Shown: positions 1 to 64,000 of the stretch, piece after piece | How the letters are laid out: the number at the start of each line of letters is the position of its first letter | Numbering within the stretch: position 1 is the first letter of the stretch | NCBI GenBank assembly: GCA_029881805.1 | Contig: JAOULW010000003.1 | Span: forward strand, 120,664-184,663 | Source: Candidatus Bathyarchaeota archaeon | GTDB lineage: Archaea > Thermoproteota > Bathyarchaeia > Bathyarchaeales > Bathycorpusculaceae | Length of the DNA: 64,000 nucleotides | Reading direction: 5' to 3' | Position numbers and translations under genes: made by a program | Notes under the pieces: model-generated | What the model saw: the letters and a program-made list of their open reading frames with translations, nothing else | The model's database searches: none | What the model was told of the DNA's origin: nothing

Positions 1-190
1 AACAATACCCAACGTATTGGGGCTAAAGCCCATGCTAATAGGCAGCGAAATCGCAGATATACCAGTTACAGTTGCTTCCATCGACCCATGCATGGCATGC
101 GCCAACCGAATAACTGTCGTCGATCAAGACAAGAGAGAAACAATCGTGACCGACCTGAAGAATCTGCGAAACCGAGGAAAAAAACAATGA
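1..190 (+). CDS. [NiFe]-hydrogenase large (catalytic) subunit, C-terminal end
   Basis: Only the last 62 codons are in the window (frame starts at base 2, TGA at 188-190). The tail carries the motif DPCMACANR, the C-terminal CxxC that supplies two nickel-site ligands in [NiFe] hydrogenases. Respiratory complex I NuoD and Fpo D proteins lack these cysteines, so this is a group-4 membrane-bound hydrogenase rather than a dehydrogenase. Residues after the Arg (ITVVDQD and beyond) form the tail normally removed by a maturation protease. The stop overlaps the start of the next gene (ATGA), indicating tight operon coupling to the membrane subunit. The upstream small subunit is not visible. Confidence 0.88.
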   Translation, partial: TIPNVLGLKPMLIGSEIADIPVTVASIDPCMACANRITVVDQDKRETIVTDLKNLRNRGKKQ

Positions 191-1134
191 ACACGGTGAT
201 AATACTCCTAATAACATTCCCACTGGTGTTTTTGCTAAGCCTACTCTTTGAAGGAATTGACAGAAAAGTTCATGCACGCATGCAAAAAAGAATAGGTCCT
301 CCAATCATCCAGCCCTTTTACGATTTTGTAAAATTGTTTAATAAGGAAAGAATAATTCCAATGACTGCTTCCTCACGAATTTTCACGACTGTCCCCATAA
401 TAGCTGCTGCCGCTTCAATTCTGGGAGCATCTATACCTGTGGCTAGCTTGATCGCAGGATCAAACGTCGGAGGCGATTTAATAATAATCCTATATCTTTT
501 GACCATTTCTCCTATAATGGTCATGATTGGCGGGTCCTCATCCGGTAACCCCTATGGGGCTGTTGGTTTTTCTCGAAAAATGACGATGTTAATTGCTTAT
601 GAAGTGCCCATGTTAATATGCATCCTATCTGTATCAGTCAATTATACGTCTCTAGCATACTATGACATTGTGCTTACTCAGGTCAAAATTGGGTCATTGC
701 TGGCGCTAGCACGTCCAAGTATGGCAGCTGCCGCAGCCGCCTTTGTATTATGTATGCCTGCATACACAGAAACTGTACCGTTCGACATGTCTGAGGCCAA
801 GACAGAAATTGTCCATGGCTCCTTGGTGGAGTATGGCGGACCCTACTTAGGTTTGGTCAAGCTGGCTAAGTCTGCTTCAAATTTTGCTTTGTCCTTTCTC
901 GCGGTAAGTCTGTTTTTCTATACACCAGCTCTGCTTGAAAGATACTTTTCGCCTGAATTAGGGGGTGCTATGCTTTTATGTTTGGTAACAACTCTAATTT
1001 TCATGGTGTTTACAATGACTGTGCCCCGCACTATATTTGCCCGCTTGAAAATAGGACAAGCGTTCAAGTTCTATTGGCTTGTACCATTGACGTTATCCAT
1101 AATATCTGTGGCGCTATCAATTTTAGGATTATAA
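187..1134 (+). CDS. Group-4 hydrogenase membrane subunit, NuoH/HyfC/EchB-like
   Basis: 315-aa integral membrane protein with about eight hydrophobic segments. It is homologous to complex I subunit NuoH, which anchors the hydrogenase module to the membrane and forms the entry to the ion path. Family marks are E22 with the basic loop around residues 26-37 (RKVHARMQKRIG) and the later acidic loop ETVPFDMSEAKTE near residue 200. The ATG at 187 was chosen because it overlaps the upstream stop as ATGA; the longer open frame upstream lies inside the large-subunit gene. It is followed after 14 bases by the ferredoxin subunit. Confidence 0.9.
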   Translation: MNTVIILLITFPLVFLLSLLFEGIDRKVHARMQKRIGPPIIQPFYDFVKLFNKERIIPMTASSRIFTTVPIIAAAASILGASIPVASLIAGSNVGGDLIIILYLLTISPIMVMIGGSSSGNPYGAVGFSRKMTMLIAYEVPMLICILSVSVNYTSLAYYDIVLTQVKIGSLLALARPSMAAAAAAFVLCMPAYTETVPFDMSEAKTEIVHGSLVEYGGPYLGLVKLAKSASNFALSFLAVSLFFYTPALLERYFSPELGGAMLLCLVTTLIFMVFTMTVPRTIFARLKIGQAFKFYWLVPLTLSIISVALSILGL

Positions 1135-1148
1135 GGAGGATATCATGT

Positions 1149-1487
1149 ATGAAGTTAGGAAATATGCTCCGTGACGCGTTGAGGGCATTGCTCCATAAGC
1201 CAGTTACAGTTCGTTACCTGACAAGGGCCGGAGAAATGGTGTCTGTTCCTGAGCGATACAGGGGAAAAATAGTTTATGACAAAGAGGCTTGCATAGGTTG
1301 CCTTCTATGCATAAGAACATGTCCTAGCGGCGTAATCACCACTACTGAGGAAAAGAAGGTATCATTTAACATTTCGCGATGTGTGTTCTGCGCACAATGT
1401 GCAGAGATATGCCCGACAGACGCAATTAGACTAGGCTCAGATTTTGAGATAGTGACTAGTGAAAAGGAAGATCTGATTGTTCAATAA
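1149..1487 (+). CDS. Group-4 hydrogenase 2x[4Fe-4S] ferredoxin subunit, NuoI/EchF-like
   Basis: 112-aa protein with two classic cluster motifs: C48, C51, C54, C58 (CIGCLLCIRTCP) and C78, C81, C84, C88 (CVFCAQCAEICP). It would carry electrons between reduced ferredoxin and the small subunit. The ATG at 1149 was chosen because AGGAGG sits at 1135-1140, eight bases upstream; another ATG at 1145 is out of frame. It lies directly behind the NuoH-like gene, as in Ech/Mbh-type operons. Confidence 0.9.
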   Translation: MKLGNMLRDALRALLHKPVTVRYLTRAGEMVSVPERYRGKIVYDKEACIGCLLCIRTCPSGVITTTEEKKVSFNISRCVFCAQCAEICPTDAIRLGSDFEIVTSEKEDLIVQ

Positions 1488-1544
1488 GATTTATTAAAAA
1501 GAAGAGTGCTTCATTATTGAAATCAGTGGAGTAGACAGGGAAAT

Positions 1545-2021
1545 TTGTCATCAACACCGGACGAGATTGTTGTCTTGCTTCTAAAAAATGTTGTATATCG
1601 CCACTCGGAATTACGGTCGCTGGAAGAGTTCTTAGTTGAAAAGTACGGATTTAGCAAGATCGAAGAAAAAGAGTATGCAATCTCTGAATTAAGAAAGATT
1701 GTTCAGATAGAGCGAGAAGGAACCGTTTTGGGAGAAGAGGGAAGTGAAAAGAAACTTTCTTCTCTAAAGATCTATGAAGGAAGCCATTTGGATACTAAAA
1801 TCAGAGTCTGCATTATGGGAGAAGTTGTTCAAAAAGAGGACGTAATTGTTGGGACAGGTGAAGAAGAGCGATATCCAGTCTACACTGCCGAATATCAAAT
1901 GATCAAACTTGTGAGCGAAAGTGGTTACGCCATGCAGCAGCTAATTGAGCGGATAGCTGTAGACCTCGGGCTGGAAATAAGGTCACGTGAATGGGTTTTT
2001 CATAGGTCGAAAGAGGGTTAG
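1545..2021 (+). CDS. Hypothetical protein at the end of the hydrogenase operon
   Basis: 158 aa, TTG start with AGGGAA just upstream. I do not recognise a family. It is soluble, charged and without cysteine clusters or membrane segments. It has none of the motifs of HycI/HyaD-type maturation proteases. Position 57 bases after the ferredoxin subunit suggests an accessory or assembly role, but this is only context. Its stop overlaps by 4 bases the stop of the convergent antiporter-like gene. Confidence 0.6.
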   Translation: MSSTPDEIVVLLLKNVVYRHSELRSLEEFLVEKYGFSKIEEKEYAISELRKIVQIEREGTVLGEEGSEKKLSSLKIYEGSHLDTKIRVCIMGEVVQKEDVIVGTGEEERYPVYTAEYQMIKLVSESGYAMQQLIERIAVDLGLEIRSREWVFHRSKEG

Positions 2022-3514
2022 GGCACACCGATCAGACTTAGAAGAATATTTGGTTGTAGACCAAACAGAATGGCTACAGCGGCCAAGACTACCGTCGGGA
2101 GCCACATCGTTATGTGAACTTCCTTTGCTGTTTCTAGTTTCTCAGTTGTCTCTCCCATAAAGATTCTATGAAATGAACGAATTAGAAAGATGAAAGAAAT
2201 CATAGATATGGAAACGAGCAACAGTAAAATCAAGACTGCCCCAGCAATACCTCCAAGAGGTAGCAGAAACTCGTAAGCCGCGTTGTAGAGAAGCAATTTT
2301 GCGTAAAAGCCGCCCAAAGGCGGAACACCAGTCAGTGAAAGTGCACAAATTACGTAACTTAACGCGGTTTTGTTCATTTTTCCTAATAAGCCACCCAGCA
2401 ATTCAGTTTCTCCCGTTCCGCTAGTAAAAAACACTGAACCCAGGCTTAGGATCATTCCCGTCTTCATTAATGCACTGTTCATCAAATAATACTGTCCCGC
2501 GACGAAACTGATTGATGATGTAAGCAAGCCTAGAGCAAAAATAGAATGCCCAAATTCATCTATGCTACAGTAGGCCAGCATCCGATAGAAATTCTTTTGC
2601 GGATACGCCAATAGGGCACCGGATAGCATAGAAATTAACCCCAAGCCCACCATCAACGCAATAATAACGGGAGAAGGATATATCACATAAAATGGATAGA
2701 CCAAGTTGTAGAGAGCAAGTATCAAAGCGATGGGTTCAGCACAGAAAAACCCGTTAATAGTTATAGTGGACCCCGGAAATACGTCGGGCAACCATCCGTG
2801 AAAGGGAACAAGCCCTATGTCTGCTCCGAGGCCAACAATAAAACAAGCGACTGCCAACATAAGGAAATGTGGATTTTCAACTAAACGGGTTTGTATATCT
2901 GGGGTGTTCATTATGGCAAAAAGATCGGAATTGCCAGCTAAGATGAACACGATTAAGGTCCCCAGCAAAACAAATAGAGCACTTATTGCGGTGATTATCA
3001 AGTATTTGAAAGCTGCTTCGGTTGAAAGCTTGCTTGGATTATGAGCAACTAGGACTACTGAAACACCGACTGTCAATTCTACGAAGAGGTAGATACCAAA
3101 CAAGTCATGTGAAAGCAGGAGTCCTAACATGCAGCAGAGAAATAGAAGTAAGAAGAAATTGTACATAGTTGGCTTTAGTCGACCTTCTTTCTCAGCTTTT
3201 ACGTTGTAGATCGAAGTCAGAAAGAATATCAAAGCAACAGTTACAATACCAGCTATGTTTCTCAAATCAACATACAAAGAAAGTTGGGGAACCTCTAGAA
3301 CGCGAATTTCGCTATCAAGGACGTACGGAACCATTGACAGCGATGTAATCAAGGTTAAACCAGTGCCAGAAAGCAGTGCAATCTTTCCGATTTTTTTGAA
3401 GAAAGGCTCCAGAAACCAGAATGGGTGTAGAAGTATGTGTAAGATTCCCATGGAAAGCGGGATTATTAAGGAAAAAAGTGGAAGCAGAGAGTACACTAGT
3501 CTGCCCACCTCCAT
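2018..3514 (-). CDS. Proton-translocating antiporter-like hydrogenase subunit (NuoN/M, HyfF type)
   Basis: 498-aa protein with roughly fourteen transmembrane segments of the proton-conducting membrane transporter family (NuoL/M/N, MrpD, HyfF). It shows the conserved glutamate helix (FVELTVGVSVV, around residue 145) and the region GADIGLVPFHGWLPD around residue 230, both part of the proton channel. It overlaps the upstream HyfE-like gene by 19 bases. It is the last gene of a four-gene minus-strand operon and should couple hydrogenase electron transfer to ion pumping. Confidence 0.88.
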   Translation of the reverse strand: MEVGRLVYSLLPLFSLIIPLSMGILHILLHPFWFLEPFFKKIGKIALLSGTGLTLITSLSMVPYVLDSEIRVLEVPQLSLYVDLRNIAGIVTVALIFFLTSIYNVKAEKEGRLKPTMYNFFLLLFLCCMLGLLLSHDLFGIYLFVELTVGVSVVLVAHNPSKLSTEAAFKYLIITAISALFVLLGTLIVFILAGNSDLFAIMNTPDIQTRLVENPHFLMLAVACFIVGLGADIGLVPFHGWLPDVFPGSTITINGFFCAEPIALILALYNLVYPFYVIYPSPVIIALMVGLGLISMLSGALLAYPQKNFYRMLAYCSIDEFGHSIFALGLLTSSISFVAGQYYLMNSALMKTGMILSLGSVFFTSGTGETELLGGLLGKMNKTALSYVICALSLTGVPPLGGFYAKLLLYNAAYEFLLPLGGIAGAVLILLLLVSISMISFIFLIRSFHRIFMGETTEKLETAKEVHITMWLPTVVLAAVAILFGLQPNILLSLIGVP

Positions 3515-4140
3515 TTCCTAATTGACATCGTCCCATAGTCGCGGTAAGCCTCTATGATTATGAATATGCCAACCAAGTTTACAAAGACCATCAAAGCAAG
3601 CATGAAAGGAATTAATACTAATGGACTCTCCGCAAATATTGGATAAAAGGAGTTTTCAGCCATATTGAGCCCAACAAGGATGGCCAACGGGTCAGTTCGT
3701 GTAGCAGTAATTAATACTGAGAGCGAAAACATGATGGAAACAAATGGTAAAGATTCAATGTTAGCCGGAAGAAGAGATGAAGTGAAGATACATAGAACTA
3801 TGTTTGAAACTATGATTGCGACGAGTATTATGCCGCCTCTTTTGACGCTGACGATTGGTTGACTATTCACATTTTCGGTTTTTATCATACCCCAATAGAT
3901 TATTAAGGGAGACACTACAGCCGAGGAGAACCACTCTGCAAAAGTGGCGAAGAAATCGATCAATCCTTCAAACCCTAGACCCATTAGAAGATTGACAAGA
4001 CAGAACATGAGCTCGACAAGGCCTATAACTGCTGCTTGAATGGCGAGCAAACGAATTAGCTGTCGTGTTGTTTTCACGAAGACCCCACATGTTGTAACAA
4101 CTACAGATATTGTTAATGCGGCAAGTACAATTATTTCCAT
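3496..4140 (-). CDS. HyfE-like hydrogenase membrane subunit (NuoK-related)
   Basis: 214-aa hydrophobic protein with about six transmembrane segments. Size and topology match hydrogenase-4 component E (HyfE), a fused relative of complex I NuoK, with a conserved-looking NMAENSFYP stretch near residue 160 in a membrane helix. It sits between the NuoL-like and NuoN-like genes, the usual order in hydrogenase-4 type operons. Three bases separate it from the upstream gene. Confidence 0.78.
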   Translation of the reverse strand: MEIIVLAALTISVVVTTCGVFVKTTRQLIRLLAIQAAVIGLVELMFCLVNLLMGLGFEGLIDFFATFAEWFSSAVVSPLIIYWGMIKTENVNSQPIVSVKRGGIILVAIIVSNIVLCIFTSSLLPANIESLPFVSIMFSLSVLITATRTDPLAILVGLNMAENSFYPIFAESPLVLIPFMLALMVFVNLVGIFIIIEAYRDYGTMSIRKWRWAD

Positions 4141-4143
4141 GTT

Positions 4144-6123
4144 TCATCCCGCCAAAACAGCGATTAACACGATAACCACTGCTCCAACTATGAAAGATAG
4201 AATAGCAGCGAAATAGCTTTGCCTTATGTCCAAGCGAAGTAGTTTATTACAGGCACTGAAGAACTTGGCTGACAGCGCATTATAGGCACGGTCAATGTTG
4301 GACTTATGACTAGCATTGTCAAACCGTAAATCATTCGTAAGTACATAGTAAAATTGATAACCGTGTGGACCATCCAGCAGGTTTGAGTCTTCTCCGCAGA
4401 GAAAAGGCTCAAACGTCTCTTCACTCGCCGATTCTCTGTAAACAGCTGCCACCCTTCTAGAATAAAGCGTCATGGAAATGAAGGTTACAGTGAGTATAAC
4501 CATAGACAAGGCTAGGGCAAGAGTATTCCAGAAACCAAGTGTAGTTTCGATTGATCCCAATGGCATAACGACGTTAATTGGGAAACCTATTTGCCATACA
4601 GCTGGAATAATAAGAGAATCTAGTGGAATTGCAGGGACCACGCCGAAAATTATCAGAGCCGCCGAAGCTAAAATCATCGGCGCAAGCATAGATATCGGAG
4701 GATCCTTAATTGGAAAGTTCAAAACAGATTTCGCTGATTTCTGCATAAAAACTGAATGCAGTAGCCTTATTGCAATCGCAACGTTAAGCACGCCACCTAT
4801 AAAGGCGATCATAGTGAGCAATGTTGCCTGACTGTCGATCGTAGCATTGAAAATAAGGTATTTGCTTGCGAAGTCACTGAAAAAAGGCACACTCGATAAA
4901 GATAGGCTACCGATTAAGCAGCAGATTGCAGTTATCGGCATATGACGATAGAGACCGCCCATTTCATTAATGTCGTGTTTCCCAGTAGCGTAAATTACAG
5001 CACCAGCACAAAGAAAAAGCAAACCGCAATAAAGTGCGTGCGATATCATGTGGAATAGACTTGCCGTTACGCCCAAAGGAGTGGCTAGTCCTGCCGCTAG
5101 CACTATGTAGCCAAGCTGAGATATAGTGCTGTAAGCGATTATTCGTTTGAAATCATTTTCGATTACTCCGTTTATCGCTCCAATAATGAGTGTTATGGCA
5201 CCAATGAGAGAAATAACAAAGCTCCAAACACTAATGTTTCCAAAGAGTAGCGGCAAAGGCATCGCTGGAAGTGAGATTACATGACCATGAAATGCATCTA
5301 AGAAGAAGCGGATAATTATGTAAATGCCAGACTGAAAGCCACAGACGTGAAAAAGAACAGTTGCCGATGTAGGCGCGACTGTTCCGTCAGGTAGCCACGT
5401 GTGAAGCGGAAATAGCACCGTTTTAGGCAACACAGCAACTAAAAGGAGCGGAAAAACAATCGAAATCGCTGGATCGCCCAACGGAATTGTGTTACCTATC
5501 TCTGCAATTTCTAAAGTTCCAGTGATAGAGTAAATAACGATTGTAGCCACTAATAGAGCTATGCTGCCTATGTGCGTCATAATTAGACATTTGATGGCTG
5601 CCCACAAGCAGAATTGATCTTTGCTCCAAAAGGAAATCAACACGTAGGAGCACAAACTTATTAATTCCCAGAAAATGAGGAGGCTGAGGAGATTGTCCGA
5701 AAACAATGTTCCGAGCATTGCTCCATTAAACAGCAAGATAAAAGAGTAGGATCTGTTAAACTCCCAATTAGTTTTGTACGCCCTGTTATACGGGGAAAGA
5801 TAGTACACGTTATAGGTGAGGGCTAAAGCAGTAAACAGTGAAGAAAGAAGCGCAGGCACTAGAGCCAGATGATCAACATATAATCCCACATTAAACATGC
5901 CCATTGGTAGAGGCAAGACAAAAAGTTGCGTCTCGATAGGTTCATATTGCGCAGCTAAAATTAACGAAAGAACAAGAAAAAAAGTTACGTAAGAAGCTAA
6001 AATACAAATCGCCTTTGCAGACGCCGCTCCTTCTTTAGGCAGTTTTGCGACTAAATGCGACAAAAAAGCGACCACAATGGGTATGAATATCGCTAGGACG
6101 GTCACCAGAGAATATATTGCCAT
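4144..6123 (-). CDS. Proton-translocating antiporter-like hydrogenase subunit (NuoL, HyfB type)
   Basis: 659-aa membrane protein of the NuoL/HyfB family. Motifs include IFWELISLCSYVLISFW (channel glutamate helix, around residue 150), a HTWLPDGTVAPTSATVLFH loop around residue 242, and FKRIIAYSTISQLGY around residue 325. The long C-terminal extension ends in a final hydrophobic helix, as expected for NuoL-like subunits. It forms part of the ion-pumping membrane arm of the hydrogenase. Confidence 0.9.
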   Translation of the reverse strand: MAIYSLVTVLAIFIPIVVAFLSHLVAKLPKEGAASAKAICILASYVTFFLVLSLILAAQYEPIETQLFVLPLPMGMFNVGLYVDHLALVPALLSSLFTALALTYNVYYLSPYNRAYKTNWEFNRSYSFILLFNGAMLGTLFSDNLLSLLIFWELISLCSYVLISFWSKDQFCLWAAIKCLIMTHIGSIALLVATIVIYSITGTLEIAEIGNTIPLGDPAISIVFPLLLVAVLPKTVLFPLHTWLPDGTVAPTSATVLFHVCGFQSGIYIIIRFFLDAFHGHVISLPAMPLPLLFGNISVWSFVISLIGAITLIIGAINGVIENDFKRIIAYSTISQLGYIVLAAGLATPLGVTASLFHMISHALYCGLLFLCAGAVIYATGKHDINEMGGLYRHMPITAICCLIGSLSLSSVPFFSDFASKYLIFNATIDSQATLLTMIAFIGGVLNVAIAIRLLHSVFMQKSAKSVLNFPIKDPPISMLAPMILASAALIIFGVVPAIPLDSLIIPAVWQIGFPINVVMPLGSIETTLGFWNTLALALSMVILTVTFISMTLYSRRVAAVYRESASEETFEPFLCGEDSNLLDGPHGYQFYYVLTNDLRFDNASHKSNIDRAYNALSAKFFSACNKLLRLDIRQSYFAAILSFIVGAVVIVLIAVLAG

Positions 6124-6208
6124 GCAGTTTCACTCTTCAGTAGAACTAGTAAATTATCAATAATTAATATATCTGCATTACTGCAGCCTAGGTTTTTCTG
6201 CATCTTCA

Positions 6209-6691
6209 TTAATGGCTGCTAGCTGGACTTTTCTTGTTTTCAGTCTTTTCTTTCTCTGCGGCGTGAGTTTTGCGTAATGGGTAATTATCTTTCGGCCAAT
6301 CATCGGGTAGTATTGAAGATGCCAAGTTCAGATGCCCTTCAAAAACTACTCCAAAAAAATCGTGAATCTCCTGTTCATAAGGTGCTGCGCCCCTTATCAA
6401 ATCAACGATCGAAGGAGCAACGGCTTCATTCTTTGACAGTTTAACTCTGACTGTTAACAGAGTGTCTTCGTTGCTCAGATGATACAAGAGTTCAATTCCA
6501 TCCGCAACTTCGAGCCCCGTTATAGCTGACAAATGTGTAAACCCGCTGATTTTCAAAAACTCGACTGTGCCTTTTAAACATCTTTTGTCAACACGCAAAA
6601 AAATCTGCTTGCCTTTGATGGAAGGTGACTCTAGGAAACATTTTGCTTCGAAACGCTCAATCAAATTGCTGACAATCTGTTCTGCAGACAT
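6209..6691 (-). CDS. Hydrogenase NuoC-like subunit (30-kDa family)
   Basis: 160-aa protein of the complex I 30-kDa/NuoC family. The signature lies near residues 105-140: PYEQEIHDFFGVVFEGH, then DWPKDNYPLRK. It bridges the catalytic module and the rest of the complex. It is the first gene of the minus-strand operon carrying the three antiporter-like subunits, so it is physically separated from the catalytic subunits on the plus strand. Start ATG at 6691. Confidence 0.87.
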   Translation of the reverse strand: MSAEQIVSNLIERFEAKCFLESPSIKGKQIFLRVDKRCLKGTVEFLKISGFTHLSAITGLEVADGIELLYHLSNEDTLLTVRVKLSKNEAVAPSIVDLIRGAAPYEQEIHDFFGVVFEGHLNLASSILPDDWPKDNYPLRKTHAAEKEKTENKKSPASSH

Positions 6692-6858
6692 TTAAATCCC
6701 AAACTAGTTTACTAGTTAAGAGAATATCAAACACCAAAATTAATCTATCCCACTGCTGGAAAGTTGTCCATTGGCTTTTGTCAACTTCAAGATGAGTTAT
6801 GCATCTTATCAGATCGCGAATGTCTACTTCAATGTAAACAACACAATGGGCTGTCTCT

Positions 6859-8226
6859 TCAGGCTAGACTGCCGCGTTTCATTAGAAAATCTGTTATTTT
6901 CTTTTGGAAGAGTGCATTCTTCAGAAGCTCACTCTTTGTTATCCATTGTTGCAGTGGAATTTGGAATCGGCTTGCAATGAATTTTAGGGCTTCATCCATG
7001 GTGTTGAAGTTGGAAGGTTTTTGTCGCATGGCATTTCTGACGTTTTCTCGTACTTGCCAGACGCCAACCGGCATTATGTAGCCTGGATGAGCCTCGCGTA
7101 ATACTATCACTGTGGCTTGTCTTCTTTCTTTTACGAGTTTTTCGCAGACTGCTAAGCGTGCAGCGTAATAGCATCCCCCTATCTCTGCGTAGGTTGTTCT
7201 CCCATTGTAGCCTTCCCAATCCGAAAACATTACTATGTTTCGTCCCTGAGGGTTCCAAACAGTGCCCGGATACCATGCTTCCATCGCTTCGTAGCTCCAT
7301 GTCCCCGGGATCATCAAAACTTCGAAAATGTTGTCTATGTAGCGAGATTCATAAACCCGATACTCGTTTATTTCTGGAGAAGTCTTCACTTTTTCCATTA
7401 AGTCCTTTGATAGTATGCTGTCTACAGCTGTTATGCTCCAACGGGTTGGCACAAGCCGCCTATTCTTCTCTAAACCAAAGGCGCCTATGCTGAATGCCCT
7501 CTGAATCTTTGTTACAAATACACCTCTATTGTAAATTTCTAGAACTGCTTCTGCTGCTTTGAGGTCGGTGTCCCCGTAGGCTTTCTCTATGTGATGATCC
7601 CAACGGGCGTTTCCGACACGCAAATCACGGATTGGCGCTGAAGGTCCAAAAGGCTGAATTTCATCATCTAGAACTATGGAACCTCTTGGTTTGCTCTTTA
7701 AAAGCAGCTCTACATCTACTGAATTTACTGCTAAGGCTAGTTCTCGTGTTTTTTCAATTATTTTTCCGGCTTCTTCAAATTTCTGCACGTGTACGCGGTG
7801 TTTGCCTCGGATGAGCATGGAGCGGAAGCCTACAATTTCGTCTATGGTTTTTCCGAACCATAACTCCGGCAAATCATATATGGTTGTGTCTTCTTGAACT
7901 GGCGGTACCAGTGGTCCAGCGTAAACGTATGGATAGCCTATTCTTCCGACAAAGACGCTTGGTGGTGAGGCTCCAACGATGTCTTCGCTTTGCATTAATG
8001 GAATGCTTTTCAAAAAATAATTAGCTTTAACAATTATTGGGCAACGGGTTTTGCCGCAGAGAAACTTTGATCCTTTGCAAGCTACACATAAGCCGCTTTT
8101 TGAAAACTTGGCGACTATTGTGCTTTCATCATAACTTATGTCAGATTTAGCGATTGATTCTTTTAGAATGTCAAGTAACCAAACATTCGGCGAACCTTTA
8201 TTCACTTGTCTATAAGAAGAGGTCAA
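6859..8226 (-). CDS. nreA: DNA repair protein NreA (Nre family, PCNA-interacting)
   Basis: 455-aa protein of the archaeal Nre family, implicated in DNA-damage response together with PCNA. The N-terminus holds a zinc-binding group at C47, C50, C57 and C62. The extreme C-terminus carries a PIP-box-like motif, Q441-KKITDF-L448, eight residues before the end, consistent with sliding-clamp binding. Length matches the family. It is preceded by a 145-base gap shared with the divergent aminotransferase gene. Confidence 0.88.
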   Translation of the reverse strand: MTSSYRQVNKGSPNVWLLDILKESIAKSDISYDESTIVAKFSKSGLCVACKGSKFLCGKTRCPIIVKANYFLKSIPLMQSEDIVGASPPSVFVGRIGYPYVYAGPLVPPVQEDTTIYDLPELWFGKTIDEIVGFRSMLIRGKHRVHVQKFEEAGKIIEKTRELALAVNSVDVELLLKSKPRGSIVLDDEIQPFGPSAPIRDLRVGNARWDHHIEKAYGDTDLKAAEAVLEIYNRGVFVTKIQRAFSIGAFGLEKNRRLVPTRWSITAVDSILSKDLMEKVKTSPEINEYRVYESRYIDNIFEVLMIPGTWSYEAMEAWYPGTVWNPQGRNIVMFSDWEGYNGRTTYAEIGGCYYAARLAVCEKLVKERRQATVIVLREAHPGYIMPVGVWQVRENVRNAMRQKPSNFNTMDEALKFIASRFQIPLQQWITKSELLKNALFQKKITDFLMKRGSLA

Positions 8227-8371
8227 CTCTTATCACCAGATTGTTGATCGAACCAATTCATATGTTTTCTGATTAATTCGCATCAGGAATCTGCAAGGAA
8301 AAAAGGCTTATTTGCTTCATAGGGAGAAGAACAGTACAAACATTTTGTGTGACATAAGGGAGCAGAAATGA

Positions 8372-9490
8372 ATGAAAGTTGATCAGTTTTTGGTCGAACG
8401 TTTCTTGAATACTTATGAGCATGAGGTAGAGCTGAATCTTGCTGAGACTTGTGTTGACCCGTTTGAGTTGGGCGAGTTCTTAACGATGGTGGAGCGAGAG
8501 GATTTCTTTGAAGAGTTCAAAAAAATGCAGTTAACGTATGGCTTCATTGACGGATCTCCAGATTTGCGACAAGGAATTGCAGATTTGTACGATTATATGA
8601 AGCCAGAGAATATTCTCGCTACTGGTGGAGCTATTGGCGCTAACTTTCTTGTATTTTACAGTCTTGTAGAGCCAGGCGACACGGTTGTTTCGATTTTTCC
8701 TGCTTACCAACAATTATACAGTGTGGCTAAATCGTTTGGTTCACAAGTCAAATTGCTACGTTTACATGAGAGTAAGCAATGGCTGCCTGATGTCGAAGAT
8801 TTGTCCGAACTTGTGGATCATGGAACTAGGCTTATAGTGGTCAATAATCCGCACAATCCAACTGGAAGCCTCATAGACACTGAGCTTTTGAAAAAAATTT
8901 GCGCTATTGCAGAAGAGGCAGGTGCATACTTGCTTTGTGATGAGACATATAGGGGTCTTTACATAAGATCGGATGATTATGTTCCTTCGGCGGTAGACCT
9001 AAGCGATAGAGCCATAGTCACTGGGTCTTTTTCCAAGGCTTTTTCGCTCACAGGTTTACGTCTGGGATGGATTGTTGCCAGCGAGCAGATTATCAGAGAA
9101 TGCAAGGTCCATAGGGATTATACAACAATTAGCAATGGTATGATTGACGATGCCCTTGCTACTCTTGCCCTAAAAAATCTAGATCATATCTATAAACGCA
9201 ACTTGGGAATAATCCGCGCAAACCATCTAATCCTTTCACGCTGGGTCGAGGAAGAACCACTGATTGATTGGGTTCCTCCGAGAGCGGGAAGTATCGCCTT
9301 TCTGCGATATAATTTCAATATGCCGTCTGAAGAGCTTTGCCTGCGCCTTATCCAAGATGAAGGAACGTTGCTTGTTCCGGGCTCTTGTTTTGAAATGGAA
9401 GGGTACTTGCGAATTGGGTACGGATGTAAAACTGAAACCCTGAAGGAAGGTTTGGGGCGATTCAGGGATTTCTTAAACTTCTATCGCTGA
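8372..9490 (+). CDS. PLP-dependent aminotransferase, class I/II
   Basis: 372-aa fold-type-I aminotransferase. It contains NNPHNPTG at 158-165, D190 in CDETYRG, the PLP lysine K222 in SFSKAFSLTG, and R230. The amino-acid substrate cannot be read from the sequence. It stands alone, divergent from nreA and 48 bases before a DUF3795-type gene. Confidence 0.88.
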   Translation: MKVDQFLVERFLNTYEHEVELNLAETCVDPFELGEFLTMVEREDFFEEFKKMQLTYGFIDGSPDLRQGIADLYDYMKPENILATGGAIGANFLVFYSLVEPGDTVVSIFPAYQQLYSVAKSFGSQVKLLRLHESKQWLPDVEDLSELVDHGTRLIVVNNPHNPTGSLIDTELLKKICAIAEEAGAYLLCDETYRGLYIRSDDYVPSAVDLSDRAIVTGSFSKAFSLTGLRLGWIVASEQIIRECKVHRDYTTISNGMIDDALATLALKNLDHIYKRNLGIIRANHLILSRWVEEEPLIDWVPPRAGSIAFLRYNFNMPSEELCLRLIQDEGTLLVPGSCFEMEGYLRIGYGCKTETLKEGLGRFRDFLNFYR

Positions 9491-9538
9491 GAACCTATCG
9501 TTTTATATGATCTTTCGTTAATGACTATGTAAAGCTGT

Positions 9539-10036
9539 TTGGAGCCATTTATCTTGAAGATAGAAACGTTTGAAAATGTAAAGGATCAGATTGGATTTTG
9601 TGGGATTTGGTGTGGCAGTTGTGTAGTAGGTAATGGAGTTTTGAGGGAGCTAACAAAAAGGTATGGGGAAATTATCAAGAAGTATGGCGTGGACGAGTGG
9701 GGACCTAAAGACTTCGATGTCAAGGAATTCATGAATGGACTTGCTTCAATACAAACTATCCCTGTGTGTCAAGGATGTTTGAAAGACGGTGGCCGAACAA
9801 ACTGCGAAATGAGAAACTGTGCGTCAAACAAGAAAATAAGCGACTGTAGCCAATGCGACCAACCTACGAAGTGTAAGAATACTGAGATACTGCAGCATAT
9901 GCGTACAGGCGCCCTTGACGCAGGTCTTATGGTAAAAACTGAGAACATTGATCGAAAAAAACTCATGGAGAACTGGACTGCAGAACTGAAAAGCAAGTGG
10001 CCCACGTGCATCTTATTTATGCATGACGAACAGTAG
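9539..10036 (+). CDS. DUF3795-type cysteine-rich protein
   Basis: 165 aa with thirteen cysteines, beginning FCGIWCGSC and continuing with CQGC, CEMRNC, CSQCDQPTKC; this is the DUF3795 pattern, presumed metal-binding with unknown function. The start is uncertain: TTG 9539 gives the longest product, TTG 9554 removes five residues. Two more DUF3795 proteins occur at 13470-13838 and 14221-14598. Confidence 0.75.
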   Translation: MEPFILKIETFENVKDQIGFCGIWCGSCVVGNGVLRELTKRYGEIIKKYGVDEWGPKDFDVKEFMNGLASIQTIPVCQGCLKDGGRTNCEMRNCASNKKISDCSQCDQPTKCKNTEILQHMRTGALDAGLMVKTENIDRKKLMENWTAELKSKWPTCILFMHDEQ

Positions 10037-10206
10037 CGTCGTTTGATTAAAAAACTAGGTAAACATTCAAACATAACGAGCTCGGCTACTTGGGACCAGT
10101 TTACCTTTGTTTTCAATGCTTCAAAATTTTGTGTGCGAATAACGGCAATAGTTTTATATAAGATAGTGCCATATAGAACAAATGAGAATGGGAGGACAAC
10201 ACAAAA

Positions 10207-10680
10207 ATGAATGAGAATGAAGCAAAACATTTTAGCCTTCAACTAATGGAAACTGCGTGGGCAGTCTATGTCACTACAATCGACGAAGAAGGCTTACCTA
10301 ATACACGAGCCATGGATAATCTAAGAAGTAAAGAACGATTCCCAAAACTAGTGAACCTGTTCAAAACTCATGAAGACGACTTGTGGATCTTATTGTCAAC
10401 AAACACCTCATCTGCCAAAATAGAACAAATCGAGAAAAATCCTGCAGTGAGCGCTTATTATTGCGAACCAAGAAAATTTCATGGAGTAATGCTGAACGGA
10501 ATGATAGAAATCGCCAAAGACTCTGAACTTAAAAAGGCAGTCTGGCATGATTATTGGACAAAATTTTACCCCAAAGGGGTCGATGACCCAGACTACACTC
10601 TACTTAGCCTACATCCTACGCGCGCCAAAGGTTGGCACGGAGAAGGAAGTTTCAGCTTCACCTTAAAGGCACAAAAATAA
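10207..10680 (+). CDS. Pyridoxamine 5'-phosphate oxidase-family (FMN split-barrel) protein
   Basis: 157 aa resembling the general-stress-protein-26 branch of the FMN split-barrel family: N-terminal helix, then VYVTTIDEEGLPNTRAM, WILLSTNTSSAK, AVSAYYCEP and GMIEIAKD strands. It probably binds a flavin; substrate unknown. Start ATG is preceded by GGAGG about 11 bases upstream. Confidence 0.8.
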   Translation: MNENEAKHFSLQLMETAWAVYVTTIDEEGLPNTRAMDNLRSKERFPKLVNLFKTHEDDLWILLSTNTSSAKIEQIEKNPAVSAYYCEPRKFHGVMLNGMIEIAKDSELKKAVWHDYWTKFYPKGVDDPDYTLLSLHPTRAKGWHGEGSFSFTLKAQK

Positions 10681-10724
10681 AAAACAATCGAGGCTAATTG
10701 TGCAAAGTCACAGAGGATTAATCG

Positions 10725-11540
10725 ATGAATAAACTCTTAACCAGCGAAAAGGTCAAGGTGAACGGTCAGTCGATTTCATGCTTGTTGCAGAAGGGAGCGA
10801 AAGAGTCGATTGTTTTTATACACGGATTCGGCGCTTCTAAGGAAACCTTTCTTGAAGCATTTGAGCGTGAAGAGTTCCAAAACTTTACGATGTTAGCTGC
10901 TGATCTAATAGGATTCGGCGACAGTGACAAACCCATTGATTTCTCTTATGAAATGACAGATCAAGCGAGGATTCTTAGAAAGGCAATTGATCTTCTGGAT
11001 TTAAATCGGTTCCATCTTGTGGCCCATAGCATGGGTGGAATAATCGGAATAAAATTGGGTAAAATGGTTCCTGATCGCCTTTGCTCATTCATCAACGCTG
11101 AAGGAAACATTACTGCGGAAGACTGTACAATAAGCAAACAGGTTGCAGGCATGGGCGACGAGTATTTCGCACTAGAAGGGCTGGAGCAACTCAAACGCAG
11201 CATTGCCGAAGAAGCTGAAAGAACTCAAGATTGGGTGTTGAGAGACTACGTAAAGAGTTTATCAAAAGCTACGCCTGAATCCTTGTATAAGAGTTCAGTA
11301 TCTACTGTTTACGAGTCGAATTTTGGTGATTTGCTGACACGTTTTTCTCAACTTCCTTTTTATAAATGCTACATTTATGGTGAAAAGAACACAGGGGTGT
11401 TTCCCGCTGAAAAGCTGCTAGAACAGAAAGGAATTCCATTGTTTTACGTCTCTAATAGTGGGCATTCAATGATGAAGGAGAATCCTGACGAATTCTATGA
11501 TCTTGTTTTGAATATAGTTAGACGAAGAGAGCATCTGTGA
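10725..11540 (+). CDS. Alpha/beta hydrolase
   Basis: 271-aa alpha/beta-hydrolase. It has the oxyanion segment VFIHGFGASKE, nucleophile elbow VAHSMGG (Ser near residue 101) and a late catalytic His in SNSGHSMM. Substrate unknown. It lies 45 bases after the FMN split-barrel gene and 57 bases before a MarR-type regulator, so the three may share expression. Confidence 0.85.
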   Translation: MNKLLTSEKVKVNGQSISCLLQKGAKESIVFIHGFGASKETFLEAFEREEFQNFTMLAADLIGFGDSDKPIDFSYEMTDQARILRKAIDLLDLNRFHLVAHSMGGIIGIKLGKMVPDRLCSFINAEGNITAEDCTISKQVAGMGDEYFALEGLEQLKRSIAEEAERTQDWVLRDYVKSLSKATPESLYKSSVSTVYESNFGDLLTRFSQLPFYKCYIYGEKNTGVFPAEKLLEQKGIPLFYVSNSGHSMMKENPDEFYDLVLNIVRRREHL

Positions 11541-11596
11541 CCACCAAAAAATACATGTTTATAAACTGCTAATCATTTTCGCTGGGGATCGAGAAA

Positions 11597-12034
11597 TTGA
11601 AAACCTTACGACAAGGGGGCTTTCTAATTGCCAAGATCCATCACTTGTCAAGTCGAATTTTTGCCAGAATATTGAAGAAAGCAGGTATTGATGAGATCAA
11701 TCCTGCACAAGGGAGAATCCTATTCGTTCTCTGGAAAAAGGACGAGATTCCAATCGGTGAGTTGGCTAAAGAAACAAGGCTTAGCAAATCAACTCTGACA
11801 AGCATGCTGGATCGTCTTGAAAGAACAGGTTATGTAGTTCGAGTACCTTCTAGGGAAGATCGTCGAATCATTTTGATAAAACGTACAGAAAAAGACAAAC
11901 ACCTTGAAGACAAATATATTCAAGTCTCAAATGAAATGACACGGCTATTCTATCATGGATTTACCTCAAAAGAGATTGATGATTTCGAAAATTATCTGAG
12001 GCGACTCCTAGCCAATCTCATCAAGAACACCTAA
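11597..12034 (+). CDS. MarR-family transcriptional regulator
   Basis: 145-aa winged-helix protein: IGELAKETRLSKSTLTSML (recognition region, around residues 55-75) followed by LERTGYVVRVPSREDRRII, the typical MarR wing with DxRxxxI. Start TTG at 11597 with GGGGATCGAG upstream. A TATA-like ATGTTTATAAAC lies around 11553-11564. It probably regulates neighbouring genes, perhaps the SagB-like gene downstream; this is inference. Confidence 0.85.
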   Translation: MKTLRQGGFLIAKIHHLSSRIFARILKKAGIDEINPAQGRILFVLWKKDEIPIGELAKETRLSKSTLTSMLDRLERTGYVVRVPSREDRRIILIKRTEKDKHLEDKYIQVSNEMTRLFYHGFTSKEIDDFENYLRRLLANLIKNT

Positions 12035-12342
12035 GATACTATAAAAAGCTATGCGAATCGCTATATAGAAACAAGAATCTCACTTCAAACGATTATTTTA
12101 AAAAGAAAGAATTTTCTGCTCCAAAATGAAAAGCGCCCTGGCCTAGATTCACACTCGAGTTCAAACTCGGAAAGTCGAAATCTACATCCTTCTGTTAATT
12201 CCCGCGCGCACACTAATACGCGTAAACTCCGCATACACCGCATTAGTGGTTCTTCTCGCTCATCTCAAATCACCAATAACAATTGAATTTATATATAATA
12301 TCGCTAAATGTGATTTCTACTTAACTACACGCGCGTAAGGCG
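12035..12342 (+). other. Intergenic region with tRNA-derived relic, inverted repeat and TATA box
   Basis: No gene seen in these 308 bases. At 12130-12143 is an exact 14-base match (AAAGCGCCCTGGCC) to bases 13262-13275, which cover the 3' end of tRNA-Asp; a degenerate match continues about 20 bases into the T-arm. At 12211-12220 and 12239-12248 is an imperfect 10-base inverted repeat (CACTAATACG / CGCATTAGTG). A strong TATA box (TTTATATATAA, about 12288-12298) probably drives the next gene. The T-arm relic together with tRNA-Asp brackets the SagB-like gene. Confidence 0.55.
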
Positions 12343-13098
12343 ATGCAAATGGTGACGAGTTACAGAAAATACTTGAAAAATCAAGCATTTCCTGGCATGA
12401 CTGAAATGGAAACTGATCTGATGAAAGGATTACCTCTCCCTCTAATTCAGAAGCCGTATCCAGAAAATGCAAATCTCATTGACCTTATTTCTCCACAACA
12501 GTTTAGCATTGGCAGGATCCCTCTGATAGACGCTATCAGAAATAGAAGAAGCCGTCGCAAATTCAAAGAGAAACCACTCACCCTTGAAGAGCTATCATTT
12601 CTGCTGTGGGCTACCCAAGGCGTCCAGAAACTTATACGAAATGGATTAATCACTCTACGCACTGTTCCCTCTGGTGGCGCAATGCATCCTTTTGAAACCT
12701 ATTTGCTCATCAACTCGGTGAACAGTGTGAGACACGGTCTGTATCGATATTTAGCTTTGGAGCACAAGATGTATAAGTTATCGTGTGATGATGTTGATCT
12801 ACCTGCAAAAATCAATGAAGCCTGTAATGGTCAGAACTTCATTGGCAAAAGTGCAGTGGTTTTCATTTGGACTGTAAGACCATATAGGACAGAATACCGA
12901 TATGGAGAGGACTCACTCAAGGACATATTGATTAGTGTTGGACACATATGCCAGAACCTATACCTTGCTTGTGAATCCATAGGAGCTGGTACATGTTCAA
13001 TAATAGCTTACAACCAAAAATTGCTGGATAATTTCATCGGTGTTGATGGAGACGATGAGATAGTATTGTATCTAGCTCCGGTCGGGAAAGTTCAATAG
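12343..13098 (+). CDS. SagB-type nitroreductase-like oxidoreductase
   Basis: 251-aa flavin oxidoreductase of the SagB/ThcOx branch of the nitroreductase family. Marks are NRRSRRKF near residue 68, SFLLWATQGV, TVPSGGAMHPFETYLL and a late GAGTCSIIAYN. In toxin clusters SagB oxidises azolines, but no azoline-forming partner is present here, so a stand-alone flavin enzyme is more likely. Start ATG 12343; ATG 12349 is equally possible. It is bracketed by a tRNA-Asp-derived relic and tRNA-Asp itself. Confidence 0.8.
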   Translation: MQMVTSYRKYLKNQAFPGMTEMETDLMKGLPLPLIQKPYPENANLIDLISPQQFSIGRIPLIDAIRNRRSRRKFKEKPLTLEELSFLLWATQGVQKLIRNGLITLRTVPSGGAMHPFETYLLINSVNSVRHGLYRYLALEHKMYKLSCDDVDLPAKINEACNGQNFIGKSAVVFIWTVRPYRTEYRYGEDSLKDILISVGHICQNLYLACESIGAGTCSIIAYNQKLLDNFIGVDGDDEIVLYLAPVGKVQ

Positions 13099-13265
13099 CA
13101 CCCATAATCTCACGCATGCAAGCACGCGCAATTGCTGTATTTCATTATCAGGCTGCAGTGAAGGTATGCGATATTAAAACCAATGAAGCATTTATTGGGA
13201 GTTAACCTCATATGGAACGATTTTCTTAAAAATATAGGATATTTGGGGTCTTAAATGGAAGAAAG

Positions 13266-13340
13266 CGCCCTGGCCGGGATTTGAACCCGGGTCCAGCGGG
13301 CGACAGCCGCTAATACTAGACCGGACTATACTACCAGGGC
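13266..13340 (-). tRNA. tRNA-Asp(GTC)
   Basis: 75-nt cloverleaf on the minus strand. Acceptor GCCCTGG pairs with CCAGGGC, discriminator G. Anticodon stem AGCGG/CCGCT encloses loop CTGTCGC with anticodon GTC. The T-arm reads CCCGGGTTCAAATCCCGG. No CCA is encoded. Confidence 0.93.
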
Positions 13341-13469
13341 TTTTGAAAGCAGCAAAAACAACATGACAAATGTGGCAAATAAACTTTTTAGTCTTATTCA
13401 TTCAGTCTCTAGTTTTTCTGAAGTCTTTCATAAAAATCCAACATTTAAATTCCTCACTCTTCTGCATGT

Positions 13470-13838
13470 TTACTGTTGTCTTACGGCATCTTCGGCGTTT
13501 TCAAGTCTGACTTTTGGCGTCTTTTTGACCAGTTCTAGCCACTTCTTATTGCCATGCTTCTTTCGATAGGCTAGTAGTCCAGTTCGTACCACAGCGTTTC
13601 TCTGACCTTCAGGGTTATTTGGGTCAAAATATCTAATTTGGAAGTCGTATGGAAAGTCTGCACAAAGTCCGCAATGTTCTATACCGTGTTTTGAAACGCA
13701 GGCGTAGAGTTTGCATTCCCCCCATGAAGGATGACCCTTATGAAAACTGCATCCATCACATTCTTCTTTGTAGTGGGGGCAAAGCCCGCAGTATTCACCA
13801 CATGGGGTAGCAAGTTTCATGCAATCTGATTTGTTCAT
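13470..13838 (-). CDS. DUF3795-type cysteine-rich protein
   Basis: 122 aa with CGEYCGLCPHYKEECDGC near the N-terminus, then CKLYAC and CGLCADFP, the DUF3795 arrangement. Function unknown; metal binding is presumed from the cysteine pairs. ATG start at 13838. Confidence 0.8.
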   Translation of the reverse strand: MNKSDCMKLATPCGEYCGLCPHYKEECDGCSFHKGHPSWGECKLYACVSKHGIEHCGLCADFPYDFQIRYFDPNNPEGQRNAVVRTGLLAYRKKHGNKKWLELVKKTPKVRLENAEDAVRQQ

Positions 13839-13959
13839 TTCAAATCATCCAACCACACTTCTTGAAATGACCTTAAAAATGCTTGCAAAGTTTTGGAAGC
13901 CTACTATGAACACACAAAAATGTGAGTGGGTACCAATTATAAAAAAGAAGGAATAAATT

Positions 13960-14154
13960 ATGAACAAAGTTAAGAATTGTCCAAAATGTAGTGGAACAAT
14001 GGTCATAGGTTCAGACCAAAACTTGAACGACTATTTCAGATGCACTCGTCCACCGCTAGACTCCAAAAAGCATGAGCAATATGACTACAAGATTCAACCT
14101 TATTTCTGTCAATCCTGTGGTTACGTAGAATTTTATAGGGAAAAGAAGGAATAA
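13960..14154 (+). CDS. Small double zinc-ribbon protein
   Basis: 64 aa with two CxxC knuckles, NCPKCSG near residue 8 and FCQSCGY near residue 50, forming one likely zinc ribbon. GAAGGAATAA precedes the ATG. Function unknown; it sits between two DUF3795 genes. Confidence 0.7.
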   Translation: MNKVKNCPKCSGTMVIGSDQNLNDYFRCTRPPLDSKKHEQYDYKIQPYFCQSCGYVEFYREKKE

Positions 14155-14220
14155 GACTTGAACAGAAAAGACAGATTCCTCCGTAAATCTTCTTCTCAGT
14201 TCAATGGGAGATGTTGAACT

Positions 14221-14598
14221 GTGAGTAAAGAAGTAGAATCTGTAAGCAAGCAAATTGGAGCTTGCGGCGTCTTTTGTGATTTTTGTCAGGTCTTTAGACA
14301 CATAGAATATAGATGCTTTGGGTGTGAGTGGGCCAACAGAATGTTGAGAAAAAGCAGAGAAAGCAAGAAAGGCTGCATGTTTTGGGAATGCACTCAAAAC
14401 AAGAAAGTCGAATGCTGTTTCATGTGCGTAGACTTTCCTTGTCAAACCCACTACGACTCACAAGAAGCCGTCTACACGAAACAAGCTCTAGACAGCTGGA
14501 AAGAATTGAGAAGAACTGGACTCACCTTTTGGGGAAGAAGAAAAGAACTTGAGGCTTTGCTGAAAGCCGAGGACAAAGAAGCGGCAACACAATCTTGA
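14221..14598 (+). CDS. DUF3795-type cysteine-rich protein
   Basis: 125 aa, GTG start. It shows GACGVFCDFCQVF, CFGCEW, CMFWEC and CCFMCVDFPC, the DUF3795 cysteine pattern, followed by a lysine-rich helical tail. Third member of this family within 5 kb. Confidence 0.78.
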   Translation: MSKEVESVSKQIGACGVFCDFCQVFRHIEYRCFGCEWANRMLRKSRESKKGCMFWECTQNKKVECCFMCVDFPCQTHYDSQEAVYTKQALDSWKELRRTGLTFWGRRKELEALLKAEDKEAATQS

Positions 14599-14612
14599 TG
14601 TTTTGCAGTCTG

Positions 14613-14705
14613 TTATCCGTATTTTCTTCTATAATGATCCTTAACGTAGACGCTCTTTCGTTTTCCTCCAGGCTTCCTTCGTTTATGTGCGCGTACCCTA
14701 GGCAA
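14613..14705 (-). CDS. Very small basic protein (30 aa)
   Basis: TTG start at 14705 preceded by GGTGA, TAA at 14613-14615. The product begins LPRVRAHKRRKPGGKRK and ends HYRRKYG; eleven of its 30 residues are Lys or Arg. It resembles in style the short Arg/His-rich proteins of unknown function seen in TACK archaea. It lies antisense in the gap after the third DUF3795 gene; the remaining 14706-14914 stretch shows nothing. Confidence 0.45.
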   Translation of the reverse strand: MPRVRAHKRRKPGGKRKSVYVKDHYRRKYG

Positions 14706-14914
14706 TATCACGTCACCAGACCCCACTTACAACGTATGACGTAAAAAAAGTTATGAACTCTAGCTTCAGATCAAGACTTATTTCAGTTGATGCCGACGCA
14801 GTAATTCAAAATATCTAACCTATCAAGAGGCCGCGAAGTCACACATAGACCTGACCTATCCACCTGAAAGATCTCAGGCAATTTACCGAAAATAAGCAAA
14901 AAAGGCTTTAAAAG

Positions 14915-15017
14915 CGCCGGGAGTGGGATTCGAACCCACGCGGCCCCGAGAGGCCACAGGCTGTAAGGCAATCTAGTGTCTCCAGGCCTGCTCCCTACCT
15001 GACTAGGAGACCCCGGC
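14915..15017 (-). tRNA. tRNA-Ser(GGA) with a 17-nt intron
   Basis: Type-II tRNA on the minus strand. Acceptor GCCGGGG pairs with TCCCGGC, discriminator G (archaeal Ser identity). Anticodon stem CAGGC/GCCTG encloses 24 nt instead of 7. Any removal of 17 contiguous bases that keeps at least four 5' loop bases gives anticodon GGA. There is a long variable arm (GGCC/GGCC type) and T-arm GTGGG/CCCAC. Without the intron the length is 86 nt, normal for Ser. Most likely splice: CTGGAG^...^A, position 37/38. Confidence 0.85.
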
Positions 15018-15081
15018 ACTGCTAGGTTAATCTTTATAATGTGATTTGATTTAATGCTTATTCTGTCTATCTTTAGTAGCC

Positions 15082-15699
15082 TTATTCTTTTTGGGCGACC
15101 AATACTCTGTAGCCGCTTTTTCTTGCAAGAATTGCAACGTTTCCGAAAGTCTCTTTGAAAATCATTTGCAGTCTTTTTCCGCCGACTTTCGATTTCACAA
15201 CCATTTGTAAAAGAGCTTTATGTAACATGTGCTCGGATGCTCCAGCAATTATCGCTTTGACAGTTTCCATCCCAGCACTTACAGGCGGATTTGAAAACAC
15301 ACAGCTGAAACTTAAACCTCTAACGGGCTCGTAGAGATGACCTCGTTTAACCTCTGCATTGATGGCGCTGTTGATTTCGATGTTTTCTCTTGCAAGCCAC
15401 ACAGCCCGTTCATTCACGTCAACTAAGACAACATGAAGGTTAGGATTGAAAACAGCGGCTGCGATTCCAACAGCACCGTAACCGCATCCAATATCCAATA
15501 CGCGACCTTCATCTGGAAGAATCATTGACTCGATTAACAGCCTCGTGCCTAGGTCAAGACGTTTTTTGGAGAAAACACCAGAAGCCGTCAGAAACTCGAA
15601 AGTTCTTCCACGTAGATTTGTGCGAATTACGCCAAGTTCCAACTTGGATTTTGGATGCTTTGCAAAGTAGTGATCTTGGCTTCCGGTTTTTTGGGGCAT
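15082..15699 (-). CDS. Class I SAM-dependent methyltransferase, RsmC-like
   Basis: 205-aa methyltransferase of the MTS (RsmC-like) family. The SAM-binding motif is VLDIGCGYGAVGIA near residue 67, an acidic VVLVDVNERA follows, and the catalytic motif is FSNPPVSAG near residue 133; NPP is typical of base-amino N-methyltransferases. The target may be rRNA or tRNA guanine. The ATG directly abuts the stop of cbf5, so it forms one operon with L14e and cbf5. Confidence 0.85.
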   Translation of the reverse strand: MPQKTGSQDHYFAKHPKSKLELGVIRTNLRGRTFEFLTASGVFSKKRLDLGTRLLIESMILPDEGRVLDIGCGYGAVGIAAAVFNPNLHVVLVDVNERAVWLARENIEINSAINAEVKRGHLYEPVRGLSFSCVFSNPPVSAGMETVKAIIAGASEHMLHKALLQMVVKSKVGGKRLQMIFKETFGNVAILARKSGYRVLVAQKE

Positions 15700-16726
15700 T
15701 TATATTTCGCCACTTTTCCAGCATTTGGGATACGTACCCCGAGGCATCAAAACTCTTTTAGTCTCTGCTACGACACCGTGCTCCATATCCATAATGTCTT
15801 TTGTAGATACAACGGGCCTAGCCAAAGCCACAGCCTCGGCCTTTAAAGTAAAAATGGCCGCCATTAAGCCGCGGTTTATTCCGGTTTCAAGTGATAAAAC
15901 TCCTGGAGCAGTGAGGCTTGCTCCGTGGCATACGGCGTCAACGGCAGAATCTCTGATGTAAATTTTTGGAACTAGAGCCAGAGCATTCTCCATTGGTTGT
16001 ATAAATTTTCTCAAAATACTCTCGTCTTTTTGCTGTTGCCATTCCATAAACCAGTAAGCTACATCATGCAAAGTTACAATATCCCCGCCCTCGACGAAAG
16101 GTCCGCCCCGCGTCCTCCGAAGTTCTTGCATGTGAGCTCCACATCCTAGAACCTCGCCCACATCATAACAAAGCTTGCGTATGTACGTGCCGCCTTCGCA
16201 GCCAACCCTGAAAAGAACATTTCGTCTGTCAATCTCAAGAAAATCTAGATAGTAAATTCGTCTAGTTCGCAGCTGCCGTTTAACTGATGCTCGCACGGGA
16301 GGTCTCTGGTATATTATGTCCTCAAATTCTTTCAGAACCGTTTTGACATGCTTTTCAGCAACTTCGCCATGAAGTTTCATTACGCAAATGTATTCTTTAC
16401 CGCTGTGGAGCAGGGCTTGAACGATTTTTCTAGATTCCTCTAAAGTGATGGGTAGGACGCCAGTCACTTTGGGATTTCTCTGGCTATTTGTTAGCCTCTA
16501 GAGTCCCGCCGTGGCCGACGTGTTCAAGCTTGAGGATACGTTTAACCCACGCAGCCACTTCGTGGCTTGTCGGACCGGCTGGTTTATCCAGATTTATGAC
16601 ACCGTACCGTATGTATTCTTCAGTGGCTCTTTCCTCAGGTTTATGTCCATAACGAGGGTCGGTTTTGTCCTCAGCTTTCATTATCAGTTTACGTTCAGTT
16701 TCCCATGGAGCAACACTTCTAGGCAT
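15700..16726 (-). CDS. cbf5: RNA pseudouridine synthase Cbf5, gene interrupted by a 22-nt intron
   Basis: Catalytic subunit of the archaeal H/ACA RNP, also able to modify tRNA position 55. The gene is complement(join(15700..16475,16498..16726)). Unspliced, the frame stops just after GHGGTLEANK. Removing 16476-16497 restores GHGGTLDPKVTGVLP, the catalytic motif with Asp77, and yields 334 aa, the normal length. The N-terminal TruB domain (INLDKPAGPTSHE, GTYIRKLCYD) is followed by a C-terminal PUA domain (DAVCHGASL to YPKCW). It is co-oriented with L14e upstream and a methyltransferase downstream. Confidence 0.92.
16476..16497 (-). other. Archaeal bulge-helix-bulge intron in cbf5 mRNA
   Basis: Seen directly: the RNA folds as outer helix GGGA/TCCC (16504-16507 with 16471-16474), a 4-bp central helix CTCT/AGAG, and inner helix GGCT/AGCC closed by a 7-nt loop. 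The two 3-nt bulges are AGA (5') and AAA (3'), giving a perfect hBHBh' substrate. Cutting after the second base of each bulge removes exactly 22 nt and joins G to AT, creating the catalytic Asp codon in frame. cbf5 introns processed by the tRNA splicing endonuclease are known in crenarchaeota. Confidence 0.93.
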
Positions 16727-16776
16727 GACAAGTCTTCTCTCCTATTAGGTAGAAAAAGGCTTGGAAGTATAATAGT

Positions 16777-17067
16777 TTAAACCGAAGTTGAGGCTGGCTT
16801 TACCATTTGCGCTATTTCTTCCAGCTTCCCTGACGTCTTCAGTGCTTCTTCGACTTCCTCGTCGGATGCCCCACGCTTTATGTCAATCTTGTCTTGAAGG
16901 GGTTCAATGTGATTCATGTTTGCCCTTCGCCTTCTTACACCAGTCACGCCTTTTGGACCAGTTACTACCACGAAGCTTTTGTCCATTAGGTCAACTATCA
17001 CACATTTCCTTCCGGCTTCTCTACCATTCAGCTTCACACAAATTCTGCCAACTTCTATCGCAAGCAT
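16777..17067 (-). CDS. rpl14e: 50S ribosomal protein L14e
   Basis: 96-aa KOW-type ribosomal protein. It begins [19 protein letters not shown] and continues [17 protein letters not shown] with the [12 protein letters not shown] segment. Start ATG 17067 was chosen because GGAG lies eight bases upstream; the earlier GTG at 17076 falls inside that ribosome-binding site. It is upstream of cbf5, a common archaeal gene order. Confidence 0.92.
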
Positions 17068-17125
17068 TTTCAGCACTCCTTTTTAGAAATCAAATAGAAA
17101 ACCGTTCAAACGCATATTTATAACT

Positions 17126-18163
17126 TCACATCAAGTTGGCGAAATCTATAATCACCGAAGCATAGGCATGTGCATAGAAAAAAGTGACCCAAGACTCTCT
17201 ACGAGAAAACGATGGAGAACGCGGAAGTGCAGCAGATTTTTTTACATCTCTCGCCTTAAGTTCATCCATAATCGCGAAAAATCTATTCAAGAACTCTTTA
17301 TTGCCTGTCAGTGTGTAAGATTTACCGATTGCAGTGGCTAGATGCGCATTCCAAGCGTTTCCATCAACAGGTCGCGAAACAAACTTCCTTGGAAGGCAAG
17401 GCAGAAAATTCTTTGCGATAATGTCTTTCGTCACTTTTTCTCGGCCAAAACAGGATGTTAAAGCTAGGGCTCTGTTTGCATTTTTTGAAAAGAAATCATG
17501 GCCACCTGGACCTTTGTGTTCAGGTTCAGTTCCTACTTTTGAAAAAGGCCTTTCTACTCTGACAATTGTGTTCTTCACAAAATTTTCAGATGTTTCGAGC
17601 CACTTCTTTTGTTTTAGCGATTTTGCTGCTAGATTAAGGCAGTATGCCATCCAAAATGGGTCATAGTACTCTCTGCCTTCGGTTGATTTTAACTTGCTGA
17701 GATATTTATCTAAACGATTTCCAGCTTGTAAAATCAGTCTATCATATTTGTCATTGTTAAAAGTCCTTTCGTAAAAGACTCCGCTGAACAGCACACACGA
17801 GCAGTCATACAAGCTTTTACTTTCTTTTTCACCAATGAATCGTTTCCAATTGTTAACTATGTATTTCCAAGCCCAATCTATGTTCGACCTAAAAGTCTTT
17901 TTACCAGATATCTTGGTGTATAGGCACCAAACCCAGATTGACTCAAGAGTGTCATGGAAATCCTCTAGTATTGGAAATCTGCCTTCTTCAGTATGTTCTC
18001 CAATCTCCCACGGGCAAACACAACCGTGCAAAGTACCTTTTTCGACGTAGGGTTCAGCGATTTGGCATTTTACCAGAAACTCTGAAGCCTTTCTGAAATG
18101 TTCTTCGAGATTCTGTCTGTGCACTTCAAGTTCTCTTGAGAGCGTGCTAGGCTTAGCGCTCAT
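17126..18163 (-). CDS. Conserved-looking hypothetical protein, helical
   Basis: 345 aa, not recognised. It is rich in helices with many aromatic residues (WEIGEHTEEGRFPILEDFHDT, ESIWVWCLY, WAWKYIVNNW, DPFWMAYCLNLAA, GNAWNAHLATAIGKSY), spaced as in alpha/alpha-toroid proteins that handle glycans or prenyl groups. That comparison is only by feel. No signal peptide. It is 17 bases downstream of the M20 peptidase gene and probably co-transcribed with it. Confidence 0.7.
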   Translation of the reverse strand: MSAKPSTLSRELEVHRQNLEEHFRKASEFLVKCQIAEPYVEKGTLHGCVCPWEIGEHTEEGRFPILEDFHDTLESIWVWCLYTKISGKKTFRSNIDWAWKYIVNNWKRFIGEKESKSLYDCSCVLFSGVFYERTFNNDKYDRLILQAGNRLDKYLSKLKSTEGREYYDPFWMAYCLNLAAKSLKQKKWLETSENFVKNTIVRVERPFSKVGTEPEHKGPGGHDFFSKNANRALALTSCFGREKVTKDIIAKNFLPCLPRKFVSRPVDGNAWNAHLATAIGKSYTLTGNKEFLNRFFAIMDELKARDVKKSAALPRSPSFSRRESWVTFFYAHAYASVIIDFANLM

Positions 18164-18180
18164 TGCCTATTCTTTCCCTG

Positions 18181-19539
18181 TTAAGTCATAAACCGTCTAA
18201 CAATCTCGTATAGAACGCTGGTTCCGAACATGAGATTTTCTGTCGAAATTCGTTCATCTATGCCGTGGACTGTCTTTAGCATTTCGCCGTAGGGCATGTC
18301 TGCACGTACAGGATGGAAACCATAGCACACGTTGCCCAATTTTCTGAAAAATCGAGAGTCGGTTCCACCAGTCAATAGAACTGGAGACACACTACAGTCT
18401 GGTTCAAACTCTTTCAGAACCTCTACAATCAGCTCATAAAGTGGTGTATTCATTGGTGACACGGACGGATTATTAGCTTGAATCGTTTCGAATTCTAGCT
18501 TTTCCAAGCCAACATCTTTGAGGAGCTCTCTAATCTCATCCATGGCTTGCGTTGGGCTTTGTCCCGGCAGGACTCTACAGTCAAAGACGGCTTCGCAGTC
18601 CGATGGGATTATGTTTTCCTTCACTCCGCCATGAATTATAGTGGGGCTAATCGTCATTCTGAGTCTTGCACGAAGCTCTTCCGCCATGGATTTATCTGTC
18701 TGAGCTAAAGTGTCCAGTATTTGGTCGCTCATTTCCGGATTTGCAAGCAACATTGACACTCCTTGCTGCAGCGTCTTGTTTTCCTTCGCAACTTCGCCTA
18801 GGAATTTCTTCACAGTTGGGACGAGCAAAATTTTTGAACGGTGATTTCCAAGCTTTTCGACGACTCTGTTCATGCGCATTATGGCGTTGTCTGCTACGCC
18901 AGGGACAGAACCGTGACCAGGGCGACCCTTCGCTTTGACCTTGAACCAGAAAATTCCTTTCTCTGCTGTGCTAACCGTGAAAAGGTTTTTTCCGTTTATC
19001 GGTATTGCGAGGCCTCCGCCTTCGTTTATCACGTAGTCTGCTCGAACTTTTTCTGGATGATTGTGGACTAGCCATTCAGCTCCTGCTTTTCCGCCCCTTT
19101 CTTCGTCTGCTGTCGCAGCAAGTATTACGTCGCCTTTCAGTTCTACGTTGTTCCTTTTAAGAAGTTTCAGAGTCATCACTTCTATGGCTGTCATGCCCTT
19201 CATGTCCAGTGCGCCGCGCCCCCAAACAAAACCGTCTTTGACTAGACCACTGAATGGGTCTGCACTCCACTCCTTTGGATTTGCTGCCACAACATCCAAA
19301 TGCGACAGCAAAAGGAGACTAGGTTTCTCACCAGTTCCTCTAACGCGGGTGACAACGTTGCCTCTTCCTGGAGCAGACTCAAAAAACTCGAAGTCGAAGC
19401 CCTCTTTCCCCAAGTTCTCAGCCAAGTATTTCGCTGCTGCCGTTTCGTTTCCAGGTGGATTAGTCGTGTTTATACGGATTAGATCGCTTAGAAGATTTGC
19501 AGCTTCCTCTTCGGCTTCTTTTAGCAAATTAGCACTCAT
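18181..19539 (-). CDS. M20-family metallopeptidase (ArgE/DapE/carboxypeptidase type)
   Basis: 452-aa zinc peptidase/deacylase. Metal and catalytic motifs are SHLDVVA (His and Asp, near residue 82), GRGALDMKG, ADEERGG and, near the end, a His in YGFHPVRAD. The inserted dimerisation domain includes GRPGHGSVPG. Start ATG 19539 was chosen because AGGTGA lies nine bases upstream; a GTG at 19551 lies within that site. Substrate could be N-acyl amino acids or peptides. Confidence 0.88.
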   Translation of the reverse strand: MSANLLKEAEEEAANLLSDLIRINTTNPPGNETAAAKYLAENLGKEGFDFEFFESAPGRGNVVTRVRGTGEKPSLLLLSHLDVVAANPKEWSADPFSGLVKDGFVWGRGALDMKGMTAIEVMTLKLLKRNNVELKGDVILAATADEERGGKAGAEWLVHNHPEKVRADYVINEGGGLAIPINGKNLFTVSTAEKGIFWFKVKAKGRPGHGSVPGVADNAIMRMNRVVEKLGNHRSKILLVPTVKKFLGEVAKENKTLQQGVSMLLANPEMSDQILDTLAQTDKSMAEELRARLRMTISPTIIHGGVKENIIPSDCEAVFDCRVLPGQSPTQAMDEIRELLKDVGLEKLEFETIQANNPSVSPMNTPLYELIVEVLKEFEPDCSVSPVLLTGGTDSRFFRKLGNVCYGFHPVRADMPYGEMLKTVHGIDERISTENLMFGTSVLYEIVRRFMT

Positions 19540-19658
19540 TTTCTTAATCACCTGTTTGGCTCAGGTTTATGATGGCGAATTCATTTAAGATTTTGTCCAC
19601 TATCTGACTTATGTTTATGGTAAATTTTATAACATTAATGGAGTAGCTTCTCAGAAAG

Positions 19659-20477
19659 GTGAGTGTCTTGAGTGTCCTTGATCTGAAATATCCCCAGAAA
19701 GGTTACAGGAAAGTTATGAGAGAGTTGACGGAGTATTTTAAGGCATATCCTGGAGTATACGCGGTTGTTTTGACTGGTTCGTTGGCCAGGGGAAAAGCTG
19801 TGAAAGGATCCTGTATCGATCTTTTCATTTTTCTTGAAAAAAGACAGTTCAACTCTTTGACTTCAAAACTTGCGTCAAGAAGCAAAGCGTACTCGCGTTT
19901 GAATGGGAAAATCTGCTATTACGAAGGCGAGGTTGAAGGAGGAATAATGTTTGGGGACGTCAGAGTGGACATAGGCTTCAGTGACGGCGAATTTAAACCA
20001 TATTACGAAAACTCTTTTGATATTACACGCGACGAATTTGAGACGACAATAGGCAATCTGTTAGTATATCCAGTAGTGCTTTACGAGAAGGGGACACAAT
20101 ACCAACGGTTAAAGCAGAAGTATTTGCCATTCTATGACGATTACTTAAGGAAGGCACGATTAGCGGGTACAAAAGAGGAATTCAATTACAAGATATGGAA
20201 GACACGGTGGCTAGTTGAAAGATGTGAACATTTCTCGGCTTTGGAAGCACTTCTTGAAGCACAACGAATTTTCCTTCAACACCTATTCATACTAAAACGA
20301 AGATATCCTATTGACTACGTCAAATGGTTGGAAGAACAATGCTCACAGATTCTTAATATGCCTAACTTGCATCAAGAACTGTCTTCTACGATAAACGGAA
20401 TAGAACTGACAAGAAAAAGCATTTTCGAAAAAAGCAATTTGCTGGAAAAGCTTTTTCTGCGGTATAGCTCACGTTGA
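19659..20477 (+). CDS. Nucleotidyltransferase-domain protein
   Basis: 272 aa. The N-terminal half has the polymerase-beta-type signature VLTGSLARGKAVKGSCIDL near residues 38-56 (GS followed by a D-x-D-like CIDLFIF). The C-terminal half is helical and may bind the substrate, as in aminoglycoside-type or MNT-type nucleotidyltransferases. Start uncertain: GTG 19659 or TTG 19668; the latter is better spaced from GAAAGGTGA. Confidence 0.75.
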   Translation: MSVLSVLDLKYPQKGYRKVMRELTEYFKAYPGVYAVVLTGSLARGKAVKGSCIDLFIFLEKRQFNSLTSKLASRSKAYSRLNGKICYYEGEVEGGIMFGDVRVDIGFSDGEFKPYYENSFDITRDEFETTIGNLLVYPVVLYEKGTQYQRLKQKYLPFYDDYLRKARLAGTKEEFNYKIWKTRWLVERCEHFSALEALLEAQRIFLQHLFILKRRYPIDYVKWLEEQCSQILNMPNLHQELSSTINGIELTRKSIFEKSNLLEKLFLRYSSR

Positions 20478-20638
20478 GGCTTATATCATTACCTATCCAA
20501 ATCGATTCTTTTTTCGTTGCTGGTTGGAATTAGAAGGAACCGGGCGAGTTATCCCATATTCAGTTTCAGGATGCTTTTTCACCTTTAGATTATTATTTTA
20601 GTAAAGCGTTAAATGTACGATAGAGGGAGGAGACGTTA

Positions 20639-21184
20639 ATGAGCAGTGAGCAAGCGCAAATTTTGCCCAAGCTAGATAAGTATAATCTAGGAAAAACTGT
20701 CGGCTTAATATCAGATACGCACATACCTGCAAGAGCTAGGAATATACCGAAAGAGGTTTTCAAAACTTTTGAGAATGCAGATTTTATAGTGCATGCAGGC
20801 GATTTGGTGCAGCTTTCTGTTATTGACGAGTTGGAGCAGCTTGCTCCTGTTTTGGCTGTTTATGGAAATATGGACGGGCCAGAAGTCAGTGGTGCACTGT
20901 CAAAACTCAATTCTTTCAAGATTTTTGACTGGAAAATCGGAGTTGCGCACGATCCTGGCGGGCTTTTCGGAATGAAGAAGATGCGTGACATCGCCAAACA
21001 GAATGGCTTTGACGTGCTTGTTTATGGACACACACACAATTCCAACATAAAATGGGAAGGAAAGACTCTGTTCATAAACCCAGGAAGCCCAACAAATCCT
21101 ATTCCCTCCTTCGTAACTAAGCCGACCGTGGCTTTGTTAAGAGTGACAAAGGAGAAAATAACCCCGAGCATTATTCAAGTCTGA
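20639..21184 (+). CDS. Metallophosphoesterase, YfcE/MJ0936 type
   Basis: 181-aa phosphodiesterase. It contains the motifs ISDTHIPARA, HAGDLVQ, VYGNMDGPE, VAHDPGG and YGHTHNS, the complete metal-ligand set of the YfcE-like family, acting on cyclic or model phosphodiesters. GGGAGGAG lies seven bases before the ATG. Confidence 0.92.
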   Translation: MSSEQAQILPKLDKYNLGKTVGLISDTHIPARARNIPKEVFKTFENADFIVHAGDLVQLSVIDELEQLAPVLAVYGNMDGPEVSGALSKLNSFKIFDWKIGVAHDPGGLFGMKKMRDIAKQNGFDVLVYGHTHNSNIKWEGKTLFINPGSPTNPIPSFVTKPTVALLRVTKEKITPSIIQV

Positions 21185-21237
21185 ACATGTTCTCAATCGT
21201 AAAAGCTAAGATTTACTGAACGTTTCTCGAACAGATT

Positions 21238-21687
21238 TCATTTGCCATTGCCTCCGAAGAGACGTTTGTGTTCTCGCATTATACATTTGTTCATAACCAC
21301 AGTCAAGCCTTCCCTTCTAGCTGTTTCTGCCGCCTGTTCATTAGTTATTCCAAGCTGCATCCAAACAACGTAAGGCACAGCATGTGACTTCTTCAAATGA
21401 ACCACTTGCTCCATTATTGGCGAAACTTCTGCAGAAGGTCTGAAAATGTCAACAATATCCAATGTTTTTTGCACTCCGACTGGCAAATCAAGCAGGCTTT
21501 TGTAGCTTTTCTCGCCTAAAACCTCATCTACAAAGGGGTTGACTGACACAATGTGAAAGCTATGTTTCTTCAGATATTCGGCTACTCTGTAACTGTCTTT
21601 TGTTGGGTCTCGTGACAACCCCACGATGGCGACAGTTTTGTATTTTGTTAGAATTTCTCGTATGTTGTTTTGACTCAACTTTTCCAC
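21238..21687 (-). CDS. CoA-binding domain protein (YccU-like)
   Basis: 149-aa Rossmann-fold protein of the CoA-binding family: VAIVGLSRDPTKDSYRVAEYL, VNPFVDEVLGEKSYKSL, VVWMQLGI and a C-terminal VMNKCIMREHKRL. Members bind CoA; the biochemical role is unclear. GTG start with GGGAG immediately upstream. Confidence 0.88.
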   Translation of the reverse strand: MEKLSQNNIREILTKYKTVAIVGLSRDPTKDSYRVAEYLKKHSFHIVSVNPFVDEVLGEKSYKSLLDLPVGVQKTLDIVDIFRPSAEVSPIMEQVVHLKKSHAVPYVVWMQLGITNEQAAETARREGLTVVMNKCIMREHKRLFGGNGK

Positions 21688-21944
21688 TCCCTTGACAATG
21701 GAACCCCATGAAGTATATTAACTCTAAGTAGTGCATCGCATGTACATAAAATTTTAACGCCCCCAAAATATCGTGACTTTTGGCTTAAGGGTGCACTGGC
21801 GTGCCTCTCAGATGATTTGCCCTATTCAGTGACAGCGTCGGTTTGAATTCAGTCTTCAGTATTGTGCAGAGGTAAGAGTTTATTGGTGCGATATTTTTTA
21901 CCATGATGGAATGCGCGTTTTAAGCAATAGAAAAAGAGGATAGG

Positions 21945-22268
21945 TTATTGTTTAGAAAGCTTTTTCATGGCAACCACTACAAGCAATCCCAGCCAACCAG
22001 CAGACAGAAGTATGCCTAGGGATATGCTTACGAAGAGATATTTCTGAAGAGTGAAGAACGTCATCATCCAAATTATCGTTGCTATTGTAAGCACTACGAA
22101 ACTCAACTTAAGCTTAGACACTTTTGCTTTGCGTTCTGCCCTTTCATCCTCCATCTGGATTTCACTATCTATTTGATAGTCCATGTAAAAAAGGCTCAAC
22201 GCTACTGTTTTAAAAGCCTTCAGTGCTTTCTTTAAGCTCTCTCTCAAATCATACTTCGTTTGTACCAC
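21945..22268 (-). CDS. Small two-helix membrane protein
   Basis: 107 aa. A charged N-terminal 55 residues is followed by two hydrophobic helices (VVLTIATIIWMMTFFTL and a second at FVSISLGILLSAGWLGLLVVVA). Not recognised. Confidence 0.6.
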   Translation of the reverse strand: MVQTKYDLRESLKKALKAFKTVALSLFYMDYQIDSEIQMEDERAERKAKVSKLKLSFVVLTIATIIWMMTFFTLQKYLFVSISLGILLSAGWLGLLVVVAMKKLSKQ

Positions 22269-22407
22269 ATTTCAAATTTAACTTTGTGGCCACTTATATC
22301 TATATCTTCAGGTTACATTGGTCTGGAATTGTAGCCGTCTACTTCAAATATGAAGTATGATGTTCAACTGCACGGCATTGAAAATATGAAGAATCAGAAA
22401 CAAGTTT

Positions 22408-22668
22408 ATGAATAAAGTTTTCACTTTAACCTATCTCTCCCGAGTAGGAGAATGTTGCTTAGTAGATGATTTTAAAAGTGAAAATCGGCAAAGCGTTTTT
22501 ACTGTGCATCCGCACACGAGGTACAAGTTAATGGAGCGTTGTAGAAATCCATGGAATAAGGAATGTGAAAAAGATGACATTCAAGTTTACATTCTTTTCA
22601 AAGGAGAAAGACGGCCAGTTTGCAGAAAATGTTGGGGGAAAATAGCTAATAGGGATGTAGAGTGGTGA
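22408..22668 (+). CDS. Small cysteine-containing protein
   Basis: 86 aa with CC near residue 16, two isolated cysteines and a C-terminal CRKCWGKI knuckle; possibly one zinc site. Function unknown. It is five bases upstream of a second small gene and likely co-transcribed. Confidence 0.6.
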   Translation: MNKVFTLTYLSRVGECCLVDDFKSENRQSVFTVHPHTRYKLMERCRNPWNKECEKDDIQVYILFKGERRPVCRKCWGKIANRDVEW

Positions 22669-22672
22669 AAGC

Positions 22673-22918
22673 ATGGAGAAGTTCGGCATAAACACAGCAA
22701 AGTCGTATTTAGGAAGGAACGTGAACCTGCACTTGAAAGATGGCTCAGTGATAATAAACGTTCATTTCTCAGAAATTTTAAGAGGCGAATTCGAAAGGGA
22801 AACAATTGTTAAATGTGTTCCTTACGGGAAAAGAAATGTGTTTAGAATACCCTTGAGAAATATAGCATGGGCAGAGCTGCTAAACTTGAGCCTAATCTTG
22901 AGCAGTGATAAAAATTAG
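22673..22918 (+). CDS. Small beta-rich hypothetical protein
   Basis: 81 aa beginning MEKFGINTAKSYLGRNVNLH. The pattern VNLHLKDGSVIINVHFSEI resembles the opening of an Sm-like/beta-barrel fold, but I cannot assign it. It forms a pair with the preceding 86-aa gene. Confidence 0.55.
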   Translation: MEKFGINTAKSYLGRNVNLHLKDGSVIINVHFSEILRGEFERETIVKCVPYGKRNVFRIPLRNIAWAELLNLSLILSSDKN

Positions 22919-22962
22919 ATGTTGATGTTTAGGCCCGTTTTTACATAGAACTAGCAAACAAT

Positions 22963-22971
22963 CTTAAATAG
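22963..22971 (+). promoter_or_regulatory. TATA box of purA
   Basis: CTTAAATAG lies 31-39 bases before the purA ATG at 23002, the spacing that places transcription start almost at the start codon (near-leaderless mRNA). Confidence 0.6.
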
Positions 22972-23001
22972 CCTTCGATAAATTTTATCAATGGTGATAA
23001 A

Positions 23002-24000
23002 ATGCCTTGTACAGTCATAGCTGGCGCTTTCTGGGGAGACGAAGGTAAAGGAAAAATAATTTCTTATTTAGCCTTAAATGACAAGCTAGACGTCTGCGTT
23101 AGAACAGGGTCTGTAAATGCTGCCCACACCGTTTGGATTGAGGGAAAACGTTACGCGTTACACATGGTTCCAGCAGCCTTCATTTATGAGAAATGTCGCT
23201 TGCTGATTGGCGCTGGTTCAAACATTCACGTCGCAAGATTTCTTGAAGAAGTTGAGATAACAAACGTGAATGATCGCATAGGCATAGACCATCAAGCGTC
23301 AATAATAGAAGAGAAACACTCAACCCAAGACAAGACAAGTGCACATTTGAAGGGCTTAGGCACCACTGGATGGGGCGTTGGACCAGCCATCGAGGAACGT
23401 GTTCGCAGAACGGCAAAGCTTGCAAAGGATGTTCCAGAGCTGCAGCCCTACTTAGTAGATGTCTCAGCAGAAGTTAACACTTCAATAGACGCTGGCAGAA
23501 ATGTCCTGTTGGAGGGAACACAAGGATCGCTACTTTCACTTTTCCACGGAACGTATCCATACGTTACTGGAAGAGACACTAGCGCCTCAGCAATATGCTC
23601 AGAGGCAGGCGTCGGTCCGACAAGAGTTGACAATGTGCTTACAGTGTTTAAAGCCTTTATCACTCGCGTCGGCACAGGTCCGCTACCTGGAGAATTAACA
23701 AGGGAAGAAGCTTTGAAACGAGGATGGTTCGAAAAAGCTGCTGGAACAGGTCGCGATAGACGTTCTGCTCCATTTGACTTCAAAATGGCCAAAAAAGCTG
23801 TAAGGATCAATGGCGCAACCCAAGCGGCTGTAACAAAACTTGACTGCGTACATCCACAATGCAAAGGAGCGAGAACCTACACAGAGCTACCTAAAGAGGC
23901 GAAACAGTTCATAAGCGAGATTGAGAAACAAACCAAAATTCCAGTTGCGCTAATCGGCACAGGACCCGAAGCCCTAGACATAATTGACAGAAGAAAATAA
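23002..24000 (+). CDS. purA: Adenylosuccinate synthetase
   Basis: 332-aa GTP-dependent enzyme joining IMP and aspartate in AMP synthesis. Motifs: GAFWGDEGKGK P-loop-like segment at 8-18, NAAHTVW, LEGTQGSLLS near residue 171, YPYVTGRDT, and VTKLD near the end. The length is the compact archaeal form, about 100 residues shorter than bacterial PurA. Confidence 0.94.
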   Translation: MPCTVIAGAFWGDEGKGKIISYLALNDKLDVCVRTGSVNAAHTVWIEGKRYALHMVPAAFIYEKCRLLIGAGSNIHVARFLEEVEITNVNDRIGIDHQASIIEEKHSTQDKTSAHLKGLGTTGWGVGPAIEERVRRTAKLAKDVPELQPYLVDVSAEVNTSIDAGRNVLLEGTQGSLLSLFHGTYPYVTGRDTSASAICSEAGVGPTRVDNVLTVFKAFITRVGTGPLPGELTREEALKRGWFEKAAGTGRDRRSAPFDFKMAKKAVRINGATQAAVTKLDCVHPQCKGARTYTELPKEAKQFISEIEKQTKIPVALIGTGPEALDIIDRRK

Positions 24001-24080
24001 CCCTCGTGCACAGAAAACAATAAAAATCATCATCCATTCGCTTGATAACCAGCAAAACCTGACAGGCCAGAGGCTCAACG

Positions 24081-25274
24081 TTGAATTTGACCAAACAGCA
24101 TAGGATCTTAAGTCTGGGCTTTCCTTTCGAAGTGCTAAACAAAGACTTGAAGCTTATCTTTGCCTCCAATCTTGCAGGCTCTTTTGGAGATGGACTTTAC
24201 GCTTATCTCTTGCCCAATTATATGACTGAAGCTCTTAGAGCCAGTGGTGTAGAAGTTGGAATACTCTACGCTGTGATGAGTTTAGTGGCGGCTTTAACCT
24301 TGCTTGTGGCTGGCATACTTGCTGACAGATATGACCGGAAAAAAATCATGATTGCAGGATGGATTGCGTGGTTACCTGCGCCAATAATTTTCTCCATCGC
24401 CGGGAACTGGCTTCAAATGATACCAGGAATGATTTTATGGGGCTTTTGGCTTGGCGGACCCACAAGCACAGCCTATATCGTTACTACAGCAGATAAAACC
24501 AAGTTGACTTTAACTTTTACAGTAATATCAGCTGCCTGGTCCTTCGGTTACATTTTTTCTCCAGCTTTGGGTGGTTATCTAGCTAGAACAAACGGAATGT
24601 GGATTGTCTTTTATCTGGCTTTCACGCTCTATGCCATAGCTAGCTTAGTATTGACCTTCATCAGCAGCCAACATGCAACAACAGACGCACGACATCCTTC
24701 AAAAGAGCGTTATTCATTCTTCAAACTTCTCAGAGCAGGAAAATTGCTGAAACTTTCTATTTTCTTTGCATCAGTAATGTTCATTTTAATGCTTTTCCGT
24801 CCTTTCGTTCCAAAATTCCTCGGAGAGGCATACCACTATAGCGATTTCGAAATAGGGGTTTTAGGCTCATTTACTTTTTTAGGTTCAGCGATTCTTGGGA
24901 TTCTCCTTGGCAAGTTTGGAGATAGAAGAAGAAAATCACATGCACTCGCGATTTCAATGGCTTTCTGTAGTTTCTCACTAACGCTTCTTGTTTCATTTAG
25001 CAATTTCTACGTCCTAATACTCTCATCTTTCTTGGCCGGAGGCTCCTTCATAACGTGGTCCCTAATGGGCGCCACCGTTGGACCCCTCGCCCCAGAATCG
25101 ATAAGAGCCCGTTGGGTTTCCATACCTCAAACAGTGAGCATGTTCAGCTCGATAATAGCACCTTACGCCGGTGGTGTTCTCTACGACATCGCGCCACACA
25201 ATCCTCTCGTCATCGCATTGGCAGCAACAGTCTTTCTTGCTTTATTAATATTTATAAAACCATTCGAGGAATGA
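24081..25274 (+). CDS. MFS transporter
   Basis: 397-aa protein with twelve predicted membrane helices. It carries the MFS loop motif ILADRYDRKK between helices 2 and 3 and a related GKFGDRRRK in the second half. Start TTG 24081. Substrate unknown; drug or metabolite export is typical for this type. Confidence 0.85.
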   Translation: MNLTKQHRILSLGFPFEVLNKDLKLIFASNLAGSFGDGLYAYLLPNYMTEALRASGVEVGILYAVMSLVAALTLLVAGILADRYDRKKIMIAGWIAWLPAPIIFSIAGNWLQMIPGMILWGFWLGGPTSTAYIVTTADKTKLTLTFTVISAAWSFGYIFSPALGGYLARTNGMWIVFYLAFTLYAIASLVLTFISSQHATTDARHPSKERYSFFKLLRAGKLLKLSIFFASVMFILMLFRPFVPKFLGEAYHYSDFEIGVLGSFTFLGSAILGILLGKFGDRRRKSHALAISMAFCSFSLTLLVSFSNFYVLILSSFLAGGSFITWSLMGATVGPLAPESIRARWVSIPQTVSMFSSIIAPYAGGVLYDIAPHNPLVIALAATVFLALLIFIKPFEE

Positions 25275-25351
25275 CCAGATTCATTTAAACAAGCGACGGC
25301 ACATTATCTTTTTAAGCAAGTGTTCGATTTTCCGTCTGAACGGTGTGAACG

Positions 25352-26503
25352 GTGAACAACATGAGCGGATCTGGTGAACCTCATACAAAATCTTCTGCAT
25401 TTTTCATATTGCTATTTGCTGCGGGATTAATAGTTGGGGGATTAATTACCTACTACATAGCTTTTCAACAAATCAGTGAATTAAGAAGCGAGACGTCAAA
25501 CCTCAAAGCTCAAGTTTCTAAACTATGGGGATTCCAAAACGTTACCTACCAAAACATCACAATCTATCAAAATAGCACAGCCCTAACAGAATTATTTGAG
25601 AACGTCAGAGACTCGGTCGTTTTGATCCGTGGGATCACAAGCCAAGGAACTGTTCAAGGTTCTGGATTCGTCTACAATTACTCAGGAACAATAGTAGTGG
25701 TAACAAATTATCATGTAGTTCATGAAACAACGAGCATGAGCATAACATTCTCAAATGGAAACGGATACGCAGCTGCAATAAATGGGACCGACCCATACGC
25801 GGATTTGGCCGTGCTTTTAGTTAATGCTCCTCAAGAGGAATTCAAACCGCTTGAGATCGTAAGTTCCTCGACATTGAGGGTTGGAGATCCAGTGATAGCC
25901 ATCGGAAACCCATATGGCCTCGTTGGTTCAATGACGACTGGAGTGATAAGCGCTCTTGGAAGAACCATAATCACAGAAGAATACACTGGAGGCTTTGCGA
26001 TAGCCAACATTATTCAAACAAGTGCACCTATAAACCCTGGCAACTCAGGTGGTCCGCTTCTGAATTATTATGGAAAGGTTGTTGGAATTACGACAGCAAT
26101 AGTTGAAGATGCTCAGGGCTTAGGCTTCGCAGTTCCATCAAATACGATACTCAAGGAGATAAACTACCTAATCACGGAGGGCAGTTATGACCGCCACTCC
26201 TATCTGGGACTGAATGGAACCGACATGAACTACGAACTAGCCCAAGAGATGGGAGTCAACGTGACCTATGGCTGGAGAGTCGTTGATTACATAGATCCAA
26301 GCCCTGCTCACAACGCTGGAGTCCTAAAAGACGACATAATAATAGCTATTAACGGAACTCGCATCAAAAACATAGACGACTTAGCAAGCTATCTAGAAGA
26401 AAAGACTTTACCTGAAGAAAACATAATTCTAACAGTAATAAGACAAGATCAAACACTAAATAAATTAGTAGAATTGGGCTATCGACCTTACCCATTTCAA
26501 TAA
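25352..26503 (+). CDS. HtrA/DegP-like membrane-anchored serine protease
   Basis: 383 aa. An N-terminal membrane anchor (residues 15-37), a short coiled segment, a trypsin-like domain with H121, D151 and S232 (NPGNSGGP), then one PDZ domain (from about residue 285) containing DPSPAHNAGVLKDDII. It probably acts outside the cell in protein quality control. GTG start at 25352; ATG 25361 is possible. A TATA-like TTTTTAAG lies at about 25310. Confidence 0.9.
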   Translation: MNNMSGSGEPHTKSSAFFILLFAAGLIVGGLITYYIAFQQISELRSETSNLKAQVSKLWGFQNVTYQNITIYQNSTALTELFENVRDSVVLIRGITSQGTVQGSGFVYNYSGTIVVVTNYHVVHETTSMSITFSNGNGYAAAINGTDPYADLAVLLVNAPQEEFKPLEIVSSSTLRVGDPVIAIGNPYGLVGSMTTGVISALGRTIITEEYTGGFAIANIIQTSAPINPGNSGGPLLNYYGKVVGITTAIVEDAQGLGFAVPSNTILKEINYLITEGSYDRHSYLGLNGTDMNYELAQEMGVNVTYGWRVVDYIDPSPAHNAGVLKDDIIIAINGTRIKNIDDLASYLEEKTLPEENIILTVIRQDQTLNKLVELGYRPYPFQ

Positions 26504-26536
26504 AGAAAACATTGCGTCCTCAAAACCACAGATTGA

Positions 26537-26725
26537 GTGGGGCTGCCCATTCCCCAAACCCAAATGGGGGTTCAGAACCACATTGAAAACTGGAAGATTG
26601 GACTTGAGAGTTGCAGCCAGGCGCCCAGAGAAGCTTTCAGCGTCATTCGTCAATTTTTCAGACGAGTTGCTACTCAAGAGATAGCCCGACTGGAATTGAA
26701 CTCCGCGGGTGAATTTGACCCATGA
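26537..26725 (+). CDS. Possible small protein (62 aa)
   Basis: GTG start, no clear ribosome-binding site. The middle is protein-like (APREAFSVIRQFFRRVATQEIARLEL), but I find no family and no promoter. It could be a remnant in a decaying stretch. Confidence 0.25.
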   Translation: MGLPIPQTQMGVQNHIENWKIGLESCSQAPREAFSVIRQFFRRVATQEIARLELNSAGEFDP

Positions 26726-26744
26726 TTAAGACTTTGTTCCCTCA

Positions 26745-27212
26745 TTAGGGCTTAGCGTGGTCTTCTCCATCGCCATCATTGGTCTTATGCAATCTGGGCG
26801 TTATTGCCGTGAAGTGCGAGGGTTCTTTGTGCCATGGGAACATGGGTGGTCTTTTCAGTTTTCCAGGTTCTTGTTCCGCTATGAGCGTATTTCTTCCTTG
26901 CTCAAGATCTGTTGAACGCTGAATGTAGTACGATGCAAATTCGAGTTTGTCAGCCTTCACGGCAGCGTCTAAACCTAAGGCAAGCGCCTCCTTCTCCCAA
27001 GCTGTGTCCCTTACCACCGCTACGCAGTCGGCCATCAGAAGGAACGCTTCAGCTTGTTGATGGCTGTTCAAGCTTGTACTTGAGATACAAAAAACGAGAC
27101 TGATACGTGAGATATCGCTTACAAAATACACATGCCTCCGATGTGAGAGTTCAAAAGATTGTTTTATCAAGGTTTTATGGTAGCCCGGGATAGCTTCAAA
27201 CTCTCGGTTCAA
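26745..27212 (-). CDS. Possible hypothetical protein (155 aa)
   Basis: The N-terminal third is unconvincing, but residues 50-115 look like a genuine helical protein (QAEAFLLMADCVAVVRDTAW, ALGLDAAVKADKLEFASYY). Not recognised. The true start may be internal, or the gene may be degraded; it lies at the edge of an accessory stretch. Confidence 0.4.
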   Translation of the reverse strand: MNREFEAIPGYHKTLIKQSFELSHRRHVYFVSDISRISLVFCISSTSLNSHQQAEAFLLMADCVAVVRDTAWEKEALALGLDAAVKADKLEFASYYIQRSTDLEQGRNTLIAEQEPGKLKRPPMFPWHKEPSHFTAITPRLHKTNDGDGEDHAKP

Positions 27213-27342
27213 ACTTTTCTTTTTACTATCAATTTGCGAGTAAGAACTGGCTTAATCACAATTTAAACGGCTAGTCGATAATGAATCAGATAAAAGCAGA
27301 CTTTTTTAGAATGGCAATCTTAAACCATGGGAGGTCAGGTCT

Positions 27343-27504
27343 TTACGTTGTGCAATCTTTGTTGTCTTCCTTTGCTTTGCATTGACTACAGAGGTCTGAA
27401 CGTGGTCTATGAGAGCGTCTTAGGTAGATATACATAGGATATTGTGTGCAATTCCTGCACCAATGCCACTTGTCGGTTTTGCTTCCTTTAACGTATTCTA
27501 CCAT
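27343..27504 (-). CDS. Small zinc-ribbon protein (53 aa)
   Basis: ATG at 27504. The product begins MVEYVKGSKTDKWHWCRNC and has a second knuckle CSQCKAK followed by one more Cys. The KTDKWHWC-x2-C arrangement reads as a real zinc-binding gene, although surrounding sequence looks empty. Function unknown. Confidence 0.65.
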   Translation of the reverse strand: MVEYVKGSKTDKWHWCRNCTQYPMYIYLRRSHRPRSDLCSQCKAKEDNKDCTT

Positions 27505-27892
27505 TCTTATCACTTCTTTATGTCTTTTCAGTCCTAATTAATTCTTTTGGGCAATATAGCGCGCGCAAGTGTGTTGCTAAATTCGGGGAATTGACATGAA
27601 CTCGTTTGGTTGTGCTTTGGCTTGACTAGATGCCCATGATTATGTGTGTGGAAGTATTAGGAGAATGCAATTATGCTTAGGAGGTGAGCAGAAATTGACA
27701 CAAGCAATTCGATTTAGCAACGCCCTAGACTATTCTATGATAAGTCTGCCCGTCCCCATACCCAAACGGGTTCAAGTCCGCGCTAGTGATGTTTAAAAGT
27801 CAGGCTCACCTATTGCATTTACCAACACCGACAAGAGGGAGTTAAATTTTATCTGGAGAACCAAACGTCATATACGTGAGGAGAAAGCCCCG
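27505..27892 (+). other. Intergenic stretch, no convincing gene
   Basis: A well-formed ribosome-binding site (TAGGAGGTGA, 27677-27686) precedes a 33-codon TTG frame at 27697-27798. Part of that frame, however, coincides with a tRNA T-arm-like GGGTTCAAGTCC at about 27768-27780, so I do not call it a gene. Nothing else is seen. Confidence 0.35.
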
Positions 27893-28121
27893 ATGGATTA
27901 CATGTTGGGGATTATAACAAGTTTCACCGGGTCCAACGCTAAAGAGGTTACTTTGAAGGCGAGAGGACAAGCAATAACTACTGCTGTCGAGATAACCAGA
28001 CGCAGATTCATGAAGGAACTGAGCATAGGCAAGATCACCATAGGAACTGAAGAAATGCCACCAAGGCGAAAGCAAAGCAATGATGGTTTCAACGATCGAA
28101 ATCACGTTAACACGAGAGTAG
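27893..28121 (+). pseudogene. Decayed copy of the Alba chromatin protein gene
   Basis: The central part aligns with the intact alba at 34976-35263 (YMLGIITSFTGSNAKEVTLK, then KARGQAITTAV, then GTEEMPP). It lacks the N-terminal 15 or so residues and has lost three residues (DVA) by a 9-base deletion. A net 5-base deletion after GTEEMPPR shifts frame, so the matching end VSTIEITLTRE is read in another frame and stops at 28121. A duplicated then inactivated alba is the simplest reading. Confidence 0.75.
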
Positions 28122-28133
28122 GAAACAGGTAAA

Positions 28134-28790
28134 ATGCGAAGCAAAGTATGGACTACACGAGGAAGACCCGCCGGCTGGCACCACTCATACTATGACATGC
28201 GGCTTCTCGAGTATCTCGCTAGAGCTTCACTGAAACACGGAATTGACTCAGACAAATTTTTTAGTAGTTTTCTTGATGCTTTTGAACATGAAGAAGCTAC
28301 GTGTGGAGAACTATCGATTAAATGCCGAGTAAAGACACGAGATTACGCAATCTTTCTCATAACCAGTGGTCCTAAAGTGGTTGCACAATTTCATATACCT
28401 ACGCACATTCTTGCAAAAGCTAATCCACTCAAAGAGTTTACGTATAGACTATTGTCTATAAGAAACCCAGCCCAAGAGGCTAAATCAAAACACCCTCAGA
28501 TTAAAGATTTAAGGGTTGGAATGAAACGCATTAACATAAAGGCAAGGGTTCTCGAAGTATCTCAACCAAGGCTCGTCGCAACCCGTTTTGGTTTCTACGC
28601 TAATGTGGCAAACGTCCTCGTTACTGACGAAACTGGAACCATCCAATTGCCTTTATGGAACAAACAAATAGATGAAATTTCTACGGGTGACCTCATTCAA
28701 ATTGAAAAAGCAAATGTTATTGTATTTAGAGGTGTACGTCAGTTAAAGGTCGGCAGAGGCGGAAAAGTGAGCGTCATCAAAAATAATTAG
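28134..28790 (+). CDS. OB-fold single-stranded nucleic acid-binding protein (RPA-like)
   Basis: 218 aa. The C-terminal half is an RPA-type OB-fold: IKDLRVGMKRINIKARVLEVSQ, ANVLVTDETGTIQLPLWN, GDLIQIEKANV and FRGVRQLKVGRGG. The N-terminal 115 residues resemble a second, unassigned domain. A role in ssDNA binding is inferred. It starts 13 bases after the alba relic. Confidence 0.75.
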   Translation: MRSKVWTTRGRPAGWHHSYYDMRLLEYLARASLKHGIDSDKFFSSFLDAFEHEEATCGELSIKCRVKTRDYAIFLITSGPKVVAQFHIPTHILAKANPLKEFTYRLLSIRNPAQEAKSKHPQIKDLRVGMKRINIKARVLEVSQPRLVATRFGFYANVANVLVTDETGTIQLPLWNKQIDEISTGDLIQIEKANVIVFRGVRQLKVGRGGKVSVIKNN

Positions 28791-29003
28791 TGCGTCAGTA
28801 TTGATGCATGTTTCGCGTAATCCTCAGCTTTTTCGTCTGTGCCTTGCGTTCCTTGCGTCTTTCGCTTCTATTTTTCGCCAGTCCCTCTTTCTCTGAGTCA
28901 CTATGGTATCTCTGGACCAAGCATAGTGTTTGGAACTATTTCCTGGGTGTTGACCCATTTTTTCGTAAAAGGTTGAATAGTTTATCTCTTGGTTTGAGAG
29001 TGA

Positions 29004-29171
29004 CTATATGATTTCATTCCACTTTGTCTCGGTCTCTTGTGAGGCGGTTTTGTCCCATGAGCGAGAATAGGCGGGATAGGCTACGTGGAATTTAAACTCA
29101 GATGACCTGTCGATCATTAGTTTGGTTGCTGCTGCTGGTTCTTTGGCTTGTCGTTCTGGTTTTTGTGCCAT
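29004..29171 (-). CDS. Very small hypothetical protein (55 aa)
   Basis: ATG 29171, stop 29004-29006. It begins MAQKPERQAKEPAAATKLM and continues with an aromatic-rich part (SSEFKFHVAYPAYSRSWDK). No family recognised; composition is protein-like and the frame is clean. Confidence 0.5.
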   Translation of the reverse strand: MAQKPERQAKEPAAATKLMIDRSSEFKFHVAYPAYSRSWDKTASQETETKWNEII

Positions 29172-29277
29172 AATACTCTATGCCCGAAGATTTTGTAACT
29201 AATAGTATGCAAAGCAACGTATGAATGTTCTAAGGCGATCGTGCAAATCCTTGTTTAGAGCTTTTCTACAGTCGTTT

Positions 29278-29436
29278 TCATTTCCTCATAAGTTTTTGAT
29301 GTTTCTTCCAGTATGTGAGGTACATTGAGCACTTCATTTTATCCTTGCAATTTTTACATTCAGAGCGGAGGCTCGTCCAATACCTTTGGCAAGGCAGATT
29401 GGTTGGTGGAGGAGTCTTCGCGACGTGAGTTGACAT
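29278..29436 (-). CDS. Very small cysteine-rich protein (52 aa)
   Basis: ATG 29436, TGA 29278-29280. It contains LPCQRYW, then CKNCKDKMKC and a basic C-terminal helix (YLTYWKKHQKLMRK). Four cysteines could form one zinc site. A TATA-like CTTATATCC lies about 45 bases upstream on the minus strand. Confidence 0.55.
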   Translation of the reverse strand: MSTHVAKTPPPTNLPCQRYWTSLRSECKNCKDKMKCSMYLTYWKKHQKLMRK

Positions 29437-29512
29437 CTTGGACAACCTCTAGTTTAGAGACCTTAGTAGCATAAGTGGATATAAGCTTAGTTATAAAGTC
29501 AAGCTCGCGCGT

Positions 29513-29626
29513 ATGGTGTACCTGTATGGTGGCTACACGCGACTAATGTCATTGTTAGCATTATCCCTTACAATTGCGATCATCATGTACGAACGTAGAA
29601 TACAAAATATGATCGTGCCGGGCTGA
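29513..29626 (+). CDS. Possible single-helix membrane peptide (37 aa)
   Basis: ATG 29513, about 27 bases after a TATA-like GGATATAAGC (29477-29486), which fits a leaderless transcript. It has one hydrophobic segment (LMSLLALSLTIAIIM) and a basic tail. Weak evidence only. Confidence 0.3.
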   Translation: MVYLYGGYTRLMSLLALSLTIAIIMYERRIQNMIVPG

Positions 29627-29772
29627 AGTGCTTGTCAGAACTACCTGTTCTGATAATTCATCTGCGCATGTATTGACAGGAAAGAAACATTGAGGGATTC
29701 TATCGAATTGGTTATAGGTGTCCCGTGTTCTATTGGGTGTGCCTCTAGAACGAAACAAGGAGAGGAAAATAA

Positions 29773-29856
29773 ATGAGATATACACTTGAAGAGGAAGAAC
29801 CAGAAAAACCAGAAGAGGAAGGATTTGAAGAGACGAATGGTGACATTCTCTCATAA
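29773..29856 (+). CDS. Possible acidic micro-protein (27 aa)
   Basis: ATG 29773 preceded by AGAGGA. The product is glutamate-rich (TLEEEEPEKPEEEGFEE). Composition is extreme; it may be a real micro-protein or a remnant. Confidence 0.3.
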   Translation: MRYTLEEEEPEKPEEEGFEETNGDILS

Positions 29857-29991
29857 ATTCTTCTTACCCTTTTTTGTCTGTTTAGATCAACTATATTTGG
29901 GCAAATTTTGGATGATGTGCTAAGATAACAAGTGCATACGAAATTATATATGTAGAAATCGCTGATAATTGTAGATTTTGAGGTCGCAATC

Positions 29992-30048
29992 ATGCCTAAA
30001 AGTGCAACTGGAAAGAAGAAAAAAGGAAGTAAAAAGAAAACGAAATAG
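29992..30048 (+). CDS. Possible basic micro-protein (18 aa)
   Basis: ATG 29992 with GAGGT seven bases upstream and a TATA-like AAATTATATATG at 29941-29952. It reads MPKSATGKKKKGSKKKTK. Such lysine tails can also be chance; promoter plus ribosome-binding site are the only support. Confidence 0.35.
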   Translation: MPKSATGKKKKGSKKKTK

Positions 30049-30080
30049 AGAGCTAACAACGATAGGTTACTCTCCCTTTT

Positions 30081-30143
30081 TCTCACATTTTCGGGGCGTC
30101 TTTGCATTGGAGCAGGCGATACTTTTGTGAAGCCGCTGAAAGC
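30081..30143 (+). repeat. Repeat R, copy 1 (63 bp)
   Basis: Matches 36386-36448 at 53 of 63 positions with no gaps, most differences being transitions. Conserved core GAAGCCGCTGAAAGC at the 3' end. Copy 2 lies just after tfb. It could be a duplicated non-coding RNA, a 3'-flank relic or a duplication scar. Confidence 0.7.
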
Positions 30144-30218
30144 ACCCGTGTTGCTTAGTTTAGGTTCACTGCTACAACTGTGTTCTTAGAATGCGCGTGA
30201 GCAGATTTGAGGCGTAAA

Positions 30219-30357
30219 TTATTTAACGAACTTCTTTGGATGACGTTTGAGTTTTCTCTTGCAACTCGCGGAGCAGAAGTAGTATTTCTCTCCTTCAAAG
30301 TTTATCCTGAAATTTGCTTTTTCCGTCAAGCACAGCGCCGCACACAGGATCTTTCAA
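30219..30357 (-). pseudogene. YHS-domain protein, frameshifted
   Basis: TTG at 30357 starts MKDPVCGAVLDGK, the classic opening of YHS metal-binding proteins. The remainder, INFEGEKYYFCSASCKRKL to PKKFVK, follows in another frame. The switch lies at the run GGAAAAAGC (about 30317-30321); one A fewer would join the halves into a normal protein of about 46 residues. It is either a recent pseudogene or a sequencing slip. Confidence 0.75.
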
Positions 30358-30460
30358 TCAATGACCCCACATTCTCTGATGAAGGTACAATATAAGATAG
30401 AATGGTTTCAGCAATGCTTGGCAAATGCGCGGATGGAATAATTCTCTAACATTTCAACGC

Positions 30461-30740
30461 TCACAGAACTTTTTTCTGTTCAATTTTTCGGGTCAGGATC
30501 TCAACGATCCGGTCGTTGTTGAGGTACATCATTGGGTTGTTGCAGGCGGGACATTTAAAGAGAAGCTCAAATGCCTCTTCGAAAGGGAATCGCTTGCAGC
30601 CTAGCGTTTGGCAGCTGTAAAACTCGTGGCTTTTCTCGTATTCAACCCGGATTTCCAGTTTTTCAAGAACACGGCGCTTTTGGTTTAGGATAAAGCCTTC
30701 CAGTTGGTCTGGTTGGAGTCTCCAGTTGAAGATAAACCAG
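30461..30740 (-). pseudogene. tfe: tfe, C-terminal part cut off by the integrated element
   Basis: Coding for the C-terminal half of transcription factor E (TFIIE-alpha homologue). It reads WFIFNWRLQPDQLEGF at the attachment site, a coiled segment KRRVLEKLEIRVEYEK, and the zinc ribbon FYSCQTLGCKRFPFEEAF ... FKCPACNNPM. It has no start codon of its own: the 5' part lies 4 kb away beyond the right repeat. TFE normally opens promoter DNA together with TBP and TFB. Confidence 0.85.
30725..30740 (+). repeat. Left attachment site, attL (16 bp)
   Basis: GTTGAAGATAAACCAG, identical to 34778-34793. On the minus strand it encodes WFIFN of TFE in one frame and GLSS plus part of the next codon of the integrase in another. 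Confidence 0.9.
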
Positions 30741-30831
30741 TCGTTATCCTTAGTATTTTTTCTTGTTTTTGTGTGTCTGTTGCCATGGGATTTGTGGCGA
30801 TACCGTGTGTTTCTTGCTTTGGGTTTTCCAT
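30725..30831 (-). CDS. Integrase, N-terminal piece (int-N)
   Basis: ATG 30831 begins MENPKQETHGIATNP and the frame runs through the attachment site. In the integrated state it continues into tfe sequence in the wrong frame and stops after about 17 residues. In the excised circle it joins the right-end piece to give a 351-aa tyrosine recombinase. Its promoter stays here, so the chromosomal copy cannot be expressed whole, as in SSV1-type integrases. Confidence 0.85.
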
Positions 30832-30865
30832 TTTTGTTTTCCTCTTGTAGTAATAGGGTGGCTTA

Positions 30866-30875
30866 GTATTTAAGC
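30866..30875 (-). promoter_or_regulatory. TATA box of the integrase
   Basis: GCTTAAATAC on the minus strand, 35-44 bases before the int ATG, giving a leaderless or nearly leaderless transcript. Confidence 0.6.
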
Positions 30876-30969
30876 GTTTACCGTGTATTTTGATAATTTG
30901 GCTTCTTGCGGAAGTTTTATATGTTAATTTTGTCTAATACGGTGTGTGGTTGTGCGGGGGCGTTTGAAT

Positions 30970-31116
30970 ATGTCTAAGATTCGGTTGTTTATTAAAGTTC
31001 GTAAGCAAGGTTCTCGTATTGATTCTGTTCCTTTGAAGCAGTTGATTAAATTGTCTGCTTATAAAAAGAGGCGTTGGGAGTTTAAGGATGGTTGGCTTAT
31101 TCTTGAAGCGTTCTAG
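30970..31116 (+). CDS. Small basic element protein (48 aa)
   Basis: ATG 30970, TAG 31114-31116, preceded by a TATA-like GTTTTATATG at 30914-30923. The product starts MSKIRLFIKVRKQGSRID and ends GWLILEAF. Basic, beta-like; possibly DNA-binding. Codons are T/G-rich like the rest of the element. Confidence 0.6.
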   Translation: MSKIRLFIKVRKQGSRIDSVPLKQLIKLSAYKKRRWEFKDGWLILEAF

Positions 31117-31196
31117 GTTACTACTACTTTTTCATTATATAGTTTGTCTGTCGTAGGTTATGGTTGATTGACTTTATCGTAAAAGGGGGAGATATT

Positions 31197-31349
31197 GTGA
31201 CTAAAAGTAAAAAGTCTCTGCGATTGTGTCCTGTTAAGAGTAAAGAGGTTGTTTGTGATGGTTTCTGCAATGTTGTCTTTGATAACAATGTGGTTCATAT
31301 TTGCTCTGTGCGTAGAAAGGCTCTTGATGTGACTCTAAATCATCGTTAG
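31197..31349 (+). CDS. Small cysteine-containing element protein (50 aa)
   Basis: GTG 31197 chosen because GGGGGAG lies a few bases upstream; a longer frame from 31164 lacks a ribosome-binding site. It contains LCPVKSKEVVCDGFC and a later Cys, a possible zinc site. Function unknown. Confidence 0.55.
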   Translation: MTKSKKSLRLCPVKSKEVVCDGFCNVVFDNNVVHICSVRRKALDVTLNHR

Positions 31350-31744
31350 ATGGTGTATTCATTAATTTCTAATTCATTCATCATACCTATTCATATTTGG
31401 TGTCTTTATATCTGAAAAGAGGAGAATGAAATGAAGGCAATGTCCTGCGGTTCAACAAAATAGCGTTGAGCATTTCATTCGGATATTTTTACTGCGGTTA
31501 CGCCTTTCATAAGATAGATTAAGAAGATTTATATGGAACTTGTGCTGTTGTTATTGTGATGGTTGAAGTGTATTTTCTCGGATAAATAGGCGTGAACGTC
31601 TCGGAATGATGAGGTGCAGAAACTCATCAGCTGTAGGTTTTCACTACGGCAACACGTGGGTTGGCAAAAATCGTGTTTCCCAGTGGTTTGTACATTTTTT
31701 CTCTACCGTATCAATTTTTAAGGTGGTTGTGGTTGGGATGATTT
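31350..31744 (+). other. Non-coding region of the element, candidate replication origin
   Basis: 395 bases without a gene. A perfect 7-bp hairpin TGATGAG/CTCATCA (31607-31613 with 31623-31629, 9-nt loop) lies upstream of rep. A TATA-like GATTTATATGG (31528-31538) probably drives the Cys-rich gene and rep through a long leader that includes the hairpin. Rolling-circle origins often sit in such hairpins next to rep; the assignment here is inference. Confidence 0.45.
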
Positions 31745-32110
31745 TTGAGTTCTGATAAGATAGGGCGTTGCGTCTTTTCTGATGACGTATTGTGCTCTTT
31801 TCGTAAAACTAAGGGGTCTTACGTAATGGATAGGTGTTTTAAGTGTTCTCATTATAAGAGGTTTGAGCGTGGGATGGAGAAGGAAGACGAAGAGTTTTGG
31901 GCTGAAGTTGATGAGATTTATAGGAAGGAAGGTCTTTCCTGTTTGTGTGACCATAAGCCATGTGATAATGAGGTGCGTGGTTCTTGTTTTTCAAGTAGCA
32001 CTAATGGGGTTTTGCTTTGGGTGTGTCCACGTTTTGACGTTGGTTGCTTTCGTGATGGGGCGATGATTAAGGTAATGTTTGAGAGTTTGCGTAAGGGGGG
32101 TTTGGTTTGA
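31745..32110 (+). CDS. Cysteine-rich element protein
   Basis: 121 aa, TTG start. Twelve cysteines spread in pairs (CFKC, CLCDHKPC, and singles) suggest zinc binding. Its stop overlaps the TTG start of rep, so the two are translationally coupled; a helper of replication or a regulator is plausible. Not recognised. Confidence 0.65.
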   Translation: MSSDKIGRCVFSDDVLCSFRKTKGSYVMDRCFKCSHYKRFERGMEKEDEEFWAEVDEIYRKEGLSCLCDHKPCDNEVRGSCFSSSTNGVLLWVCPRFDVGCFRDGAMIKVMFESLRKGGLV

Positions 32111-33117
32111 CTCCGTCTGTTGAGGCTGTAAATAGGAGTTTTGCTGAGCGTGTGAGTTTGAATAGGCAAATTTTAGCGAAGAGGTATTGGTATTTGCCTG
32201 TTGATGATAAGGGGCATGAAAATTATCAGCCTGTTGGTCGTGGGGTGAGGAGTTCGGAATTTTGCGGTGTGTCAAGGGGTTTTACGGTTTGTAAGAATGT
32301 TGCGGGTCATGAGGGTAAGATTTTGAATGGTGTGGATTGTTCGGGTAAGGTGGTTGTTCGTCATCGGCATTTTTGGTGTCATAAACCTACGTGTCCTGTG
32401 TGTTTTATTCGTGGTTGGAGTGTTAGAGAAGCTCGTAGTATTGAAGGTCGGTTTCTTGCGGGTAAGAAACGTGGTTTTGATAAGGTTGAGCATATTACGG
32501 GGTCTGTTGCTGTTGCTGACCGTGAGTTACCAGAGTCGGTTTTTAGAAAGAAGTGTCGGGATGCTTTAAAAGACCGTGGAGTTTTGGGTGGGTGTATGGT
32601 TTTTCACGGTTATCGTATTGATGAAGAGCGTCAAGTTTTGGTTTGGAGTCCGCATTATCATGTTCTTGGTTATGTAGAGGGTGGTTTTGACCGTTGTCGT
32701 GATTGTAGGCATAAGCGTGAGGATTGTCGTTCTTGCAGTGGTCTTAAAGGTCGTGAAGTGAGGGGTTTTGCGAATGATGGTTATCTAGTAAAGGTTCATG
32801 ATGTTCGCAAGACTGTTTTTGGTACTGCGTGGTATGAGCTTAATCATGCGACTGTTAGGGTTGGTGTTAAACGCTTCCATTGTGTCACGTGGTGGGGAAA
32901 TTGTGGTAATCGTAAGTTTGAGAGTGTGAAGTTGGACATTGAGGTTTTGTGTCCTGTGTGTAGCGAAGAGATGGTTAGGTCTGTTTATGTTGGTAAGCGT
33001 TTCATTGTAAGAGATATTGGTGTTGATGGGTATTTACCTGTGTTTGCAGATGATGAGTTCGATGGGGTTGGTGTGGCTAATTACGTTGATGTGGTCGGTG
33101 GTAGTGGGTCGGGGTAG
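32107..33117 (+). CDS. HUH-family rolling-circle replication initiator (Rep)
   Basis: 336 aa. The metal-binding HUH motif is H183-Y-H185 in WSPHYHVLGYVEG. A downstream tyrosine in GTAWYELNHATV (Y243) is the best candidate nicking residue. Additional cysteine clusters (CHKPTCPVC at 91-99, CRDCRHKREDCRSC at 197-210, CPVC at 282-285) probably bind zinc, as in archaeal plasmid Reps. TTG start at 32107 overlaps the upstream stop (TTGA). Bases 33118-33338 downstream are non-coding. Confidence 0.85.
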   Translation: MTPSVEAVNRSFAERVSLNRQILAKRYWYLPVDDKGHENYQPVGRGVRSSEFCGVSRGFTVCKNVAGHEGKILNGVDCSGKVVVRHRHFWCHKPTCPVCFIRGWSVREARSIEGRFLAGKKRGFDKVEHITGSVAVADRELPESVFRKKCRDALKDRGVLGGCMVFHGYRIDEERQVLVWSPHYHVLGYVEGGFDRCRDCRHKREDCRSCSGLKGREVRGFANDGYLVKVHDVRKTVFGTAWYELNHATVRVGVKRFHCVTWWGNCGNRKFESVKLDIEVLCPVCSEEMVRSVYVGKRFIVRDIGVDGYLPVFADDEFDGVGVANYVDVVGGSGSG

Positions 33118-33338
33118 CGGTGAGCATAGACCTTTGGGTGATGTTGTAGTCTTGCTGTTGCTGTGTCTTCTGGAACGTTGCAGAAGTAAGGCGAACGCCT
33201 TACGTCTCAAGGTGGTTTGAATTTTAGAAATGAGTTTTTTAGAGTTGTTTGTTGCTGTTGCTTGTTTTGGTTTTTGACGTTATTTGTATTTATTTGATTT
33301 TGAAAAGATAGATAGACGCAAAAATGAAGCAAATAGAA

Positions 33339-33548
33339 TTATCGTTTTGAACGTCTTTTATCTATTTCATTGTAGAGAGCGTATAAGAGGAATGCTAGAG
33401 CAAGAACAAAATAGGCTATCCATATGGTGTTGTTCGAAGCAAACAATGAATCGACAACTAATTTTACAATAATTGCAAGAATAAACGTTCCAACAATAGT
33501 TAGCGACCAATAGAGCCATTTTAATTCCTCTTTTCTTCTTCTTGACAA
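33339..33548 (-). CDS. Small two-helix membrane protein of the element
   Basis: 69 aa from TTG 33548, chosen because AAGAAGGGA lies just upstream and the upstream gene ends there. It starts LSRRRKEELKWLYWSL, with two hydrophobic helices (SLTIVGTFILAIIVKLVV and WIAYFVLALAFLLYALY) and a basic tail. Confidence 0.6.
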   Translation of the reverse strand: MSRRRKEELKWLYWSLTIVGTFILAIIVKLVVDSLFASNNTIWIAYFVLALAFLLYALYNEIDKRRSKR

Positions 33549-33550
33549 TG

Positions 33551-33727
33551 CTATTCCCTTCTTAATATTCCAAGAATCATTCCAATCACGATTAATACTA
33601 TGGCAATAACGAAAACGACTGCTAAGACTGGTGATAGTTGCATGAACACTAAAAAGAATACGTATCCTAACAGGCATATGACGAACAATCCAATGATTGC
33701 TTCAATAATTTTGTCAATCTCTGACAT
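33551..33727 (-). CDS. Small membrane protein of the element
   Basis: 58 aa from ATG 33727 (AAGGA just upstream); ATG 33751 would add eight residues. It begins MSEIDKIIEAIIG and is almost entirely two hydrophobic helices, ending GILRRE. It is paired with the next gene, separated by two bases. Confidence 0.6.
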   Translation of the reverse strand: MSEIDKIIEAIIGLFVICLLGYVFFLVFMQLSPVLAVVFVIAIVLIVIGMILGILRRE

Positions 33728-33828
33728 CAATTCCTTATTATCTCCTCTCATGAATCATAATCTGTTTTGAATTATTAGTTTTTCTGTCCTACGAAAGGTT
33801 TAATGCCAGTTTGATTCAAAAAAGGGAG

Positions 33829-34793
33829 TTATTTGCGTATTCGGAAGTATTGGTATCCGTCTGCTTCGGTGAATTTTTCGTATCCTGCGTCTGATAATTC
33901 CATGATTTGTTTTAGTGTTTCGGGAGTTCCTAATTGTATGGCTTTGGTTGTGTATTCTTCGGGTTCGTCTAGGTTTATTGTTCTGATGTAGTAAAGTGTA
34001 GTCTCTAAGCATTTGTGTCTCATGAATCGCATGGTTGCGATTGGGTCGTGTTTGCCTGTTGTTTTGTAGAAAATTGCTCCTGCGTAGTTTCGTAGGTTTT
34101 TTAGTAGCACGGTTTTTAGTTCTGGTTTGGATAGTTTGCGGGATGCTTTGGTTCGTGTGGCTCTCCAGTTTTCACCCATTGTTTTTGGGTTTGGAAATGG
34201 GTATTCTTCGTTTGGGTGTTTTGATAGGTAGTTGCGGAGCATGTTGGCGGTTTGTGGTTTCAATTTAAAGATTCTGTTAGCGTGTCCTTTTATTCCTATT
34301 ATGCTTATTGTTCCCTGTTCTTTGTCTATTTGGGTTATAGCTGTTCGGTGTAGTTCTGCGGGTTCTACTGCGGTTTCGGTCATTATTTTGAATAGACAAG
34401 TATATTTTAGTGATGCTGAGTTTATTATTTCGTTGACGTTTTCAGTTGTTGGTATTATCGGAATTGGCGGTTGGTATCGGATTTTGGGTTTGTCGTAGGG
34501 TATTTGGTTTGCTTCGCAGAATATATCGTAGGTGTCTATGTATCTTTTAATGTAGCCTTTGGATAGTGTTTTGCCGTGTTCACCTTTCATTTTTAGGATG
34601 TAGAGGTTTGTTTCTGTTGAGTTGAAAAGGTCGGTTTTGTTGGCTAGTCTTCTTAAGAGTCTTTCGTGTTCTTTTGGTTGTCTGTTTCTACTTTCAAGAG
34701 TTTTTAGAGTTTGTTTGATGGCTGTTTCTATTCTTGTTTGTGGTAAAAACTTGGTGGGTTCACTTAAAGTTTGGGTGGTTGAAGATAAACCAG
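33829..34793 (-). CDS. Integrase, C-terminal piece (int-C), tyrosine recombinase
   Basis: Open on the minus strand from the attachment site without any ATG, GTG or TTG before the internal ATG at 34590, because the start lies at the other end of the element. The catalytic domain is clear: IKGHANRIFKL (box II lysine), LLKNLRNYAGAIFY (Arg), MRFMRHKCLETTLYYIRT (His and the nucleophilic Tyr, about 299 of the rejoined 351). The usual box I Arg (TGxRxxEL) reads TAVEPAEL, and the HxxR histidine reads K, so activity is doubtful. Confidence 0.85.
34778..34793 (+). repeat. Right attachment site, attR (16 bp)
   Basis: GTTGAAGATAAACCAG, identical to attL. To its right the minus strand reads RDKETGWFIFN in the TFE frame. 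Confidence 0.9.
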
Positions 34794-34867
34794 CCTGTTT
34801 CTTTGTCGCGGGACCGCCTGAGAGCAGCGCGAAAATATCCTCGGGATGCTCTGTTGTTTAATCGCGT
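34778..34867 (-). pseudogene. tfe: tfe, remnant on the right side of the element
   Basis: About 30 codons in the TFE frame ending YFRAALRRSRDKETGWFIFN at the repeat. RDKETGW is the typical end of the TFE winged-helix domain. Joined across the repeat it continues into WRLQPDQ at 30461-30740. A stop at 34868-34870 and absence of further matches show that most of the winged-helix domain is missing here, so the target was truncated before or after integration. Confidence 0.75.
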
Positions 34868-34975
34868 TTATAAGGAAGTTTGCGTAATATGGGGCAGTAG
34901 CGTTCTGTTGTTGAAGGAAAGAAAGAAAACAGCAACGTTACACGTTACAATCAATGATGAAAGGAGTGATGGAAA

Positions 34976-35263
34976 ATGGCTGAAAAATCGGGAATTGTTT
35001 TCATTGGAAGTAAACCAGTAATGAACTATGTTCTAGCGATTATCACAAGCCTATCGGCATCCAATGCTAAGGAAATAACATTGAAAGCCCGAGGACAAGC
35101 GATCACCACGGCAGTTGATGTAGCTGAAATAACCAGAAATCGCTTCCTAAAAGACCTAAAAATAAGCAAAATCGCGATAGGAACAGAGGAGATGCCACCG
35201 AGAGAAGGCGAAAACAGAGCACGGATGGTCTCAACAATGGAAATAACCCTTACAAAAGAGTAG
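34976..35263 (+). CDS. albA: Alba chromatin protein
   Basis: 95-aa DNA/RNA-binding chromatin protein with the typical core: IGSKPVMNYVLAIITSL, ARGQAITTAVDVAEI, RNRFLKDL and IGTEEMPP. Lys in the SKPVMNY loop is the position that is acetylated in Sulfolobus Alba. A TATA box TTTATAAG lies at 34867-34874. AAAGGAGTGATGG lies upstream of the ATG. Confidence 0.94.
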   Translation: MAEKSGIVFIGSKPVMNYVLAIITSLSASNAKEITLKARGQAITTAVDVAEITRNRFLKDLKISKIAIGTEEMPPREGENRARMVSTMEITLTKE

Positions 35264-35359
35264 GAAAACCCTGCCGAACAAAGCATCAACCGGTAATATC
35301 CTCCTTCCTAGCGCGCGCAGCGGACTAACAATCAGATCGCTCAAATTCTGATACGTAAT

Positions 35360-36370
35360 ATGAGGAATTGCGTTTTGCGAAGGTATCCTGTTATGAGTAT
35401 ACTCCACATGACAGAGACAGAAAAAATGGAAAAAAGAAAGAAGGTGGCACGGTCTCAGCAAACGTTGCGAGATAAGTGTCCGGAATGCGGTAGTGGAAAC
35501 CTTATCCATGATTATGATACTGGTGAGACTGTCTGCGGCGACTGCGGACTCGTCTTATACGGGCAAATTATGGATAAAGGACCAGAATGGCGCGCCTTCA
35601 CCCAAGAAGAAAAAGCCTCAAGAAGCCGCGTTGGGATGCCAACATCTTATTCTGCCCATGACAAAGGCTTGTCAACAGCCATAAGCCAAATTGACCGCGA
35701 CGCCTTTGGAAGAAAACTTCCATTATCAACGCGCCTGCAGATGTGGCGCCTGAGGAAATGGCAGATCCGTTCTAGGGTGCATTCTTCAGTTGACAGAAAC
35801 CTCGCCCAGGCAATGGCTGAGCTTGACCGCCTCTCAGACAAGGCCTACATCCCACGACCAATCAAAGAGAAGGCTGCGGTCATCTACCGTAAAGCCTTAG
35901 ATAAGAGCCTAGTCCGCGGAAGGTCTATCGCAGCCATAACGGCTGCTGCGGTTTATGCGGCTTGCCGCGGAAGTGGGACCCCAAGAGCACTTCATGAAAT
36001 CGCAGAGGCAAGTCTAGTCGATAAAAAGGACGTCGCCCGTTGCTACCGACTTTTGCTACGTGAACTTGATATGCACATGCCCATCGCTGACCCCCTCACG
36101 TACGTTTCGAAAATCGCTGAAAGAACAGGAATTTCGGGCAAGACGCAGGGAATTGCTATACAGATTCTTCGAGAAGCTAGAAAGAAGTGGGCTGCTGCCG
36201 GAAAGGATCCTACGGGATTGGCTGCTGCAGCACTGTACATTGCTTGTTTGCAGAACAACGAGAAGAAGACACAGAAGGACATCGCCGAAGCAGCAGGCGT
36301 CACTGAGGTCACGGTGAGAAACCGCTATAAGACCATGAAAAGGCAGCTGAAGCTAGAATTACCGGACTAG
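35360..36370 (+). CDS. tfb: Transcription initiation factor B (TFB)
   Basis: 336 aa. N-terminal zinc ribbon C40, C43, C59, C62; B-reader region PEWRAF; then two cyclin-like repeats (about residues 145-230 and 240-335) ending in a recognition helix (AEAAGVTEVTVRNRYK). It recruits RNA polymerase to TBP-bound promoters. Start uncertain: ATG 35360, or 35393, which would drop 11 residues. Confidence 0.95.
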   Translation: MRNCVLRRYPVMSILHMTETEKMEKRKKVARSQQTLRDKCPECGSGNLIHDYDTGETVCGDCGLVLYGQIMDKGPEWRAFTQEEKASRSRVGMPTSYSAHDKGLSTAISQIDRDAFGRKLPLSTRLQMWRLRKWQIRSRVHSSVDRNLAQAMAELDRLSDKAYIPRPIKEKAAVIYRKALDKSLVRGRSIAAITAAAVYAACRGSGTPRALHEIAEASLVDKKDVARCYRLLLRELDMHMPIADPLTYVSKIAERTGISGKTQGIAIQILREARKKWAAAGKDPTGLAAAALYIACLQNNEKKTQKDIAEAAGVTEVTVRNRYKTMKRQLKLELPD

Positions 36371-36385
36371 TCATCTTTGCTTTCT

Positions 36386-36448
36386 TCTCAAATTTTCAGG
36401 ATGCCTTTACGTTGGAGCAGGTGATGCTTTGGTGAAGCCGCTGAAAGC
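36386..36448 (+). repeat. Repeat R, copy 2 (63 bp)
   Basis: Starts 16 bases after the tfb stop; see copy 1 at 30081-30143 (53 of 63 identical). It contains GGTGATGC and GCTGAAAGC, loosely like C and D boxes of guide RNAs, but the boxes are not canonical. Confidence 0.7.
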
Positions 36449-36538
36449 CCAAAGGGGATTGTGTGGGAAACCTCTACCTCTTGAATCTAAGGCTTTATAA
36501 TAGGTGTTTAAAGGCTTCACTATAAGAAGTGGTGTTTC

Positions 36539-36760
36539 ATGCGCGCGCTTTATTCTATATTATTCTATATAATCGAAAGACGTGTTTTAAAAATAGATGA
36601 ACAAGAGCTTTTGAAAAGGTTAGAAGAGATTGAAAAATGGGAGAATGAGGGTGCAAAATTGACGCCTTATGCCTTTCTCCACTCACATCGGCTTTTCTTG
36701 CGACTTCTTCTGCCTTTTTTTGGGCCGTATTCGGTGTACCTAAATAATCTTCTTGCTTAG
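36539..36760 (+). CDS. Possible small protein (73 aa)
   Basis: ATG 36539 lies about 40 bases after a TATA box (GCTTTATAATA, 36491-36501). The central stretch (LKIDEQELLKRLEEIEKWEN) is a convincing charged helix; both ends are less so. Its 3' end overlaps the convergent zinc-ribbon gene by 21 bases. Confidence 0.4.
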   Translation: MRALYSILFYIIERRVLKIDEQELLKRLEEIEKWENEGAKLTPYAFLHSHRLFLRLLLPFFGPYSVYLNNLLA

Positions 36761-36910
36761 TACTTCTCGGAAGGACTTCTTGCACTTTGGACAGTCGAAA
36801 AGGCCGATTTCCAACTGAGTTCTTTTTCCAGCTTTGGATGGGCGTCCAGCCATCGTCCACTTCTTCTTAGGCGATGAAACCACTGTTCCACATTTTTTAC
36901 ATTTAGCCAT
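36740..36910 (-). CDS. Small zinc-ribbon protein (56 aa)
   Basis: ATG 36910. It reads MAKCKKCGTVVSSPKKKW, then MAGRPSKAGKRTQLEIG and a second knuckle FDCPKCKKSFREV: one zinc ribbon with a basic AT-hook-like GRPSK segment between. Probably a nucleic-acid-associated protein. It lies among basal transcription genes. Confidence 0.75.
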   Translation of the reverse strand: MAKCKKCGTVVSSPKKKWTMAGRPSKAGKRTQLEIGLFDCPKCKKSFREVLSKKII

Positions 36911-37057
36911 TTAATTTCCTCCAATATATCTTGATAACCATGGTCTATGATGATGATAGATAAAACACTTTCCACTGTTTTCGGATACAAGTGCGTTCTA
37001 CTTTACTACGATGAGGAATGTACAAACGAAGGCGATAGACGATTAACGTATGAAGCT

Positions 37058-37618
37058 TTATTCGTAGAATATGAGATCTTGTTCCTCCAAGCTTCGGTGA
37101 AGCTTATGCACTGCGTCATAAACGTCCTGTTCTTTCTTCGCTCCAGTGCAAACAAGGTTCCCGCTTGCGAATATAAGTATGACCACCTTAGGCTCGGCCA
37201 TCCTGTAGATCAATCCTGGAAACTGCTCCGGCTCATACATGGTTTTTTCAAGCGCGCCCACTGCTTGTTCCAACTCTATTCTTCCGCCTAAGCTTGCGGA
37301 GGCAACGATGTTCTGAATCTTTAACTCCGGCTTGCTGATAATGATTATTCCACCCTTTTTCAACTCTTTAACAACGTTCATAACAGCCCTACGTGCTTCC
37401 TTTTCCGATTTCGCTCCCGTGCAAACCATTTTCCCAGAATTGAAAATCAGCGTGGCTGTCTTCGGTCTCTTAATCCTAAACACTAGTCCAGGAAACTGTT
37501 CAGGACGATACTCAACTCCTGGATTACTCTTCACGACAGCGTTTAAGTCAACTTTCTGGTTTAACGTGGCAGAAGCAACAACGTTTTGAATTTTTATTAT
37601 GGCTTTAGTCTTCGGCAT
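37058..37618 (-). CDS. tbp: TATA-box-binding protein (TBP)
   Basis: 186-aa saddle protein with two pseudo-repeats: IKIQNVVASATL ... PEQFPGLVFRI ... MVCTGAKSE and IQNIVASASL ... PEQFPGLIYRM ... LVCTGAKKE. It binds archaeal TATA boxes and recruits TFB, which is encoded nearby. Confidence 0.96.
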   Translation of the reverse strand: MPKTKAIIKIQNVVASATLNQKVDLNAVVKSNPGVEYRPEQFPGLVFRIKRPKTATLIFNSGKMVCTGAKSEKEARRAVMNVVKELKKGGIIIISKPELKIQNIVASASLGGRIELEQAVGALEKTMYEPEQFPGLIYRMAEPKVVILIFASGNLVCTGAKKEQDVYDAVHKLHRSLEEQDLIFYE

Positions 37619-37735
37619 TAAACACCGCTTATTATAGTGTGGCGGATGCTTATATGCCCTTTACAAAAGCCTTATGTTGCCAGTGTATAGAGGCCTCCTG
37701 CACATCCCTTTTTTTCTGTGAGTGTGCACTATAAT

Positions 37736-37849
37736 TTAAAATGGTTCTCTCCGCCAAATATTGTATGGGCATTGCCTCCAGCAGTAGCTACCTCCCTTAA
37801 AAACACAGCTCCGGCATTCAGGCCTATCAAAAAACTTAGGCTTACTCAT
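37736..37849 (-). CDS. Very small cysteine protein (37 aa)
   Basis: ATG 37849 with GGAAGGG three bases upstream. The product MSKPKFFDRPECRSCVF continues with GGSYCWRQCPYN: four cysteines in a C-x2-C ... C-x3-C pattern, so a one-zinc mini-domain. Function unknown. Confidence 0.6.
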   Translation of the reverse strand: MSKPKFFDRPECRSCVFKGGSYCWRQCPYNIWRREPF

Positions 37850-37994
37850 AACCCTTCCACAGTACGGATATACCGCGAAGTTTCACTTTTAGTTTGTGGG
37901 TAGCGCTTTTCCAAGCTTGAGCGCGCGCTATGGAACACTTAAAGTCTTATAAGTGAGCATTATCATCACAAATGTGAAAGGAGGAAGACGCCCT

Positions 37995-38222
37995 ATGAGT
38001 TATGAGAGAAGACGTGGTTATGGTGGGGGCTTTAAGCCCTGTCCAGTTGAGATGGGAAAGGAATACGAAGTGGACATAACGGAAACGAGCAGCCAAGGAG
38101 AAGGCATAGCCAGAATCCAAGGTTTCGTAATATTCGTTGCCAACGCAAAGCCTCGAGACCATGTGAAAATAAAGATCACGAGGATAGGCCGTAGAGCCGC
38201 AAACGCTGAAATAGTTAAATAA
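37995..38222 (+). CDS. TRAM-domain protein
   Basis: 75 aa. A basic Arg/Gly-rich N-terminus (SYERRRGYGGGFK) is followed by a TRAM beta-barrel (VEMGKEYEVDITETSSQGEGIARI, VFVANAKPRDHVKIKITRIGRR). It is a small RNA-binding or chaperone protein found in many archaea. ATG 37995 is chosen because GGAGG lies 10 bases upstream; an upstream GTG at 37953 precedes that site. Confidence 0.9.
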   Translation: MSYERRRGYGGGFKPCPVEMGKEYEVDITETSSQGEGIARIQGFVIFVANAKPRDHVKIKITRIGRRAANAEIVK

Positions 38223-38425
38223 AACTATTGTTTTTTCCACATCGACCTGTCTAATTTTATTCCCCTAGAAAGCGAGCAGTCTTCCGAAATATTTTCCAAT
38301 TATAAAATTATTTTCTAGCCATTCGAAAAGAAGCCCTCACCACTTTTCTACATGAGATTCGCAGTCGCGCAGAAACCCATGTGCACCTGAAAGTTCACAT
38401 CTAGAGCATATCAAAAAATAGCGTT

Positions 38426-38815
38426 CTATTTGCACTTTCTTTCATTGTCCATCTTTTTCAAGAGTTTGTCAAGGATTTTTCCTTTCGTTCTCAATTCTTG
38501 TTCTGAAATAGTCTGTCCCATTGGGCATAATTCATCAACCACGGCACCCTCATTCATCAGATACACAACAGGATAAAGATAACATCCCAAGGGTCTTTTC
38601 CCATAAACTCGGCATTTCTTATCAGCGAGACTGTAGAAATAACACCATCCGCCAACGTTTCTGAGCCGAGCCACACCACCAGCTATAACTGCAAATTCTT
38701 CTCGGCGATAACCCTTTTTCTCTAATCTTTCGATGTCCTTGCTTGAAAGCTCCATCTCCGTTTTTTCACAGCACTTTCCGCAGTTTGAACAGCGCACGAG
38801 AAGCAGACTCCCCAA
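38426..38815 (-). CDS. YkgJ-type cysteine cluster protein
   Basis: 129 aa with CSNCGKCCEKTEM near the N-terminus, CYFYSLADKKCRVY and a late CPMGQ: the YkgJ/CxxCxxCC family, thought to bind zinc or an iron-sulfur cluster. Role unknown. Confidence 0.85.
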   Translation of the reverse strand: MGSLLLVRCSNCGKCCEKTEMELSSKDIERLEKKGYRREEFAVIAGGVARLRNVGGWCYFYSLADKKCRVYGKRPLGCYLYPVVYLMNEGAVVDELCPMGQTISEQELRTKGKILDKLLKKMDNERKCK

Positions 38816-38970
38816 CTATCATAACGAAAAGATAGTCGAGTTATAGTTGTTTTGGTAGCCCGAGAGAAATTAGAACTTTCGCCAAGTATGCTGTGGCCAT
38901 GTTTTTGCTGGTAAATACCCGTTACAGTAGATTGTGGGTACTTGCACCCAGTTGGGTTCAAGTCCTGTGA

Positions 38971-39045
38971 TGGGGCTGCCCGGATTTGAACCGGGGTCTA
39001 GAGAGCCCAAGTCTCCAAGCCTAGACCAAGCTAGCCGACAGCCCC
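38971..39045 (-). tRNA. tRNA-Pro(TGG)
   Basis: 75 nt, minus strand. Acceptor GGGGCTG/CAGCCCC, discriminator A. Anticodon stem GGAGA/TCTCT, loop CTTGGGC with anticodon TGG. T-arm CCCGGTTCAAATCCGGG. No CCA encoded. Confidence 0.92.
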
Positions 39046-39132
39046 AAGACTACACTTTGGCATTTGCGAATAGAAATTCTAAAAGCTGAATTTAAAACAT
39101 TCTCCCAAAAAGAAGTATGTATTATAGTTTTG

Positions 39133-39465
39133 CTACTGCTTTCTGACGGTGCATTGGAGCACTTTTGGGCAGATTAGGCATTCATCTGGGATTGCAGCGT
39201 TCTTGGGAATTGAGTTAAGGAATCCGAAGTAGCGCGCGCATTTTGCCGGTGAGTCAAAGACTGTTGGGTACTCAGTTGGTTTGACGCTCACAATTTTCAT
39301 GTTCTCCACTGTTATGTCCAGCTTTGACATGCAATAGGGACAAGCGTAATATGTTTGCCTTGGCACTGTGGATGAATCAGTTAAGACTGTTGGTTTGTCG
39401 AAAGATTTTGAACACCCATTGTAGGGGCATTTCAGTTTCTCGTCATGTGCGTGAAATGGAGGCAT
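39133..39465 (-). CDS. Zinc-ribbon hypothetical protein
   Basis: 110 aa with LKCPYNGC near the N-terminus, YYACPYCMSKL in the middle and CLICPKVLQC at the end. One or two zinc sites. No family recognised. Confidence 0.7.
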   Translation of the reverse strand: MPPFHAHDEKLKCPYNGCSKSFDKPTVLTDSSTVPRQTYYACPYCMSKLDITVENMKIVSVKPTEYPTVFDSPAKCARYFGFLNSIPKNAAIPDECLICPKVLQCTVRKQ

Positions 39466-39609
39466 GATTCATCCTTCTGTACGGTCAATTTATATCTGTA
39501 ATATTAATATTTAATAAACATTTCTCTCTCCACGAACAACAGAGATACATAACTTTCCTCAATCAGAAACGTCACAAAGACGAGAGAAGAAGCGTTTCAA
39601 CAGAGTTTC

Positions 39610-41211
39610 CTAAGATAATCGTAGCACTTGTCCCGATAGAGTTCCCGCGTGTTTACCATGCTCTATTACGACTTTTCCGTTTACTAGAACACATTCTATT
39701 CCTTCAGAATATTGATGAGGCTCAGCGTAAGTAGCCCTATCTGCAACCCTCTTTGGATCTAGGATTACTACATCCGCCCACAGTCCTTCCCTGACAAGTC
39801 CGCGATCTTTCAGTTTCAATTTTTGAGCTGGCAGAATAGTCATTTTCCGAATCGCCTCCTCGAAGGTCAGTAAGCCTCCTTCTCTTACGTATTTACCTAA
39901 CACTCTTGGGAAGGTTCCGTAACTTCTTGGATGCGGTTTGCCCTTGCATAATACGCCGTAAGGCGCCCTTACAGAAGCATCGGTTCCTACGGCTGATGCA
40001 GGATGTTTGAGAACAGTGCGGACATCCTCCTCACGCATCAAGAATCGTATAACACTTACGGAAGCCATTTCTTCAATCAATAAGTCAAAGACAAAATCGA
40101 ACACGTCCTTTCCCTCCGTTTCAGCAATTTCAGAAATCTTTTTTCCCTCATATTCTGGGTGTCCACTGCAATCTGCTATGACTGTGGCGTCCCATCCAGC
40201 GTCTTTTAGTTGACTTGCCCAGCTCTCATCGTCTTTCTTCATGTCAGTCTTAATTTTTTTGCGAGCTTCCAGGTTCTTCAATCTCTTTATCAGCATATCT
40301 ACGCCACCTTCGTGTGCATATGGTGGTAGCATCGCATCTAAGCCAAAGCTTCCAGCTGTGTATGGGTAAACATCGCACGTGACGTCTAGCCCTTTATTTC
40401 TTGCGTCTTCTATCATTTTGAGTGTTTGTTTTACCTTTCCCCAGTTGGCCTCGCCGACTGCTTTGTGGTGAGAAATTTCTACAGGCACGTTCGCTCTTTC
40501 GCCGATTTCTATTGCTTCTTTCACGGAGTCCAAGAGTCTGTCTCCTTCACCTCTTATGTGGGAAGTGTATATTCCGCCGAATTTGGCTACGACTTTGCAA
40601 AGTTCTACCAACTCGTTCGTGTCGCTGTAACAGCTCGGTGCATATATTAGTCCAGAAGACAGTCCGAAGGCTCCGTCTTTCATGGTTTGAGCTAATGCCT
40701 TTTTCATTTTTTCGAGTTCGTCCTTGCTCGGTAGTCTGTTCTCTTGTCCAATCACAAGCATTCTTATGTTGGCATTTCCAACCAAAGGCGCAACGTTTAG
40801 GGCTGCTCCTTCACGCTCTAGTCGGCTCATGTATTCACCCATGGTGGACCAATTCAATTCCAATTTGGCTTCTTCTATCGACGGCGTTGTTTTCCTGATT
40901 TCCTCTTTTGCAGCTTCATCCAAAGGTGCAGCAGAGCCTCCACAGTTACCAATGACCTCAGTCGTTATGCCCTGTCTGATTTTGCTTTCTGCATTTGGAT
41001 TTATCAACAGCGAAAAATCTGAGTGGGAATGCATGTCAATGAAGCCAGGACACACCATGAGCCCTTCAGCCTCTATTGTCTTCTCTGAAGTCTCTGCGGT
41101 TAAGATTCCGACTACGGTTATTTTCCCATCTTTTATGCCAATATCTGCCTTAAACCACGGATTTCCTGTTCCGTCAACAACACATCCGTTCTTTATAATT
41201 ATGTCAAGCAT
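39610..41211 (-). CDS. N-acyl-D-amino-acid deacylase family amidohydrolase
   Basis: 533-aa metal-dependent hydrolase of the D-aminoacylase type. Metal ligands appear in FIDMHSHSDF (near residue 59); further marks are EVIGNCGGS, YTSHIRGEGD, EISHHKAVG and VGTDASVRAPYG. The last 60 residues form the second half of the beta-sandwich (ADVVILDPKRV). It would hydrolyse N-acyl-D-amino acids or related amides. Confidence 0.9.
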   Translation of the reverse strand: MLDIIIKNGCVVDGTGNPWFKADIGIKDGKITVVGILTAETSEKTIEAEGLMVCPGFIDMHSHSDFSLLINPNAESKIRQGITTEVIGNCGGSAAPLDEAAKEEIRKTTPSIEEAKLELNWSTMGEYMSRLEREGAALNVAPLVGNANIRMLVIGQENRLPSKDELEKMKKALAQTMKDGAFGLSSGLIYAPSCYSDTNELVELCKVVAKFGGIYTSHIRGEGDRLLDSVKEAIEIGERANVPVEISHHKAVGEANWGKVKQTLKMIEDARNKGLDVTCDVYPYTAGSFGLDAMLPPYAHEGGVDMLIKRLKNLEARKKIKTDMKKDDESWASQLKDAGWDATVIADCSGHPEYEGKKISEIAETEGKDVFDFVFDLLIEEMASVSVIRFLMREEDVRTVLKHPASAVGTDASVRAPYGVLCKGKPHPRSYGTFPRVLGKYVREGGLLTFEEAIRKMTILPAQKLKLKDRGLVREGLWADVVILDPKRVADRATYAEPHQYSEGIECVLVNGKVVIEHGKHAGTLSGQVLRLS

Positions 41212-41289
41212 TAACCAAACTCTCCATACTCCACCTTCACTCGGTCCATATAAAAACTTTCAATAATCATTGACTTTAATGCAAATTGA

Positions 41290-41363
41290 AGCCTCGGCCG
41301 GGCTTTGATCCCGGGGCCTGCTGCTTACGAGGCAGCCGCTCTACCTAGCTGAGCTACCGAGGC
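41290..41363 (-). tRNA. tRNA-Thr(CGT)
   Basis: 74 nt, minus strand. Acceptor GCCTCGG/CCGAGGC, discriminator T (usual for archaeal Thr). Anticodon stem GCTGC/GCAGC, loop CTCGTAA with anticodon CGT. T-arm CCGGGATCAAAGCCCGG. Confidence 0.92.
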
Positions 41364-41429
41364 TCGCAGTTAGTGAAGGGAACCCTTATTTTTAAGATGT
41401 TCGGAGTTATCCTTGCTGGATGGATTCTC

Positions 41430-42218
41430 ATGGAAAGCTCATGTTTGCTAAGCCTTATTTTGGAGAGAACTTCTATTAGAAATTTTGACAAAAACAGAAA
41501 GGTTCCTGAAAAAATTTTGGAGAATATTTTGCTTGCTGGAATTAGAGCGCCTTCGGCTGGAAACATTCAGCCCAGAACGTTCATAGTTGTGAATGATGAA
41601 ACCGTTAAGGAACGCTTGTACGAGCTATGCGGAAATCAGCCGTTCATGAATGATGCTCCAGTGTGGATTGTAATATGCGTCGATCTTCACCGTCACTTGA
41701 AGGCTGCAAAGTTGACTGGAGTTGAGTATGATTTCACAGGTGTTCTCCCTTACACTTTTGGTGTCTTGGACGCTGCGTTGTCGCTTGAAAACATGGTTAT
41801 AGCCGCGGAAGCTTTTGGATTAGGCAGCGTTATAATTGGGTCTGTTATTGAACATGCAGAAAAGGCAAGGGAAATTCTGAAACTGTCTAAGCACTGCTTG
41901 GCTCTGTCCATTGTATGTATTGGCTACCCGAAGGCGAAGCCTGAAAGAGTTGAAAAATGGGACTATGGCGTGATAGTTTGTGAAAACCGTTACAAAGACG
42001 TGAGTGCAGAAAATGTTTCTACGTACTGGAAGAAACGTATCTCTAGTACTTTGAGGCGTAGTGGGGAAGAAGCTTCAGAAGAGGCAGTTGAGAAACTTTC
42101 TAAAGAAAGAACATATGGAGAGGCATACTCAAATCATTACACGGAAAGGTTCATAAAAACTGCGAACAGGAAATTGATGGAATTCATTACGAAACAGGGA
42201 TTTCTGAAAGATGTGTAG
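41430..42218 (+). CDS. Nitroreductase-family protein with C-terminal extension
   Basis: 262 aa. FMN-binding marks: LERTSIRNFD, IRAPSAGNIQPRTF, AAEAFGLGSVIIGS and CIGYPKAKPE. The last 70 residues are an extra helical tail. ATG 41430 is chosen because a TATA-like TTATTTTTAAG at 41385-41395 puts transcription start near 41420; a GTG at 41373 would precede it. It runs into the radical-SAM gene 10 bases downstream. Confidence 0.85.
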   Translation: MESSCLLSLILERTSIRNFDKNRKVPEKILENILLAGIRAPSAGNIQPRTFIVVNDETVKERLYELCGNQPFMNDAPVWIVICVDLHRHLKAAKLTGVEYDFTGVLPYTFGVLDAALSLENMVIAAEAFGLGSVIIGSVIEHAEKAREILKLSKHCLALSIVCIGYPKAKPERVEKWDYGVIVCENRYKDVSAENVSTYWKKRISSTLRRSGEEASEEAVEKLSKERTYGEAYSNHYTERFIKTANRKLMEFITKQGFLKDV

Positions 42219-42227
42219 TGAATCTAA

Positions 42228-43148
42228 ATGAATCTTCGACGTCTAGAGTTCACGCTTACTAGAAAATGCAGTTCTCAGTGTATTCACTGTCAAGCAGAGG
42301 CATCCCCATCAAGAAAGGATGTGATGGATATTAAAGACGCGTATAATTATCTGTCTGAAGCAGCTGCTGTATCTGACCTTGAATCTTTCATGGCGTTTGG
42401 CGGAGAACCAATGCTTTATCCAGAGCTGGCGATAGCTGTCTTCAAGAAGGCTCACGAGCTGGGTATTCCAAGTATTGACATGATAACGAATGGAGTTTGG
42501 GGTAAAGACAGGAAGAAAGCTGAGAAATGGGCAGAGAAGCTAAAAGCCGCTGGATTAAACAAAGTAAACATGAGCGTTGACGCCTTTCACGCAAAACACA
42601 TACCAATTGAGTATCCGCAGAACGCAGCATTGGCTCTGGTAAGGGCTGGAGTAGAAAATATCAAGTGGAATGTAGCCGTTGTCGAATCCATAGACGCAGA
42701 AAACGAATACGACAAAGAAACAAAGCGAATACTGAAAAAGTTAGAGCCGATAGGAATAGAAGCCAACATTTTTAAGATTATGCCTGTAGGACGCGCAGTG
42801 CAGAACCTGCGCGAATTTTTCAAGAGCACGCCACTACATGGACCCTGCGAAGGTGAGCCCATCCTAGGTAATCCGCTTACAAATCCAGACAGCATATGCA
42901 TCGAACCTTCTGGCTCAGTCAACATCTGCTGGAACCTATCTATCGGAAACGCAGGAAAAACACCATTAAGCCGAATAATAAAAGAATATGATTGGCGGAA
43001 AGATTCCATCATCAAAACTCTAGTAGAAGATGGCCCAATAGGACTACTGAGACTTCCCAAAACACATGTTTACGAATTTCAAGAAACTAATTACATCAAC
43101 AAATGCCACCTTTGTACAGAAATAAGGAAAATCCTCAACATCTCGTAA
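42228..43148 (+). CDS. Radical SAM protein
   Basis: 306 aa with the SAM cluster motif CSSQCIHC (C15, C19, C22), the GGE-like FGGEP and a C-terminal cysteine group (SICIEPSGSVNICWN, CHLC) that may hold an auxiliary iron-sulfur cluster, as in SPASM-like enzymes. Substrate unknown. It is probably co-transcribed with the nitroreductase gene. Confidence 0.85.
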   Translation: MNLRRLEFTLTRKCSSQCIHCQAEASPSRKDVMDIKDAYNYLSEAAAVSDLESFMAFGGEPMLYPELAIAVFKKAHELGIPSIDMITNGVWGKDRKKAEKWAEKLKAAGLNKVNMSVDAFHAKHIPIEYPQNAALALVRAGVENIKWNVAVVESIDAENEYDKETKRILKKLEPIGIEANIFKIMPVGRAVQNLREFFKSTPLHGPCEGEPILGNPLTNPDSICIEPSGSVNICWNLSIGNAGKTPLSRIIKEYDWRKDSIIKTLVEDGPIGLLRLPKTHVYEFQETNYINKCHLCTEIRKILNIS

Positions 43149-43214
43149 CAGTGCTAGATTTACTCAGAATATTTAAGCCAAAAATTCTATTCATAAATGT
43201 AAAGGTGCACAATT

Positions 43215-44213
43215 TTGACTAATTTGCGAACGCTTAGAGAAAGAGAGATAATTGAATTGATCCTAAAGCAACTAGATAGAATGCCTCAGATGCCGATTCC
43301 TTTTGGCGACGATGTTTCAGCCTATCCACTAGACAATAGTCTAATGCTGATTCTTAAGACAGACATGTTAGTAGACAAAACTGATGTCCCACCAAGCATG
43401 AGTCTTTGGCAAGCATCCCGTAAAGCAGTTGTTATGAACATCAGCGATTTTGCAGCAAAAGGCACGCAACCGAAGGTGATGCTTGTCTCGCTTGGATTAC
43501 CTAGAAGATTAGCGAAAAAAGAGATCATAGAAATTGGAAGAGGACTAAACGCAGGAGCACGCGAATACAATGCATATGTTATAGGCGGAGACACAAATGA
43601 AGCCTCAGACCTAGTGATTACCATTTCACTTTTCGGAATAGCCAAAAAAGACTCGATGATGTTGCGCAGCGGTGCAAAACCAGGAGACATCGTAGCTGTT
43701 ACAGGTTCTTTTGGTAAAACGTCTGCCGGCTTGAAAATCTTACTCGACAATTTTGAAGCGCCCAAAAAGATTCGTGGAATTTTTCTTGAATCAGTTTTCA
43801 TGCCGTACGCTCGATTGAGAGAAGGTTTAGCTCTAAGCCAGTCAAGAGCTGTAACGGCTGCTATTGATTCAAGTGACGGCTTAGCTTGGAGTCTTAATGA
43901 AATTGCAAGGGCAAGTAAAGTAGGTTTCTTGATAGACAAGCTTCCATCAGCTGACGGAGTGAAGAAATTCGCCAAGATCAACAGAATCGACGAGTTTGAG
44001 CTGACGCTTTACGGCGGAGAAGAATATGAGCTCGTCTTGACAATAAAGCCTAAGCTTTGGAAAAAAGCCAAAGAAGCAGCCGAAAAAGTGGGCGGAAAAC
44101 TTTTGCCAATTGGTAAAGTGACTGCTGAAAGAAAACTCCTCCTAGAAATTGATGGAAAAAGACAAGTTATAGAGCCGAAAGGCTGGGAACACTTCAAAAG
44201 TATCACAGCATAA
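43215..44213 (+). CDS. thiL: Thiamine-monophosphate kinase
   Basis: 332-aa AIRS/PurM-fold kinase making thiamine diphosphate. It shows PFGDDVSAYPL, KTDMLVDKTDVP, MNISDFAAKGTQP and IDSSDGLAWSL. TTG start at 43215 is preceded by AAGGTG; a TATA-like ATATTTAAG lies at 43169-43177. Confidence 0.92.
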   Translation: MTNLRTLREREIIELILKQLDRMPQMPIPFGDDVSAYPLDNSLMLILKTDMLVDKTDVPPSMSLWQASRKAVVMNISDFAAKGTQPKVMLVSLGLPRRLAKKEIIEIGRGLNAGAREYNAYVIGGDTNEASDLVITISLFGIAKKDSMMLRSGAKPGDIVAVTGSFGKTSAGLKILLDNFEAPKKIRGIFLESVFMPYARLREGLALSQSRAVTAAIDSSDGLAWSLNEIARASKVGFLIDKLPSADGVKKFAKINRIDEFELTLYGGEEYELVLTIKPKLWKKAKEAAEKVGGKLLPIGKVTAERKLLLEIDGKRQVIEPKGWEHFKSITA

Positions 44214-44248
44214 TTAAAGAGATAAATCAATTGTATCTTGAGTGTCTA

Positions 44249-45316
44249 ATGCCAGAATTAACTGCTTATCCAACCGTTCAAGAAGCTCTTTTTTATGAAA
44301 AACTGCCAAATGATAAAGTCAAATGCAGTTTGTGCGAAAGAAGATGTGAAATCCCTCTAGGTTCCAAAGGTTTCTGCAAAACCCGAGTGAACGTGGACGG
44401 CAAGCTATACACACTTGTCTATGGTGACATAAGCGCACTTGAAAGCCGTCCCATAGAAATCAAGCCGTTTTTCCATTATTGGCCAGGGTCAACAGCCCTC
44501 ACGTTTTCAACATGGTCTTGCAATCTAGACTGCGTATGGTGCCAAAATTTTCACCTTTCAAAAGTGGAACCGAATCCAACGAAAGCCACTTACTATCCGC
44601 CAGAGAAAATTGTTGAATTAGCCATCCTCAACGGTGACATTGGTTTATGTGCAAGCTTTCAGGAACCCACACTCCTGTCTGAGTGGGCAGTTCCGCTTTT
44701 CAAATTTGGTAAAGAGAATGGGATGAAATATTGCTGTTATGTTTCGAATGGTTACATGACCTTGGAAGTTCTAAAGGCACTATGTAAGGCTGGGATGGAC
44801 GGGTTAAAAATTGACATCAAAGGCAACAGCGAAGTTTATAGGAAATATTGTGGGGGTGCGAATGTGGAAAGGGTTTGGAGAAACGCTGCGGAAGCTAAAA
44901 AGCTTGGATTGCACGTGGAAATTGTAAATCTCGTGGTTGCTGGGATTAACGATGATGAAGAAAGTTTAGAATGGGTTATAGAGAGACATTTAAAAGCAGT
45001 GGGAGCTGAAACTCCATTGCATTTTACGCGTTGCTTCCCAGCCTACAAATTTGAAAACAGGCCCACCAAAATTGAGATTTTGGAAGAGGCTTATGACATG
45101 GCGAGAGAAAATGGCGTGCTTTACCCTTACATTGGAAATGTTGAAGGGCACAAGTACGAAAACACCTATTGTCCAAGTTGTGGAGAGAAGCTGGTCAAAC
45201 GATATGGATATTACGTTCTGAAATATGCGATTTCAAGAGACAAGAAGTGTCCGAATTGTGGAATGCTTATTACTTTTACGGGCGAATATATTCCACATTC
45301 TGACTTAAGGATTTAA
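44249..45316 (+). CDS. AmmeMemoRadiSam-system radical SAM enzyme (AmrS-like)
   Basis: 355 aa. N-terminal cysteine group KCSLCERRCEIPLGSKGFC, then the SAM cluster CNLDCVWC near residue 97, and a C-terminal rubredoxin-like pair (CPSCGEKL, CPNCGML). This layout matches the PflA-like AmrS protein of the AmmeMemoRadiSam system, whose reaction is unsettled; partners (Memo, AMMECR1) are not in the window. A TTG at 44231 could add six residues. Confidence 0.85.
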   Translation: MPELTAYPTVQEALFYEKLPNDKVKCSLCERRCEIPLGSKGFCKTRVNVDGKLYTLVYGDISALESRPIEIKPFFHYWPGSTALTFSTWSCNLDCVWCQNFHLSKVEPNPTKATYYPPEKIVELAILNGDIGLCASFQEPTLLSEWAVPLFKFGKENGMKYCCYVSNGYMTLEVLKALCKAGMDGLKIDIKGNSEVYRKYCGGANVERVWRNAAEAKKLGLHVEIVNLVVAGINDDEESLEWVIERHLKAVGAETPLHFTRCFPAYKFENRPTKIEILEEAYDMARENGVLYPYIGNVEGHKYENTYCPSCGEKLVKRYGYYVLKYAISRDKKCPNCGMLITFTGEYIPHSDLRI

Positions 45317-45321
45317 TTCTT

Positions 45322-46602
45322 TCAAGTTGTTTTGCGTTTCAGGGTTTCCTTAAGTGTAAGATGTAATGCGGCACCTATTCCTCGGCCCCCCATTGAAATC
45401 ATGTAAGCAATCTGCAATCCGGTGATTAAACCAAATACACCCGTCATGTAGTCTGAGAGGTATCCGCTAATGAGAGAACCGAAAAATGATGTAACGCCCA
45501 TGACAAGGTTAAACAGAGCTATGAAGCTTCCTCGATATTCTTCTGGAGAGACATCAAGCAGATAGGCTGTTACAGACGCTTGCCCCAAAGCCATGGCGAT
45601 ACCCCAGAACGCGCCGACAACTATCAAGGTGTTTATGTCTGGAACAAATGCATAGGCTATTGGAACCGTAACCAAGCTGAATCTGAAAAAGACTAATAAC
45701 GGTCTTCTTCCGACGGTGTCTGCGAGTTTTCCTGCCCAACCTTGAAAAATTATCATCACGAATGATTGAACAACGGTGAGCAAGGCTATTTGTAGCATTG
45801 AAGCGCCTAGAACTGTTATCTGTGTTATTGCGATAAGCGGCCAAGAGATAGACATGAAAAATTCGAAAACTCCTTCCACATAACAATATTTGAGGAAATC
45901 AGGCGATTTTCTTGCATATCTTATCATATCAAAAATTTCTGATACAAAATGCCTCCGTAGACCTGGCTTCTCTCCGTTTTTACTCTCTTTTATGGTAAGC
46001 ATTATTATGGATGAGGCTATGCCGCAGCCTGTTGCTACAGCTAATGGTATGAAAAACATTTCGTGAAGCGTACCGCCTATGGTGATCATTGCCAATCCAG
46101 ATGTCAATGTGGCTATGAGGCTTCCTATCGACGCCCACAAGCTTATGGTAGCGTTTGCTCTTCCAAGCTTCAGAGAAGGAACCAAATCGCCTATCAGTGC
46201 TGTCCACGCAGGCGTCGCCATGGAACCTAAGAGTGCTTGGGCTGCGAGCAAAATAATTAGTTGGCTTGCGTTTGCCACAAATACCATTGGAATCCAGAGC
46301 AATGAAACGGTTAGGCTGCCGAAAGCTATGAATGGTATTCTGCGTTTGAGCCTGTCGCTTAGCCTCCCCCAGAATAATTGCATTAAGTTGTTTGAAATGT
46401 TTGTAGAAGATTGGAACCAGCCCATTTCAGAAGATGAAGCGCCAAGTTTCACAGCGTAAGCGCCCATAAAAGGATTAACCATTCCAACGCCAAGCGAGTT
46501 CACCACAGAGCGGGCGTAAAGAGGTTTCAAAGTCGACTTTTTCTTATCTTCTGAAAGCGTTTCCTGATTCACCGTGATCTTCTCGCCTACATTCGGTGTC
46601 AA
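45322..46602 (-). CDS. MFS transporter
   Basis: 426 aa with twelve predicted helices. It carries the MFS motif LFWGRLSDRLKRR between helices 2 and 3 and AGKLADTVGRRP in the second half. TTG start. Substrate unknown. Confidence 0.85.
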   Translation of the reverse strand: MTPNVGEKITVNQETLSEDKKKSTLKPLYARSVVNSLGVGMVNPFMGAYAVKLGASSSEMGWFQSSTNISNNLMQLFWGRLSDRLKRRIPFIAFGSLTVSLLWIPMVFVANASQLIILLAAQALLGSMATPAWTALIGDLVPSLKLGRANATISLWASIGSLIATLTSGLAMITIGGTLHEMFFIPLAVATGCGIASSIIMLTIKESKNGEKPGLRRHFVSEIFDMIRYARKSPDFLKYCYVEGVFEFFMSISWPLIAITQITVLGASMLQIALLTVVQSFVMIIFQGWAGKLADTVGRRPLLVFFRFSLVTVPIAYAFVPDINTLIVVGAFWGIAMALGQASVTAYLLDVSPEEYRGSFIALFNLVMGVTSFFGSLISGYLSDYMTGVFGLITGLQIAYMISMGGRGIGAALHLTLKETLKRKTT

Positions 46603-46645
46603 TTATTTATTGAATTTTCACTAGAGTGTGAATGCGGCTTAAAAA

Positions 46646-46735
46646 CTAATCGTATGGTTTGTAGCTAGTTTTTGTTTTAGAATCTGTCTTAGCGGTCTTT
46701 GCGGGATCTGACGTGTGTTTTCTAGCATGTTTCAT
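46646..46735 (-). CDS. Very small basic protein (29 aa)
   Basis: ATG 46735, TAG 46646-46648. It reads MKHARKHTSDPAKTAKTD and ends SYKPYD. The support is a strong TATA box at the right distance for a leaderless mRNA. No homologue recognised. The rest of the 46603-46844 gap is empty. Confidence 0.45.
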   Translation of the reverse strand: MKHARKHTSDPAKTAKTDSKTKTSYKPYD

Positions 46736-46762
46736 GTTGATTTTTGCACTTTTAGAGAGAAA

Positions 46763-46772
46763 ATTTATATTT
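46763..46772 (-). promoter_or_regulatory. TATA box of the 29-aa gene
   Basis: ATATAAATTT on the minus strand, 28-37 bases before the ATG at 46735. Confidence 0.5.
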
Positions 46773-46844
46773 TGGGGCTTTTGCTTTTACTTTAATCTCG
46801 TGTCGAGGTCCAGAATTTTGGGCGAATTTTTTCTGTTTAAGCTT

Positions 46845-47135
46845 TTATCTCTTTTTTCTTTTGCGTTTTTTCACTATGGTTACTGATCGTGTCTGGTTTA
46901 GCTGACGGATTTTGGCGTTTGGAAATATTCTTTCGATTTCTCTTCGCAGTTTTTGGACGTCTACTTCACCATAGGTTTTTACGTCGATTACGGGTTTCTC
47001 GTTTTCGTCGTAGTTGACGGATAACGTGTATCCTGAGCCGACTTCGATTTGTGTTGGTTCCAGAATAAAACCGATTTCTTCGGAGTCTAGTTCGACGGGG
47101 TTTTCGGTTTCGCGTTTGCTTTTGCGTTCTGCCAT
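46845..47135 (-). CDS. Small charged hypothetical protein
   Basis: 96 aa from ATG 47135 (GTG 47144 possible). An acidic N-terminal half and a basic end (VTIVKKRKRKKR); the middle (YTLSVNYDENEKPVIDVKTY) is beta-like. Not recognised. It lies 74 bases downstream of the TIP49-like gene. Confidence 0.65.
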   Translation of the reverse strand: MAERKSKRETENPVELDSEEIGFILEPTQIEVGSGYTLSVNYDENEKPVIDVKTYGEVDVQKLRREIERIFPNAKIRQLNQTRSVTIVKKRKRKKR

Positions 47136-47209
47136 TTTAGTCACAGTTTATGAAATGGGGAAGGTGGGTTTAAAGGGTTGTTGTGTTTGAATATTTATTT
47201 CTTGTCCAG

Positions 47210-48589
47210 CTAGTGTATCATCATTTTTTCTTCGTGTTTTCTTAGGTAATCTGCGGCTTCACTCATGTCCATGAACAAGTCGTCTACGCGTTGTACGTCT
47301 TCGAGTGTTACTTTTTCTTTTTTAGCTGATTTGGCATTTTGCGCGGCTAGGCTAAGAAGCTGCACTGCGTAGCGAAGTGAGCTTTTCGCTCCTATTTCGG
47401 CGAGTCTTTGGAGAGCGGTCTTTTCTAGTTTTATTTTTTCTTCGTTTGAGCGTATGCGCAGGATTTCTTTCACGCTTTTTGTATCGTATAGTTGGGTTGC
47501 GATTATTACAGAGCGGTCGATTAGATCTATAGGAAAGCCTAGCGGGCTTTTTATTTCTGTCCCACGGATTCTGGCTATACCTCTGTTTGTCGCGAGAATT
47601 ATGATTGGGACGAGTTCGCTTTCCATGGCTCTTCCGAGGAAACTGAATGCCTCTAGATCAAGTAGATGCGAGTCGTCGATGAATAGCACGCCAGGGTGAA
47701 TGAAGCCTTTTCCAGAGTCTATCCATTCTTTTACTTGTTGGTCTACTGTCATGCGGATTTCTGTGTCGATTTCTTTCGTTCCCGCGCCCCCTAAGAACAT
47801 TGAGAAGATGCCTCCACCTGAGCGCTGTTTGGCGTTGAGTTCGTCCAAGTTCGTAAGTGTTAGCATGTAGACGAATTCTTTTTCTTTTAGGACTTTTCCC
47901 GTTGGACGTGGAATTTTGCGTGTCGTATCGACATCGTAGGTTTTTCCTTTTGTGCTTTCTAGGCTTAGTCCGAGATTGGCTACTCGACCTGTTTCTGCGT
48001 CTATTTGAATGATGTTACCTTCTGAAATGCTTTCTTGGATTATTTGTTGAGCAATGGATGCTCCAGCCTCTATAGATTTTTCTTCTTCTGTCGTTTCTAA
48101 TGTTAGGCGTACGCTTTCCGGGATTTTTTGGTAAGGGTTGTAGGGGTGTGGCGCAGTTTTTATGTCTGCATTGGTGAGTTCGCCTTCGTAGACCTTACGC
48201 ATCTCGTGGATTTCGATTCCTATGCATTTGCGGATCGCTTCGATGAGGATTTCTGTTTTTTTGCGTTCACTACTGTAAACTTCGCTTCCGCTCATTTGGA
48301 TGAAGGGAACGTTGGCACCGAGTTCGCGAGATACAGCAACAGCAATCGCCGTTTTCCCTGTGCCCGGTGGACCAGCGAATATTATGCATTTTCCGCTGAG
48401 TTTGCCTTCCTTTATCATGTTTACGACGAGTCCTGCGGCTTCGCGGGCCTTTTCTTGTCCGACCATGCCATCTTTTATTTTGGCGGCTTTCAAGTTTTGG
48501 TCTAATCCCAATCCTTTTACGTGGGTGTGAGCGCCGATTCTTTCAAATCTGGTTGTTGGGCGTGTTGGTAATTCTCGAATAGAAGCCAT
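47210..48589 (-). CDS. TIP49/RuvBL-like AAA+ ATPase
   Basis: 459-aa archaeal relative of eukaryotic RuvBL1/2 (TBP-interacting TIP49). N-terminal signature FERIGAHTHVKGLGL, Walker A GPPGTGKT near residue 75, an inserted OB-like domain (about 120-290), Walker B LFIDDSHLLD, sensor ILATNRG. The Walker B acidic pair reads DD where RuvBL proteins usually have DE. ATG 48589 is chosen because GAGGTGA lies seven bases upstream; ATG 48595 is too close to it. Confidence 0.9.
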   Translation of the reverse strand: MASIRELPTRPTTRFERIGAHTHVKGLGLDQNLKAAKIKDGMVGQEKAREAAGLVVNMIKEGKLSGKCIIFAGPPGTGKTAIAVAVSRELGANVPFIQMSGSEVYSSERKKTEILIEAIRKCIGIEIHEMRKVYEGELTNADIKTAPHPYNPYQKIPESVRLTLETTEEEKSIEAGASIAQQIIQESISEGNIIQIDAETGRVANLGLSLESTKGKTYDVDTTRKIPRPTGKVLKEKEFVYMLTLTNLDELNAKQRSGGGIFSMFLGGAGTKEIDTEIRMTVDQQVKEWIDSGKGFIHPGVLFIDDSHLLDLEAFSFLGRAMESELVPIIILATNRGIARIRGTEIKSPLGFPIDLIDRSVIIATQLYDTKSVKEILRIRSNEEKIKLEKTALQRLAEIGAKSSLRYAVQLLSLAAQNAKSAKKEKVTLEDVQRVDDLFMDMSEAADYLRKHEEKMMIH

Positions 48590-48737
48590 AGACATTCACC
48601 TCATAAACTGGTAAATAGAACAGAAAATCAGTTAGATATAAATTTAGCCTTTAGAAGATGGTTTGGTTTTAATGAATTTGTTGGTTAAGGTTTAAATGTT
48701 AAATATGTCTAGCAGAATAATGTGTTTTTTGATAAGT

Positions 48738-49553
48738 ATGGGTGAAGAGAAGTTTGCGTGTCCCAAGTGTGGGATGCTTGTTTCTAAGGGTGATAGCTTT
48801 TGCAAGAATTGTGGGCTTAGTCTGGTTGAGGCCCCTGTGTCTGAAACGACTGCGCCTGTTGTGACTGAGGAGAAAGTTGAAATGCGTTATGAGAGGCGTT
48901 TTTCTTTGGTCCAGCGTTTTTATGGGTTAATGTTTGCGCCATCTGGGGCTATGGAAGATGTTGCGCTTGCGCCAGATTATGGGGGCGTCGCTGTTATTGT
49001 TGCACTGGAACTTATTGTGTCTATACTTTCTATTGTTTTGGCTTTTCAGAAGATTCATTTTGTTGGCGCATACGCCACCGCTATAATGAACGTTGTCAAT
49101 TTGGCTTTGATGTTTGCTGTTTTTTTGGGTTTCGTTTTGCTCATTGCTCGTTGGCTTATCAAAGCTTTGATTGTCAAGTACGCTTGCGATAGCGGGAGCG
49201 GTTGGGATTTCAAGACTGCTGCATCCGTGACAGGTTACGCTTATCTTGCGACTATTATTGTGAGTGTTTTGAGTTTATGTGTCTCGTGGTTTCTTCTTCC
49301 CGAGTTTGTTGTCGATACGACGAATTTGCAGGCGGCGATTCAGACTATGAATGAGTATAGAGCGCAGATGAATTGGCTCATTTTGGTTTATAGTTTGCCC
49401 GTGTCTCTTATTGGATTGGCTTGGAAGTCTTATCTTGGCGGTTTAGGAGCGCATTTTGGGACGAAAAGGAGATGTTCAGTTGGCACGGGTGTAATGGTAT
49501 TTTTCCTTCTAGGTTTAATACCCCTGTTCTTCTCTTTTATTGGCGTCTTTTGA
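48738..49553 (+). CDS. Zinc-ribbon membrane protein, Yip1-like
   Basis: 271 aa. N-terminal zinc ribbon (CPKCGMLVSKGDSFCKNCG), a linker, and five hydrophobic helices in a Yip1-type domain. ATG 48738 is chosen because a TATA-like GGTTTAAATG sits at 48687-48696; the upstream ATG at 48696 falls on it. The 3' end overlaps trmY by 39 bases, tail to tail. Confidence 0.75.
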   Translation: MGEEKFACPKCGMLVSKGDSFCKNCGLSLVEAPVSETTAPVVTEEKVEMRYERRFSLVQRFYGLMFAPSGAMEDVALAPDYGGVAVIVALELIVSILSIVLAFQKIHFVGAYATAIMNVVNLALMFAVFLGFVLLIARWLIKALIVKYACDSGSGWDFKTAASVTGYAYLATIIVSVLSLCVSWFLLPEFVVDTTNLQAAIQTMNEYRAQMNWLILVYSLPVSLIGLAWKSYLGGLGAHFGTKRRCSVGTGVMVFFLLGLIPLFFSFIGVF

Positions 49554-50123
49554 TGTTCCTGTGCTCGTTTCTTTTCTGTCTAGCAAGTAGTTTAGGACTG
49601 TTATGCATGAAGCTGCTAGGTATGGAGTCTTTCCGAGAGAGATTTTTTGGCCGTAACGTAACGCGAAGCCTTCGACTTTTTTTGGTAAGCCGACGTGATC
49701 GCCCAACACGAAAACGGAACCTTCTGCCAAAGAAAGCTGGGATATGTCCCTTCCGCCTTCTTCTAAAACGTATACTTGTGCTTGTTGTGCTTTGGTTTTT
49801 ACTAAGCTTTCGAAGCTTGTCTTGGCCGTAGTTATGCCCGGATGCGGTTTTCCTGATAGGACTTTTTTGAGGATTTCTTGCCATGTTTGTTGGTCTGTGC
49901 GAACGTCATGGAGGGTTGCGCCATCTATTTTTATGTAAAGAGGCGGTGATGGTGGTCCATTTAGTGCGGCGTGAAAAGTTACGTTCTTGCGTAGGGCGTG
50001 GGATAGGAAGAGGCTCGCGATTGTGCATTCGTAGACAATGTCTAAACGACCAGCATCATGAAGGTTGACCCAATTTGAATCAGTACGACCTAAACGAGAA
50101 TACAGTATGAAGTCTCGCAACAA
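49515..50123 (-). CDS. trmY: tRNA (pseudouridine-54-N1)-methyltransferase TrmY
   Basis: 202-aa SPOUT methyltransferase making m1-pseudouridine at tRNA position 54. It has RDFILYSRLGRT at the start, HAALNGPPSPPLYI, VFVLGDHVGLP and a C-terminal ASCITVLNYLLD knot. TTG 50123 (or the adjacent TTG 50120) fits GAGGGAG just upstream; the longer ATG frame adds unrelated sequence. Confidence 0.9.
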   Translation of the reverse strand: MLRDFILYSRLGRTDSNWVNLHDAGRLDIVYECTIASLFLSHALRKNVTFHAALNGPPSPPLYIKIDGATLHDVRTDQQTWQEILKKVLSGKPHPGITTAKTSFESLVKTKAQQAQVYVLEEGGRDISQLSLAEGSVFVLGDHVGLPKKVEGFALRYGQKISLGKTPYLAASCITVLNYLLDRKETSTGTSKDANKREEQGY

Positions 50124-50296
50124 GTCTCCCTCTTTGCAATAGTTTAACAAACACGGATTTCGTGAACGGAAATTTAATTTCTCGAAATTGTTCAAGAATG
50201 CGGAAAGGATGTGTAAGTAGGTAGCCTTTCACATGGAATGAGAATTGGTTTCCCAAATAACATTCCCCTCCCCGCACAAACAGAACTATGAAAGAC

Positions 50297-50400
50297 TATT
50301 TATATAAAATTGGCGCGTTAGTCGGATTATCTCCCGAAGTAGGACCCTAAAAGGTCTGATATCCCACTTCTGGCTTCTACTTTATACAATGTACTTCGCA
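50297..50400 (+). ncRNA. Candidate small non-coding RNA with its own promoter
   Basis: The 311-base gap between trmY and the beta-helix gene has no coding frame. A strong TATA box (ATTTATATAAAA, about 50298-50309) is followed by a stable fold: hairpin TCGG/CCGA at about 50323-50340, then helices GAAGT/ACTTC and AGGACC/GGTCT within 50339-50375. The TATA box could instead face trmY on the minus strand, 175 bases from its start. Confidence 0.3.
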
Positions 50401-50434
50401 GATACAAGTGGATAAGGAGTTGTTTCCTAGAAGT

Positions 50435-52165
50435 TTATTCTTGATGCACTATGTTCCCTTTTTTCAACTGTCTTCTGTAGACTATGACTGCCATTAGTGT
50501 TACTATCATGAACAGTGGTAGAATAAGGAAGTATGGAAATTCTGGAATTATCACTATCTCTCGTGTTGTGTGTTCATATTCGAAATAGATCCATCTGTGT
50601 GTTCCGTTGTCATAGAGTGTGTAGTTCCAGTAGGTTGGATTAACACCATCAATAGTCACGTTGAATGGTTCAGACATTACTTGGTATGGTATACTTATTC
50701 GGCAGAACCCATGAGTTTGATTGGCTGTCATGTTGGAGACGTGTATTATGATTGTGCTATTAGACTCGAAATGCTGGAAGCTTTCTATTGTGGAGTTAGA
50801 GATGACATTGACATACTTTCCCAGAGTTGTGTTAAAACTATGAAAGGGCCCCATTAGAGGATAGTGGTCTGCGCCGAGCGCGCTGTCGCCTATTCCATCG
50901 TGGTTTGAGTCAACGCCAGTATAGTCGCTCCAGTAGTTTCCTTCAATATCGTTGTCCCAAGAGTTATAGCCAGATTGGGACACTTGCTGGGTGTTGTCTA
51001 CGAAGTTGTTATGGTAGAAAACGTTGTTTGAACCTCCGAGGCTGATGCCGTACATCCAGTTGTTTGTTATGTTGTTTCCAACGATACTATTGTTTGAAAC
51101 AGTCACGAGTTCGATGCCGCTGCAGCTGCCTCTTATGTTGTTTCCAGAAATGGTGTTGTTAGAAGACTCGTCGAGATAGATGCCATTCCAGTAGTTTGCG
51201 GTTATGTTGTTTCCAAATATTATGTTGTTGTTTGAAGGACCCCCCGAAATGTAATACCCATTGAAAAGGATACCATAGCTATTATCTGTTATTTTGTTTC
51301 CCGATATGGTGTTATAATGTGACCCAAGAGGGATCCAGATGCCGAAGTGGTTTGCGGTTATGTTGTTTAGAGAAATAGTGTTGTATGAAGAAGAAACGAG
51401 GTGGATGCCATCGAGGCTGTTATAAGGGTCGTAATGTGATGGGTCTGATACGTTGTTTGTTATGTTGTTTCCAGAAATAGTGTTGTATGAAGAACCCTCG
51501 CCACATATTCCCTTAAGGCATAATCCAACAATATTATTCCCAGAAATTATGTTGTTTCCAGAATTTTCTTCGAGAAAGATGCCATAAGGAATTGGATCCA
51601 GACCCTCTCTAGGTTCCATTATGTTGTTTCCAGAAATGGTGTTATGAGAAGTTGAGGGCCCAACGTAGATGCCATAGTAGTCGTTTGCTGTTATGTTGTT
51701 TCCAGATATTATGTTGTTGTTTGAAGAATCATCCATGTCCCACAGACCGACTTGGATGCCAATAATGCCGTTTGTTGTTATGTTGTTTCCAGATATGGTG
51801 TTATGATATGACCCAAAAATGATCTGGATGCCAACGCCAAAGCCCTTGATGTTCGTGTTTCGGATTGTCACGTTGTTTATCACAGCTAAATAAAACCCTT
51901 CTCCCCCTAGGCCCTGAAGCGTGTGTCCCTTTCCATCAATTATTATGTTGCTTCTCTGAACCACAATAGTATCGGTAATGTCTGCAGTAAAAGTATAGGT
52001 GACGTTATCATCGCTCACAATGTATGTTGTGCCTCCAACGCTTCCATCAGCCTTAATGTAAATGGTTCCTGAAGCTTCAGCCTGCTGAGCCCTAAAAGCT
52101 AAACCGAAAACTCCTATGAGGACAAAAACCAACACCAACGAGTAAACAATATTCTTCCTCATCAC
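50435..52165 (-). CDS. Secreted right-handed beta-helix (NosD-like) surface protein
   Basis: 576 aa. A signal peptide (residues 1-31), about a dozen repeats of the type NTISGNNITANYWNGI forming a parallel beta-helix, then a beta-domain and a C-terminal anchor (IIPEFPYFLILPLFMIVTLMA followed by YRRQLKK). The PEFP-plus-helix-plus-basic-tail end resembles archaeal sorting or anchor tails. It is probably a cell-surface carbohydrate-binding or polysaccharide-acting protein. Confidence 0.88.
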   Translation of the reverse strand: MMRKNIVYSLVLVFVLIGVFGLAFRAQQAEASGTIYIKADGSVGGTTYIVSDDNVTYTFTADITDTIVVQRSNIIIDGKGHTLQGLGGEGFYLAVINNVTIRNTNIKGFGVGIQIIFGSYHNTISGNNITTNGIIGIQVGLWDMDDSSNNNIISGNNITANDYYGIYVGPSTSHNTISGNNIMEPREGLDPIPYGIFLEENSGNNIISGNNIVGLCLKGICGEGSSYNTISGNNITNNVSDPSHYDPYNSLDGIHLVSSSYNTISLNNITANHFGIWIPLGSHYNTISGNKITDNSYGILFNGYYISGGPSNNNIIFGNNITANYWNGIYLDESSNNTISGNNIRGSCSGIELVTVSNNSIVGNNITNNWMYGISLGGSNNVFYHNNFVDNTQQVSQSGYNSWDNDIEGNYWSDYTGVDSNHDGIGDSALGADHYPLMGPFHSFNTTLGKYVNVISNSTIESFQHFESNSTIIIHVSNMTANQTHGFCRISIPYQVMSEPFNVTIDGVNPTYWNYTLYDNGTHRWIYFEYEHTTREIVIIPEFPYFLILPLFMIVTLMAVIVYRRQLKKGNIVHQE

Positions 52166-52281
52166 ATGTTCACCTTTTTCAGCTTAGACTTAAATTACTG
52201 TTTAACTTCAGTTTTATGACTTGTGGAAGAAACTAAATGCATTTAGCTGGTTTTTGATTTTTTGCCTAAACTCTTAGTCTT

Positions 52282-52554
52282 CTAGCACATTTGAAGATTA
52301 ACACAAAATTCTATTTCTATTCCTCTATTCCTCGTCTGTTGTAATACGACAGCACTAAACGCTAGAGCGATGAAAAAAAGGACAAATGAATCAACAAACA
52401 GTCCCCCGATTCCAGCAACATACGGTTCTCCAACCCAGAATAACGCAACAGAAATAACAATCCCAAATGTTTTCGCCCTTTCTAGCAACGTTGTTGGTCC
52501 GCTTTTTTCCAGAATTTTTGGCTGTTTGTCTGCATTTTTGTTGATAGGAAACAA
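52282..52554 (-). CDS. Small membrane protein
   Basis: 90 aa with two likely helices (TFGIVISVALFWVGEPYV and VDSFVLFFIALAFSAVVL). Not recognised. The gap 52555-52795 downstream contains a TATA-like CTTATATATG at 52681-52690 that may serve the next plus-strand gene. Confidence 0.5.
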   Translation of the reverse strand: MFPINKNADKQPKILEKSGPTTLLERAKTFGIVISVALFWVGEPYVAGIGGLFVDSFVLFFIALAFSAVVLQQTRNRGIEIEFCVNLQMC

Positions 52555-52795
52555 TGTTAAACACTGTTCATAAACTGATCTGCAATGTCATTGAATCGTC
52601 ATATAAATCAAAGTTCAGAATTGTATACAGAAGAAGTATAAAGAATAAAAGCAAGAAATCGACGATTTGAATGAAAAATACTTATATATGATGCTTCATC
52701 ACCATGAGGGCAAACTTATAGCGAAATTTCAATCGCCACTCCTTCGGGTTGGCAATGTAACATCATAAGCAGCATGTCATGTTGGTGAGCATATA

Positions 52796-53299
52796 TTGAA
52801 CTGGGTAGTATTTGGCATAGATTTGATTCAAGTAATCCAAGTGATCCTAGGTCTAGCAATAACCTATGTTTCAGGGAAACTTTTTTCAAAATCATTGTCT
52901 AAGCTCTTCCAGAAGACAGCTTTCCCAGAAAAAGTCGAAAATGCCATCGTCAAAATTTCCAAATATGTCATCTATTGCATAGGAATATTAATCGTGATAG
53001 CATTCTTGGGGTTTGACTTGACATCTTTGATGGTTGGCCTTGGCGCATTCAGCATAGCTATAAGCTTCGCCACAAGCACAATAATTCAAAACATGGTTTC
53101 AGGATTGCTTGTGCAGGCTGACAGAGCCTTTCAAATTGGTGACAGAATAGTGATGCAAGGTGTTGAAGGAAAGGTCGTGAATATAAGTGTGAGAACAACA
53201 GTAATAGAAACGAAAGAAGGTCATTGGGTCTATATTCCGAACTCACTGTTCATGACCAATATGGTCACAAGAAAAAACCAAGAGGAAGCAAAGTCTTAA
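52796..53299 (+). CDS. MscS-type mechanosensitive channel, short form
   Basis: 167 aa, TTG start. Three membrane helices, the pore helix LMVGLGAFSIAISFATSTIIQ and the beta domain GLLVQADRAFQIGDRIVM with YIPNSLF. It ends after the beta domain, lacking the C-terminal alpha/beta part of MscS, as in the minimal members of the family. Confidence 0.88.
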   Translation: MNWVVFGIDLIQVIQVILGLAITYVSGKLFSKSLSKLFQKTAFPEKVENAIVKISKYVIYCIGILIVIAFLGFDLTSLMVGLGAFSIAISFATSTIIQNMVSGLLVQADRAFQIGDRIVMQGVEGKVVNISVRTTVIETKEGHWVYIPNSLFMTNMVTRKNQEEAKS

Positions 53300-53372
53300 G
53301 GATTTCATAAACAAGGTCATGTTGGCTGTAAGCTTAAAGAATAACAATATAGGCATATAGAGATGTTAACAA

Positions 53373-54539
53373 TTGAAGATATCAGATATCATTCCTGACT
53401 TTACGGAAAAACGTGTTGCCTACATGAGCAGCTATCCTCCAAGAGAATGTGGGATAGCGACTTTCACAAAAGATCTAGTTGATGAGGTTGACAAGCTCGA
53501 TGTGTTCAGACCTTCCGTTGTAATCGCAATGAATGAGAAGGAGACAATTTATATCTATGATAGAAAGGTCAGATGGCAGATTGACCGAGACTCAGTTGAT
53601 GATTACCTGCAAGTTGCCAATCGCGTCAACTCCTCTGATGTTGATATAGTCAATATTCAGCATGAGTTCGGTCTTTTTGGAGGAGAGCATGGCGAATATC
53701 TTAGTTATTTTTTGGATCACGTTGAGAAGCCAGTTGTAACAACGCTTCACACCGTGCAGACGGACTTCGACTCGAAAGCTCTGACAATGTTGAAAAACAT
53801 AGCTTCCAAAAGCGCGTCAATTGTCGTCATTGCTCATTTAGCTTTGACGATCTTGGAAAAGCAAGGCGTTCCATGCAGGAGAGCTGCTGTCATCCCACAT
53901 GGTTGCCCCAATATCCGATTTGTTCCCAGTGAAAACGTGAAGAGTTCCCTAGGTTTGAAAGATCGTTTCGTTCTGTCTACTTTCGGCTTGATAAACCGTG
54001 GCAAGGGCATCGAATATGCCATCCGCGCGCTACCTTCTATTGTTGAAAGAGAACCGCGGGTTATTTACCTCGTAATCGGCGAAACTCACCCAGAAGTAAG
54101 GAAGATCGAAGGCGAGCGCTACCGGAAGAAGTTGATGAAGTTGGTTGAAGAACTGCAATTGGAAAATCATGTTAGATTTCATAATCGTTTCCTATCTAAA
54201 CGTGAACTGATTAAGTATCTCCAAGCAACAGATGTTTACATCACTCCTTATATCTCTCCGAATCAAATCAGCAGCGGAACACTCGTGTACGCTTTAGGAG
54301 CGGGTCGAGCCATAATATCGACACCCTACCTTCACGCCATAGAAACCTTGACACAAGGTCGGGGACTATTTTGCGAATTCAAGAATCCTCGCTCCATAGC
54401 CAAATGCATAGAGAGACTCTTGGACGATCGCTTAAGAAAAACGATGGAAAGAAAAGCTTACAAATACAGCAGAAGATTCGTTTGGTCAAACGTGTCAAAC
54501 AAATATGCTAAACTGTTTAAACAACTCATCAAAAACTGA
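53373..54539 (+). CDS. Glycosyltransferase family 4
   Basis: 388 aa, TTG start. GT-B fold: [17 protein letters not shown] near residue 19, [39 protein letters not shown], and the C-terminal [26 protein letters not shown] nucleotide-sugar motif region. It is followed after 14 bases by the alpha/alpha-toroid gene. It is likely to build a glycan together with the GH130-type enzyme nearby. Confidence 0.9.
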
Positions 54540-54553
54540 GAGAGAGTGACCAT

Positions 54554-55588
54554 TTGAAACTCCCACCGATCAAGCTTGATTTTCTGAGATTACTTACCGA
54601 CGATACTGGAATCCTCCAGCATTCAAAATTCGCTATTCCCAAGAGAAAAGAAGGATACTCCACCGATGACAATGCCCGAGCATTGATTGCCTGCACCAGA
54701 TACTACACAGTTCAGGGGAACTCGCAAATAGAGAGACTGATTGACGTATACCTGAGTTTTATGTTATACATGCAGAGACCAGATGGCAGATTGTACAATT
54801 TTCTCAGATATAATCGAGAGTTCATGGATGATGCTAGTTCAGAAGATTGCATGGGACGCACACTCTGGGCTTGCGGAAACTGCATGAATTCTTTGCTACC
54901 TTCGAAGAAAAAAATGCTTTCAAAAGAGATATTCGACAAGACGTTCCCATGGGCATCTAGCTTCAAATCATTGAGAGCAAAGGCTCTTTCCATACTAGGA
55001 TTGTGTCATTATCAAAAAGCCTATCCTCAGGATCAGAATGTCGCATTGAACGTGAAAACGCTTGCTGATCAACTCCTAAACTACTACAAAAGTGTCTCTT
55101 CCGATGACTGGAATTGGTTCGAGCCCTACCTTACGTACATAAACGGGAGGTTGCCACACGCGCTTTTCCTAGCTTACAATAGCACCAGAGACGAGGAATA
55201 TCTTCAAGTTGCGAAGGAATCTCTGGATTTCCTCTTACAGGTACAGATGATCGATGATAAATTCGTGCCAATCGGTAACAATGGTTGGTATGAAAGGGGC
55301 GGTGAACGAGCTTTCTACGATCAACAATCCATAGAAGCTTCTTGCATGGTTGAGACAGCTCTTGAGGCTTTGCAAGTGACTGGTGACAAGAAGTATCGAC
55401 GTGCGGCTCACATAATATTTGAATGGTTCCTCGGAAGGAACTCGAAAGGCTTTTCAGTCTATAATGCGGAAACTGGCGGTTGCCATGACGGAATAACACC
55501 ATATGGACTGAATCTGAACGAAGGTGCCGAAGCCACGGTATCTTATCTGCTAGCTCGCCTGAAAATGGAAGTGCTCAACGGTCTCTGA
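54554..55588 (+). CDS. Alpha/alpha-toroid glycan-associated protein
   Basis: 344 aa. Helical repeats with sugar-enzyme-like features: [17 protein letters not shown] near residue 35, [54 protein letters not shown] and GGCHDGI. Proteins of this type are found fused to or next to GT4 and GH130 genes. The activity is unknown; hydrolase or phosphorylase is plausible. Confidence 0.75.
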
Positions 55589-55737
55589 ACAAGTGTGCCC
55601 ATCAAAGCGGAAAAGCCGAAGTCGATTTGACTACTTGAAACTGAAACGTCGTGTTGGATTAGTACCACTTCAGGCGTAGGAATTTGACTTATTAATCATA
55701 AATGCGTAAACTACATGAATAGGAGTGTGTTAATGAA

Positions 55738-56121
55738 ATGTTGAAGACTCGACACATAATGGTTAAGCATGTTGTCACTGCAAAACAAAACATAACGATC
55801 AAGAAGGCCATTGAAATGATGTTTAAGAGACATGTTGGGGCGATAGTTGTAATTGATGACAAGAGGAAGTGTACAGGCATCTTCACGGAACGAGACGCTA
55901 TCAGAGTCGTAGCACAAGAAATCCCTCTTGATACCCCTTTGAAAGAAGTCATGACCAGAAAGGTTGTCACAGTTTCAGATGACACATCATTTGAAGAATT
56001 CAGAAGACTACTAATCTCTCATCGAATCAGACATCTACCAGTCGTAGACTCCGAACAGAAGCTAGTGGGCTTGGTGGTCGTCCGACATTTCTTGGATGAG
56101 TTCTTTGGAATGAAATCGTAG
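55738..56121 (+). CDS. CBS-domain pair protein
   Basis: 127 aa made of two CBS motifs: ITIKKAIEMMFKRHVGAIVVID with GIFTERDAIR, then TSFEEFRRLLISHRIRHLPVVD with GLVVVRHFLDE. It would bind adenosyl nucleotides and sense energy state. AGGAG lies 12 bases before the ATG at 55738. Confidence 0.9.
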   Translation: MLKTRHIMVKHVVTAKQNITIKKAIEMMFKRHVGAIVVIDDKRKCTGIFTERDAIRVVAQEIPLDTPLKEVMTRKVVTVSDDTSFEEFRRLLISHRIRHLPVVDSEQKLVGLVVVRHFLDEFFGMKS

Positions 56122-56145
56122 AACCTTAACGGGAAGTCAGCCGTC

Positions 56146-57039
56146 ATGAAGCGATTTCAGGGCAACCCCATTCTCGAACCAGATGGAACCCACAGGTGGG
56201 AATCGCGAAGAGTCTTTAATGCTGCTGTTCTCCGCATTAACAAGAACAATCATATTCTGTATCGCGCTATGGGCCAAGATGGAATCTCTCGCCTCGGATA
56301 CGCAACATCATCAGATGGCTATAACATCGACGAACGTTTGTCCCTTCCTGCCTTCGAACCAGCAAATGATACGGAGAAGGACGGATGCGAAGACCCCCGT
56401 TTGACTCTATTAGACGACACTTTGGTCATGGCTTACACAGCATTCAGAAACTATGGCTACCAAGGCGTTTACCAAGTCTCTTTGACTTCCATAAACATTA
56501 AGGATTTCCTGTCAAAACGATGGACGTGGGGCGAAAGACTGCTGGCTTTTCCTGGCATTCGCAACAAAGATGCAATGATTTTTACTAGGAAACTAGGCGG
56601 AGAATATGTTATGTTTCATCGTCTTGAGCCAGATATCTGCATTGCTCGTTCTGATGACCTTCGAAAATGGTACGGCTTGAAATTCGTGATGGGCCCAAGA
56701 ATGAGAAGTTGGGATAGTTGGAAGGTTGGTGCAGCCGGTCCACCAATAGAGCTCAACGAGGGCTGGCTCTTCATCTATCATGGTGTAAGCTTTGAGAAAA
56801 TATACTCATTAGGCGCTGCCTTGCTTGATAGGAACAATCCCGAGGAGATTCTCTATCGCTCTGAGGAGCCAATCTTAACACCTGTAGAAGACTACGAACG
56901 CTTCGGCAAGGTTCCAAACGTAGTTTTCAGCTGCGGAAGCGTTTTGATGGATGACAAAGTCTTAGTCTACTACGGTGGCGCTGACAGCGTCCTGTGTGCT
57001 GCCACTTATGACCTCTCTGAGCTCCTACCGAAGAAGTAG
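56146..57039 (+). CDS. GH130-family glycoside phosphorylase
   Basis: 297 aa, five-bladed propeller typical of GH130 (beta-mannoside phosphorylases/hydrolases): NPILEPDGTHRWESRRVFNA, RLGYATSSDG, GCEDPRLTLLDDTLVMAYTAF (the Asp near residue 84 is the candidate acid), KDAMIF, VGAAGPPIELNEGWLFIYHG. It acts on mannose-linked glycans; exact linkage unknown. Confidence 0.88.
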   Translation: MKRFQGNPILEPDGTHRWESRRVFNAAVLRINKNNHILYRAMGQDGISRLGYATSSDGYNIDERLSLPAFEPANDTEKDGCEDPRLTLLDDTLVMAYTAFRNYGYQGVYQVSLTSINIKDFLSKRWTWGERLLAFPGIRNKDAMIFTRKLGGEYVMFHRLEPDICIARSDDLRKWYGLKFVMGPRMRSWDSWKVGAAGPPIELNEGWLFIYHGVSFEKIYSLGAALLDRNNPEEILYRSEEPILTPVEDYERFGKVPNVVFSCGSVLMDDKVLVYYGGADSVLCAATYDLSELLPKK

Positions 57040-57238
57040 GCGCTCTCGTCAAGCTTTTTGGCTCATGCACAACGGTGACAATAAAAGACGGGTCTGGGGA
57101 GCAGTAGGACATGACATGTCCGGTTGCTATCTGAATTCTGGCTTCATAAGGCTCATGTGACAATCCCAGTCAAAGGTGAGAAAGACTTCAGGAAGATGCT
57201 ATGGTTATTATTAGAGGACGAAGACTAGCGCGTGCAGT

Positions 57239-59797
57239 CTAAACTTCATAACGACTGAAGAACAAATGTTTCAAGCCCTCAACGAGAAGGAAGTAACAAG
57301 CCAGTATTCCAAAGATTAGCCCCAAGAACCATGAAGGTGGCCTGACAAATTCGAAAAACAGCCCAAGAGGAGAGTAGACGACGAAGAGAGTCATTGAAGC
57401 CATGATGACGGAAGCCACAATCAGAAGATTGCTGGGTCTTGACTTGTAGAACCTTTTTCTTGTTCTGATCGAAAACGTGACCAATATCTCGGATATCACC
57501 GACTCTATGAACCAACCCGTTCGGAATAGTTCAGGACCTGCTTGAAGCAAGTATACCAGAGATGAAATCGTGACGAAGTCGAAGATGGAGCTAATCAGAC
57601 CAAAGAACAGGGCGAATCTGGCTATTTGTCCTATGTTCCATCTTTTTGGGGTTCTCAAACCTTCCTCGTCAAGATTGTCAGTCGATATCGTGAGAAGTGG
57701 CGCGTCAGACACTAGATTCGTTAAAAGTATTTGAGACGGCAAAAGTGGTATGAACGGAAGGAACAAAGATCCTATTGCCAATGTGAACATGTTTCCCAAG
57801 TTCGCGCTTATGGTATTCATGATATACTTAGTCATGTTGCCAAAGGCCTTTCTCCCCTCAGCTACTCCATCGGCAATAACGCTCAAACTCTTTTCCAGCA
57901 AAATTATTGAGGAAGCTTCTTTGGCAACTTGAACTCCTGAGTCAACAGATATTCCTGCATCAGCTAACTTCAGGGCTGGAGCATCGTTGACTCCGTCGCC
58001 GAGAAATCCCACTACATGGCTATTTTTCTTCAAGGCTTCCACTATGGCGTATTTCTGCTCTGGAGTCACTCGTCCAAAAACATCATTCGCTTCCACGGCT
58101 TGGCGAAGCTCGTTCTCTTGCATGCTTTCGATGTCTACTCCTGTGAGCACTCTTCCTCCAAACTCGATTCCCAGCTTATGGCAAACATCTGCCGTTACGG
58201 CAGGATCATCCCCACTGAGAATCTTCAGCTTTATTCCAAGCGCTTTTAGTCTGGAGATGGCGGGAGCAGCGTCTTCCTTAGGCGGGTCGGAGAGGACGAG
58301 TAGTCCGACGAAAGTCAAGCCCTTTTCATCTGCAATTGAGTAATTTGATTTCTCCTCGATTTCCTTACACGCCAACGCTATCAGTCTGTTCCCAGCTTGC
58401 CTATACTTTTCAATAAGCGAATTTACTTCCATGCTTGCCTGCGTCATCGACAGAGTTTCAGCTTCATTGCCAACCGCAGTCGACACACTGAGGATTGACT
58501 CAGGAGCCCCCTTTGAAATCAAAAGTCTGCGTTCACCTACTTCGACTACAACGCTCATTCTCCTTCTGTTGAAACCAAAAGAAATTTCATGGATGCGCAT
58601 AAAAGCGGTGAGAATCGCCTCATCGAATTTCTCCTCTCGGGCATGATCCCAGACTGCAACATCAATAGGGTTGCCAAGTATTCTGTCTCCCTCAACCACG
58701 GCTGTATTGCAGAGAAGCGCGAACTTGACCAACCCCTGATTAGCATGACCCTTGGGATCGACGATGTTCTGAACCTTGATCTTGTTTTGAGTTAATGTTC
58801 CAGTCTTGTCAGTGCAGAGCACGTCGACGTTCCCCATATCTTCTATCGCTTCAAGCCTTTTGACTACAACCTTCTTCCTGACTAGTCTAATTGCGCCGTC
58901 AGATAATCCGACAGTAATCACCACGGGCAAGGCTTCTGGTATTATGCCTACTGCCAAGGCTAATGAGAATATCAGTGAGTCGAGGATGCCGTGACCCAGA
59001 ACCGAGTTGACCAAGAATACGAAGGCCGTCAGCAGCAAAATTACTCTCACGAGGAAATTCCCAAAACTAGCAATGCTCTTTTGAAAGTCAGTTTGTGGAG
59101 GCAGTAAGGAGAGTTTTGACGCTACATGACCGAACTGTGTCTTACTACCAGTGGCAACAACTACTCCCATCCCAGCGCCATTCATCACCGTAGAGCCTAA
59201 CAAAGCCATGTTGGATAGTTGATGTGGGAGCGGTTTGTCCAGCGCCACTGATGCAGTGTTCTTATCAACAGCCATTGACTCACCCGTCAGTACTGATTCA
59301 TTCGTTTGGAATTCGTCAACACCAAGAAGCCTGATGTCTGCCGGAACAACGTCACCTATCGCCAGGTAGACAACATCTCCAGGCACGAGTTTTGTGGTGT
59401 CAATCTCGGTCTTCTTTCCATTTCTGACAACCATTGCGGTGTAAGATAGATATTTTCTAAGCTCATCAACGGCTCTCTCCGATTTATGCTCTTGCGCGAA
59501 GCCTAAGAGAGCATTGGCAAGCATGATGGCAATTATGATAACCGCTTCAGTGATTTCTCCCAAAAAACCAGCTAAGGTCGAAGCGAAAATGAGCACGTAA
59601 ACAAGAGGATTTTTGAACTGAGACGCAAATATGCTGAACGATGTTCTGCTTCTAGTAGAAGGAATCTCGTTTAGACCATATTCTTCAAGTCTATGAGCAG
59701 CTTCCGTGTCATCGAGTCCCTTTTCTGATGTATTGAGCTCTCTAAGAAGCTCCTCTTTCTGCAGTTTCCAATAACCAGTTTCCTTCGGTTCAGACAT
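57239..59797 (-). CDS. P-type cation-transporting ATPase, MgtA-like
   Basis: 852 aa. Actuator TGES at 171-174; membrane motif GIIPEAL at 284-290; phosphorylated Asp330 in CTDKTGTLT; KGAPES and GDGVNDAPAL. The stretch FGFNRRRMSVVVEV and the C-terminal GWFIESVISEILVTFSIRTRK resemble bacterial MgtA/MgtB, so Mg2+ import is the best guess; Ca2+ or H+ cannot be excluded. Ten membrane segments expected. Confidence 0.85.
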   Translation of the reverse strand: MSEPKETGYWKLQKEELLRELNTSEKGLDDTEAAHRLEEYGLNEIPSTRSRTSFSIFASQFKNPLVYVLIFASTLAGFLGEITEAVIIIAIMLANALLGFAQEHKSERAVDELRKYLSYTAMVVRNGKKTEIDTTKLVPGDVVYLAIGDVVPADIRLLGVDEFQTNESVLTGESMAVDKNTASVALDKPLPHQLSNMALLGSTVMNGAGMGVVVATGSKTQFGHVASKLSLLPPQTDFQKSIASFGNFLVRVILLLTAFVFLVNSVLGHGILDSLIFSLALAVGIIPEALPVVITVGLSDGAIRLVRKKVVVKRLEAIEDMGNVDVLCTDKTGTLTQNKIKVQNIVDPKGHANQGLVKFALLCNTAVVEGDRILGNPIDVAVWDHAREEKFDEAILTAFMRIHEISFGFNRRRMSVVVEVGERRLLISKGAPESILSVSTAVGNEAETLSMTQASMEVNSLIEKYRQAGNRLIALACKEIEEKSNYSIADEKGLTFVGLLVLSDPPKEDAAPAISRLKALGIKLKILSGDDPAVTADVCHKLGIEFGGRVLTGVDIESMQENELRQAVEANDVFGRVTPEQKYAIVEALKKNSHVVGFLGDGVNDAPALKLADAGISVDSGVQVAKEASSIILLEKSLSVIADGVAEGRKAFGNMTKYIMNTISANLGNMFTLAIGSLFLPFIPLLPSQILLTNLVSDAPLLTISTDNLDEEGLRTPKRWNIGQIARFALFFGLISSIFDFVTISSLVYLLQAGPELFRTGWFIESVISEILVTFSIRTRKRFYKSRPSNLLIVASVIMASMTLFVVYSPLGLFFEFVRPPSWFLGLIFGILACYFLLVEGLKHLFFSRYEV

Positions 59798-59899
59798 AAA
59801 TCTATACTCAACTTGCCCAGATTAAAAAGGAGGTTACACGTTTATCTTCTTTAGGATTTCTTCACTATCTTCCTTCTGCTAGAGTGCGCACGTATCGAT

Positions 59900-60058
59900 C
59901 TACAAAAGGAGCTCTCTAACTGGCCACAGGTGTGGGTTAGCCACATCCATGATCTTTGTAATTCGCCTAATAGCCCATTGAACCTTTCCATCGTCCCATG
60001 GGTTCCTGTTCTCTCCAGCCTCTATATGCTCTGTGGCTTGACGCTGTAGCCACCCTGT
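59900..60058 (-). pseudogene. Remnant of a small protein gene
   Basis: An open frame of 53 codons without a start codon reads TGWLQRQATEHIEAGEN and later WAIRRITKIMDVANPHLW. It is protein-like but unassigned; probably the end of a decayed gene. Confidence 0.4.
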
Positions 60059-60082
60059 TCATGCAGCAAGTCTCTCTGTAGG

Positions 60083-60331
60083 CTAGCAATTACCTAACGG
60101 ACGGTTAAAGTACAATTTTAGCACCCCACCTTCATAATTATTGTTGTAGCTTCTTCCACATGCCTCTGCTGGTGTCTTACCGTCTAAGCCCTGATGAGCC
60201 ATGCATGCAAAATCGGGGCACACACAAAATTTTTCTGCACTGAACGTGTAAGGCATTAATGGTTCATTGTTATGCCTCGGACAGGAAAGGTAGAGGAAGT
60301 TTCTCGCAAAGCTGTGGCACTTGAGAGGCAA
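60083..60331 (-). pseudogene. Transposase remnant (DDE type, C-terminal end)
   Basis: The frame contains AHQGLDGKTPAEACG, the hallmark C-terminal end of IS-type DDE transposases (H-x-GL-x-GKTPAE). Upstream sequence does not continue as a transposase in any single frame, so only a fossil is left. Confidence 0.65.
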
Positions 60332-60952
60332 TACGAATGGGCAAGTCGCTCAAAAAACTATCGGACTATCCCAAAAAAAGGTTGATAGTCTTAGATATTT
60401 CGGAATGCAAGCCGAAATTGTTCTTTCCTCTTCAAGGTGTTAGTTTCTTTTTTTCCACTTCCTTTAATAATTGTTTCTTGTTAGTTTCTTCACTACTCTG
60501 TTGAATTTGGGGATTGTTAAAGGGGAGTTTTTCCCTTTTTCCCTGCATTCATTTGAAGTCTGCTCAAGACATCTTTTTGCGTAGCGGAACAATCGAGACC
60601 GCTTATTTCATGCTCTTTTTGAGCAACCCGATAGGCGAGGGAACGCACTTGACTATTTCCCTTTCATTGACCATTCAGACGCTAAACCGTTGTTCGTTGG
60701 TTTTTTGGTCTTTATGTTCTCTCTTTGGCGGTTCGCTTGTTTCAACGCTTTCAACGACTAACACAAGCCACTTCTTGTTTTAGGTTATGGTGTTTTTGCT
60801 TCAGCAACATTGAAGACTTATTACCTTCTTTGTTTTTATGGATTATCAATGGTTTTTTCGATTGTTTGTCGGGAGTTCGGGAGATATCTCCAATAGCGTT
60901 GGCAGTAGCCGTAATCCACTAGTTCTAATGAGTATCTACGCGCACCAAACAG
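60332..60952 (-). other. Decayed non-coding stretch
   Basis: No intact gene. A minus-strand fragment around 60530-60640 reads SLAYRVAQKEHEISGL, protein-like but without start, and probably belongs to the same fossil insertion. Confidence 0.35.
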
Positions 60953-61342
60953 TCAAATCCATTTTGTTTTAATCTCTTTGACATTTCTAAGATGCGGATC
61001 GTCAGAAACACAAGCCGCCTTCAAAACTAAAGCTGTGGCCGCGATAACACTATCAGCTAAACGCATTCTATACTTATGCCGTAGCTCAGCGGAGACGCGT
61101 GCAATCTCAGCATCAACATTCACAACCCTAAAATCCTTCTCCAACAAATCCGCCCTCAAAACGGCAGTCTCACGCCCCTCACACCCTAATGTCAACCAAT
61201 AGACTTCATGAAGCATAATCGCAGAAACAAATCTCCGCCTGCAACGTCTAATCGCATCTTGAGTCCGCCGCAAAACCCGCCCATCGCCAGAATAATAATG
61301 CTCAATAAAAAACCTAGTGTCAAAAACCACTCTAGCAGACAT
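60953..61342 (-). CDS. vapC: VapC-type PIN-domain ribonuclease toxin
   Basis: 129 aa. PIN-domain acids: D8 in VVFDTRFFIEHYY, Glu in MLHEVYW (about 46), Asp in RLADSVIAA (about 106) and SDDPHL (about 116). It would cleave RNA, most often tRNA, when free of its antitoxin. Overlaps vapB by 11 bases. Confidence 0.9.
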   Translation of the reverse strand: MSARVVFDTRFFIEHYYSGDGRVLRRTQDAIRRCRRRFVSAIMLHEVYWLTLGCEGRETAVLRADLLEKDFRVVNVDAEIARVSAELRHKYRMRLADSVIAATALVLKAACVSDDPHLRNVKEIKTKWI

Positions 61343-61574
61343 CTAGATCCCTAAGCCTATCCAAAACCTTCTTCATCTCCTCGACTGTTGCAAATCTAGC
61401 CCCTGAACCAGCCAAATCAACTGTAGACTTAACAGGCCTAAACAAGACCCCATCTCCAACATCAACAACCTCTAAGCGCGAACCCTCTGCAATACCGTAC
61501 TTGACACGAAGCTCAGCTGGAATAGTCGTCTGACCTTTCCTAGTTACTACCACCTCACTGTACAACCGAATCAC
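61332..61574 (-). CDS. vapB: VapB-type AbrB antitoxin
   Basis: 80 aa. An AbrB/SpoVT swapped-hairpin domain (EVVVTRKGQTTIPAELRVKYGI, near residues 7-28) that binds DNA and a C-terminal tail (FATVEEMKKVLDRLR) that would neutralise VapC. It precedes and overlaps vapC, the normal order. Confidence 0.9.
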   Translation of the reverse strand: MIRLYSEVVVTRKGQTTIPAELRVKYGIAEGSRLEVVDVGDGVLFRPVKSTVDLAGSGARFATVEEMKKVLDRLRDLDVC

Positions 61575-61633
61575 AGTACTACAACCAAATGGTAGTACAT
61601 ATAAGCTTTGCTACTAAACAAAAAACCCAAAAA

Positions 61634-61707
61634 AGCCCCGGGCGGGATTCGAACCCGCGACCTACAGCTTACAAGGCTGTCGCTCTGACCGACTGAGCTA
61701 TCGGGGC
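61634..61707 (-). tRNA. tRNA-Thr(TGT)
   Basis: 74 nt, minus strand. Acceptor GCCCCGA pairs with CCGGGGC (one mismatch at the last pair), discriminator T. Anticodon stem ACAGC/GCTGT, loop CTTGTAA with anticodon TGT. T-arm CGCGGGTTCGAATCCCGC. Confidence 0.92.
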
Positions 61708-61794
61708 ACACACGCACATATTCAACAGAACAAAAATAAAAACGTTAAGCACATAAAACCATTGCCAAAAACACTTATTACCCACAACGCAACC

Positions 61795-61804
61795 CTTATA
61801 TTTG
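61795..61804 (+). promoter_or_regulatory. Candidate 23S rRNA promoter
   Basis: CTTATATTTG lies about 200 bases before the mature 23S start; the intervening stretch (61830-61996) would be the processed leader and shows no coding frame. Confidence 0.4.
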
Positions 61805-61996
61805 CGAAAGCAACTTCAGAAATACTTTGGCTATACTTATCTTGAGCCATAAAACTAGATGCGACTCCTATCACTAAAGATGCGGAGTGAAGAGGCGAAT
61901 GAGCCCAAAGCTCATAATGACACCACGCACAAGCCAAACAACCCACAACCACAAAAAGATTCACCAAAAACGCCAAACAGACACTGCAAAAAAAGC

Positions 61997-64000
61997 CCGA
62001 TATGCCACGCCGTCTGGAGAATGGCTCGGCTTGAGAGCCGAAGAAGGGCGCGGCAAGCCGCGAAAGAGCCCCGGGTAAGCGCATGCAGCCTTAGAACCGG
62101 GGACACCCGAATGGGACTTCCCACATCGGTTCTTCGGAACCGCTGTGCTCCCGAATGGGAGCGGGAACCCCCCGAACTGAAGCATCTTAGTAGGGGGAGG
62201 AAAAGAAACCAAAAGGGATTCCCCTAATAGCAGCGAGCGAAAAGGGAAAAGTCCAAACCAAATCCCACAGGGAAACCTGCGGGAGATGTAGAGTTACAGG
62301 CCCAGCTTCCTCCTAACTGGCGAAGCCGAAGTGGCCTGGAAAGGCCTGCCAAAGAAGGTGAAAGCCCAGTAAGCATAAACCAGAAGGAGCTGAGCTGGAG
62401 TCCTAGAATACCGTACCCTGGTTTGGGTGCGGAAAGTTGGAAGACACCAACTCCCAAGACTAAACACATCTCAAGACCGATAGCGTACTAGTACGGTGAC
62501 GGAAAACTGAAAAGTACCCCGGAAGGGGGGTGCAAAGAGCCTGAAACCAGACGGTTACAGACGTGTGCAGCCCGGAAGGGCAGATCCCTCCCAAAGGAAA
62601 CCGTCGTGAGGCGGCAGTACGAAGGAGGGGGACCAGGGTTGCACGTTCCGTCTCGAAACACGGGCCGGGGAGTTCACAGCCGTGGCAAGCCTAAGGGTCT
62701 AAAAGCCCGTAAGCAAAGGGAAACCGAGATGCGCGCAACCAGCCTTCTGGCTGGCCAGGCGCAGGGTCTGAAAGGGCCCGAAGTCACAGCTGTGAAAACT
62801 AGAAACCAGGCGATCTAGCCCTGGGCAGGGCGAAGCTAGGCGAAAGCTTAGTGGAGGCCCGCAAGGGTGCTGACGTGCAATTCGTTCCTCAGACCTGGGG
62901 CTAGGGGCGAAAGACCAATCTAGCCTGGTGATAGCTAGTTCCCTCCAAAGTGGGTCTCAGCCCAGTCTCAAGCGAGGCAGCTGGTGGGGTAGAGCTCTGA
63001 TTGGAAAGTAAGGAGTCGAAAGACTCCGCTTTTCTTTCAAACTTCGAATTCATCAGCACCGTAGACCTTGGGAAACGGGTTACGGGGGGTAAGCTCCCGG
63101 ACCGAGAGGGGGACAACCCAGACTGAGGTTAAGGCCCCAAAGTGCTGGCTAAATGTCAAACTGAAGGGCGTCGTCAGCCTCAGACAGCGGGGAGGTAGGC
63201 TTAGAAGCAGCCATCCTTCAAAGAAAGCGTAACAGCTCACCCGCCGAGGCTGACGGCCCCGAAAATGGACGGGGCTAAGCCAGCCGCCGATACCTCAGGA
63301 CGCAACCATGTGTTGCGCCGGTAGGAGGGCGTCCTGGCTGGGTAGAAGCTGGGCCGTGAGGTCCAGTGGACCGGTTCAGGAGTGCAGATCCCGGTGGTAG
63401 TAACAGCAAAGAGAGGTGAGAATCCTCTCCGCCGAAGGGGCCAGGGTTCCCCGGCAATGTTCGTCAGCCGGGGGTAAGTCGGTCCTAAGGCATGGCCTAA
63501 CCGAGCATGCCGAAAGGGAATCCGATTAAAATTTCGGAACCACGGAGGTACATGCGGCAACGCAAGCTCAACGCCTGACGCTTCGAGGTAGGCTGAGCAA
63601 GGCTGTCGCCTTGTTTAACCGCATAAGTCTGGGGAGTACCGTAATGGTGAGAACCAGATGAAAACGGGAATAGCCGCCCGTTTTAGGGCGGTTCAGCTGA
63701 TTTTTGGAGCCATTGAAAAGGGCGTTGGGATGGATCCTTCGTGACCGTACCTAGAACCGACACAGGTGTCCCTAGGCGAGAAACCTAAGGCGTGTCGGGT
63801 ATACACTAGAGCGAGGGAACTCGGCAATTTAGCCCCGTACCTTCGGTATAAGGGGTGCCTGCTGTTTCAGTCTCTGACTTTAATAGCAGGTCGCAGTAGC
63901 AAAGGGGTCCCGACTGTTTAATAAAAACATAGGAAGCCGCAAGCGCGAAAGCGTGTGAACGGCTTCTGAATCCTGGCCAGTACAGGTACCTCAAACCTGG
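61997..64000 (+). rRNA. 23S ribosomal RNA, 5' part
   Basis: Archaeal 23S rRNA running off the right end. It is recognised by conserved stretches such as GGAGAATGGCTCGGCTTGAG followed by GAAGAAGGGCGCGGCAAGC near the 5' end, GACCGATAGCGTACTAGTAC, and CCTAAGGCATGGCCTAACCG near 63490. The exact mature 5' end (about 61,990-62,005) is an estimate. No 16S gene lies upstream in the window. Confidence 0.93.

What the first reader, a model, noticed from the sequence alone, without database searches (positions are those of the whole stretch)
30725..34793. A rolling-circle element that splits its own integrase and sits inside the gene for transcription factor E
Identical 16-bp repeats (30725-30740 and 34778-34793) bound a 4.05-kb unit with Rep, small proteins and a tyrosine integrase. 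The integrase right-end piece has no start codon. Its missing start, with a well-placed TATA box, is found at the left end, and joining the ends across the repeat gives one 351-codon frame. Outside the repeats, the same 16 bases are read in another frame as WFIFN of TFE: RDKETGWFIFN on the right continues to WRLQPDQ and the TFE zinc ribbon on the left. Inactivation of the integrase by integration is known from SSV1-type viruses, but those target tRNA genes. Use of a basal transcription factor gene by a HUH-Rep element is, to my knowledge, unusual or undescribed.
Basis: partly seen in the sequence, partly recalled or inferred. Interest (0 to 1): 0.95.

Follow-up and report, generated by a model that had tools for sequence, protein, structure and literature searches.

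The report
Self-splitting plasmid in transcription-factor gene
In a likely bathyarchaeal genome, a 4-kb DNA unit, likely a small plasmid, sits inside the remains of a second gene for transcription factor TFE that a relative carries uninterrupted, and pieces that look like the two halves of the unit's own integrase gene lie at its two ends, so its insertion likely cut both genes.

Summary
The 16-bp repeats and the 4.05-kb unit are real. The decisive test passed: relative G040 has the same tfe gene without the unit, contiguous across one copy of the 16 bases. That 16-mer occurs exactly in only 3 places in 300 genomes: the two repeats and G040's gene. The integrase start piece at the left end reads the core in the same frame as the catalytic piece, and a related element has a similar start piece beside its core.

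Three corrections. (1) The target is a second paralogue, tfe2; a complete TFE lies elsewhere in the genome. (2) On the right only 34778-34825 is tfe2: the winged-helix half is missing and an alba gene lies there, so excision would not restore tfe2. (3) The integrase is XerA-like (PF00589 in 40 of 42 relatives, PF16795 in none), with Glu or Ser where XerA has Arg.

Of 16 related loci, 9 lie at tRNA genes, 2 at RNase P RNA, 2 in protein genes, 3 are unassigned. It is a self-splitting integrase family with an unusual target; protein-gene targets as such are known in thaumarchaea (PMC6563490). No circular form was seen.

The parts
30461..30740 (-). 3' part of tfe2 (92 codons plus stop, core included), cut off from its 5' part; no start codon giving a frame of 40 aa or more
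   Evidence: 87.5% DNA identity to intact tfe2 region of G040; no Pfam match for this piece alone
30725..30740 (.). left copy of the 16-bp att core
30741..30831 (-). Int(N): start piece of the integrase, ATG at 30831, reading outward through the core
   Evidence: DNA 30749-30833 matches L102 beside its own core, E 4e-5, and the peptide does at E 0.002
30841..30874 (-). purine-rich ribosome-binding-like AAGAGG and TATA-like CTTAAATA upstream of Int(N), judged by eye
   Evidence: sequence printed; the region around the start codon is 82% identical to L113 (30805-30847); promoter function untested
30946..31116 (+). 56-aa protein of unknown function, conserved in related elements
   Evidence: 68-73% identity in L102, L113, L119
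31745..32110 (+). 121-aa Cys-rich protein of unknown function (start not certain)
   Evidence: matches in L102, L103, L104, L105; weak or no Pfam match
32107..33117 (+). Rep-like protein, 336 aa, with HxH (H183, H185) and Y243 invariant in 30 sequences
   Evidence: no Pfam, PHROGs, NCBIfam or PDB match
33339..33677 (-). 112-aa protein, probably membrane-bound by its hydrophobic stretches (by eye)
   Evidence: sub-threshold Pfam matches only
33551..33751 (-). 66-aa hydrophobic protein; overlaps the previous frame, so at most one start is sure
   Evidence: sub-threshold Pfam matches only
33829..34793 (-). Int(C): catalytic piece of the tyrosine integrase, open from the core to the stop, first start codon at 34590
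34778..34793 (.). right copy of the 16-bp att core
34778..34825 (-). remaining 5'-side stretch of tfe2 (48 bp, core included)
   Evidence: 95.8% identical to G040 over 48 bp; similarity stops at 34825
34976..35263 (+). alba gene lying where G040 has the tfe2 promoter and winged-helix part
   Evidence: Alba PF01918, NCBIfam AlbA; comparison with G040

Best explanation
A 4.05-kb unit at 30725-34793, likely a small Rep plasmid, lies inside the remains of tfe2, a second TFE gene, and most likely entered by recombination between a 16-bp core within its own integrase gene and the same 16 bases of tfe2, which would have cut both genes. Shown: the repeat, the empty site in G040, two open integrase pieces that read the core in one frame, related elements with similar ends at other targets, and a complete TFE elsewhere in the genome. 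Inferred: in a circular form Int(N), core and Int(C) make one integrase of 351 codons. Inferred: after integration Int(C) has no start before residue 68 of its 320 codons, which would remove three predicted N-terminal helices, so the copy should be locked in place unless an integrase of another element acts on it. Inferred: tfe2 is dead, since it is split, its 3' piece lacks a usable start and its winged-helix half is missing. The element looks chimeric: Rep, the 56-aa protein and Int(N) resemble L102 (at tRNA-Arg), while Int(C) resembles elements at tRNA-Pro and tRNA-Gly. Exchange of integrase pieces between elements is the likely, untested way in which it acquired the tfe2 target.
For: Empty site in G040: L007 1504-1551 matches 34825-34778 and 1536-2385 matches 30740-29889, overlapping in the 16-bp core. 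Exact 16-mer in 3 places in 300 genomes. Int(N) and Int(C) read the core in the same frame in the window and in 5 of 8 relatives with a usable repeat. Int(N) similarity to L102 beside its own core. Related integrases sit at tRNA genes, RNase P RNA and protein genes with cores of 15-28 bp. Chimerism. Complete TFE elsewhere. Int fold.
Against: No circular form or joined homologue was found: 0 true cases in the 120 listed of 186 database relatives, and no match in viral contigs for the junction. In L112, L116 and L117 the two frames disagree. At the inner junction of the tandem pair in L113, where pieces of two copies are physically joined, the frame is not open: it stops just after the core. L109 agrees in frame but its start piece shows no ATG in the 60 codons read. 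The family lacks the conserved Arg of XerA, so activity cannot be taken for granted. The missing 5' half of tfe2 is not explained by a simple integration.
Confidence: 0.85

Rival explanations
1. tfe2 had already lost its 5' half, by a deletion or replacement next to alba, and the element entered a pseudogene, so that no working gene was interrupted.
For: The 5' half is missing and an alba gene lies there. On the window branch, computed by hand with G125 as outgroup, dN is about 0.029 and dS about 0.044, against 0.013 and 0.179 on the G040 branch: a hint of relaxed selection.
Against: The 92-codon 3' piece has no stop or frameshift and the counts behind dN and dS are small (8.5 and 10.5 differences between window and G040). 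The loss could equally have followed integration. The order cannot be told from one genome.
Confidence: 0.35
2. The apparent Int(N) is an unrelated small frame, and the integrase is an ordinary one that starts at or after the core and stays whole, as in pNOB8-type elements.
For: No joined homologue seen. The left piece is only 30 codons. Frames disagree in 3 of 9 elements.
Against: The left piece resembles the piece beside the core of L102, ends in a motif seen beside several other cores, and Int(C) has no start codon until its third predicted helix has passed.
Confidence: 0.1
3. Mis-assembly: a separate plasmid contig was joined into tfe2 at a chance repeat.
For: The host assembly is in 39 contigs, and 16-mer pairs at 1-20 kb arise by chance at a mean of 0.47 per window-sized control.
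Against: The right flank keeps 32 bp of tfe2 beyond the core before it diverges; both flanks belong to one conserved TFB-tfe2 locus; the exact 16-mer in the other 299 genomes searched is found only in tfe2 of G040.
Confidence: 0.05

Closest known systems
SSV-type (suicidal) archaeal integrases: SSV1, pTN3, pT26-2 (PMC8371274: passages and sections 6, 18, 31 seen)
   Same: att core inside the integrase gene; integration splits the gene into Int(N) and Int(C); exchange of the pieces proposed as the source of new specificities.
   Different: The review ties them to PF16795 and to one origin, and describes tRNA targets. This family matches PF00589 in 40 of 42 members and PF16795 in none, is nearest to XerA in fold, and this member sits in a protein gene.
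Integrated elements of Thaumarchaeota in protein-coding genes (PMC6563490: passages and section 8 seen)
   Same: Short att sites (13 bp in one example) in protein genes, verified by empty sites.
   Different: Those lie in 3'-distal regions, with the frame reconstituted in the example given; here the insertion is internal and separates the two domains. TFE is not among the genes named in section 8.
pNOB8-type archaeal integrases (PMC8371274 section 6 and PMC3293823 passages seen)
   Same: Tyrosine integrases of archaeal plasmids beside tRNA genes.
   Different: Their integrase gene stays whole after integration; here the catalytic piece has no start near the core.
XerA chromosome-dimer recombinase
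   Same: Nearest solved fold (5hxy, E 3e-9) and sequence relation.
   Different: NCBIfam XerA score 50.9 against a cut-off of 220; Glu or Ser in place of the Arg of XerA.

Membership tests
Suicidal (SSV-type) integrase elements | att core inside the integrase gene, which is split on integration | tested here: met
   Pieces at both ends with the core read in one frame, Int(N) similar to L102; met by anatomy, circular form not seen
Suicidal (SSV-type) integrase elements | Phage_integr_3 domain (PF16795), named in PMC8371274 | tested here: not met
   0 of 42 members match it at E 0.01 or below; 40 of 42 match PF00589
Suicidal (SSV-type) integrase elements | integration into a tRNA gene (usual, not strictly defining) | tested here: not met
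   This element lies in tfe2; no tRNA gene of the window lies near it; 9 of 16 related loci do lie at tRNA genes
pNOB8-type integrase elements | integrase gene intact after integration | tested here: not met
   No start codon before residue 68 of the open frame
Tyrosine recombinase family | catalytic Tyr with conserved Lys, Arg and His | tested here: met
   K168, K231, R234, H259 and Y268 in 42 of 42; PF00589; fold
Tyrosine recombinase family | first catalytic Arg (GLR-x-SEL motif of XerA; its catalytic role is recalled, not from a call) | tested here: not met
   Glu in 40 and Ser in 2 of 42 at the aligned place
HUH rolling-circle Rep | HUH motif, catalytic Tyr and HUH fold | tested here: inconclusive
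   Invariant H183-x-H185 and Y243; no significant family, sequence or fold match; model mean pLDDT 71.7
TFE (TFIIE alpha) | winged helix (PF02002) followed by zinc ribbon | tested here: not met
   Window copy: winged-helix half absent, 92-aa piece without Pfam match. The intact orthologue in G040 has PF02002

The most novel reading that the evidence does not exclude
A second, independently evolved lineage of self-splitting archaeal integrases: XerA-like enzymes with Glu in place of the catalytic Arg, carried by small Rep plasmids of Bathyarchaeia, which swap Int(N), att core and Int(C) pieces and thereby move between conserved genes of the information machinery (tRNA, RNase P RNA, a TFE paralogue) and other protein genes.
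Probability: 0.5. Interest if true: 0.75.

Novelty: new variant of a known kind. Interest (0 to 1): 0.6.

Why it matters
PMC8371274 describes self-disrupting integrases as exclusively archaeal, of a single origin, tied to PF16795. A XerA-like lineage with the same habit would show that it can arise more than once. Its members use tRNA, RNase P RNA and protein genes with cores of 15-28 bp, a natural series for asking how an enzyme changes target when the target is written into its own gene. The insertion also marks a neighbourhood of TBP, TFB, TFE2, Alba and an SSB-like gene, possibly an alternative set of initiation factors, in which TFE2 has been lost in this host.

Tried and rejected

Rows left out: L107 from the frame count, because its repeat has no Int(N) motif beside it; the 14-bp repeat of L106, which does not lie at a start piece; 7 of 17 integrase copies had no repeat of 14 bp or more. 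The TFE tree used 32 rows (the best-scoring loci, G125's second copy and the window piece), not all matches.

Paper searches on TFE paralogues, RNase P RNA targets, Bathyarchaeia plasmids and elements, SSV-type and suicidal integrases, thaumarchaeal elements and the missing Arg listed no paper that by title or abstract start reports this target or family; three papers were opened. Most subscription papers are not held.
Full report
Observation. The 16-bp repeat GTTGAAGATAAACCAG lies at 30725-30740 and 34778-34793 and nowhere else in the host genome, whose contig C16 holds the window. As a bare repeat it is not remarkable: 30 first-order Markov sequences made from the window give a mean of 0.47 16-mer pairs at 1-20 kb spacing, maximum 3; the window itself has the att pair and one other repeat of 17 bp. 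The case rests on the empty site.

Empty site. Relative G040 (same family, another genus) carries a TFE gene whose DNA matches 34825-34778 and then 30740-29889 of the window, the two matches overlapping in the 16 bases of the core. Among 300 genomes the exact 16-mer was found in 3 places: the two copies in the window and this gene in G040; with one mismatch allowed, 54 of 300 genomes have a match. G125 has the tfe2 core with one base different. The unit is therefore an insertion into a gene that is contiguous elsewhere.

The gene. It is not the only TFE. The host has a complete TFE of 190 aa at C13:245-817 with PF02002; the window fragment is 63% identical to it. In a tree of 32 TFE rows the window piece groups with G040, G125, G131 and G062, support 100/100; I call this clade tfe2. 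It mixes two families (f1 and f6), which suggests horizontal transfer (inference). G040 tfe2 has 1,784 database matches, of which the 120 listed are 77-99% identical. In the window tfe2 has also lost its 5' half: similarity ends at 34825 and resumes at 35332 just upstream of TFB; between them lies an alba gene, where G040 has the tfe2 promoter and winged-helix part. The tfe2 3' piece has no start giving a frame of 40 aa or more. Whether the 5' half was lost before or after integration is open; small-number dN and dS values hint at relaxed selection on the window branch (branch values by hand).

The integrase. Int(C) is open for 320 codons upstream of its stop at 33829, and its first start codon is at 34590, residue 68. 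It matches PF00589, and NCBIfam XerA below that model's cut-off. In the model (mean pLDDT 91.1) residues 1-15, which the core and its neighbour encode, are of low confidence, and helices begin at residue 17. The nearest PDB fold is XerA, 5hxy, E 3e-9. Int(N), 30741-30831, reads MENPKQETHGIATNPMATDTQKQEKILRITT and then the core. L102 has MTTPNTETQGKTTNPMDNQEETKQKILRVLT beside its own core, a similarity that blastn and tblastn also report (E 4e-5 and 0.002). For nine elements with a usable repeat, the window included, I compared the frames in which the two pieces read the core: they agree in 6 (window, L102, L104, L105, L109, L113) and not in 3 (L112, L116, L117); L109's piece shows no ATG in the 60 codons read. 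One third is expected by chance, so this is support, not proof. Against it, the inner junction of the L113 tandem pair is not open: it stops just after the core. Several start pieces end in a motif close to LLR-x-x-T/A-G, and cores tend to begin with nGGT (by eye). None of the 120 listed of 186 database relatives shows that motif joined to Int(C), as would be expected if they are integrated copies, but no circular form was seen.

Targets of the family. Twenty regions were fetched; 18 were chosen for Int or Rep, and 16 of these hold an integrase of this family by tblastn. Nine have a tRNA gene beside the start of Int(C): L102, L106, L107, L108, L110, L111, L113, L114, L116. In L104 and L117 the core lies at the 3' end of RNase P RNA. 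Two lie in protein genes: L105 splits an MFS transporter, and the core of L109 covers the start codon of a DegT-type aminotransferase. L112 (tRNA-like by eye), L115 and L118 (both near contig ends) are unassigned. L113 holds two elements in tandem.

Chimerism. Window DNA matches L102 in Int(N), the 56-aa gene, the Cys-rich gene and rep, but not in Int(C), which matches L107, L110, L106 and L109 best. By protein, Int(C) is 28.5% identical to that of L102 and 45.5% to that of L107. PMC8371274 describes a model in which exchange of Int(N) and Int(C) between integrated relatives makes new specificities (section 31); this element fits it.

Catalytic residues. In 42 aligned relatives Lys168, Lys231, Arg234, His259 and Tyr268 are invariant, but the place of the Arg in XerA's GLRVSEL is Glu in 40 and Ser in 2. 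What takes over its role is unknown; Arg213 and Arg258 are invariant too. That this Arg is the first catalytic Arg is recalled, not from a call.

Rep. The 336-aa protein has 411 database relatives and matches in 25 of 300 genomes. H183, H185 and Y243 are invariant in 30 aligned sequences. Pfam, PHROGs and NCBIfam gave no family above cut-off, and phage, plasmid and PDB searches no match. The model is middling (mean pLDDT 71.7). Rolling-circle replication is plausible but unproven.

Host. Named relatives of the integrase and Rep are Candidatus Bathyarchaeota (P0016), so the host is likely a bathyarchaeon.

Literature. PMC8371274 (passages; sections 6, 18, 31) calls self-disrupting integrases exclusively archaeal, links them to PF16795 and a single origin, and stresses tRNA targets. 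PMC6563490 (passages; section 8) reports 14 of 68 thaumarchaeal elements in 3'-distal parts of protein genes; section 8 does not name TFE. PMC3293823 (passages) concerns insertion at a tRNA gene. My searches listed no TFE target and no such Bathyarchaeia family; the library lacks most subscription papers.

Verdict. A correctly located integrative element with what is most likely a self-splitting integrase, in a TFE paralogue that has also lost its 5' half: a new variant of a known kind.

Noticed in passing
window 28134-37618; L120, L126, L127: Genes for an SSB-like protein (28134-28790), tfe2, alba (34976-35263), TFB (35360-36370) and TBP (37058-37618) lie together, although the host has another TBP (C12), two more TFBs (C10, C34) and a complete TFE (C13). 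Relatives keep parts of this set beside tfe2: TFB, Alba and SSB in G040; TBP and SSB in G131 and G062; none of them within the 19 kb fetched from G125. Possibly an alternative set of initiation factors.
   Followed up: partly
Int(C), residue 143 (window about 34363-34365): The place of XerA's conserved Arg is Glu in 40 and Ser in 2 of 42 relatives.
   Followed up: partly
L104 10103-10124; L117 8749-8767: Two related elements use the 3' end of the RNase P RNA gene as att site.
   Followed up: yes
L113: Two related elements in tandem, about 5 kb apart, beside an intron-containing tRNA-Gln gene; at the inner junction the integrase frame stops just after the core.
   Followed up: partly
L105; L109: A related element splits an MFS transporter gene, and another covers the start codon of a DegT-type aminotransferase gene.
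   Followed up: partly
G000:C14:8746-9744 (L103); G000:C5:70304-70963 (L118): The host has a second Rep (63% identical), and a related integrase with one internal stop near a contig end.
   Followed up: no
window 34826-35331; G000 C8, C10, C16: alba-like DNA occurs at five places in the host genome, this one included, the others 67-77% identical to it.
   Followed up: no
window 30127-30143 and 36432-36448: A 17-bp direct repeat flanks the stretch from downstream of tfe2 to downstream of TFB; related DNA lies downstream of tfe2 in G040 (L120 2654-2718).
   Followed up: no
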